A stretch of 32,133 nt of DNA from Oscillospiraceae bacterium (GTDB lineage: Bacteria > Bacillota > Clostridia > Oscillospirales > Ruminococcaceae): assembly GCA_017461245.1 (NCBI GenBank), contig JAFTYW010000049.1:1-32133 (forward strand). Direction: 5' to 3'. The number at the start of each line of letters is the position of its first letter. Position 1 is the stretch's first letter. The notes under the pieces were generated by a model. That model saw nothing but the letters and a program-made list of their open reading frames with translations. It had not been told where the DNA came from and did no database searches. Below, in pieces: positions 1 to 32,133 of the stretch. The position numbers were made by a program, and so were the translations under genes.

Positions 1-1
1 C

Positions 2-658
2 ACAAAGTTGCGTTGCGGTAAATGTGATTGTTTTATGGTTGGTGAAAGCGGAACGAGCAAGACCTCAACCGTATATCGTTATTACAAATGCGTTGGTGTT
101 AAAAAACACAGCGGTTGCGATAAGAAAACCATAAAGAAAGATTGGATAGAAGACTTTGTTGTAAAGCAAATTGAAAAAGTGCTTTTTGATGATGTTCTCC
201 TTGAAAAGATTGCCGATACCATAATGGAAATCCAAGGCAAAGAGAATGCTGTTTTGCCGATGCTCAGAAAACAGTACGCTGACATTCAAAGAGGTATTGA
301 TAATCTTCTCAATGCCATTCAGCAAGGCATTGTTACTCCATCCACCAAGCAACGCCTTGAAGATTTGGAAAAGCAAAAGAGCGACATCTCTGTTCAAATC
401 ATCAAAGAGGAAATGTCAAAGCCGTTGCTTACAAAAGACCAAATTCTCTTTTGGTTCCACCGTTTCCGCAAATACAATACTCGCCGTTTAGACCATAAGC
501 GCAGACTGATTGATAGCTTTATCAATACGATTTATCTGTACGATGATAAAATGGTGATAACCTTTAACTATAAAGACGGCTCTGAAACCGTTAGTCTGAG
601 TGAAATTGAAAACTCAGATTTAAGTTCGGATTTAACTGCATCCGCTCTGCCAAAATAA
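2..658 (+). CDS. Large serine recombinase, C-terminal part (5' truncated by window edge)
   Basis: The reading frame is open from base 2, so this is the 3' part of a longer gene. It begins inside a recombinase zinc beta-ribbon (CGKC near residue 4 of the visible part, then YYKC and a later Cys). A helical, probably coiled-coil region follows (residues about 80-140), with a basic C-terminal tail. This matches the C-terminal half of large serine recombinases, which integrate and excise mobile elements; the catalytic serine domain would lie upstream of the window. The family assignment rests on the zinc ribbon plus coiled coil. It differs in sequence from the second serine recombinase at 10125-11720. 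A strong terminator follows the stop codon. It may mark the end of an integrated element, since such genes usually sit at element termini. Confidence 0.85.
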   Translation, partial: TKLRCGKCDCFMVGESGTSKTSTVYRYYKCVGVKKHSGCDKKTIKKDWIEDFVVKQIEKVLFDDVLLEKIADTIMEIQGKENAVLPMLRKQYADIQRGIDNLLNAIQQGIVTPSTKQRLEDLEKQKSDISVQIIKEEMSKPLLTKDQILFWFHRFRKYNTRRLDHKRRLIDSFINTIYLYDDKMVITFNYKDGSETVSLSEIENSDLSSDLTASALPK

Positions 659-659
659 T

Positions 660-690
660 AAGCCACCCAAAAGGGTGGCTTATTATTTTT
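660..690 (+). terminator. Rho-independent terminator of the serine recombinase
   Basis: Stem AAGCCACCC / GGGTGGCTT with an AAAA loop, followed by a T-rich tail (TATTATTTTT), directly after the stop codon. Confidence 0.85.
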
Positions 691-904
691 GAAAGATAAA
701 AGAAGGCTCGAACCCGAGAGGGCAGGAGCGTGAAGCAAAACAGTCCGGTGGACTGTTTTGTAGCGAGTGTGCGCAGGCGGGTACCGAAATGCCTGCGGCA
801 TTTGGGTCGCCAAGCAGATAGCCTGCAAAGCAGGCGACGAGTCCTCCTACCCCTGCCAAAAATCCTCGTACTATAGTACGGGGATTTTTACTTTTTCACT
901 ATTA
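691..904. repeat. Hairpin-rich element with tRNA-3'-end-like termini
   Basis: No credible gene lies here. The left end read on the minus strand resembles a tRNA T-arm (GGGTTCGAGCC near 697-707). The right end on the plus strand reads like a tRNA 3' end (GAGTCCTCCTACCCCTGCCA, 839-858) followed by a terminator. Between them are short perfect hairpins with 3-nt loops: AAACAGTCC/GGACTGTTT, AAATGCC/GGCATTT and GCCTGC/GCAGGC. The segment 851-904 resembles, in inverted orientation, the tRNA-Gln 3' end, its terminator and the CACTATT tract around 31140-31192. Probably a tRNA-associated non-coding repeat or tRNA remnant. Confidence 0.55.
858..889 (+). terminator. tRNA-type terminator hairpin at the right end of the element
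   Basis: AATCCTCGTAC / GTACGGGGATT stem with a TATA loop and T5 tail. It is nearly the same sequence as the terminator downstream of tRNA-Gln at 31153-31185. Confidence 0.7.
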
Positions 905-1254
905 ACTCTTCTGTGTGATGTTTATTACGCAACACAGAAAATAATTGATTTTCACGCAACAAACAGCTTGATATTTACAAAAGTTACAAGAAGAACGGTT
1001 TAATGGCAATGCCTGACCGTTCTTTTTGCATTTATAAAAGAATTCAAGACTGCAAAACACAGTCGCCCAATTGCAATCTTCAGCCTTGCAGTCTTGAAAT
1101 AAATGCCTTAAATGCAGGGATTTTACGATTTACTTGCCAAAATATATTCCGTTATTATATTACCTTTTGCAATGTTGAACCGTGTTCGAACGGAACACGG
1201 GGAACTTTCGCAAAAATATTGTAAAATTATAAAAGCAATAGGAGGTAATATCAA
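905..1254. other. Intergenic region with three hairpins upstream of the tyrosine recombinase
   Basis: No gene seen. It holds a terminator-like hairpin (AAGAACGG/CCGTTCTT plus T tract, 991-1026), an 11-bp inverted repeat CAAGACTGCAA/TTGCAGTCTTG (1045-1055 and 1086-1096), and a long imperfect dyad about 1163-1217 with core CCGTGTTC/GAACACGG. The last ends about 40 bp before the recombinase start and could be a leader structure or a protein-binding site. Confidence 0.55.
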
Positions 1255-2094
1255 ATGGCAAGAATTATTACAAGTGCAAGGATTGGAGATTTTGAAAGCT
1301 ATCTTCGTTCGGATGAAAAGAGCGAAAACACGATTGAGAAGTATCTGCGTGATGTAAGGGCGTTTTGTGGGTTTGCAGGTGCAAAAGAAGTTAGCAAAGC
1401 GGTGGTTATGGAATTTAAGGCTTCACTTGTTGAGACTTACGAGGTTACAAGTGCCAATTCTATAATTGCGGCAGTGAATGCTTTTCTGCGGTTTATGGGT
1501 TGGATGGATTGTTGTATTAAGCAGTATAAGGTGCAGAAAAAAGCCTTTTGTTCTGAAGAGAAGGAACTGACGAAAGCGGAATATATCCGTCTTGTGAATA
1601 CCGCAAAGCAGAAAGGCAACGAGCGATTGAACCTAATCCTACAGACAATTTGCGGAACGGGCATCCGTGTAAGCGAATTGCAGTTTATAACTGTCGAAGC
1701 AGTACGCAAGGGCGAAGCGGTAGTTTCCTGTAAAAATAAAACCCGAACGGTGTTTATCATTCGGGAACTGCAGAAAAAACTATTGAATTATATTAAGACC
1801 AAGGGTATTGCCACAGGATGTATCTTTATCACGAAATCCGGCAAACCAATGAGTCGATGCAATATCTGGCGTGAGATGAAAGCGTTATGTGAGCAGGCAG
1901 GGGTATCTCCAGAAAAGGTATTTCCCCATAACCTTCGCCATCTGTTTGCCAGAACATTCTACGGCATTGAAAAGGACATTGCCAAGCTTGCTGACATCCT
2001 CGGTCATAGTAGTATCAACACCACTCGAATTTACATCATCACTACCGGTGCAGAACATAAACGCAAGATGGAAAATATGCGGCTAATAATATAA
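1255..2094 (+). CDS. Tyrosine recombinase, probable invertase of the adjacent inverted repeats
   Basis: A 279-residue phage-integrase-type recombinase with an N-terminal SAM-like core-binding domain (about 8-90) and a C-terminal catalytic domain. The catalytic set is visible: Arg138 in GTGIRVSEL, His225 and Arg228 in HNLRH, His251 in LGHSS and Tyr260 in TRIYI; Lys160 or Lys162 is the likely beta-hairpin lysine. The start has a good ribosome site (ATAGGAGGTAATATCAA before ATG). The short length, without an N-terminal arm-binding domain, is typical of Xer-like and invertase-type enzymes rather than lambda-type integrases. Its stop codon lies 27 bp from the left inverted repeat of an apparently invertible promoter, so those repeats are its likely substrate. 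That link is inference from adjacency. Confidence 0.92.
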   Translation: MARIITSARIGDFESYLRSDEKSENTIEKYLRDVRAFCGFAGAKEVSKAVVMEFKASLVETYEVTSANSIIAAVNAFLRFMGWMDCCIKQYKVQKKAFCSEEKELTKAEYIRLVNTAKQKGNERLNLILQTICGTGIRVSELQFITVEAVRKGEAVVSCKNKTRTVFIIRELQKKLLNYIKTKGIATGCIFITKSGKPMSRCNIWREMKALCEQAGVSPEKVFPHNLRHLFARTFYGIEKDIAKLADILGHSSINTTRIYIITTGAEHKRKMENMRLII

Positions 2095-2116
2095 AAACCG
2101 ATACCTACGGTATCGG
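2087..2116 (-). terminator. Minus-strand terminator just outside the left inverted repeat
   Basis: Reading leftward: stem CCGATACC / GGTATCGG with loop GTA, followed by TTTTTATATTATT. The T tract lies only on the minus strand and overlaps the last codons of the recombinase. It would stop the transcript made from the invertible promoter in its present orientation, protecting the recombinase from antisense transcription. Confidence 0.75.
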
Positions 2117-2121
2117 CAAAT

Positions 2122-2144
2122 AACATAATCGACATTATGTTGCA
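2122..2144. repeat. Left inverted repeat of the putative inverton
   Basis: Its reverse complement matches 2390-2412 at 22 of 23 positions. Each copy is itself nearly palindromic, with arms CAACATAAT and ATTATGTT(A/G) around GTCG, as expected for a tyrosine-recombinase core site. Confidence 0.85.
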
Positions 2145-2187
2145 TTCAATTACTATACATTAATATCAATCACAACATTATAAAAAT

Positions 2188-2216
2188 ATTATAGCATAAA
2201 TTCGACCGTAAATCAA
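2188..2216 (-). promoter_or_regulatory. Sigma-A promoter inside the invertible segment
   Basis: On the minus strand: -35 TTGATT (2216-2211), 17-bp spacer, -10 TATAAT (2193-2188) preceded by TGC, giving an extended -10. Predicted start near 2181, transcription leftward. It is the best promoter match in the segment. Confidence 0.8.
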
Positions 2217-2269
2217 CTGATTTTGCAATTTTTTCAAAGGTTTGGTTGATGAAAACGAAACATTGAACA

Positions 2270-2327
2270 TGACAAAAGAGCCTTTCCTTAATCTTTCTTT
2301 ATGAAGTGTGGAAAGGCGTTTTTGTCA
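2270..2327. terminator. Strong hairpin, probably a bidirectional terminator, inside the invertible segment
   Basis: Arms TGACAAAA-GA-GCCTTTCC and GGAAAGGC-GT-TTTTGTCA with T-rich flanks on both strands. In either orientation it would insulate the promoter side from the other side. Confidence 0.65.
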
Positions 2328-2389
2328 TGCCCTTTAATTACTGTTATTCAGTTTTAAATATGTAAATAGGCACGGACTGCCTAAACGTT

Positions 2390-2412
2390 TACAACATAAT
2401 GTCGATTATGTT
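2390..2412. repeat. Right inverted repeat of the putative inverton
   Basis: Inverted copy of 2122-2144 with one mismatch (second base). It ends 5 bp before the AGAGGAGG ribosome site of the SPFH gene. Confidence 0.85.
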
Positions 2413-2433
2413 GCAAATAGAGGAGGTAGTTAA

Positions 2434-3606
2434 ATGGCACAGATTGCCGAAATCATTAAATACGAAGGCGATAATAGCACCTTTATATGGAAGCATCCGT
2501 GCGAGGATTTTAATACGACCACTCAGTTGATCGTACATGAAAGCCAAGAAGCCATATTCTTTATGAATGGTCAGGCGCTTGACTTGTTCGGCCCCGGGCG
2601 ACACACTCTAGAAACGCAAAACATCCCGCTACTTAGAAAATTCATCAATATTCCTACCGGTGGCGAAACACCGTTCCATTGTGAAGTCTATTTTATCAAT
2701 AAGATTGAGCAGATGGCTATTAAGTGGGGCACAGATAGTAAGGTTCAGTATGTAGAACCTACATACAAGTTTCCGTTATCAATCGGTGCATCCGGTGAGA
2801 TAGCACTTAGCGTGGAGGATTCCCGTAAGTTGCTTGTAAAACTGGTCGGAACAGAGCGAGTTCTTGACAGAAATCAACTTACTACTTTCTTCCGAGCATT
2901 CCTGATGACAAGGATTAAGACCTATATCGCACAGGAAATGAAAGCAAGTGCTATCAACATTTTTGAGATTGACGAAAGTCTTGAAGTATTTTCAAAGGGC
3001 ATACAGACTCGTTTGCTGGGTGATTTTGAAGAATACGGCGTTACATTAAACCGCTTCTTTGTGACTACCATTGTAAAACCTGATGGTGATCCACAATATG
3101 AAAAGTTTAAGGAGCTTCATTTTCGTCAGTATGCCGATATTGCGGAAGCAAAATTAAAGCAACAGACTGATGTAATTTATGCTCAGACCGAAGCACAAAA
3201 GACAGTTATCGAATCACAGGCGCTGGCACAAAAACGTGCAACCGAAGGTTATACCTATCAACAAGAACGTGGTTTTGATGTTGCCGAACACGCTGCACAA
3301 AACGAAGGCATTGGCGAGTTTACCAATATGGGTGTTGGACTTGGCATAATGTCAGGTATTGGCGGAACCGTCGGCGGTATGGTCGGAGGCGCAGTCAATG
3401 ATGCTTTTGCAGGTGTGGCAGTACAACCTCAATCGGCAAGCAACGCTTTTTGTGATAACTGCGGTGCAAAACTAACACCCGGTGCAGCCTTCTGTGATGA
3501 GTGTGGAACACCGCAATTACCACCGGATATTTGTAGCCACTGCGGATTTAAGTTTGTTAAATCTGGTAAATTCTGTCCCAAATGCGGCAACAAAAGGGAG
3601 GGTTGA
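2434..3606 (+). CDS. SPFH-domain protein with C-terminal double zinc ribbon (YdjI-like)
   Basis: A 390-residue protein. The N-terminal ~215 residues resemble the SPFH/virion-core family (KHPCEDF, an immediate-early strand-rich region, then KTYIAQEM). An Ala/Gln/Glu-rich helix (about 225-280) and a Gly-rich segment (about 295-330) follow. Two zinc ribbons end the protein: CDNCG...CDECG and CSHCG...CPKCG. In Bacillus subtilis, YdjI of this family is linked to PspA-type membrane stress proteins. By analogy it may scaffold membrane-associated assemblies, but that is inference. ATG follows AGAGGAGGTAGTTAA with good spacing. It is the first gene of a three-gene set (3-bp gap to the next) and lies directly downstream of the invertible promoter segment, so its expression is probably phase-variable. 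Confidence 0.85.
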   Translation: MAQIAEIIKYEGDNSTFIWKHPCEDFNTTTQLIVHESQEAIFFMNGQALDLFGPGRHTLETQNIPLLRKFINIPTGGETPFHCEVYFINKIEQMAIKWGTDSKVQYVEPTYKFPLSIGASGEIALSVEDSRKLLVKLVGTERVLDRNQLTTFFRAFLMTRIKTYIAQEMKASAINIFEIDESLEVFSKGIQTRLLGDFEEYGVTLNRFFVTTIVKPDGDPQYEKFKELHFRQYADIAEAKLKQQTDVIYAQTEAQKTVIESQALAQKRATEGYTYQQERGFDVAEHAAQNEGIGEFTNMGVGLGIMSGIGGTVGGMVGGAVNDAFAGVAVQPQSASNAFCDNCGAKLTPGAAFCDECGTPQLPPDICSHCGFKFVKSGKFCPKCGNKREG

Positions 3607-3609
3607 TAA

Positions 3610-4278
3610 ATGAAGAAAAATAAGAGTATGGCTTATGCTATCTTAGGAATAGCATTTGTACTGTTTAATGTTATTGCTTTCGCCATCCCAGCCGCAAAAA
3701 ACGCAACCTTTTGGATTGCTTATGTATTTACAGCAATCGCTTTTGCATTGCAGATCAGTATATGGAAATTCGCTTTCAAAGGAACGGATACATTAAAAAG
3801 CAAATTCCTTGGTATTCCGCTTATATCGGTCGGAATTACATATTTAATCATTCAGATTATTGCGTTTGCAATATTTATGGCGTTTCCAATAGCGCCAAGC
3901 TGGATTGCTATTATAATATGCTCATTGATACTTGGCGTTTCGGCAATCTGTTTGTTTGGTACGGAAACGGGCGGAGAAGAAATCAACCGAGTTGAAGAAA
4001 AGGTCGAGACGAAGGTCTTTTACATCAAGTCGCTTCAGGTTGATTTGGAAATGCTGGCGAGTGCAGAACCGGATGCCGATACAAAAATGGCACTTACGAA
4101 ACTTGCTGAGAAAATTCGTTTTAGCGATCCTATGAGTAATGAAGCACTTGCAGGCCTTGAAGCAGAAATCGCTGATAAGGTCAAAGAACTCAAAACAACT
4201 AAAAACAAATCGGCAATTATTTCAGTCATTGATTCGCTTATTACCGAGCGAAATAAAAGAGCTAAAACATTGAAATAG
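3610..4278 (+). CDS. Four-helix membrane protein with cytoplasmic helical tail
   Basis: A 222-residue protein of unknown family. Four hydrophobic segments are visible at about residues 8-28, 33-53, 68-92 and 97-117. A charged, mostly helical tail follows (about 120-222), rich in Glu and Lys with heptad-like spacing, probably cytoplasmic and possibly coiled coil. It starts three bases after the SPFH gene and is followed 16 bp later by a zinc-ribbon/CFI-box gene, so the three are probably co-transcribed. The likely role is a membrane anchor or partner for the two zinc-ribbon proteins. No catalytic motif is seen. Confidence 0.8.
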   Translation: MKKNKSMAYAILGIAFVLFNVIAFAIPAAKNATFWIAYVFTAIAFALQISIWKFAFKGTDTLKSKFLGIPLISVGITYLIIQIIAFAIFMAFPIAPSWIAIIICSLILGVSAICLFGTETGGEEINRVEEKVETKVFYIKSLQVDLEMLASAEPDADTKMALTKLAEKIRFSDPMSNEALAGLEAEIADKVKELKTTKNKSAIISVIDSLITERNKRAKTLK

Positions 4279-4294
4279 ACAGGAGAACAAAAAC

Positions 4295-5371
4295 ATGAAA
4301 CAATTGGCATGTGAAATGTGCGGTAGCACGGATTTAGTTAAACAAGATGGCGTATTTGTTTGCCAGTCGTGCGGCTGTAAATATTCAATCGAAGAAGCAC
4401 GGAAAATGATGGTAGAAGGAACGGTTGATGTTACAGGGAGCACTATCAAAGTTGATACTTCCGACGAGTTGAAAAACTTATACCAAATTGCACGACGCTC
4501 AAAGGATGCTGAAAACAATGAGAATGCAGCCAAATACTATGAAATGATTTTAATAAAAGATCCTAAAAGTTGGGAAGCAAATTTCTATTCTGTTTATTAT
4601 AAAACAATGTCTTGTAAGATCGGAGAAATTGCGACTGCCGCTACAAATGTTAGCAATTGTATAAAGGAAACTTTTCAACTCATCCATGATAATGTGATTG
4701 AGTCAGAAGAACGCAAAGAAGCAGTACTCGAGGTAAGGGATCGAGTGAAAAAGATCTCCGATATGCTCTTTAGTGCAGCTAATTCACATATGAACAATAT
4801 CGATCCATTAGTAAAAGCACAATTTCAAGGTCAGTATTTAGCAAATGCAATCGCCGCAGGAGGAATACCTAAGTATGTATGCGATAGCTTGTGCGACATT
4901 TTTATTGATGATGAAGACGTAATGAGTACCATTGGTATTCAGATATTAAAAGATCGAATTGCAGAAGGAATTGCAGTAGATGCAGAGAATACTTATGTAA
5001 AAGCAATCAAAAAATTTGATCCATCATATCAGCCCCCTAGGAATCAAACAACAGCGGATATAATGAAATCGATTGAAACAACAAGTTCGACTACAAGTAG
5101 TGTGGGTTGTTATGTGGCTACTGCAGTATATGGCTCTTATGATTGTCCGCAAGTGTGGACACTTCGTCGTTACCGTGACTATACCCTAGCTGAAACTTGG
5201 CACGGCAGAGCATTTATCCGCACATATTATGCAATCAGCCCCACTCTCGTAAAATGGTTTGGCCATACCTCTTGGTTCAAGAAAATGTGGAAAGGTAAGC
5301 TTGATCGTATGGTTGCTAATTTGCAGGCAAAAGGTGTTGAATCCACACCATATAAAGATAAAAAATGGTAA
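4295..5371 (+). CDS. Zinc-ribbon, TPR-like, CFI-box C-terminal protein
   Basis: A 358-residue protein with three parts. The N-terminus is a TFIIB-like zinc ribbon (CEMCGSTD...CQSCGCKY, residues 4-30). A helical middle (about 50-250) contains a TPR-like stretch (NAAKYYEMILIKDPKSWEAN). The C-terminus matches the CFI-box domain: CYVATAVYG, TLRRYRDYTL, GRAFIRTYYAISPTLVKW, about residues 270-325. The CFI box is a recurrent C-terminal module of unknown function, found on diverse bacterial proteins. A good ribosome site (GACAGGAGAA) precedes ATG. It is the last gene of the putative phase-variable operon and is followed by a terminator. Function unknown. Confidence 0.85.
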   Translation: MKQLACEMCGSTDLVKQDGVFVCQSCGCKYSIEEARKMMVEGTVDVTGSTIKVDTSDELKNLYQIARRSKDAENNENAAKYYEMILIKDPKSWEANFYSVYYKTMSCKIGEIATAATNVSNCIKETFQLIHDNVIESEERKEAVLEVRDRVKKISDMLFSAANSHMNNIDPLVKAQFQGQYLANAIAAGGIPKYVCDSLCDIFIDDEDVMSTIGIQILKDRIAEGIAVDAENTYVKAIKKFDPSYQPPRNQTTADIMKSIETTSSTTSSVGCYVATAVYGSYDCPQVWTLRRYRDYTLAETWHGRAFIRTYYAISPTLVKWFGHTSWFKKMWKGKLDRMVANLQAKGVESTPYKDKKW

Positions 5372-5382
5372 ATAATTGCAAT

Positions 5383-5414
5383 ACGCCGTGGTTGAATAAA
5401 CCGCGGCGTTTTTT
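5383..5414 (+). terminator. Terminator ending the SPFH/CFI-box operon
   Basis: ACGCCGTGGTT / AAACCGCGGCGT stem with a GAAT loop, then T6. It separates the three-gene operon from the next gene. Confidence 0.85.
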
Positions 5415-5424
5415 CTATAATACC

Positions 5425-5453
5425 TGGAAAAATCAGTTGAATTAATATATAAT
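5425..5453 (+). promoter_or_regulatory. Promoter of the PD-(D/E)XK-like gene
   Basis: TGGAAA, 17-bp spacer, TATAAT; the start codon lies about 25 bp after the expected start site. The -35 is weak. Confidence 0.55.
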
Positions 5454-5484
5454 ATAAATAATCAAGATAAGGATGGCGAACTAA

Positions 5485-7134
5485 ATGTTTAAACGCAGTA
5501 TGGATGAAGAATACATTTTTATGACAAGAACATTCTGGCTTGAGATGAATATTCCTTTGAAATTTGTTAATCAAAAATATAAGGGATATTTTGGAGCCGA
5601 TAAAAAAGTTATAGAAGACAGGAAAGAAGCAATTAAAATACTCTCTTCTATAATTGGGCAAATGCAATCTCAATTTGTAAACTGGTTGAAATCTGAAAAT
5701 CCTAATGCTGTTATAAAAGATTTATATAAAGTGTTAGATGAATGTTTTAACTTTTACATAAAGCAGAAGGCTGCAAGGAAAAAGCTAGTAGAATTGAATG
5801 TTAGTGACGATAGCATTGTTGAGGTTTTCGTAAGAAATCGCAATATGGCACAAAGTGTAATCGACTCAGTGAATCTGTGGATAGAGAATTGCTTGTTGTT
5901 CCAAGAAGCGATTGAAAAACCATACGATAATAAATCTTTTGAAATTAATCAAGAACTATTTATAGATCTTTATATTTATGGAACTGTGTCGAAAGCCCTG
6001 TCCCTATTAAATTTGAGCAAAAAGTTTGGAGAAAAGAATCTGTATTACGGAATTAGTATTACGCCTGATAATGAAGAACCTATAGAAATTCTCAAGTATC
6101 ATCCAGTAATTCACTTTAATACATTGTTGATGGGTAATCAAGATGCCTTTCAAGTTAGCATAAATGAATATAAAAATGCCAGTGCAAGCGAGTTTGGTAA
6201 AGGCTTTAAAGATGAATATGGCGTTGATTTTATTCTTGCATTGAGAACTATGTCAACTTTGCAAGCAGACATGCTCCATGACGGGAAATATGCTTACACG
6301 GTGATTGATAAAAATCAGTTTATACAGTGGATCAACAAATATACCGGCGGACAAGTTGATGGGAATTGGTTCTTTGAGGCATTTACACTAACCAAAAACA
6401 ATATTTGTTCTCAGCTCAAAGAGAATGATCCAATTGTTTGGATAATGAGCGTTAATAAATATCGTCACGAAATTCGCCCCTTTGTATGTTTGGAGAACGA
6501 AAGAATTGCAATCTCCAATATGGCGATAGAACAAGCCAAACATTTGTGGCTCTCATATTTTGCAAATGGTGGAATGATATATTCTAATTGTTCAGATAAT
6601 CTAACGATAGCTATAGAAAAGCGTAATGAAGAATTATCAGAAAAACTTGTAGCAATGCTTAGGGATAAACTGCGTTCCCATTATGAAGCTGGGTTTGATG
6701 AAATAGATGTTCAATATGATCGGATTTTTGAGGAGAGAGATTATAATTACGGAGATTATGATCTTGTCTTTTATGCAAAGGATGTAAATGAATTGTTTTT
6801 AATTGAAGCAAAATTTTTCTCTGATTCTTTTAGCAATAGCGGAATCATCACAGATTATGAAAAAATGTTTAAGAAAAAGGGGTACTATGAGCATTGTAGG
6901 AAAAGATATGATCTCGTTTTAAGCGAGCCAGACAAAATAAAACAATTTATAGGTATTCCTGGTGATGTGAATGTTCATTTTCTGTTCGTATCCTCAAAAC
7001 CTTTGGAATTTGAATTTACCGATCAAGATGGTATAGTAACATTTCCGTGCCTTTCAAATTTTGACGATTACTTAGAAGGAAAGCTTCTGCCTGAGATTGG
7101 TGATATACCAGTAAGATCTACCCATAGAATATAA
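5485..7134 (+). CDS. Unknown 549-residue protein with C-terminal PD-(D/E)XK-like nuclease signature
   Basis: I do not recognise the family. Most of the protein (1-400) is soluble, mixed helical and acidic, without recognisable motifs. Near the C-terminus, Asp426 in DYDLVFYAKD is followed by Glu441-Ala-Lys443 in LIEAKFF, each at the end or start of a hydrophobic strand. That is the D...ExK core of PD-(D/E)XK nucleases, and a helix with YYEHCRKRYDLV follows. The possible role is DNA cleavage, as in restriction-type or defence enzymes, but no methyltransferase, helicase or NTPase partner is adjacent. It has its own promoter and terminator, so it is probably monocistronic. The gene is AT-rich compared with the core genes after 12.6 kb. 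The start is an ATG after AAGGATGGCGAACTAA. Confidence 0.7.
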   Translation: MFKRSMDEEYIFMTRTFWLEMNIPLKFVNQKYKGYFGADKKVIEDRKEAIKILSSIIGQMQSQFVNWLKSENPNAVIKDLYKVLDECFNFYIKQKAARKKLVELNVSDDSIVEVFVRNRNMAQSVIDSVNLWIENCLLFQEAIEKPYDNKSFEINQELFIDLYIYGTVSKALSLLNLSKKFGEKNLYYGISITPDNEEPIEILKYHPVIHFNTLLMGNQDAFQVSINEYKNASASEFGKGFKDEYGVDFILALRTMSTLQADMLHDGKYAYTVIDKNQFIQWINKYTGGQVDGNWFFEAFTLTKNNICSQLKENDPIVWIMSVNKYRHEIRPFVCLENERIAISNMAIEQAKHLWLSYFANGGMIYSNCSDNLTIAIEKRNEELSEKLVAMLRDKLRSHYEAGFDEIDVQYDRIFEERDYNYGDYDLVFYAKDVNELFLIEAKFFSDSFSNSGIITDYEKMFKKKGYYEHCRKRYDLVLSEPDKIKQFIGIPGDVNVHFLFVSSKPLEFEFTDQDGIVTFPCLSNFDDYLEGKLLPEIGDIPVRSTHRI

Positions 7135-7185
7135 AGTATAAAATAACAGTATTGACTAATTAAAATTAAATTACTTGCTTTTTAG

Positions 7186-7222
7186 AGGTTCGCCCGCAAT
7201 ATTGTAGGCGAACCTTTTAAAT
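7186..7222 (+). terminator. Terminator of the PD-(D/E)XK-like gene
   Basis: AGGTTCGCC / GGCGAACCT stem with a 12-nt loop, then TTTTAAATTT. Confidence 0.75.
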
Positions 7223-7224
7223 TT

Positions 7225-7695
7225 ATAAAGGAGCAGTTTATTTTAAGGAGGAATTGAAATGTTCGTAAAAGCAATGTAGCAGAAGTTAATGCAAAAGCAT
7301 TCGGCTCACAAGGCTGTGTGTGACCGAAAAAGCGCAAATATGACTATGGCAGATAAGTCGTAGCCATCATTTGCAAACAGCCAACCGTCAGCGGTAGACG
7401 GCTTGAAATGCGTTATTTGGATCTGTACCGCAGTCCTTCCGTGTGGATTTAAGGTGTTGTTCTCACGCACCGGACACGGACGATGTTTTTGGGTTTTTCA
7501 TCGTTACAAAAAACCTGCCGAACAGCTGTCGTTGGGGGCTGATTGATTGTTATCAATATTCGGCATTGCGCAGTCGCAATTTATTGCGGCACCCATCGCA
7601 TGAGATGGGTAAGCGCTAGGGCGGTCCGCGAGGATCAGCACCGCTTACTCACCAATTATAAAATCGAATACACGTTCTGTGCGAGAGAATATGAT
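7225..7695 (+). ncRNA. Candidate structured RNA region (unidentified)
   Basis: About 470 bp with no credible gene. It begins with a strong ribosome site (TTAAGGAGGAATTG) before a 6-codon open frame (ATG at 7259, stop TAG), then many local hairpins: CCGTC/GACGG (about 7386-7402), CCCATC/GATGGG (7592-7609) and a GC-rich stretch around 7618-7650. The composition is more GC-rich than its flanks and the pairing is dense, suggesting a structured RNA or the leader of a lost mobile-element gene. I could not match it to a known class. A group II intron fragment was considered, but no domain V was found. Confidence 0.3.
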
Positions 7696-7757
7696 TTGCT
7701 AATCGGAATGATAAAATGACCGTCTTATCGGAATGATTTATGACCGTCATTTCGAGA

Positions 7758-7804
7758 GCCGCCCCGTTTCATTGATGCGATAGCTTGAATGAAACGGGGG
7801 CGGC
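7758..7804. repeat. Large inverted repeat (hairpin)
   Basis: Arms GCCGCCCCGTTTCATT and AATGAAACGGGGGCGGC around a 14-nt loop. Not followed by a T tract. Confidence 0.7.
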
Positions 7805-7830
7805 GGATGACGGACAAACCTATGAATAGC

Positions 7831-7904
7831 AGGGCATAATTCAACCACAAAATATGAAAACGGGAGAAATAACACCCGTTTGGTCCTTGGGTGAACTATG
7901 CCCT
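7831..7904. repeat. Nested inverted repeat
   Basis: The outer arms, AGGGCATAATTCAACC and GGGTGAACTATGCCCT, pair at 14 of 16 positions. An inner hairpin AACGGG/CCCGTT lies within. Confidence 0.65.
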
Positions 7905-8100
7905 GCGGTCGTTTCGGAATGATTTATGCCCATAATTTTATATAAAATTTTCAAATGATTATAAAAATATAAATAGATGACCTTCCTACATAATGACAAA
8001 ATGATTAACTCAGCGGAATGATGCGTTTCGGAATGACCCTCCATATAGCTTTCCGATATGACCAACATTTTAAAGTTTCACACGCCTGCGGGCGTGTGTT

Positions 8101-8168
8101 CCGCCTGTTTACTGTTCATCATTTTTAGAGTAAATGACATTTCGGAATGACAAACAGTAAACAGGCGG
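8101..8168. repeat. 16-bp perfect inverted repeat enclosing a CGGAATGA copy
   Basis: CCGCCTGTTTACTGTT (8101-8116) and its exact reverse complement (8153-8168). The loop holds the iteron at 8143. A separate hairpin CACACGCC/GGGCGTGTG sits just upstream (8079-8098). Confidence 0.7.
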
Positions 8169-8277
8169 CGAATTTTTTGCTCCATAACAGACTGAATTCT
8201 ACGTATAGAACCGTCATTGCGAAATGACTATGCCCTACCTTTCGGAATGACGGCGAAAAAATGACCTTCTTTTCTAA

Positions 8278-8320
8278 GGCTGCGGCGGGAGATTTTTCTC
8301 CTGCCGCAGCCGATTTTTTT
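8278..8320 (+). terminator. Very strong intrinsic terminator
   Basis: 15-bp stem GGCTGCGGCGGGAGA / TCTCCTGCCGCAGCC with a TTTT loop, then GATTTTTTT. With no gene upstream for over 1 kb, it suggests that a non-coding transcript ends here. Confidence 0.8.
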
Positions 8321-8487
8321 GCCCTGTGAAATTTCTTCAAAATTCATAGCTTTTTTACTTGCCAACGGAAATCTCCTGTTTCATATTCCCCACCGTGATA
8401 AGAATACCGGAATAAATTTTCCGTCAAATGCTTTTGGCTGTGCTAATTTACTTGCCAATTTTTCCGGTATAAATCACCTTTTCACAC

Positions 8488-8548
8488 GATGAAAATGCAA
8501 TTTGTGCAAACGAAAAAAATTGCCGGGAGGCGTTCCGGCGGAAAGGAG
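8488..8548 (+). repeat. Leader repeat copy A, upstream of the integrase fragment
   Basis: A ~61-bp block starting GATGAAAATGCAA and ending GAAAGGAG, with an imperfect hairpin (GCCGGGA...TTCCGGC) placed just before the ribosome site. It is matched by copy B at 8750-8810. Confidence 0.8.
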
Positions 8549-8558
8549 AACGGAGCAT

Positions 8559-8726
8559 ATGTACAACAAGCCCAAAAGCGTTTCGTATCAGAACCTCATT
8601 AGACAGATCGAATTTCTTGAAAATCGCAATCGTGTCGGGTCTATGCTGACTAGAGCGAGATATAGGAAAGCTGTGCGCGACTATATCCGCTTCTTGGAAG
8701 GCAAGCTTAACGAAAACAATCGTTAA
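8559..8726 (+). CDS. Short protein equal to the integrase N-terminal core-binding domain
   Basis: A 55-residue product starting MYNKPKSVSYQN. It aligns with the first ~50 residues of the integrase encoded next (QNLIRQIEFLENRNRVGS versus RNLLNQIEPIEKHNRIGS, then RARYRKAVRDYIRFLEGKLN versus KKRYKSAIRSFIRFAADRYN). It has no catalytic domain. Start by ATG after GAAAGGAGAACGGAGC. The upstream 61-bp leader is duplicated too, so the pair arose by tandem duplication with truncation. It could be a decaying fragment or a small DNA-binding modulator of the integrase. The intact frame and ribosome site make expression plausible. Confidence 0.6.
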   Translation: MYNKPKSVSYQNLIRQIEFLENRNRVGSMLTRARYRKAVRDYIRFLEGKLNENNR

Positions 8727-8749
8727 GTTGTCCTTACGGAGCGTAGAAA

Positions 8750-8810
8750 GATGAAAATGCAAATTGTGTAAACGAAAGAATCCGTCGGGAGACGTCCCGG
8801 CAGAAAGGAG
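8750..8810 (+). repeat. Leader repeat copy B, upstream of the full integrase
   Basis: A ~61-bp block similar to 8488-8548 at roughly five of six positions. The hairpin GTCGGGA/TCCCGGC-like dyad is kept, with compensating changes, directly before the AGAAAGGAGG ribosome site. Confidence 0.8.
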
Positions 8811-8819
8811 GATGCTCTT

Positions 8820-9788
8820 ATGAGCAAACAGGAAAAAGCCGAAAGCGGTGCGTATCGGAATTTGCTTAATCAAATCGAACCCATTGAAAAGCATAACCGT
8901 ATTGGTTCGAAGAAAACCAAAAAACGATACAAAAGCGCAATACGTTCCTTTATACGCTTTGCTGCCGACAGGTACAATTTGCAGAAGTTTGTGAATACAG
9001 GACAAAAGCATGTGGAGGCATATGCTGAGGAAATGAAAAAGTATAAAGCTCCAAGTACTGTTATGGTAGATTTGTCAGCTATACGTTTTTACTACGATCT
9101 TGCAGGCGGAAAAAATTATTTGGGAGATAACAAGTCCTTCGAGCTTGAAAAACGTGAACCTACAGCCCTCGATCACTCGTTTTTACCCGATGAGATTACC
9201 GAAGCAATAAACACTGCATTGGATATGAAGCGTGACGATGCCTTCTTAGGTATTCGTATTACCTATCGTTTTGGATATCGTATCGAAGAAGCTTGTCGTA
9301 TGACCTACGGTGATGTGTTAAAGGCTTTGGAAAACGGTGAGATCAAGGTTAAGGGCAAGGGCGGTCAGATTCGCTATGTCCCCGTTGAGACCGATGAACA
9401 GAAGTCGCTTCTTAATGATTTGTGTGTTTATGCAAAGAAGAAGGGGCTTAAACCTAACGATATGCTGATTACTGATAATGTAACCGGCGGTGTGGAAAAG
9501 AAAAAGGCATCTCTTGAAAACTGGATGTACAACAATCGTAAAAAGTTTACCGTAGCCAATCGTACCGAAATAGTAAAGCCCGGAAAAAAGCCCCGTACTT
9601 CCAAAATATCCTGGCACGGATTGCGTCACACCTACGCACAGCAGACCTATGAACGCTATATTCGTGAAGGTATGTCGGTAGAAAATGCTTTGCGCAAGGT
9701 TTCGGAAAACTTAGGTCATCATCGTATGTCCATTACCGACGTGTATTTAGACGAAAACGTTGCAAGCAAGCTCAAAAAGAAGAAGTAA
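8820..9788 (+). CDS. Tyrosine recombinase / integrase
   Basis: A 322-residue phage-integrase-family protein. The N-terminal core-binding domain spans about residues 8-100. The catalytic domain shows Arg in YRIEEACR (~158), His and Arg in WHGLRH (~263-268), LGHHR (~298) and the nucleophile Tyr in TDVYLDE (~308). A basic tail (KLKKKK) ends the protein. ATG follows AGAAAGGAGGATGCTCTT. It is followed 12 bp later by a TnpW-like gene and then a large serine recombinase. Its family is distinct from the 279-residue recombinase at 1255. It probably serves integration or excision of a mobile element; the att sites are not identified. Confidence 0.9.
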   Translation: MSKQEKAESGAYRNLLNQIEPIEKHNRIGSKKTKKRYKSAIRSFIRFAADRYNLQKFVNTGQKHVEAYAEEMKKYKAPSTVMVDLSAIRFYYDLAGGKNYLGDNKSFELEKREPTALDHSFLPDEITEAINTALDMKRDDAFLGIRITYRFGYRIEEACRMTYGDVLKALENGEIKVKGKGGQIRYVPVETDEQKSLLNDLCVYAKKKGLKPNDMLITDNVTGGVEKKKASLENWMYNNRKKFTVANRTEIVKPGKKPRTSKISWHGLRHTYAQQTYERYIREGMSVENALRKVSENLGHHRMSITDVYLDENVASKLKKKK

Positions 9789-9800
9789 GAAAGGGGTTCT

Positions 9801-9956
9801 ATGGACAGGAAAGCAGACAATGCTTTCAGCGTGACGGAACAAACGCATATTAAGATCGGTAAAACCGAATACATTGTAAACGCCCATTATGCCGACAGTA
9901 TGACCTTATTCGAAAAGCTGTTGCGTTTAATGATAAAAGACTTAGACAAAAACTGA
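9801..9956 (+). CDS. TnpW-like small transposon protein
   Basis: A 51-residue protein (MDRKADNAFSVTEQTHIKIG...) with the TnpW-type core IGKTEYIVNAHY followed by a helical tail, EKLLRLMIKDL. TnpW is the small protein of Tn4451/Tn4453-type elements, found near the large serine resolvase TnpX; its exact function is not settled. ATG follows AAGAAAGGGG. It sits between the integrase and the serine recombinase, as in that family. A short hairpin (CGGAAGGG/CCCTTCCG, 9961-9980) follows the stop. Confidence 0.75.
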   Translation: MDRKADNAFSVTEQTHIKIGKTEYIVNAHYADSMTLFEKLLRLMIKDLDKN

Positions 9957-10014
9957 AAGCCGGAAGGGGTAACCCTTCCGTACATACCGTTTAGAAATTA
10001 AGGAGGAATTTTTA

Positions 10015-10071
10015 ATGCTTATCAAAACTAAATTGACAATTTCAGCAAAACTGCTTGCAAGACCGCCGTAA
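10015..10071 (+). CDS. Possible 18-residue leader peptide before the serine recombinase
   Basis: MLIKTKLTISAKLLARPP, preceded by a strong ribosome site (AAGGAGGAATTTTTA). It ends 53 bp before the serine recombinase start. It may be a translational leader or the remnant of a longer small gene. Support is only the ribosome site and position. Confidence 0.4.
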   Translation: MLIKTKLTISAKLLARPP

Positions 10072-10124
10072 CTGGAGTTACAATGGCAATTCAAGCTGTT
10101 TGTTGCTGAAAGAAAGGAGTATAA

Positions 10125-11720
10125 ATGGAACAGCAACGAAACAGAACTGCTATATACTGCCGCTTATCCCGTGAAGATGGTGACGGCGAGAGTATGAGCA
10201 TAGGAAATCAGCGTGAGATGTTAGTCCGTTATTGCAAAGACAACGGCTTGCTTGTGGTTGACATTTACATTGACGATGGATTCTCGGGTACGAATTTCGA
10301 AAGACCGAATTTTCTGAGAATGATCCAAGATATTGAAGACGGAAAAATTGATGTTGTTCTCGTTAAGGATCAATCCCGTATTGGCAGGGAGCATTTGCAG
10401 ACCGGATATTATATGGAAATCTTCTTTGCAAATCACGATGTCCGATTCATAGCGGTTAACGACAACGTAGACACCGAAAAAGGTGACAACGATTTTATGG
10501 GTTTTCGTAATATTATCAACGAGCTTTACGCAAAAGACATATCCAAGAAGATCCGTTCCGCAAGAAAGACTTTGGCAAAGCAAGGCAAGTTTACCGCACC
10601 TTTTGCACCTTATGGGTACAAGAAAGATCCTGATAACAAGCACCGTCTTATTATTGACGAAAACACTGCACCCATCGTTAAAAGAATGTTTCAACTGACA
10701 ACCGAGGGTAAAACGCCTACGGAGATTGCTGAAATATTCACAGCAGAAAAGATTTTAATTCCAAGGGCGTATGTGGCGAAGACTTACGGGATTTATCTTA
10801 CGGGTTATGACATCCGTTATCCGTATGATTGGATGGGCAATACGGTTGCTTCGATTCTCAGAAGCAAGCTGTATATAGGAACTTTGGTCAACCACAGAAG
10901 AACAAGCAAATCCTTTAAGAACAAAAAGATTATCCAGCTTCCCGAAGATGAATGGATCGAAGTGGAAAATACCCACGATGCCATCATTGACCGTGAAACT
11001 TGGGACATTGTTCAAAAGATGGTTGCAGTAAAGAAGCGTCCGAACAAAAACGGTGTGAGTCAGATTTTTGCAGGATTGGTGCGTTGCCCTGATTGTGGTA
11101 GAGCTTTATCCTACAATATCGGAACATACAAGGACTTTGAAGGTAGCTTTGTTTGCAATTACGCCAAGAACAAGGGTAAGAAATACTGCACTTGGCACTA
11201 TATCACCTACAAGGCTCTTTACCAAACCGTTCTTGCTGATATTCAAAGACACGCCGCACTTTTGAAAAAAGACTGTGCGAAGTTTGAAGAAGCCTTACAG
11301 TCGCATATGTCATCTCAAAACAAAAAGCAGCTTGCCTCGCTTAGGAAAGAACAAGGCAAACTGCAAATGAGACTTGAAGAGCTTAGTGTAATCACCAAGA
11401 AACTCTACGAGGACAATGCGCTGTCAAGAATTTCGGATGATGAATATGGTCGGCTTTCGGCACAGTTTTTTGGCGAACGCAAAGAAGCGGAGGAACGTTT
11501 ATTTGCCATCACTGAAGAACTTAGAACGGAAGAACGCAATCTTGAAAACGTTGCACGCTTCACCAAAATTATCGGAAAGTATCTTGACATTAAAGTGCTT
11601 GACAAAACAGTGCTGAATGAACTGATTGATAGGATCGAGGTTCATGAAGCAGAAAAGATCGACGGCAAGCGTGTTCAGAAGGTCGATATCTACTACCGCT
11701 TCGTCGGTAATCTAAACTAA
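10125..11720 (+). CDS. Large serine recombinase, TnpX-like
   Basis: A 531-residue recombinase. The N-terminal resolvase domain (about 6-150) has the catalytic Ser15 in YCRLSRED and the arginine-containing segment KDQSRIGREH. A recombinase domain (about 165-290) contains APYGYKKDP. A zinc beta-ribbon follows (CPDCGRALSY...FVCNYAKN...KKYC, about 322-360), then a coiled coil (about 375-470). This is the complete TnpX/Tn4451-type architecture, which excises and integrates elements through a circular intermediate. ATG follows GAAAGGAGTATAA. With the TnpW-like gene it probably marks the right end of a mobile element that finishes between here and about 11.8 kb. No terminal repeats were recognised. 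Confidence 0.93.
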   Translation: MEQQRNRTAIYCRLSREDGDGESMSIGNQREMLVRYCKDNGLLVVDIYIDDGFSGTNFERPNFLRMIQDIEDGKIDVVLVKDQSRIGREHLQTGYYMEIFFANHDVRFIAVNDNVDTEKGDNDFMGFRNIINELYAKDISKKIRSARKTLAKQGKFTAPFAPYGYKKDPDNKHRLIIDENTAPIVKRMFQLTTEGKTPTEIAEIFTAEKILIPRAYVAKTYGIYLTGYDIRYPYDWMGNTVASILRSKLYIGTLVNHRRTSKSFKNKKIIQLPEDEWIEVENTHDAIIDRETWDIVQKMVAVKKRPNKNGVSQIFAGLVRCPDCGRALSYNIGTYKDFEGSFVCNYAKNKGKKYCTWHYITYKALYQTVLADIQRHAALLKKDCAKFEEALQSHMSSQNKKQLASLRKEQGKLQMRLEELSVITKKLYEDNALSRISDDEYGRLSAQFFGERKEAEERLFAITEELRTEERNLENVARFTKIIGKYLDIKVLDKTVLNELIDRIEVHEAEKIDGKRVQKVDIYYRFVGNLN

Positions 11721-11744
11721 TGTTGCGTTATAATATGCATACAT

Positions 11745-11835
11745 CACTATTCACTTTTCTCTTAATTGATTGGATTTTTGGAAAGTAATAGGAAATAGTG
11801 AAGAGGTGTTTTGCAAGGCTTTGTCTTGCTTTTTA
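11745..11835 (+). repeat. Intergenic repeat, copy 1
   Basis: Begins CACTATTCACTTTTCTCTTAA, contains GGATTTTTGGAAAGTAATA and AATAGTGAA, and ends near CTTTGTCTTGCTTTTTA. The reverse complement of 31032-31144 has the same order of blocks, so the two are copies of one repeat family, here at the mobile/core junction. Confidence 0.75.
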
Positions 11836-11876
11836 AACTTATACAACGTATAATAAAAATGAAAGGTAGGCTTATT

Positions 11877-12224
11877 ATGACTGAAAGTCCTTTAATCATA
11901 AAATCCAAAGCATTTGCTTTGGAAGTAATTAGAGTTTGCAAGCTGTTAAGAGAAGTAAGATGCGAAAGTGCACTTATCAATCAGTTTTTACGTTCAGGAA
12001 CAAGCATTGGCGCAAACATTCGTGAGGCTTTTTATGCTCACGGCAAAGCAGATTTTGTGGCAAAGTTACATATCGCATTAAAGGAATACTCAGAAACAGA
12101 ATATTGGATTGAGCTTTTGATTGATGGTGGTTATTATAACGATAGAACAATATTAGATAGGTGCGTTGAGATCAAAAGAATTTTAATTGCCTCAATTAAC
12201 ACGGCTAAGGAGAACAACAAATGA
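11877..12224 (+). CDS. Four-helix bundle protein (S23-type)
   Basis: A 115-residue helical protein starting MTESPLIIKSKAFALEV. The family-typical pattern is visible: KLLREVRCESALINQFLRSGTSIGANIREA, then KADFVAKLHIALKEYSETEYWIELL. These small proteins, related to those encoded in intervening sequences of some 23S rRNA genes, form four-helix bundles and often appear as orphans or in accessory DNA. Function unknown. Two in-frame starts are possible; ATG at 11877 is preferred because AGGTAGG lies 7-8 bp upstream, whereas ATG at 11859 lacks a site. The stop overlaps the next start by 4 bp (ATGA), so the two are translationally coupled. Confidence 0.82.
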   Translation: MTESPLIIKSKAFALEVIRVCKLLREVRCESALINQFLRSGTSIGANIREAFYAHGKADFVAKLHIALKEYSETEYWIELLIDGGYYNDRTILDRCVEIKRILIASINTAKENNK

Positions 12225-12574
12225 CCCATTATATGAATTTACGGCCACAGCCGTTTGGCATGATTGCGAGCGGAGCGAAAACTATCGAGCTACGATTAAA
12301 TGACGACAAAAGGCAGAAAATCAAAATCGGCGATACCATAGTTTTCACAGAAACGTCTGACCGCAATAAGCAGATAACATCAGAGGTTGTTGCTCTGCAC
12401 AAATTTTGCGGTTTTGCACAGCTTTACGAGGCTTTGCCGCTTGATAAATGCGGCTATCTGCCCGAGGAGCTCCCCACCGCAAGCTATAAGGATATGGAAG
12501 AATACTATTCTGCTGACAAGCAGGTTCGGTATGGCGTGCTGGGCATAGAAATTCGGGTTGTAAGTGTAAAATGA
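12221..12574 (+). CDS. ASCH-domain protein
   Basis: A 117-residue protein matching the ASCH (PUA-like) fold: MTHYMNLRPQPFGMIASGAKTIELRL at the N-terminus, then KIGDTIVFTE and a C-terminal VLGIEIRVV strand. ASCH proteins are thought to bind RNA or modified nucleosides; a relative, E. coli YqfB, is an amidohydrolase for N4-acetylcytidine. The exact substrate here cannot be told. It is coupled by a 4-bp overlap to the four-helix-bundle gene, and a terminator follows. Confidence 0.82.
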   Translation: MTHYMNLRPQPFGMIASGAKTIELRLNDDKRQKIKIGDTIVFTETSDRNKQITSEVVALHKFCGFAQLYEALPLDKCGYLPEELPTASYKDMEEYYSADKQVRYGVLGIEIRVVSVK

Positions 12575-12577
12575 TAA

Positions 12578-12607
12578 AAGGGCAGGGCACAAGCCTTGCT
12601 CTTTTTA
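12578..12607 (+). terminator. Terminator after the ASCH gene
   Basis: AGGGCAGGGC / GCCTTGCTCT stem (two G-T pairs) with an ACAA loop, then T5. Confidence 0.75.
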
Positions 12608-12624
12608 CTTTATTGTGATATAAT
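12596..12624 (+). promoter_or_regulatory. Promoter of the ene-reductase/aconitase X operon
   Basis: TTGCTC, 17-bp spacer, TATAAT, with a TGA extended -10. It overlaps the preceding terminator stem. Confidence 0.6.
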
Positions 12625-12672
12625 TAACAAGATGACTTTTGGCAAAAACTTTTTATGAAAGGAATATGCACA

Positions 12673-14742
12673 ATGAACAAAATCGACAAAAAATATGATG
12701 CTCTGTTCACGCCGTGGAAGATCGGCAATGTGGAGATAAAAAACCGCATTGTAATGTGCCCGATGGGCGGCACCTCGCTTTTCGGCTGGTTTGAGCTGGG
12801 CGGCTGTCACTTTGATAAGGAGGCTGCAAAGCTCTTTTTAGAGAGAGCAAACAACAACGTTGGACTTATTATCCCAGGTATTGCGCCGCTTCGTGATACA
12901 TTCTGGGGTAAATGGCTCTGGCAAAATCCCAAAATGTTCGATGAACTCAAAGAGTTTATGGACGAAATACATAAAACCGGCGCAAAGCTGTTTGTTCAGC
13001 TTACCGCGGGAATGGGTCGCTCCTGGGCTATTACAGAGCTTGTTGCACCCTTGCATAAAAATAAAATCACCCGTGCTATCGTAAAGCCGATTATCGACAC
13101 CTCGCACGAACTGGCTTCTCCCAGTGAGCAACCTTCGCGCTGGGCACACGATATTATCTGCCCCGAAATGACGGTTGAGCAGATCCACGAAATAATTGAG
13201 GCTTTTGCAAAAACTGCGAAGCTCTGCCGCGATGCAGGCGTTGACGGCGTTGAGGTCCACGCAGTTCATGAGGGTTACCTGCTTGACCAGTTTGCTATAG
13301 AATTTTTCAATAAACGTACCGATGAGTACGGCGGAAGCTTTGAAAACCGCTATCGTTTTGCGGCAGAGGTCGTAAAGGCTATCAAAGAGGCCTGTGGCGA
13401 GGATTATCCCGTTTCGCTCAGATATTCGGTAGAGTCAAAGATGAAGGGCTTCTGCGAGGGAGCTATGCCCGGCGAGGAGTATACCGAGGTTGGCAGAAAT
13501 ATGGAAGAGTCTGAAAAGGCGGCAAAGTATCTGCAGGATGCAGGCTACGATATGCTCAACGCCGATAACGGTACCTACGACTCTTGGTACTGGGCTCATC
13601 CCCCGATGTATATGCCCGAGAACTGTAACCTTGAGGACGTTTCGCATATCAAGAAGTTTGTTGATATTCCCGTTGTTTGCGCGGGTAGAATGGACGCTGA
13701 GGTCGGCGCACAGGCGGTAGCAGACGGCAAAATTGACGCTGTCGGCGTTGCCCGCCAGTTCTTAGTTGACCCCGAGTGGATAACCAAGCTTATCGAGGAT
13801 AGACTTGAGGATATTAAGCCTTGCATCTGCTGTCACGCGGGCTGCTTTAACTTCTCTTCGTCTAAGGGACACGCCAACACTCAAGACCTTACCGACACTA
13901 TGGGCCTTGCCCGCTGTGCCCTTAATCCCGAAACAATGCAGTCAAAGAAATATAACGTACAGCCTGCTAAAAAGAGCAAAAAGGTTGCAGTTATCGGCGG
14001 CGGTATCGGCGGAATGGAAGCGGCTATCCTCTGCGCCAAGAGAGGACATAAAGTTACCCTTTTTGAAAAGACCGATAAGCTCGGCGGAGTATTTATCGCC
14101 GCGGCGGCTCCTTCCTTTAAGGAAAAGGACAGAGCCCTTATCGCTTGGTATATCCGTGAGCTTTCCAAATATCCCATAGAGGTAAAATTAAACACCGAAG
14201 TTACCGACGTCAAGAGCCTTGATGCTGACGAGATCGTTGTCGCAACAGGTGCAAAGGCAAGAAAACTTAACGTTAAAGGTAGCGAAACTGCCATAGAGGC
14301 AGTCGATTTCCTCTTAGGAAATGCCGAGGTAGGCGAGAGGGTAACCGTTATCGGCGGCGGACTTACCGGCTGCGAGATAGCTTACGAGCTTTATCTTAGC
14401 GGCAAAAAGCCCACCATTGTTGAAATGCAGGACGACCTTATCACAACGCCCGGCATCTGCCTTGCAAACACCAGCTACCTGCGTGATTTCTTTAAAACAA
14501 ACAATGTTCCCGTCCATCTTGAAACCGCTCTCTGCGAGGTAAACGGCGGCAATGTAACAGTAAAGGACAAGGACGGAAAAGTTTTTGAGATCGAGGGCGA
14601 CAGCGTTGTTATGTCGGTAGGCTACAATCCTGCCCCCGTCGCAGCTAAATCCAAGCACATCCACGTTATCGGCGACGCCAATAAGGTTGGAAACTTAAGA
14701 AGCGTTATCTGGGGCGCTTGGGACGCTTGTATGAAATTCTGA
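12673..14742 (+). CDS. Old-Yellow-Enzyme-type ene-reductase with FMN, 4Fe-4S and FAD/NAD(P)H domains
   Basis: A 689-residue member of the 2,4-dienoyl-CoA reductase / 2-enoate reductase / trimethylamine dehydrogenase group. The N-terminal FMN TIM barrel (about 1-370) has the signature VHAVHEGYLLDQF...NKRTDEYGGSFENR. An iron-sulfur motif follows, C-x2-C-x3-C in CICCHAGCF plus a later Cys before ALNP. The C-terminal half is a dinucleotide-binding reductase with two GxGxxG motifs (VAVIGGGIGG and VTVIGGGLTG). Such enzymes reduce activated C=C bonds with NAD(P)H. ATG at 12673 is preferred over 12655 because GAAAGGAA sits just upstream of it. It lies 19 bp before both aconitase X subunits, suggesting that it reduces the enoate formed by that dehydratase. 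Substrate unknown. Confidence 0.9.
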   Translation: MNKIDKKYDALFTPWKIGNVEIKNRIVMCPMGGTSLFGWFELGGCHFDKEAAKLFLERANNNVGLIIPGIAPLRDTFWGKWLWQNPKMFDELKEFMDEIHKTGAKLFVQLTAGMGRSWAITELVAPLHKNKITRAIVKPIIDTSHELASPSEQPSRWAHDIICPEMTVEQIHEIIEAFAKTAKLCRDAGVDGVEVHAVHEGYLLDQFAIEFFNKRTDEYGGSFENRYRFAAEVVKAIKEACGEDYPVSLRYSVESKMKGFCEGAMPGEEYTEVGRNMEESEKAAKYLQDAGYDMLNADNGTYDSWYWAHPPMYMPENCNLEDVSHIKKFVDIPVVCAGRMDAEVGAQAVADGKIDAVGVARQFLVDPEWITKLIEDRLEDIKPCICCHAGCFNFSSSKGHANTQDLTDTMGLARCALNPETMQSKKYNVQPAKKSKKVAVIGGGIGGMEAAILCAKRGHKVTLFEKTDKLGGVFIAAAAPSFKEKDRALIAWYIRELSKYPIEVKLNTEVTDVKSLDADEIVVATGAKARKLNVKGSETAIEAVDFLLGNAEVGERVTVIGGGLTGCEIAYELYLSGKKPTIVEMQDDLITTPGICLANTSYLRDFFKTNNVPVHLETALCEVNGGNVTVKDKDGKVFEIEGDSVVMSVGYNPAPVAAKSKHIHVIGDANKVGNLRSVIWGAWDACMKF

Positions 14743-14761
14743 TTTTTAAAGGAGAAGAGCT

Positions 14762-16036
14762 ATGATACTTACTAAAGAACAGCAAGCTATTCTTGACGGC
14801 GAAAAGGGTGAAACCTTAGCCAAGGTTATGAAAACTCTGGTTATGTATGGCGACGCCTTTGAGGCAGAAAAGCTTGTTCCTATCACCTCAAAATATAACC
14901 ACCTTGTAACCTCTTTTGGCCTCAAGGTTATGTCCCCTGTGTATGACCTTATGCAGCAGCTTCTTGATGCAGGCGTCTCTTCCGAGCAGCAGTTCTCGGT
15001 TGATCCCCGCCCGCTCGACAAGAACGTTCCCGCGAACTTTTTGCAGAATCTCGTTTTTAACAAGTTTATGTATACCAAGCAGGATTTCTACGAAAAGCAG
15101 TTAAAAGAGCTCGGTCTTATGAACGACGATGCCTTTAGTTGCACCTGCTATATGGACGAGATGGGTAATAAGCCCAAGAAGGGTGACGTTCTCTCCTGGG
15201 CAGAGTCCAGCGCTGTTGTTTATGCAAACTCGGTCTTAGGCGCAAGATGTAACCGCAACTCAGGAATTATTGATATTATGGGCTCGATAGTAGGATACGT
15301 TCCTTACTTTGGCCTGCTTACCGACGAGGGCAGAAAGGCTACTTGGGTCGTTAAGGTTGAAACCTCAAAGAAACCCGAGGCTCAGCTTCTCGGTTCTGCA
15401 ATCGGTATGAAGGTTATGGAGGAGGTTCCCTACGTTGTCGGTCTTGATAAGTGGATAGGTAATGAACTTAATGATGATGCCTGTGCTTACCTTAAGGATT
15501 TCGGTGCTGCAACCGCATCTAACGGTGCAGTTGGCCTTTACCATATCGAAAACCTCACCCCCGAGGCAGTAGAGTTCGGAGATAAGCTTATCGCCGAGGG
15601 TGCCAGGGAGTACGTTATTGACGATGCTGAGCTTGAAAGGGTACAGAATAACTATCCTGTTATCTGGAAAAATCCAGATGCTGCTCCCAAGCTTTGTTTT
15701 GTCGGCTGTCCCCATCTGTCATTACAGCAGCTTAAGGATTGGACTGACAATATCGAGGCAGAGCTTAAAAATAGCGGCAAGAAAAAGGTCGCTATTCCCA
15801 CAGTTTTCACTGCCGCTCCCAAGGTGCTCGAGGAGTTTAATAAAACGCCCTACGCCGCTCGACTTAAAGCAACAGGCGTTATCACCTCTTATATCTGCCC
15901 GCTTATGTATATGAACAATCCTCTTTGCAAAAAGATGCCCGTTATTACCTCGTCGAACAAGCTTCGCACCTATACAAGCGCAAGATATTATACGGATGGC
16001 GAGATACTTAAGCTGATTACGGGAGGTAAAAAATAA
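14762..16036 (+). CDS. Aconitase X catalytic (large) subunit
   Basis: A 424-residue protein of the aconitase X (former DUF521) family. The family hallmark is clear: SCTCYM, then WAESSAVVYANSVLGARCNRNSG, and later FVGCPHLS and VITSSNKLRTY. Members are iron-sulfur hydro-lyases acting on small hydroxy acids. Characterised ones dehydrate cis-3-hydroxy-L-proline (bacteria) or mevalonate 5-phosphate (archaea). Conserved cysteines, including those in SCTC and GARC, are candidate cluster ligands. ATG follows AAAGGAGAAGAGCT. The stop overlaps the start of the small-subunit gene by one base. No pyrroline-carboxylate reductase is adjacent, so the substrate need not be hydroxyproline. Confidence 0.88.
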   Translation: MILTKEQQAILDGEKGETLAKVMKTLVMYGDAFEAEKLVPITSKYNHLVTSFGLKVMSPVYDLMQQLLDAGVSSEQQFSVDPRPLDKNVPANFLQNLVFNKFMYTKQDFYEKQLKELGLMNDDAFSCTCYMDEMGNKPKKGDVLSWAESSAVVYANSVLGARCNRNSGIIDIMGSIVGYVPYFGLLTDEGRKATWVVKVETSKKPEAQLLGSAIGMKVMEEVPYVVGLDKWIGNELNDDACAYLKDFGAATASNGAVGLYHIENLTPEAVEFGDKLIAEGAREYVIDDAELERVQNNYPVIWKNPDAAPKLCFVGCPHLSLQQLKDWTDNIEAELKNSGKKKVAIPTVFTAAPKVLEEFNKTPYAARLKATGVITSYICPLMYMNNPLCKKMPVITSSNKLRTYTSARYYTDGEILKLITGGKK

Positions 16037-16479
16037 TGAAACAGTTTCAAGGAAGAGTTGTAACCCCCGGCACAGTTACTGCCGAGGCGGTTGTAACAAC
16101 TGAAGGCTTTAACACCCTCGCATCGCTTCAGATGGCTCTGCAGTTTGGTGATAAAGAGGTAAAGTGCGGCGACCAGAATAACAGCGAGCTTCACGGAAAA
16201 TCGCTACTGAACAAGGCTCTCTGCCTGCCTCAGACCATCGGCTCTACAACCGGCGGACTTGTTCTTTACTGCGCCTGCGCTATGGAAAAGAACCCCGCTT
16301 GTATGCTCTTTGCAAATCATATCGATTCGCTTGCTGCCGCAGGAGCAGTTCTTGCAGACGTTTGGGTAGACGGCGTTTCAATGCCTGTAGTTGACTGCCT
16401 TGGCGATGAGTTTTTAGCTTACGTTAAGGACGGAATGAAGATAACAGTTAAGGAAAACGGCATAGTTGAGGTTGAATAA
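16036..16479 (+). CDS. Aconitase X swivel (small) subunit
   Basis: A 147-residue protein matching the aconitase X swivel domain (former DUF126). It starts with FQGRVVTPGTVTAEAVVT, then LHGKSLLNKALCLPQTIGSTTGG (the GR...S.RGS..G-like loop), and ends in the conserved alternating strands with MPVVDCLGDEF. It pairs with the large subunit to form the active dehydratase; the active-site Ser is expected in the GSTTGG loop. The one-base overlap with the large subunit shows tight coupling. A convergent terminator follows. Confidence 0.87.
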   Translation: MKQFQGRVVTPGTVTAEAVVTTEGFNTLASLQMALQFGDKEVKCGDQNNSELHGKSLLNKALCLPQTIGSTTGGLVLYCACAMEKNPACMLFANHIDSLAAAGAVLADVWVDGVSMPVVDCLGDEFLAYVKDGMKITVKENGIVEVE

Positions 16480-16481
16480 AT

Positions 16482-16515
16482 AAAAAAGGACGGGCTTCAA
16501 GCCCGTCCTTTTTTA
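16482..16515. terminator. Bidirectional terminator between convergent genes
   Basis: AAAAAAGGACGGGC / GCCCGTCCTTTTTT with a TTCAA loop. It serves the aconitase X operon (plus) and the Crp/Fnr gene (minus). Confidence 0.9.
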
Positions 16516-17172
16516 TAATAGCTCAAAATGATTTTTGCGACAATCAATTACACCCTCAGTTTTAAGCTTGCTGATCTCATTGGAAAGTCCGCTACGGTCA
16601 ACCCCAAGATAGTCGGCAAGCTCCTGTCTGTCAAACGGAATTTCAAAGCGGCTCTGCTTCGCTCGTTTCGCTTGGAACATAAGGTATGTCATCAGCTTTT
16701 CCCGCGTCGAACGCTTTGAGGTTATCTCGATTTTTTGGTGAAAAACAATGTTCTTTGAAGCAACCGTTTTCATCAGGTTAAAAATCATCTGCGAATGAAA
16801 ATTGCAGGCATTTGAGCAGGAGTGCATGACCCGCCTGCAGTCAATGAGCATAACCTCACAGTTCTCGCTAGCCACAACGTTTATAGGGATGTTTTTAACC
16901 TCGGCGCAGGCAAACGACTCGCCGAAAAGCTCACTTGGCTCGGCGGTTGAGAGAATTGTCCTGTTTCCGTAATAGTCATTTCGTTCTATCTGTACCGAGC
17001 CCGAAAGCACAATGCCGATATACCGCGCCGCCTCGCCCTCTGATATTATAACGTCCTTTTTTCTGTAGCTTTTAGCCTCTGCCTTAAGGCAGTCAAGAAG
17101 CGGAATCAAATCGTCGCTTTTAATTTCTGCAAAAAGGGGACACTTTCGCAAAATCTCAAAATATTTTTTCAT
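16513..17172 (-). CDS. Crp/Fnr-family transcription regulator
   Basis: A 219-residue regulator with an N-terminal cyclic-nucleotide-binding-like beta barrel (about 12-125; SGSVQIERNDYYGNRTILSTAEPSELFGESFA) and a C-terminal winged helix (about 150-219; RQELADYLGVDRSGLSNEISKLKTEGVI). No Fnr-type N-terminal cysteine cluster is seen, although Cys12 and several central cysteines exist, so the effector is unknown. It is divergent from the ferredoxin gene. The shared spacer holds a perfect palindrome, probably its own operator. The neighbourhood of rubredoxin, flavodiiron and iron-sulfur genes suggests control of oxidative or nitrosative stress, or of the redox operon nearby. Confidence 0.9.
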   Translation of the reverse strand: MKKYFEILRKCPLFAEIKSDDLIPLLDCLKAEAKSYRKKDVIISEGEAARYIGIVLSGSVQIERNDYYGNRTILSTAEPSELFGESFACAEVKNIPINVVASENCEVMLIDCRRVMHSCSNACNFHSQMIFNLMKTVASKNIVFHQKIEITSKRSTREKLMTYLMFQAKRAKQSRFEIPFDRQELADYLGVDRSGLSNEISKLKTEGVIDCRKNHFELL

Positions 17173-17184
17173 TTTTTCACCTTT

Positions 17185-17200
17185 TGTTGAAATTTCAACA
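17185..17200. promoter_or_regulatory. Perfect palindromic operator, probable Crp/Fnr-family site
   Basis: TGTTGAAATTTCAACA, between the divergent regulator and ferredoxin genes. Its centre (17192.5) lies at about -41.5 from the start site predicted from the -10 at 17222-17227, the classic position for class II activation. It is also 13 bp upstream of the regulator's own start codon. Confidence 0.7.
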
Positions 17201-17221
17201 TACTTGATAACTTTATTATAT

Positions 17222-17227
17222 TATAAT
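17222..17227 (+). promoter_or_regulatory. -10 element of the ferredoxin gene promoter
   Basis: TATAAT with no consensus -35 at the right spacing, which fits activator-dependent transcription from the palindrome. Confidence 0.5.
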
Positions 17228-17256
17228 AAAGCTACAAAATCAAGGAGGAAATGAAA

Positions 17257-17949
17257 GTGCTTAGAAAAATTATAAAAATAGATGAAGAAAAATGTAACGG
17301 TTGCGGAGCTTGTGCCGCCGCTTGTCATGAGGGCGCAATCGAAATGATAAACGGTAAGGCGAAATTGACCCGCGAGGATTACTGCGACGGTCTCGGCGAC
17401 TGCCTGCCCGCCTGCCCCGTAGATGCGATAAGCTTTGAGGAAAGGGAAGCCCCCGAGTATAACGAACAGGCTGTGAGGAAAGCTAAGATGGAAAAGTTTG
17501 GAGTAAAGCTGCCTTGCGGATGCCCAGGCACTCAGTCAAAAGCAATCGAGAGAAAACCCGCTCCTGTAAATGCGGAGCCTGTAACAAGCCAGCTTTCGCA
17601 GTGGCCTGTTCAGATAAAGCTCGTTCCTGTAAATGCGCCTTATTTTGACGGTGCAAACCTGCTCATAGCCGCCGACTGCGCCGCCTACGCCTACGGAAAT
17701 TTTCACAACGAATTTATCAGAAACCGCATAACCTTGATAGGATGTCCCAAACTTGATGAGGGGGATTACAGCGAAAAGCTTACCCAAATCATTAAAAACA
17801 ACGACATAAAGAGCGTTACCATAGTTCGTATGCAGGTGCCTTGCTGTGCAGGTATCGAGAACGCCGCCAAAAGAGCGCTGCAGGCGAGCGGAAAATTCAT
17901 TCCCTGGCAGGTCGTAACAATTTCTACCGACGGCAGAATAATTGATTAA
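17257..17949 (+). CDS. Protein with N-terminal 2x[4Fe-4S] ferredoxin domain
   Basis: About 230 residues. The N-terminal bacterial ferredoxin domain has CNGCGACAAACHEGAI and a second set, CDGLGDCLPACPVDA; the second lacks the usual CxxCxxC spacing at its first two positions (CDGLGDC). The rest (about 90-230) has CGCPG, a DCAAYAYGNFHNEFI segment and a Cys pair VPCCAG. It resembles iron-sulfur binding proteins encoded with redox enzymes, often annotated as 4Fe-4S ferredoxin. GTG at 17257 is chosen because AGGAGG lies 8 bp upstream; an in-frame ATG at 17251 is only 2 bp from that site. It probably supplies electrons to or from neighbouring flavoproteins. Confidence 0.8.
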   Translation: MLRKIIKIDEEKCNGCGACAAACHEGAIEMINGKAKLTREDYCDGLGDCLPACPVDAISFEEREAPEYNEQAVRKAKMEKFGVKLPCGCPGTQSKAIERKPAPVNAEPVTSQLSQWPVQIKLVPVNAPYFDGANLLIAADCAAYAYGNFHNEFIRNRITLIGCPKLDEGDYSEKLTQIIKNNDIKSVTIVRMQVPCCAGIENAAKRALQASGKFIPWQVVTISTDGRIID

Positions 17950-17956
17950 ATTTCGA

Positions 17957-17985
17957 TTGAAAACGGCAAAATAATGTGCTAAAAT
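17957..17985 (+). promoter_or_regulatory. Promoter of the flavodiiron gene
   Basis: TTGAAA, 17-bp spacer, TAAAAT with a TG extended -10. The start codon is about 25 bp after the predicted start site. Confidence 0.7.
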
Positions 17986-18016
17986 CAAAGTATATTCTAT
18001 ATGGAGGAAAAACACT

Positions 18017-19807
18017 ATGTTTATTTCTGACAGCATTAAGTATATTGGTGTCAATGACCATAAGGTCGACTTATTTGAGGGACAGTATGTCGTTCCTAAC
18101 GGAATGGCTTACAATTCCTATGCAATAATCGACGATAAGATCGCTATTATGGACACGGTCGACGCTTCTTTCACTCACGAATGGCTGGATAATATCCAGA
18201 ACACCCTGGGAAACAGAAAGCCCGATTATCTCATCGTTCAGCATATGGAGCCCGACCATTCGGCAAATATTGCAAACTTTGTAAAGGCTTATCCCGATGC
18301 AAAGTTAGTTTCGTCGGCAAAGGCGTTTGCTATGATGAAGAACTTTTTCGGCACCGATTTTACAGATAAACAAATCGTAGTAGGCGAGGGGGACACCCTT
18401 TCCTTAGGCAAACACAATCTTAGCTTTGTAACCGCTCCGATGGTGCACTGGCCCGAGGTTATCGTTACCTATGACAGCACCGATAAGGTTCTCTTCTCGG
18501 CTGACGGGTTTGGAAAGTTCGGCGCCCTCGATGTAGAGGAGGATTGGGCCTGTGAGGCAAGAAGATATTATATCGGCATCGTAGGAAAGTACGGCGCGCA
18601 GGTGCAGGCCCTGCTTAAAAAGGCGGCTTCCCTTGATATTCAGACCATCTGCCCGCTTCACGGTCCCGTTCTTACAGAAAACTTAGGATATTACCTTAAC
18701 CTTTACAACACCTGGTCGAGTTACCAGAGCGAGTCCGAGGGAATCGTTATTGCATACACCTCGGTTTATGGTAATACTAAAAAGGCAGTTATGCAGCTTA
18801 AGGAAAAGCTTGAGGCAAACGGTTGCCCCAAGGTAGTCGTAAACGACCTTGCAAGGTGCGATATGGCTGAGGCTGTTGAGGATGCTTTCAGATACAATAA
18901 GCTTGTCCTCGCAACCACAACCTACAACGCCGAGATATTCCCCTTTATGCGCGAGTTTATAAATCACCTCACCGAGAGAAATTTCCAGAACAGAACAGTC
19001 GCTTTAATTGAAAACGGCAGCTGGGCGCCTCTTGCTGCAAAGGTTATGCGCTCTATGTTTGAAAAGAGCAAGAATATCACCTTTACCGAAACGACCGTTA
19101 AAATTCTTTCGGCACTTAATGAGGAGAGCGGCGCACAGCTTAACGCTCTTGCAGATGAGCTTTGCAAGGATTACCTCGCTCAGCAGGACGAAACCGCAAA
19201 TAAAAACGATCTTTCGGCGCTTTTCAATATCGGTTACGGACTTTACGTTGTAACTTCTAACGACGGCAAAAAGGACAACGGACTTATCGTTAACACCGTA
19301 ACTCAGGTTACAAACACCCCCAACCGCCTTGCCGTTACCATCAACAAGGAAAACTATTCCCACCACGTAATAAAGCAGACCGGCAAAATGAACATCAACT
19401 GCCTTACAGTCGATGCTCCTTTTGCGGTGTTCGAGCAGTTCGGATTTAAGAGCGGCAGGAACGCCAACAAGTTCGAGAATTGCGAGCCTCTGCGCTCGGA
19501 TAACGGACTTGTTTTCCTGCCTCGATATATCAATTCCTTTATGTCGCTTAAGGTCGAGCAGTACGTTGACCTTGACACACACGGAATGTTCATCTGCTCG
19601 GTAACCGAGTCGAGAGTTATTTCCGATAGGGAAACTATGAGTTACACCTATTATCAAAACAACGTTAAGCCAAAGCCTCAGACCGACGGCGTAAAGGGCT
19701 ACGTATGTAAGGTCTGTGGCTACGTTTACGAGGGCGAAGAGCTGCCCGAGGATTTTGTCTGCCCGCTGTGTAAGCACGGTGCGGCCGACTTTGAAGAGAT
19801 AAAATAA
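18017..19807 (+). CDS. Flavodiiron protein fused to flavin reductase and rubredoxin domains
   Basis: A 596-residue fusion. The metallo-beta-lactamase-like diiron domain (about 1-245) has ligands His76, Glu78, Asp80 and His81 in [10 protein letters not shown], with later His in MVHWPE and CPLHGP. A flavodoxin domain (about 250-390; [11 protein letters not shown]) binds FMN. A flavin-reductase-like split barrel (about 400-545; [27 protein letters not shown]) follows. The C-terminal rubredoxin (about 555-596) has CKVCGYVY and CPLCK. These enzymes reduce O2 to water or NO to N2O in anaerobes. The fusion puts into one chain the parts that Moorella carries as FprA plus high-molecular-weight rubredoxin. 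ATG follows TGGAGGAAAAACACT. A free rubredoxin gene follows 14 bp later. Confidence 0.92.
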
Positions 19808-19821
19808 GGAGGTGGATCAGA

Positions 19822-19980
19822 ATGAAATACGTTTGCGATGCTTGCGGATGGGTCTATGACGAGGAGGCTGGAGATGCCGAGCTCGGCATTGCTCCCGGCA
19901 CAAAGTTTGAGGATCTTCCCGAGGATTTTGAGTGCCCTCTCTGCGCTGTTGGAAAGGATATGTTCAGCCCCGAGGAATAA
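19822..19980 (+). CDS. Rubredoxin
   Basis: A 52-residue one-iron electron carrier. The four iron ligands are in [14 protein letters not shown] and [11 protein letters not shown], with the family-typical [21 protein letters not shown] follows AAGGAGGTGGATCAGA. It lies 14 bp after the flavodiiron fusion and shares its terminator, so it is probably co-transcribed and an electron donor for it. Confidence 0.95.
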
Positions 19981-19989
19981 TAAAAAAGT

Positions 19990-20023
19990 AAAAAGCGGCA
20001 GGATATGATCCTGCCGCTTTTTG
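19990..20023 (+). terminator. Terminator after rubredoxin
   Basis: AAAAAGCGGCAGGAT / ATCCTGCCGCTTTTT with a short loop (ATG). Confidence 0.9.
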
Positions 20024-20052
20024 TTGACTTTTCCTGTGCCTAAATTTATAAT
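20024..20052 (+). promoter_or_regulatory. Promoter of the nitroreductase gene
   Basis: TTGACT, 17-bp spacer, TATAAT; ATG 20 bp downstream of the -10. Confidence 0.75.
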
Positions 20053-20072
20053 AAAGAAAAGGAGAGGTTTTT

Positions 20073-20600
20073 ATGAACTTTTTAGATATAGCCAAAGCCC
20101 GCCAGTCCTGCAGGGCTTATGACCAAAACAGAGCAGTTGAAAAAGAAAAGCTTGACGCCGTTTTAGAGGCGGCAAGGCTTGCCCCCTCTGCCTGTAACGG
20201 TCAGCCGTATCAGCTTACAGTCTGCCAAGGTGAAGCGGCCAAAGAGGTCGCCCGTGCCACAATGAGTATGGGTATGAACAAGTTTGCCGATAAGGCCCCC
20301 GTGCTTATCGTTATTTCAGAGATGCCCTACGTTAAAACTGCGGCGCTCGGCGCTAAGGTAAAGGGCAACGATTACCGCTCGATCGATATCGGAATCGCCG
20401 CCGCGTATCTTACCGCCGAGGCAACTGCGCAGGGCTTTTCAACCTGCATTCTCGGCTGGCTCGACGATGAAAAGATCTGCAAAATCTGCGGCCTTGAATA
20501 TCCCGCCCGCCTTGTCATAACCCTCGGCTATGCAAAAGAGGGCGACCCCCTCCGAGCTAAAAAACGTAAGGATTTAGATAATCTTGTTTGCTATAAATAA
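20073..20600 (+). CDS. Nitroreductase-family FMN protein
   Basis: A 175-residue member of the nitroreductase fold: FLDIAKARQSCRAYD at the N-terminus (FMN phosphate contact Arg-x-Ser-x-Arg, here RQSCR), then APSACNGQPYQL, and a C-terminal LGYAKEGDPLRAKKRKDLD. These bind FMN as dimers and reduce nitroaromatics, quinones or flavins with NAD(P)H. The length suits the short, one-domain type. It has its own promoter after the rubredoxin terminator. ATG follows GGAGAGG. The physiological substrate is unknown. Confidence 0.9.
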   Translation: MNFLDIAKARQSCRAYDQNRAVEKEKLDAVLEAARLAPSACNGQPYQLTVCQGEAAKEVARATMSMGMNKFADKAPVLIVISEMPYVKTAALGAKVKGNDYRSIDIGIAAAYLTAEATAQGFSTCILGWLDDEKICKICGLEYPARLVITLGYAKEGDPLRAKKRKDLDNLVCYK

Positions 20601-20638
20601 AAAGAGCGGCACATAAGGGACGTAATCTTAAGGACAGT
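20601..20638. repeat. Left flanking inverted repeat of the split-barrel gene cassette
   Basis: Starts GCGGCAC near 20606 and ends AAGGACAGT. The reverse complement of 21397-21432 matches it at about 29 of 36 aligned positions with small gaps. It abuts the nitroreductase stop codon. Confidence 0.65.
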
Positions 20639-20673
20639 AAAAACGCTGTGTAGAAAATTTCTACACAGCGTTT
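20639..20673. terminator. Terminator for the split-barrel gene (bidirectional hairpin)
   Basis: AAAACGCTGTGTAGAAA / TTTCTACACAGCGTTT stem, A/T flanks on both sides. Confidence 0.75.
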
Positions 20674-20756
20674 AACTTTGTCTTATACCGTAACAAGCAG
20701 GGAAAATGTATATCACATTTTCCACTAATTTCATCTATTCGATAAATTGGAATTGG

Positions 20757-21266
20757 TCAATTATGTTTTATTGCTGATTGGTCCGCTGATGTCATTGCTC
20801 CTGGTAGATTTCTCTTTCCAGTAATTTCGTTAAGTATAATCTTTCCGACTAGCAAATGACTTATTCCCATGCATCGGTCAAGTGGGTATTCGTGATGTCC
20901 ATAATGACCGAGTAGGACTTTTAGACCGTGGTTGATTTCAGCAATATCCGTAAGTATCTGACATTCGCCAAAGCCAATTACACTTTCATAACGAGTTGTA
21001 ATGCCGTGTGCGGTCTTTTCAACTTGAATAAAGATGTCTCCCTCAATGCAGACACTCGGATTTGCTCTTAGCAAATCAACTTTAAGACCCTGTTGTGCAC
21101 AATGAAAATAGACGACAGCCTTATCATTCACAACTTCCATTCCAAAGGACACGGGAACAACATAAGGGTACTGGTTGCTATGCATCCCAATTCGTATGGT
21201 ATCGCATCGATTAAGAATATCAAACACCTCTGTCTTGTTTTGAACTTCTCTGTCCTTGCGTCGCAT
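20757..21266 (-). CDS. Pyridoxamine 5'-phosphate oxidase-like split-barrel flavoprotein
   Basis: A 169-residue protein of the flavin-binding split-barrel family, NimA-like group: IRIGMHSNQYPYVVPVSFGMEV, VYFHCAQQGLKVDLLRANPSVC and a central YESVIGFGECQIL. Members bind FMN, F420 or heme, and some inactivate nitroimidazoles; the specific function cannot be read from sequence. The gene is richer in A/T and weaker in the GCC/CTC codons used by its neighbours. It is bracketed by imperfect inverted repeats and by its own promoter and hairpins, all suggesting horizontal insertion between two core genes. ATG follows ACGGAGGTCATAAGTT. Confidence 0.85.
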   Translation of the reverse strand: MRRKDREVQNKTEVFDILNRCDTIRIGMHSNQYPYVVPVSFGMEVVNDKAVVYFHCAQQGLKVDLLRANPSVCIEGDIFIQVEKTAHGITTRYESVIGFGECQILTDIAEINHGLKVLLGHYGHHEYPLDRCMGISHLLVGKIILNEITGKRNLPGAMTSADQSAIKHN

Positions 21267-21303
21267 AACTTATGACCTCCGTCAAATTCTTATTTATCGG
21301 TTA

Positions 21304-21330
21304 GTTATATCATAGCATACTTTAAGTCAA
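21304..21330 (-). promoter_or_regulatory. Promoter-like sequence of the split-barrel gene
   Basis: TTGACT then TATAAC on the minus strand with a short 15-bp spacer. Confidence 0.35.
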
Positions 21331-21350
21331 TAGTAAAGGAATGTAAAAAA

Positions 21351-21377
21351 TACCCGTGATGTTTCGACATCACGGGT
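21351..21377. terminator. Hairpin upstream of the split-barrel gene
   Basis: ACCCGTGATG / CATCACGGGT with a TTTCGA-type loop. The T-rich side on the minus strand is ATTTTTTACA, so it may stop read-through from the right. Confidence 0.6.
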
Positions 21378-21396
21378 ATAATTCGTCTTATAGAAA

Positions 21397-21432
21397 ACTG
21401 TCCTCAAGGTACGACCTTTAGTGCCGCTTTTT
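21397..21432. repeat. Right flanking inverted repeat of the split-barrel gene cassette
   Basis: ACTGTCCT...GTGCCGCTTTTT, the inverted partner of 20601-20638. It abuts and slightly overlaps the stop of the rRNA methyltransferase. GCGGCAC...GTGCCGC could also be the two halves of one ancestral bidirectional terminator split by an insertion. Confidence 0.65.
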
Positions 21433-22786
21433 ATTTTGTTCTAAGCCCTTTGGGGTAGTGGTTTTTGAGCCTACCGTCTACCACCTTGCCGCCGCCGACT
21501 GCGCAACCGCAGACGGTAACAACCGCCCAGCCGTTAGGCAGGTCTACCGAAATCTCCTCGCCATGCAGGTAACGCTTTAGGTCGTCGCTGTCGGGAGCGA
21601 GGTCAATTTTCCGCTTAAATCGACTTCCCATCGCCATAAAAAATTGGTGATGCGGCTGAAGGTAGCCTTTTTTGACTTCGCCTATCGTAACACCGCAGCT
21701 AAATGCCGCACCTTTTGGCACGTCAAAGTCGGGAGTAAAATAAACGGGGTTTTGATTGTATATCGTAACATAGCTATTGTCGTAGCCCTCAAGCACATCG
21801 TCAAGAAAATCGGTTACGACCTTGTCGAGCTTTGTCTCTTTTTTTACGGGCCTTTTGGGAGCGGGGTAGCCCTCGCCTTTGTGGCGCAAAACCGCCATAA
21901 ACTGCCCCTCACCGCGAGCAACGTGGGGATAAAATCTGCGGGCAAAATGAATGTTTTCGCACTCGCAGCCTTCAAAATAAATTCCGTCAGAGGTGCTCAC
22001 CTTAACTCTGTCGGTGACCTCGCAGAGCTCAAATTCGCCGTGCGCCTTTAAAAAGGCATCGACCACCATCTCGTTTTCGTCTAACGAAAAGGTGCAGGTG
22101 GCGTAAACTATGTAGCCGCCGCTTTTAAGGCATTTTGCGGCGTTCTCTAAAATTTCGCTCTGGCGGGCAGCGCACATCTTAACGTTTTCTTCGCTCCACT
22201 CGTCAATGGCTATCTGCTCTTTTCTAAACATCCCCTCGCCCGAGCAGGGCGCATCCACCATAATCATATCAAAGGTATTAGGAAAAATGGAAGCGAGCCG
22301 CTTGGTATCAAGGCAGGTGGTAACACAGTTTAAAAGCCCGAGACGCTCAATGTTGCCGGTCAGAATTTTGCACCGCGACGAAATAATCTCATTTGAAACA
22401 AGAATGCCATTTTCGCCAAGCTTGTTTTTTATCTGACTGCTTTTTCCGCCCGGCGCGGCGCACATATCAAGCACCGCCCAGTCGGGCTCGATCTCTACAC
22501 ATTCGGCGGGTGCCATTGCCGCAGGCTCCTGAACGTAGATCATTCCCGCATGGTGAAACGGATGGTTGCCGATCTTATCGTGCTCCAAATAAAATCCGTT
22601 TTCAACGTAGGGAACACTGCCGCTTGATATATCGTCAATTTCTTTAAACCTCTCGAGCGAAATTTTGTCTGTGTTAACTCTGAAAGCACGCACCGGCTCG
22701 TCGTTTACGGCCTTTTCATAAAGCTCAAAGTCGGCTTTAAGAAGCGCCTTCATTCGCTCTGTGTATTTTGTGGGTAACTCTTTCAT
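21431..22786 (-). CDS. RNA m5C methyltransferase (RsmB/RsmF, NOL1/NOP2/Sun family)
   Basis: A 451-residue SAM-dependent methyltransferase. SAM motif I is VLDMCAAPGGKSSQ. The two catalytic cysteines lie in DAPCSGEGMFRKE and ATCTFSLDENE. A C-terminal RNA-binding extension ends in FKRKIDLAPDSDDLKRYLHGEEI and GWAVVTVCGCAVGGGK. This is the RsmF-like layout, which makes m5C in 16S rRNA or tRNA. ATG at 22786 overlaps the stop of the upstream rsmE-like gene as ATGA; a longer frame from 22828 lies inside that gene and is less likely. Translationally coupled to it. Confidence 0.88.
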   Translation of the reverse strand: MKELPTKYTERMKALLKADFELYEKAVNDEPVRAFRVNTDKISLERFKEIDDISSGSVPYVENGFYLEHDKIGNHPFHHAGMIYVQEPAAMAPAECVEIEPDWAVLDMCAAPGGKSSQIKNKLGENGILVSNEIISSRCKILTGNIERLGLLNCVTTCLDTKRLASIFPNTFDMIMVDAPCSGEGMFRKEQIAIDEWSEENVKMCAARQSEILENAAKCLKSGGYIVYATCTFSLDENEMVVDAFLKAHGEFELCEVTDRVKVSTSDGIYFEGCECENIHFARRFYPHVARGEGQFMAVLRHKGEGYPAPKRPVKKETKLDKVVTDFLDDVLEGYDNSYVTIYNQNPVYFTPDFDVPKGAAFSCGVTIGEVKKGYLQPHHQFFMAMGSRFKRKIDLAPDSDDLKRYLHGEEISVDLPNGWAVVTVCGCAVGGGKVVDGRLKNHYPKGLRTK

Positions 22787-23538
22787 TTGTTGTCCTCGTC
22801 TAAATTCATTTCGGCATAGAGCATACACATTGAAACTGCTGTTATTGCGGCAGTTTCAGTGCGCAAAATGCGCTTTCCAAGCGAGATTATTTTGCCGCCC
22901 GCGGCTTTTGCTTTTTCTATTTCAAGCTCGTCAAAGCCGCCCTCGGCGCCGATAAGAATGCCGACCGTCATTCCGCTCCTAATATTAAGAAGCGCATCTT
23001 TGGTATCAGCCATTCCGTTCTTACTCTCATAAGGAACTAAAAGCAGGTCAAGCTCTGCCGCTTTTTTAAGCGCCTCGTCGTAGGGTAAAACGTTGCAAAC
23101 CTCGGGAATTTCGCTGCGCTTGCTCTGCTTTGCGGCGCTCTCGGCTATAGCTTGCCAGCGCTCCTTCTTTGATTTCTTTTTCTTGTCGTCGAGCTTTACA
23201 ACACATCTTGACATCTCGGTGGGCACAATAGAATGAACTCCAAGCTCGACCGACTTTTGAATGATAAGCTCCATCTTGTCGCTTTTGGGCAGCCCCTGAA
23301 AAAGAACGATCCTTATGGGCAGATCGGTGTTCTGATAGTTTTCCTCTAAGATAAGCGCAGAAACGCAGCCGTCGCTAAAGCCTTCAAGGTAGCACAAACT
23401 GCTAACTCCGCCGCAGCTTACCAAAAACTTGTCGCCCTCACGCATACGGAGCACGTTTTTTATGTGATTAAAGTCAGAGCCGTCAATCAAAAACCGCTCG
23501 CCCTGCCTGTTTTCCTCTGTAGCAAAAAAATTAAACAT
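22783..23538 (-). CDS. rsmE: 16S rRNA (uracil(1498)-N(3))-methyltransferase
   Basis: A 251-residue SPOUT-class methyltransferase. It has an N-terminal PUA-like barrel (HIKNVLRMREGDKFLVSCGG), QGLPKSDKMELIIQKSVELGV, and the C-terminal knot with ILIGAEGGFDELEIEKAK and SLGKRILRTETAAI. These match RsmE, which methylates U1498 of 16S rRNA. The usual GPEGG is GAEGG here, a conservative variant. Start ATG after GGACGGTGGGAAA. It is first in a two-gene operon with the m5C methyltransferase. Confidence 0.92.
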   Translation of the reverse strand: MFNFFATEENRQGERFLIDGSDFNHIKNVLRMREGDKFLVSCGGVSSLCYLEGFSDGCVSALILEENYQNTDLPIRIVLFQGLPKSDKMELIIQKSVELGVHSIVPTEMSRCVVKLDDKKKKSKKERWQAIAESAAKQSKRSEIPEVCNVLPYDEALKKAAELDLLLVPYESKNGMADTKDALLNIRSGMTVGILIGAEGGFDELEIEKAKAAGGKIISLGKRILRTETAAITAVSMCMLYAEMNLDEDNK

Positions 23539-23559
23539 TTTCCCACCGTCCTTAAAGAC

Positions 23560-23588
23560 ATTATAACAAACAATTTATCGTTTGACAA
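23560..23588 (-). promoter_or_regulatory. Promoter of the rRNA methyltransferase pair
   Basis: TTGTCA, 17-bp spacer, TATAAT on the minus strand. Confidence 0.75.
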
Positions 23589-23601
23589 TCATAGATTTTG
23601 C

Positions 23602-23630
23602 TTGAATATTTAGCTTGGTTGTGCTAAAAT
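23602..23630 (+). promoter_or_regulatory. Promoter of the MFS transporter gene
   Basis: TTGAAT, 17-bp spacer, TAAAAT with a TG extended -10, close in sequence to the flavodiiron promoter's -10 region. Confidence 0.65.
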
Positions 23631-23662
23631 CAGCATAGCGACTTTTTAAGGAGAAAAAGAAA

Positions 23663-24889
23663 ATGGACCCCAAATTTAAAAGGCTGAAATATGCCTGCTA
23701 TTCAAGTAATGTTTCAATGTCGGTGGCCGGCAATCTTTCGCCGATATTGTTCTTGACCTTTAAAGAGATGTACGACATTTCGTACTCGCTTTTGGGCCTG
23801 CTTATTTTGGTAAACTTTGTAACCCAGCTTGGAATTGACCTTGTTTTTTCGTTTTTCTCGCACAGATTCAATATCTCGAAAACCGTAAAAACAATGCCGA
23901 TAATAACCATTGTGGGCCTTTTGATATACGCGCTTTGGCCCTCTGTGTTTCCAAACTCGGTTTACCTGGGCTTACTTATTGGAACGGTCGTCTTTTCTGT
24001 TTCGGCAGGACTCGGCGAGGTGCTGATAAGCCCCGTTATTGCGGCCATTCCCGCCAAAGAGCCCGAAAGGGAAATGAGCAAGCTCCATTCAGTTTACGCC
24101 TGGGGCGTTGTCTTTGTAATAATTTTGAGCACACTCTTTTTGCTTATATTTGGTTCTGAAAACTGGCAGTATCTTGCGCTTTTGTTTGCTCTCGTTCCGC
24201 TCACCTCTGCAATTCTTTTTGCAGGGGCTGATGTTCCGCAGATGAAAACTCCGGAGAAAGCCTCGGGCGCAGTTAAATTTCTTAAAAGCAAAACCCTTTG
24301 GCTCTGCGTTATTGCAATATTCCTCGGCGGCGCCTCTGAGCTTGTTATGGCTCAATGGAGCTCGGGCTATCTCGAGAGAGCGCTTGGGATACCTAAGGTG
24401 TGGGGCGATATTTTCGGCGTGGCGCTTTTTGCCGCTATGCTTGGCCTCGGCAGAACTCTTTATTCCAAAATCGGCAAAAACATTTATCGTGTTCTTAGCC
24501 TCGGCGCTCTTGGCGCAGCGGTGTGCTATGTTACTGCGGCGGTTACCGATGTTGCGGTGCTTGGTCTTTTGGCCTGCGCCTTTACCGGCTTCTGTGTTTC
24601 GATGCTCTGGCCGGGAAGCCTTGTTGTCGCTTCTGATAGATTCAAAAGCGGCGGCGTGTTTATTTTCGCAATGATGGCGGCAGGCGGCGATCTTGGAGCC
24701 TCGGTAGTTCCTCAGCTTGTGGGAATCGTAACCGATGCGGTGAGTGCAAGCTCGACTATGTCAAAGTTTGCAGATTCTCTCGCCCTTGCGCCCGACCAGC
24801 TCGGAATGAAGCTCGGCCTTTTAGTCGGCGCGCTCTTTCCGCTCGCGGCGGTGTTTGTCTTCTTGCGGCTTTCAAAAACAAACAAATAA
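23663..24889 (+). CDS. Major facilitator superfamily transporter
   Basis: A 408-residue membrane protein with about 12 hydrophobic segments. It resembles sugar-type MFS permeases, with a cytoplasmic loop after TM6 (about 185-205; DVPQMKTPEKASG) and a second half starting LWLCVIAIFLGGASELVMAQW. The substrate is not evident. It has its own promoter and ends convergent with the AraC regulator of the sugar locus, so it could import that pathway's substrate, but it is not in the operon. ATG follows AAGGAGAAAAAGAAA. Confidence 0.85.
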   Translation: MDPKFKRLKYACYSSNVSMSVAGNLSPILFLTFKEMYDISYSLLGLLILVNFVTQLGIDLVFSFFSHRFNISKTVKTMPIITIVGLLIYALWPSVFPNSVYLGLLIGTVVFSVSAGLGEVLISPVIAAIPAKEPEREMSKLHSVYAWGVVFVIILSTLFLLIFGSENWQYLALLFALVPLTSAILFAGADVPQMKTPEKASGAVKFLKSKTLWLCVIAIFLGGASELVMAQWSSGYLERALGIPKVWGDIFGVALFAAMLGLGRTLYSKIGKNIYRVLSLGALGAAVCYVTAAVTDVAVLGLLACAFTGFCVSMLWPGSLVVASDRFKSGGVFIFAMMAAGGDLGASVVPQLVGIVTDAVSASSTMSKFADSLALAPDQLGMKLGLLVGALFPLAAVFVFLRLSKTNK

Positions 24890-24942
24890 CAAACTCCCTG
24901 GAAATACACTTGACAAGCAGGTGTTCTCCGGGGAGTTTTTTA
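24890..24942. terminator. Terminator between the MFS and AraC genes
   Basis: AACTCCCTGG / CCGGGGAGTT stem with a long loop that holds its own hairpin, then T6. Confidence 0.7.
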
Positions 24943-25809
24943 TATGTGTGCGCGGTTTTTGTATTCGGTCGGCGTCATCCCGTATTCGCGCTTAAACACC
25001 CGCGCAAAGTACTGTGGGTTCTCAAACGAAAGGCGTGTGGAAATCTGGGTAATGTTAAGATGGTCGGCGCGCAAAAGCTCCTTTGCGCGCTCCATTTTTT
25101 TTGTGATTGCAAAGGCGGAAAGGCTTTGCCCTGTGTGCTCGCGGAAGATTCGGCTTAAAAAGCTTTTGCTATAACCAAAAGCACGACATATTTCGTCGAT
25201 CCTTATGGTTTCTTCACACCGCGAGGATATATAATCTTTGAGCGCAGAAATCAGCGGCGCCTCCTCTGTAAGCTGCGGCAGAGCAAATGCTTTTTCTTTT
25301 TCCTCTAAGCGAAGCAGGTAAATAAGCAGCTGTTCCATATATCCCTTTATAAGTTGTTCACTTCCAAGCGGTGCATTTTTTTTGCGGCGAAGGTGCCGAA
25401 GATCAGGATCGTTTTTGGGAATGTGATAACTTTGTTCAGCCTCGTTAATTATAGATGTGAGCAGACTTTTGTGTTCTTTTTTCAGCACAGAGCAAAAACG
25501 TTCAAAAAAGCGCATACAAAGAGAAGATGAAACAAACGAAATAACAAAAAAGTTCGGAGCAGATTCAAACGAGCGTATTGTGTGAAATTCGTTGGGACGG
25601 TGGAAAATAACCTCGCCTTGCGAAAGTACGATTTCCTCGCCATCGCGCAGTATGGCAACGCTACCCTTGTCAACGTAAACCATTTCCCAGAAATCGTGAG
25701 ATTCGCCGTCAAAGGTGAAACTCTTTCCAACCTCGTAGTAATGAATAGTAACAATTTTTGTGATGTCCACGACTGTTTTCGGCCGTGTTTTTATATATTC
25801 CTTTTTCAA
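24940..25809 (-). CDS. AraC-family transcription regulator
   Basis: About 289 residues. The N-terminal cupin-like sensor domain (about 20-110; EMVYVDKGSVAILRDGEEIVLSQGEVIFHRPNEFHTI) probably binds a sugar or related ligand. The C-terminal double helix-turn-helix (about 190-289) shows IDEICRAFGYSKSFLSRIFREHTGQS and ITQISTRLSFENPQYFARVFKREYGMTPTEYKN. TTG at 25809 is chosen because AGGAGG lies 9 bp upstream; a longer frame also opens at a TTG (25851) but has no ribosome site. It is divergent from the isomerase/dehydrogenase operon, which it probably controls. Confidence 0.88.
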   Translation of the reverse strand: MKKEYIKTRPKTVVDITKIVTIHYYEVGKSFTFDGESHDFWEMVYVDKGSVAILRDGEEIVLSQGEVIFHRPNEFHTIRSFESAPNFFVISFVSSSLCMRFFERFCSVLKKEHKSLLTSIINEAEQSYHIPKNDPDLRHLRRKKNAPLGSEQLIKGYMEQLLIYLLRLEEKEKAFALPQLTEEAPLISALKDYISSRCEETIRIDEICRAFGYSKSFLSRIFREHTGQSLSAFAITKKMERAKELLRADHLNITQISTRLSFENPQYFARVFKREYGMTPTEYKNRAHI

Positions 25810-25841
25810 AGCTTTGCCTCCTGTGTACGATAATGAACATA

Positions 25842-25890
25842 TTAAATACAAAAATGACTGTTCAAAAATGCACTTGTTTAATACAATAAT
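25842..25890. promoter_or_regulatory. Direct repeats, possible AraC-regulator binding sites
   Basis: TTAAATACAAAAAT (25842-25855) and TTTAATACAATAAT (25877-25890) match at 12 of 14 positions, 35 bp apart, in the spacer between the divergent genes. Confidence 0.45.
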
Positions 25891-25923
25891 AGCACAAAAA
25901 TTATTTTTTTCAAGGAGGTTTTT

Positions 25924-26766
25924 ATGAAAAAAGGAATTAGTATCTGGTCTTTTCCCACGCAGTCGCTAAAGGAAAGTTTTATTCTTGCCGCGGATGCAGG
26001 TTTTGAGGGAGTAGAGGTTGCTCTTGATGAGGGGGCGGGGGAGATAAGGCTTGACTCAACCGAAAGTCAGTTACTTGACGTAAAGCGTAAGGCTAATGAC
26101 TGCGGAATTGAGCTTTACAGCGTTGCAAGCGGTCTTTACTGGTCATATTTTTTAAATGACGAGGATAAAGTTGTGCGCACAAAGGCACAGGATATTGTGA
26201 AAAAGCAGCTTGAAACGGCCGCCATTCTCGGCGCCGATACCATTCTTGTTATCCCCGGTTGTGTAAACGCAGAGTTTGCGGCACCTGGCAAGATAATGGA
26301 TTACGAAACCTGCTATAACCGTTCGCTTGAGTCTTTAATGAAGGTAAAGCAGTATGCAGAGGAATATAAGGTAAGCATCGGCCTTGAAAACGTATGGAAT
26401 AAATTTTTGCTATCTCCCGTGGAGATGCGTGACTTTATCGATAAGGTTGGAAGTGATTGGGTCGGAAGTTACCTTGATGTTGGTAACACCCTTGCAAACG
26501 GTTATCCTGAGCATTGGATTAGTACGCTCGGAAAGCGCATAAAAAAGGTGCATTTCAAGGATTACAGGGTAGAGGCAGGCGGACTGCACGGATTTGTTGA
26601 CTTGCTTGCAGGCGATGTAAACTATCCCGCTGTTATGCAGGCGCTTAATGAGGTTGGTTACGATGGCTGGGTAACGGCAGAAATGATACCCAACTACAAA
26701 TATCATAGCGAAACCATTATTTATAACACGTCTAACTCTATGGACAGGATTTTAGGAAGGAAGTAA
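25924..26766 (+). CDS. Sugar phosphate isomerase/epimerase (TIM barrel)
   Basis: A 280-residue AP-endonuclease-2-like TIM barrel of the IolE / ketose 3-epimerase group. The expected metal ligands are visible: Glu in IGLENVW, Asp in SYLDVGN, His in KVHFKDYR and Glu in VTAEM. These enzymes isomerise or dehydrate keto-sugars or inosose; the exact substrate is unknown. ATG follows CAAGGAGGTTTTT. The next gene starts 4 bp after its stop. It is the first gene of a three-gene operon under the divergent AraC regulator. Confidence 0.87.
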   Translation: MKKGISIWSFPTQSLKESFILAADAGFEGVEVALDEGAGEIRLDSTESQLLDVKRKANDCGIELYSVASGLYWSYFLNDEDKVVRTKAQDIVKKQLETAAILGADTILVIPGCVNAEFAAPGKIMDYETCYNRSLESLMKVKQYAEEYKVSIGLENVWNKFLLSPVEMRDFIDKVGSDWVGSYLDVGNTLANGYPEHWISTLGKRIKKVHFKDYRVEAGGLHGFVDLLAGDVNYPAVMQALNEVGYDGWVTAEMIPNYKYHSETIIYNTSNSMDRILGRK

Positions 26767-26770
26767 TTCT

Positions 26771-27751
26771 ATGTTAAAGGTTGGTCTTATCGGTTGTGGA
26801 TTTATGGGTACAATGCACGCAAATTGCTACAATGCTTTAGATGGAGTAGAGCTTACCGCAGTGGCAGATATTCGACCCGAAAAGGCTGAGCAGTTGGCGG
26901 ACGGAGCACAAATTTATTGTGACGGCAAAGAACTTATTGAAAACGCAGACGTAGATGTTATTGATATTTGCCTGCCAACATATCTGCACGCGGAGTATAC
27001 AATGCTTGCTATGGATAAGGTTAAATACGTGTTTGTTGAAAAACCTGTAACCCTGACAGTTGAGGAAAGCGAACAGCTTAAAGCTAAGCAGGCAGAGACA
27101 GGAGCATTTGTTCAAATTGGTCAGGTTATTCGCTTCTGGGATGAGTATGTTGCGCTTTATGATATGGTAAGGAGCGGTAAATACGGCAGGGTTGTAAATG
27201 CTAACTTTCGCCGTATAAGTCCAAGCCCTGATTGGGGTTGGAATAACTGGTTGCACGACACCAAGCTTTCAGGTGGTGCAGCACAGGATTTACATATTCA
27301 CGACGTTGATTATGTGTTATCTCTCTTTGGCGAGCCTAAGTCGGTTTCCTCTGTCAGAAATATAATTGGTGAGGAAAACTCATACGTAAACACATTTATG
27401 CAATATGATACTTGTGTAGTAACGGTAGAGGGCACCTGGGACCTTCCTGCTTCCCATCCGTTTGAGGCGACGTTCCGCGTTGTGTTTGAGGACGCAGTTG
27501 TAGAAAATGCGGGCGGCAGGTTTATGCTCTATACCACCGACGGTGCAGAGGAGATAAAAATTGAGAAAAAGGATTTGACCGTTTCGGGTGGAACCAGCGG
27601 AAATATCTCCAGCCTTGGCGGATATTTTAATGAACTTTGTTACTTCACAGAGTGTGCTAAAAACGGCACCGCGGTAGAAAAGGCAACCCTTGCCGATGCG
27701 GCAACTTCGCTTAAGTTCTTACTTACAAAGGAGTTAAAGAGTAATGCTTAG
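26771..27751 (+). CDS. Gfo/Idh/MocA-family dehydrogenase 1
   Basis: A 326-residue NAD(P)-dependent oxidoreductase. The N-terminal Rossmann fold has GLIGCGFMGTMHA and the family motif FVEKPVTLT. The C-terminal catalytic barrel has GGAAQDLHIHDVDYV, where Asp and His are the usual active-site residues. Members oxidise sugars or cyclitols. ATG follows AGGAAGTAATTCT. The end overlaps the next gene by 8 bp. Two such enzymes plus an isomerase suggest a redox-neutral oxidise/isomerise/reduce pathway on one sugar, but the substrate is not known. Confidence 0.9.
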   Translation: MLKVGLIGCGFMGTMHANCYNALDGVELTAVADIRPEKAEQLADGAQIYCDGKELIENADVDVIDICLPTYLHAEYTMLAMDKVKYVFVEKPVTLTVEESEQLKAKQAETGAFVQIGQVIRFWDEYVALYDMVRSGKYGRVVNANFRRISPSPDWGWNNWLHDTKLSGGAAQDLHIHDVDYVLSLFGEPKSVSSVRNIIGEENSYVNTFMQYDTCVVTVEGTWDLPASHPFEATFRVVFEDAVVENAGGRFMLYTTDGAEEIKIEKKDLTVSGGTSGNISSLGGYFNELCYFTECAKNGTAVEKATLADAATSLKFLLTKELKSNA

Positions 27752-28760
27752 GGTAGGAATAGTTGGTTGCGGAAGCATCTTTACAATGCATGCAACAAGC
27801 TGCGATCATCTTGAGAACGCACAGCTTGTTGGTGTTTGCGATATAAAAAAAGACCGCGCAGATGCGGCCGCAAAAAAATATGGTGTTACTGCTTACTATG
27901 ATTATAAGCAGCTTATAGAAAAGGAAAATTTAGACGTTGTTCATGTCTGCGTTCCTCATTATATGCACCCCGTAATTTCGCACTATGCGCTCGAGCACGG
28001 CGTTAACGTGCTGTGTGAAAAGCCGATGAGCATAGACTACGAAAGCGGCGAAGCTAATGTTAAGCTGGCGGCAGAAAGGAATCTTCGTTACGGAATCATT
28101 TTTCAGTGTCGCTATAACAACACCTCTCGACTTGTAAAGGAGAACTTGGGAAACGGCAGACTTGGCAAAGTTATAAGTGCACGTTGTACATTAACTTGGT
28201 GTAAACCCGACTCTTACTACGCGCTTTCCGACTGGAAGGGCACCTGGGAAAAAGAGGGCGGCGGAGTTATTATAGACCAGGCTATTCATTCGCTCGACCT
28301 TGTTAATTGGTTTATAGACTCGGAGCCAATCGAGGTGCAGGCAAGCATTGCTAACCGAGCACATGATGTAATGAAGGTTGACGACACGGGTGAGGGTTAT
28401 ATCCGTTATAAAAACGGTGCTACAATGGCCTTTTGGGCTATGAACAACTACGGATGTGATGACCCTATAGAAATACGCCTTTACTGCGAAAAGGGCAAGG
28501 TTGTTATGAGCTACGATGATGCACGTATTGAATTTTCTGATGGTACGGTTGAAACTGCATCAACGCAGGATGACGGCATTTACTATGAGGGTGGAAAGGA
28601 CTACTGGGGCTTTCAGCATATCCGCCAAATTGCCGATTTTTACCATTCGGTAGAGCAGGGAACGGAGCCGTTTATAAGCGGGCGCGAAGCGCTAAAAATT
28701 CAAAAACTTGTCTGTGCAATATACGACAGCGCCAAAACATGCAAAACCATTAAATTCTAA
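27744..28760 (+). CDS. Gfo/Idh/MocA-family dehydrogenase 2
   Basis: A 338-residue paralogue of the preceding enzyme type, but from another subfamily. It has GIVGCGSIFTMHATSC, LCEKPMSID, and the catalytic segment GGGVIIDQAIHSLDLVNWF. It starts inside the previous gene (8-bp overlap), so the two are translationally coupled and probably act on the same pathway. The end is followed by a clear terminator. Confidence 0.9.
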   Translation: MLRVGIVGCGSIFTMHATSCDHLENAQLVGVCDIKKDRADAAAKKYGVTAYYDYKQLIEKENLDVVHVCVPHYMHPVISHYALEHGVNVLCEKPMSIDYESGEANVKLAAERNLRYGIIFQCRYNNTSRLVKENLGNGRLGKVISARCTLTWCKPDSYYALSDWKGTWEKEGGGVIIDQAIHSLDLVNWFIDSEPIEVQASIANRAHDVMKVDDTGEGYIRYKNGATMAFWAMNNYGCDDPIEIRLYCEKGKVVMSYDDARIEFSDGTVETASTQDDGIYYEGGKDYWGFQHIRQIADFYHSVEQGTEPFISGREALKIQKLVCAIYDSAKTCKTIKF

Positions 28761-28777
28761 TTTCTTGATTCTTTTAT

Positions 28778-28810
28778 AAAAAAATCCTCCCATAAGGGAG
28801 GATTTTTTAT
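28778..28810. terminator. Bidirectional terminator between the sugar operon and the anion permease
   Basis: AAAAAATCCTCC / GGGAGGATTTTTT with a CATAA loop. Confidence 0.9.
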
Positions 28811-29913
28811 ACCAAAAAGAGCTTTGCCACAACGGTCATAACAACAAGGAAAATAAGGTTTATAACAGTGAACATAACAAAATACTTTTTGGACTGATTC
28901 GGATACAAAATTTTATATTCGCTGAAGGTTATAAGGCTTGCAAGCGAAGCGATGAGCGTTCCCGTTCCGCCTATGTTTACTCCCAAAAGCAGCGAGTGGT
29001 AGTCGGTTGTAAAGCGGGAAAGCAAAATTGCGGTGGGCACGTTGCTGATTCCCTGGCAGCAAAGAATTGAAACCAGCAGGGTGTCTTTTTCAAGCAGATA
29101 GGAAAAGAACTCGTTTATGATCTCGATGCGGGAGAGATTTCCTGCGAATATAAAGAAAAAGAAAAAGGTTGCGAGGAGTGGATAGTCCACCATCAAAAGT
29201 GACTCTTTGTCTGCTATCAAAAGCACTATCGGGATAAGAACAAGCCCCAAAAGCATGGGAACGACATTAAATACAATAAGAATTGATAAGGTGAAAAGCA
29301 CAAGATACAAAACCGTGCGGCGAATATTGAGCTTTTCAGGGAAAGCCTCGTCAATGTTCAGCTTGTGCGGCTTTACAAAGAGGCAGGCAATTGCCAAAAG
29401 GGAAATTGCAAGTAAAAAGGGCGGCAGCATAATGGAGCAGAACTCACCCGTTGGAATGTTAAAATAGGAGTATAGATAAAGGTTCTGCGGGTTTCCAAAT
29501 GGGGTCAACATTCCGCCGAGGTTTGCCGAAATATTCTGCAGAATGAAAAGGTAAGCCATATATTTTTCTTTGCCAGTTGTCGAAAGGGCAAAGTAGCCAA
29601 GCGGAAGAAAGGTGATAAGCGCCATATCGTTTGCGATTATCATCGAGCCTATAAAGGTGATGCAGTTAAGCATCAGAAAAAGGCTTCGCAGGTTTCCTGT
29701 TATGCGAACGAGCGCCCTCGCCAGAATGGTGAAAAATTTGATGTTTCTCAGCGCGCAGACTACTGCAAGCGTTAAAAACAGACAAACCAGTGTTTTCCAG
29801 TCAAAATATGTAAGGTACTGCGCATCTGGCGGCACCAAAAAGCAGGTAACCACCGCCGCAATAAGCGCGATACAAAACACAATATTCTTTTTAATAAAAC
29901 GAACGATCCGCAT
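28807..29913 (-). CDS. SLC13/ArsB-type anion permease
   Basis: A 368-residue inner-membrane protein with about 10 hydrophobic segments. It resembles the citrate/ArsB (ion transporter) superfamily: ITFIGSMIIANDMALITFLPLGY and NISANLGGMLTPFGNPQNLYLYSYF in the first half; SNVPTAILLSRFTTDY and GVNIGGTGTLIASLASLITF in the second. The NxxxxxxPxGN-type hairpin motif repeats once per half, as in this superfamily. The substrate is probably a carboxylate or other anion and is unresolved. The family's usual length is over 400, so this is a short version. ATG follows AAAGGAGCTTTATTTAAAT. Confidence 0.83.
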   Translation of the reverse strand: MRIVRFIKKNIVFCIALIAAVVTCFLVPPDAQYLTYFDWKTLVCLFLTLAVVCALRNIKFFTILARALVRITGNLRSLFLMLNCITFIGSMIIANDMALITFLPLGYFALSTTGKEKYMAYLFILQNISANLGGMLTPFGNPQNLYLYSYFNIPTGEFCSIMLPPFLLAISLLAIACLFVKPHKLNIDEAFPEKLNIRRTVLYLVLFTLSILIVFNVVPMLLGLVLIPIVLLIADKESLLMVDYPLLATFFFFFIFAGNLSRIEIINEFFSYLLEKDTLLVSILCCQGISNVPTAILLSRFTTDYHSLLLGVNIGGTGTLIASLASLITFSEYKILYPNQSKKYFVMFTVINLIFLVVMTVVAKLFLV

Positions 29914-30040
29914 ATTTAAATAAAGCTCCTTTTCTTTGCGCTGTTAGTTATATTACATCAATTTCTGCTATTTTGCAACATATTTGTTCTAAAAATATTA
30001 TAAAAACAAAAAAGAACCCATCTTACGATGAGTTCTTTTT
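29914..30040. terminator. Intergenic region with a minus-strand terminator (30008-30040)
   Basis: AGAACTCATC / GATGGGTTCT hairpin with T tracts on both sides. It sits just left of a tRNA-end-like sequence (TTTGGCGGAGGTGG), in the position a tRNA terminator would have. The remaining ~90 bp upstream of the permease is A/T-rich with nothing else seen. Confidence 0.55.
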
Positions 30041-30231
30041 CGTTTGGCGGAGGTGGAGGATTTTCAGTTGCTTCGCAACCCCTGCTTGCAGTAACCGAAA
30101 AAATCATCGGGCTTGCGCTATTCCTCGATTTTTTCGACTGCGGCGCCAGCTGTGCCTCGCTTTTTCTCGCACCGCGAGCGCTCGGCGCATCAGCCTGCAC
30201 CTTCGGTGCTCGGGTTCAAATCCAACACAAC
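30041..30231. repeat. Second hairpin-rich element with tRNA-end-like termini
   Basis: The left end on the minus strand reads AATCCTCCACCTCCGCCA, like a tRNA-Ser 3' end with CCA. The right end on the plus strand has GGGTTCAAATCC, like a T-arm. The interior has short hairpins with 3-nt loops (GTTGC/GCAAC, CTCGC/GCGAG). The layout matches 691-904. No gene is supported, although open frames run through it. Confidence 0.55.
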
Positions 30232-30268
30232 AAAAAAATCGCCCACGCAAAAGCGTGAGCGATTTTTT
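30232..30268. terminator. Terminator of the tRNA-Ser(GCT) gene
   Basis: AAAAAATCGC(C)CACGC / GCGTGAGCGATTTTTT with an AAAA loop, immediately after the tRNA CCA end. Confidence 0.85.
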
Positions 30269-30358
30269 GGCGGAGACGGAGGGATTTGAACCCTCGCACC
30301 GGTTACCCGACCTACTCCCTTAGCAGGGGAGCCTCTTGAGCCACTTGAGTACGTCTCC
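30268..30358 (-). tRNA. tRNA-Ser (GCT)
   Basis: Class II tRNA with acceptor GGAGACG/CGTCTCC, anticodon loop CTGCTAA (anticodon GCT), long variable arm, T-arm GAGGGTTCAAATCCCTC, and encoded CCA. Confidence 0.95.
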
Positions 30359-30395
30359 GTATGGTTCAACTGTTTTAAAACAATTTTAAGTTGTT

Positions 30396-30484
30396 TGGCG
30401 GAGAGAGTGGGATTCGAACCCACGGTTCCTTGCGGAATCACTGGTTTTCAAGACCAGCTCCTTAAACCACTCGGACATCTCTCC
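30396..30484 (-). tRNA. tRNA-Ser (TGA)
   Basis: Acceptor GGAGAGA/TCTCTCC, anticodon stem-loop CTGGTCTTGAAAACCAG (anticodon TGA), long variable arm, T-arm GTGGGTTCGAATCCCAC, and encoded CCA. Confidence 0.95.
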
Positions 30485-30644
30485 TCAGCGCAAGGTATAT
30501 GATACCATATTCTTTATAGAAAAGTCAAGGGTTTTAAGGTATTTTAATAAAATTTTCAGAGTTTAAAATCCACTTTTACAATTTATTGCATAAAAATTTA
30601 AAATATGATAGCTCGAGTGGCAATTCCTGTAATTTTTGGGCTGT

Positions 30645-30992
30645 CTATTTTCTGATTTTATTCTTAATAAGAATAACACCCGTGGAAATCAGTACTATTA
30701 AAATGAGTGCTAAGCAAATTATAGAGCTAAAAAACATTACAGTGTAAATACCGTGAGCGATGCCTAAAATCACAAGAAAATACAAAAGAATATTGGCTCC
30801 GTCAGACAAAAGGGAATTGTTCAATAGCTTGTATAATACAAACGAGAAAATCAAGCTTGAGGCGGCACATAAAACAATAGAAACAATAGAATGAAAAACG
30901 GGAATGTATCTGTCAAACTGAAGTGGCAGCATAAGCGCAAAGAATATGACGCCAAACAGAATGCTTACAGATGTTTTGAGATTTCTTTTCAT
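30645..30992 (-). CDS. Small four-helix membrane protein of unknown function
   Basis: About 115 residues with four hydrophobic segments (about 10-27, 33-56, 66-85 and 88-110) and short charged ends (MKRNLKTS and KNKIRK). No family recognised. ATG at 30992 has AAAGGCGG about 8 bp upstream; a GTG three codons earlier (31001) overlaps that site and is less likely. It lies alone between tRNA genes on the same strand, and its region is A/T-rich. It may be an orphan accessory gene. Confidence 0.65.
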   Translation of the reverse strand: MKRNLKTSVSILFGVIFFALMLPLQFDRYIPVFHSIVSIVLCAASSLIFSFVLYKLLNNSLLSDGANILLYFLVILGIAHGIYTVMFFSSIICLALILIVLISTGVILIKNKIRK

Positions 30993-31031
30993 TAAATTCA
31001 CCGCCTTTATTTAATTTTACCATAATAAAAT

Positions 31032-31144
31032 AAAAAGGGCAAGGCAAAGCTTTGCAAAATACCTTTTCACTATTCACTATTACTTATTACCTTCCAAAAA
31101 TCCGAGTATTTAAGAGAAAAGTGAAGAGTGAAGAGGCAATAGTG
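31032..31144 (-). repeat. Intergenic repeat, copy 2
   Basis: Reverse complement of the family seen at 11745-11835: on the minus strand it runs CACTATTGCCTCTTC..., TTTTCTCTTAA, CGGATTTTTGGAAGGTAATAA, AATAGTGAATAGTGAAAAGG, TTTTGCAAAGC. It contains the tandem word CACTATT. Confidence 0.75.
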
Positions 31145-31152
31145 AAAAAAGT

Positions 31153-31185
31153 AAAATCCCCGTATCTTGCGATACGAGGATTTTT
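31153..31185 (-). terminator. Terminator downstream of tRNA-Gln
   Basis: AAAATCC(C)CGTATC / GATACGAGGATTTTT with a TTGC loop, abutting the tRNA CCA end. Near-copy of 858-889. Confidence 0.8.
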
Positions 31186-31261
31186 GGCAGGGCTGGGTGG
31201 ATTTGAACCACCGAGGTGACGGAGTCAAAGTCCGTTGCCTTAACCACTTGGCGACAGCCCT
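31185..31261 (-). tRNA. tRNA-Gln (TTG)
   Basis: Acceptor AGGGCTG/CAGCCCT, anticodon loop CTTTGAC (anticodon TTG), T-arm GGTGGTTCAAATCCACC, and encoded CCA. Confidence 0.95.
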
Positions 31262-31331
31262 ATATATAAAATTTCCCTCAATATAAAGCCCGCAAAGCAG
31301 ACCTCATATAAAGGGGCATTTTAGTTAAATA

Positions 31332-31409
31332 TGGGGTGGGAGATGGGATTCGAACCCACGATCTCCAGGACCACAATCTGGCGCTTTAACCGACTAAGCT
31401 ACACCCACC
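31332..31409 (-). tRNA. tRNA-His (GTG)
   Basis: Anticodon loop TTGTGGT (anticodon GTG), T-arm GTGGGTTCGAATCCCAT, discriminator C with encoded CCA. The extra G at -1 that pairs with C73, typical of tRNA-His, is encoded at 31409. Confidence 0.93.
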
Positions 31410-31414
31410 ATGTC

Positions 31415-31491
31415 TGGCGCGCCAAAAGGGACTCGAACCCCTGACCTACTGCTTAGAAGGCAGTTGCTCTATCCAGCTGAGCTATTGGCGC
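31415..31491 (-). tRNA. tRNA-Arg (TCT)
   Basis: Acceptor GCGCCAA/TTGGCGC, anticodon loop CTTCTAA (anticodon TCT), T-arm AGGGGTTCGAGTCCCTT, and encoded CCA. Confidence 0.95.
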
Positions 31492-31540
31492 ATATTTTGT
31501 TTTGCAGTAAGCCACTAATTCAAAATGGCTTATAAAAAAA

Positions 31541-31614
31541 TGGAGCGGGTGATGGGAATCGAACCCACACAACCAGCTTGGAAGGCTGGGATTCTACCAT
31601 TGAACTACACCCGC
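31541..31614 (-). tRNA. tRNA-Gly (TCC)
   Basis: Acceptor GCGGGTG/CACCCGC, anticodon loop CTTCCAA (anticodon TCC), T-arm GTGGGTTCGATTCCCAT, and encoded CCA. Confidence 0.95.
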
Positions 31615-31620
31615 ATACTA

Positions 31621-31695
31621 TGGTGACCCGTACGAGAATCGAACTCGTGTTACAGCCGTGAAAGGGCCGTGTCTTAACCTCTTGACCAACGGGCC
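31621..31695 (-). tRNA. tRNA-Glu (TTC)
   Basis: Acceptor GGCCCGT/ACGGGTC, anticodon loop CTTTCAC (anticodon TTC), T-arm ACGAGTTCGATTCTCGT, and encoded CCA. Confidence 0.95.
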
Positions 31696-31700
31696 GTATT

Positions 31701-31777
31701 TGGTGGCGGTAACTGGATTCGAACCAGTGACACCGCGGGTATGAACCGCGTGCTCTAGCCAGCTGAGCTATACCGCC
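31701..31777 (-). tRNA. tRNA-Met (CAT), elongator type
   Basis: Acceptor GGCGGTA/TACCGCC fully paired at position 1-72 (initiators usually are not), anticodon loop TTCATAC (anticodon CAT), T-arm ACTGGTTCGAATCCAGT, and encoded CCA. It is the first gene of the minus-strand tRNA operon. A lysidine-modified tRNA-Ile2 cannot be excluded by anticodon alone. Confidence 0.9.
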
Positions 31778-31811
31778 GTAACACCGAATCAATTTCCAAA
31801 CGTCGAATATT

Positions 31812-31840
31812 ATCTTAACATACCAAACTGAGTTTGTCAA
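31812..31840 (-). promoter_or_regulatory. Promoter of the tRNA operon
   Basis: On the minus strand: TTGACA (31840-31835), 17-bp spacer, TAAGAT. Predicted start about 28 bp before tRNA-Met. Confidence 0.85.
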
Positions 31841-31841
31841 C

Positions 31842-31995
31842 ACTTTTTTGATAAAAATCGTCAGTTAATTTTAAAAATGTTTTTCTTTGACTTATTATGC
31901 GCCTGATTTTTCAAATTAGAAAAACTTTTTTATTTATATATAATAAGGAAGGATCTTGCAAAATAAAAAAATTACAAAAAATGTCGAAAAAAGTG
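31842..31995. other. A/T-rich intergenic spacer
   Basis: Spacer between the tRNA operon promoter and the outward promoters. It is very A/T-rich (an UP-element-like run near 31960-31990 precedes the first outward promoter). No gene seen. Confidence 0.6.
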
Positions 31996-32024
31996 TTGAC
32001 AAACCCCTTTGTTAAGGGTATAAT
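31996..32024 (+). promoter_or_regulatory. Strong consensus promoter, upstream one of a tandem pair
   Basis: Exact TTGACA, 17-bp spacer, exact TATAAT, with an A/T-rich upstream region. Points out of the window. Confidence 0.85.
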
Positions 32025-32092
32025 AAGAAAGCTGTCCGCGGGAAGCGGTAAGTCGATAGCGAAAAAACTTTGAAAAAAGATGAAAAAAGCTG

Positions 32093-32121
32093 TTGACAAA
32101 ACGGTAGGGATATGGTAAAAT
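32093..32121 (+). promoter_or_regulatory. Strong promoter, downstream one of a tandem pair
   Basis: TTGACA, 17-bp spacer, TAAAAT, 97 bp after the first. The tandem layout is typical of rRNA operons, which would lie beyond the window edge; that target is inferred. Confidence 0.8.
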
Positions 32122-32133
32122 AAAATTCCTGCC

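Follow-up and report, generated by a model that had tools for sequence, protein, structure and literature searches.

Our results show that the window, the whole 32,133-nucleotide stretch of DNA analysed here, very probably carries a recombinase-linked invertible promoter, and that the recombination sites of its relatives tend to be spaced in phase with the DNA helix. Judged from its sequence, the switch very probably works, as a member of the known invertible-promoter kind. The initial annotation had read the region as an inverton. This interpretation is supported by the core identity and opposite orientations found in relatives, and for the window strain itself we infer inversion. The same portable module of recombinase and flipping promoter precedes very different genes in Clostridia, mostly in MAGs from animal guts.

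Anatomy of the switch

The anatomy of an invertible promoter, with inverted repeats flanking a promoter segment, is present in the window (Table 1). The two arms are complementary at 21 of 21 positions, with 249 nt between them. The left arm reads AACATAATCGACATTATGTTG and has a perfect inverted copy on the right; each arm is near-palindromic by itself (AACATAAT-CGAC-ATTATGTT). When extended to 2122-2144 and 2390-2412 the repeats match at 22 of 23 positions and leave 245 bp between them, in agreement with the two near-palindromic 23-bp repeats described initially. The gene-free 245-bp segment and its distance from the tyrosine recombinase gene had also been given correctly: the stop codon ends at 2094, leaving a 27-bp gap to the left repeat, and no gene was found in the 249-bp segment among open reading frames of at least 60 aa. 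By calculation, chance alone would give about 1e-6 perfect 21-bp inverted repeats, with arms within 300 bp, in 5 kb of the local composition. No other occurrence of the repeat pattern, with up to two mismatches allowed, was found in the 1.77-Mb assembly (88% complete).

Table 1. Features of the window discussed in the text
Feature	Position	Strand	Basis or remark
Large serine recombinase, end portion	1-658		cut by contig start
Tyrosine recombinase, 279 aa, presumed invertase	1255..2094	+	Pfam Phage_integrase (PF00589) 8e-25
Terminator for leftward (OFF-state) transcript, in gap between switch and recombinase	2097..2117	-	9-bp stem, then T run
Left inverted repeat	2122..2142	+	crossover site ACATAA-TCGACA-TTATGT 2123-2140, 6-bp core 2129-2134
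Invertible segment, 249 bp	2143..2391	.	between repeats; inversion seen in relatives
Sigma-A-type promoter TTGATT-17-TGnTATAAT	2188..2216	-	points to recombinase (OFF); conserved in alignment
Hairpin within segment, probably bidirectional terminator (insulator)	2268..2329	.	folding, both strands
Right inverted repeat	2392..2412	-	crossover site 2394-2411, core 2400-2405
Ribosome-binding site AGGAGG of operon	2421..2426	+	sequence
Cargo gene 1: SPFH/Band-7, C-terminal double zinc ribbon	2434..3606	+	Pfam Band_7_1 1.7e-34, DZR 1.5e-9
Cargo gene 2: 222-aa protein, membrane-like by eye	3610..4278	+	no Pfam match
Cargo gene 3: CFI-box-CTERM protein	4295..5371	+	NF041770 4e-21
549-aa protein, possibly cargo, 113-bp gap upstream	5485..7134	+	no Pfam match

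The recombinase contains R138, K162, H225, R228, H251 and Y260, which we take to be the catalytic residues R-K-H-R-H-Y of the tyrosine recombinase family, and which are kept in 100-102 of 102 relatives. Its closest solved structure by sequence is 4a8e, which is XerC-like. With 109 and 113 bits the protein stayed below the curated cut-offs of the XerC and XerD models (335 and 330), and with 28 and 26 bits below those of the NCBIfam tyrosine-type DNA invertase models NF007370 and NF007371 (221 and 222), which we assume to be of the FimB/FimE type.

The promoter with extended -10 that had been reported to face away from the following operon was recovered on the minus strand at 2216-2188. In a PWM scan of the segment its strand scored 12.9 and the other strand 5.8, against a 95% level of 10.5 for the better strand of shuffled segments. 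A consensus scan of 1.4 kb returned eight promoter-like sites compared with 4.7 +/- 2.5 in shuffles, and the window promoter was not exceptional there. It is conserved in the relatives L025, L026, L028 and L040 (in L040, from the cultured Massiliimalia timonensis, without the TG). Since the promoter of the assembled contig is directed away from the SPFH operon, the assembled state is OFF, as had been claimed. The contig represents one consensus, and most cells were presumably OFF.

Folding of the hairpin at 2117-2097 together with the left repeat gave -18.9 kcal/mol (z -3.9), and the hairpin inside the segment gave -29.5 kcal/mol on either strand (z about -6.8). Such structures recur among the 83 loci with matched sites in the first set of relatives (see below). 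Terminator-like hairpins on both strands were found in 55 of these 83 segments compared with 2.4 of 83 after shuffling, and a minus-strand terminator between recombinase and left site in 34 compared with 12.2. A plus-strand terminator in that place was found in 11.

These elements suggest how the switch would operate. The recombinase would bind both ACATAA-N6-TTATGT sites and bring them together in a tight loop, which in the window measures 271 bp (~26 helical turns); a strand swap at the identical 6-bp cores would then invert the 249-bp segment. In the OFF state the promoter would fire toward the recombinase, with the hairpin at 2117-2097 ending its transcript and the one at 2268-2329 blocking read-through into the SPFH operon. 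In the ON state transcription would start near 2353 (by arithmetic), cross the right repeat and continue over AGGAGG into the SPFH operon; the 2268-2329 hairpin would then lie behind the promoter. The adjoining recombinase probably carries out the inversion in the window strain, and the flip is likely to alter expression of the SPFH operon.

Further along the window, the region 8820-11720 holds a second tyrosine recombinase and a complete large serine recombinase with DUF4368 (the serine gene at 10125-11720). Possibly, the recombinase genes on either side of the module and its cargo are remains of mobile elements. Eight tRNA genes (Ser, Ser, Gln, His, Arg, Gly, Glu, Met) are clustered on the minus strand at 30268-31777.

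Core covariation and orientation across relatives

Relatives were sought in 61 related genomes, 396 genomes of the family and 398 of the phylum (the window's own counted in each), and also among genome contigs. Recombinases matching at E <= 1e-45 occurred in 90 of the 396 family genomes and 9 of the 398 phylum genomes. We analysed 166 recombinase loci, the window included, comprising a first set of 127 and a hold-out of 39 out of 40 (L181 failed the match rule). No two of the 166 gene ends are identical, and six pairs exceed 93% identity. Outside both sets lie L001-L023 (short-flank matches, of which the recombinase ones were refetched), the weak matches L060-L064, the DNA matches L096-L115, 14 unfetched family and phylum matches, and L116 and L119, which represent the same place as L040 (G186:C3:75899-76729). 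Among viral contigs three relatives were found, with 34-35% identity, and the best match on a phage record (L221) showed no sites by the arm motif.

Sites were picked by their arms alone, with a match required at 9 or more of the 12 arm positions of ACATAA-N6-TTATGT and the middle six bases ignored, and a two-site locus was defined by sites 150-420 bp apart, the first at most 130 bp from the recombinase stop. The arm motif was derived from the earliest relatives and is not independent of those, whereas the core is independent. Two-site loci numbered 114 of 166 (86 of 127 in the first set, 28 of 39 in the hold-out). The 6-bp core was identical and inverted in 108 of these 114 pairs (83 of 86 and 25 of 28), compared with 0.9% of pairings between different loci. 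The six remaining pairs matched at 2, 2 and 1 core positions in the first set and at 5, 2 and 1 in the hold-out. The first set contains 59 distinct cores, none of them palindromic. Strand exchange by a tyrosine recombinase requires just such a core, variable among loci and almost always identical within a locus. In the 108 matched loci the sites are inverted, 206-385 bp apart, and adjoin the recombinase gene, which removes the concern, raised at the outset, that the repeats might not be conserved beside the recombinase.

The other 52 of 166 loci lack a two-site pair under the arm motif. Contig ends interrupt some of them: of all 166 loci, 19 break off inside the gene or no more than 300 bp past its stop (16 of the 127 in the first set and 3 of the 39 held out). 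In other pairless loci, such as L071, L077 and L080, no sites were visible by the arm motif. Contig ends near the recombinase would fit flipping, but repeated copies would do likewise, and we rejected them as a sign of it. Likewise, we dropped the idea that cores are private to avoid cross-talk, because differences within a genome are expected by chance at 0.9% cross-locus identity. One genome (G263) has two copies of the module with the same core, while other same-genome copies mostly differ. Another, G042, yields eight complete or truncated recombinase matches, each at or close to the end of a contig and several with the same left site (contigs C11, C7, C20, C5, C1, C9, C30 and C6, corresponding to L083-L085, L089-L091, L093 and L095); these may form a cross-reacting set of several copies. 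In L031, L042, L059, L067, L069 and L219 one of the two sites is present a second time nearby (at 63 bp in L069 and 55 bp in L219), so that more than one segment is possible there.

Promoter states were called where the best score was above 9 and exceeded the other strand by 1.5. Over the 108 segments this gave 21 ON, 70 OFF and 17 unclear calls (4, 15 and 6 in the hold-out alone). As 17% of shuffled segments also satisfy the rule, individual calls may be wrong. The OFF majority may reflect the commoner state in guts or a costly ON state.

The initial annotation had proposed a comparison of orientation in related genomes. Both states do occur with matching flanks in the family, while the four alignable relatives of the window (L025, L026, L028 and L040) are, like the window segment itself, all OFF. 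Among alignable segment pairs compared both ways, 21 had the same orientation and 8 were inverted. In L034 and L039, from different MAGs, upstream and downstream flanks match and the inversion lies exactly between the repeats, with five mismatches inside. L140 and L151 carry the segment inverted relative to L142, with matching flanks, and L031 and L038 are inverted with only the upstream flank matching. More distant inverted pairs are L037 and L042 against L066, and L164 against L169; the inverted pair L158 and L159 represents two copies in one genome. In addition, a contig of 17,949 bp (G014:C19) consists of two 100% identical inverted arms of 8,843 bp around a 263-bp centre. This palindrome is the expected product if an assembler joined both orientations of a flipping segment; alternatively, it might be an assembly artefact of another kind.

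In a search of the family for the window segment in the opposite orientation, 26 of 396 genomes matched at E <= 0.001, and the sole strong match besides the window itself, in G186 at the place of L040, had the same orientation as the window. The one relative with the same cargo, L025, also shares the window's orientation. L029, with SPFH cargo 71% identical, was called ON (11.6 against 9.3). The single orientation of the window segment and its four alignable relatives might suggest a former switch, homologous to active modules, that no longer inverts in the window lineage. We consider such a loss very improbable, because the repeats are intact at 21 of 21 positions, the catalytic residues of the recombinase are preserved, and the cores differ among these five loci yet match within each of them, which points to continuing recombination or selection.

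The invertible promoter also has to be weighed against explanations without a switch. An alternative explanation might be that the recombinase is the integrase of a mobile element and the repeats its binding or att sites, with no inversion. The region does sit between serine-recombinase genes (1-658 and 10125-11720), and relatives were found on plasmid records. Yet exact inversion between the repeats distinguishes orthologous loci, and inverted repeats 206-385 bp apart adjoin the gene in 108 loci; we give this explanation almost no credence. The prevalence of promoters directed at the recombinase (70 of 108 loci) could instead mean that the promoter acts mainly leftward, its antisense transcript regulating the recombinase while the operon is driven from elsewhere. 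This seems very improbable to us, since the window has a terminator between promoter and recombinase, as do 34 of 83 loci (by the same rule it is absent in the other 49), and since ON promoters face cargo, for example in L029, where the right repeat is 25 bp from the SPFH gene. The invertible promoter remains our preferred reading.

Helical phasing of sites and promoter

The centre-to-centre distances between sites cluster about 230, 240, 251, 261, 272, 284 and 294 bp. Within the first set (n=83) the best period in the range 5-20 bp was 10.55 bp, with a mean resultant length of 0.60 (jitter null p <= 2e-4), and the period is still present when a single locus represents each recombinase cluster, for clusters formed at 90, 80, 70 and 60% identity (n=79, 64, 41 and 20). 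The phasing was noticed in this first set, and a prediction was then written before the hold-out was fetched. The hold-out (n=25) gave R(10.5) = 0.51 at a phase of -0.7, where -1.0 had been predicted (V-test p = 1.8e-4); its best period taken alone was 10.9. The hold-out is new data, but most of it came out of the family and phylum searches that had also supplied the first set, and it is not free of kinship with that set. Over all 108 loci R(10.5) was 0.58 (0.59 over 27 clusters at 60%), and 82 of the 108 fall within 2 bp of 10.5k-0.96 compared with 41 expected. Six of the 108, L142 included, are about 3.5 bp or more off phase. Four plasmid loci were examined afterwards: L220 fits the phase, L217 misses it by 4.5 bp, and in each of L218 and L219 there are two possible site pairs that differ in fit.

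Two control distances outside the segment were unphased, namely from the recombinase stop to the left site (R(10.5) = 0.11) and from the right site to the first methionine (R(10.5) = 0.05, n=95). We regard the measured helical phasing as very probably real. Quantised spacing is expected of a short looped synapse, and the simplest reading is that sites 20-37 turns apart pair in a stiff short loop only when they face the same way.

Phasing also holds for the distance from the promoter -10 to the nearer site (R = 0.70 in 85 of 91 called loci, the six omitted having distances of 80 or more; 0.61 over 23 clusters at 60%). Phasing of the promoter is without a cause as simple as that for the two sites. 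It suggests that the promoter occupies a chosen face of the loop or lies beside bound recombinase. A possible, if tentative, extension is that RNA polymerase at the promoter is physically coupled to the recombinase synapse, such that transcription and flipping influence each other. The measured phasing suggests that site spacing and promoter-to-nearer-site spacing evolve mostly in whole turns; helical pitch would then set the geometry of the switch in this recombinase family, with the promoter kept on a fixed face of the loop. About 100 diverged natural switches thereby offer an evolutionary read-out of synapsis geometry, and integer-turn spacing predicts which segment lengths invert.

Cargo genes and comparison with known systems

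The module through its right repeat is closely similar in the window, L026 and L028, and the DNA beyond the repeat is unrelated. Downstream alignment scores against the window were 19 and 18 for these two loci, and 414 for L025. In L025 the SPFH protein is 95% identical to that of cargo gene 1, and the 549-aa protein is 92% identical over residues 1-496, where L025 ends. By eye, the C-terminal stretch YDLVFYAK...LFLIEAKFF of the 549-aa protein resembles a PD-(D/E)xK nuclease motif. SPFH cargo recurs in the window, L025, L029 and L041, and also in L116 (the L040 locus), where the SPFH gene comes second; relatives of cargo gene 2 stand beside SPFH in L025, L029 and L041. An SPFH gene, a small protein and a variable third gene form a recurrent arrangement behind the switch. 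A sequence search returned no solved-structure relative of the SPFH protein.

We compared 40 cargo proteins from relatives with Pfam, taking first genes and a number of later ones; 11 had no family, and several of the matches were below the curated cut-off. The other proteins include M73/camelysin-like, cohesin and dockerin proteins, one MACPF/Big_3 protein, Wzz, one HerA-type ATPase, DEAD-type helicases and TetR regulators, and also an FHA/trypsin protein after which come a PP2C phosphatase and a kinase. The cargo range of the module thus extends over SPFH operons, surface proteins, helicases, regulators and kinases. Behind the SPFH operon of L041 lies a gene for a TPR-TIR protein (9136-11697), and in the window the SPFH gene has the CFI-box-CTERM gene behind it. 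PADLOC returned no match for nine window proteins, and we therefore do not call the cargo a defence system; the TPR-TIR protein in the L041 operon is a lead only in that direction.

Among known systems, fimS of E. coli with FimB and FimE shares a tyrosine recombinase and a ~300-bp promoter segment, and differs in having two recombinases and control by IHF and Lrp. The window protein scores far below the cut-offs of both NCBIfam invertase models, as given above. The invertible promoters of Bacteroides capsule loci (Mpi/Tsr) likewise have a promoter between inverted repeats, and differ in their recombinases, their promoter type and the many sites served by each master invertase. In Clostridioides difficile, one recombinase, RecV, serves several distant sites. 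In contrast, the window recombinase adjoins the only such site found in its assembly. The RecV switches have in common with ours a recombinase with inverted repeats and phase-variable expression in Clostridia, and the flagellar switch is reported to act through Rho (PMC7446863; PMC9286219; PMC5386303). The enhancer system of Hin concerns a serine recombinase (PMC3798978).

Helical phasing in an inverton family is the new part here and worth following up; our targeted searching, with most subscription journals and preprints outside its scope, found no report of helical phasing of inverton sites. Invertible promoters themselves are a well-described kind. Inverton group 139 comprises 33 invertons, 32 of them from Clostridia, and is linked to tyrosine recombinase group 35 (PMC11892184). 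Its reads show both orientations, and by coordinates its invertons span ~255 bp in Clostridium sp. D5 and Intestinimonas butyriciproducens. Core covariation, terminator layout and helical spacing are unmentioned in the passages of that paper on which we draw. The window family resembles this group in its occurrence in Clostridia, its nearby tyrosine-type recombinase/integrase and its similar span. From these passages, it is likely that the window family corresponds to inverton group 139 and invertase group 35.
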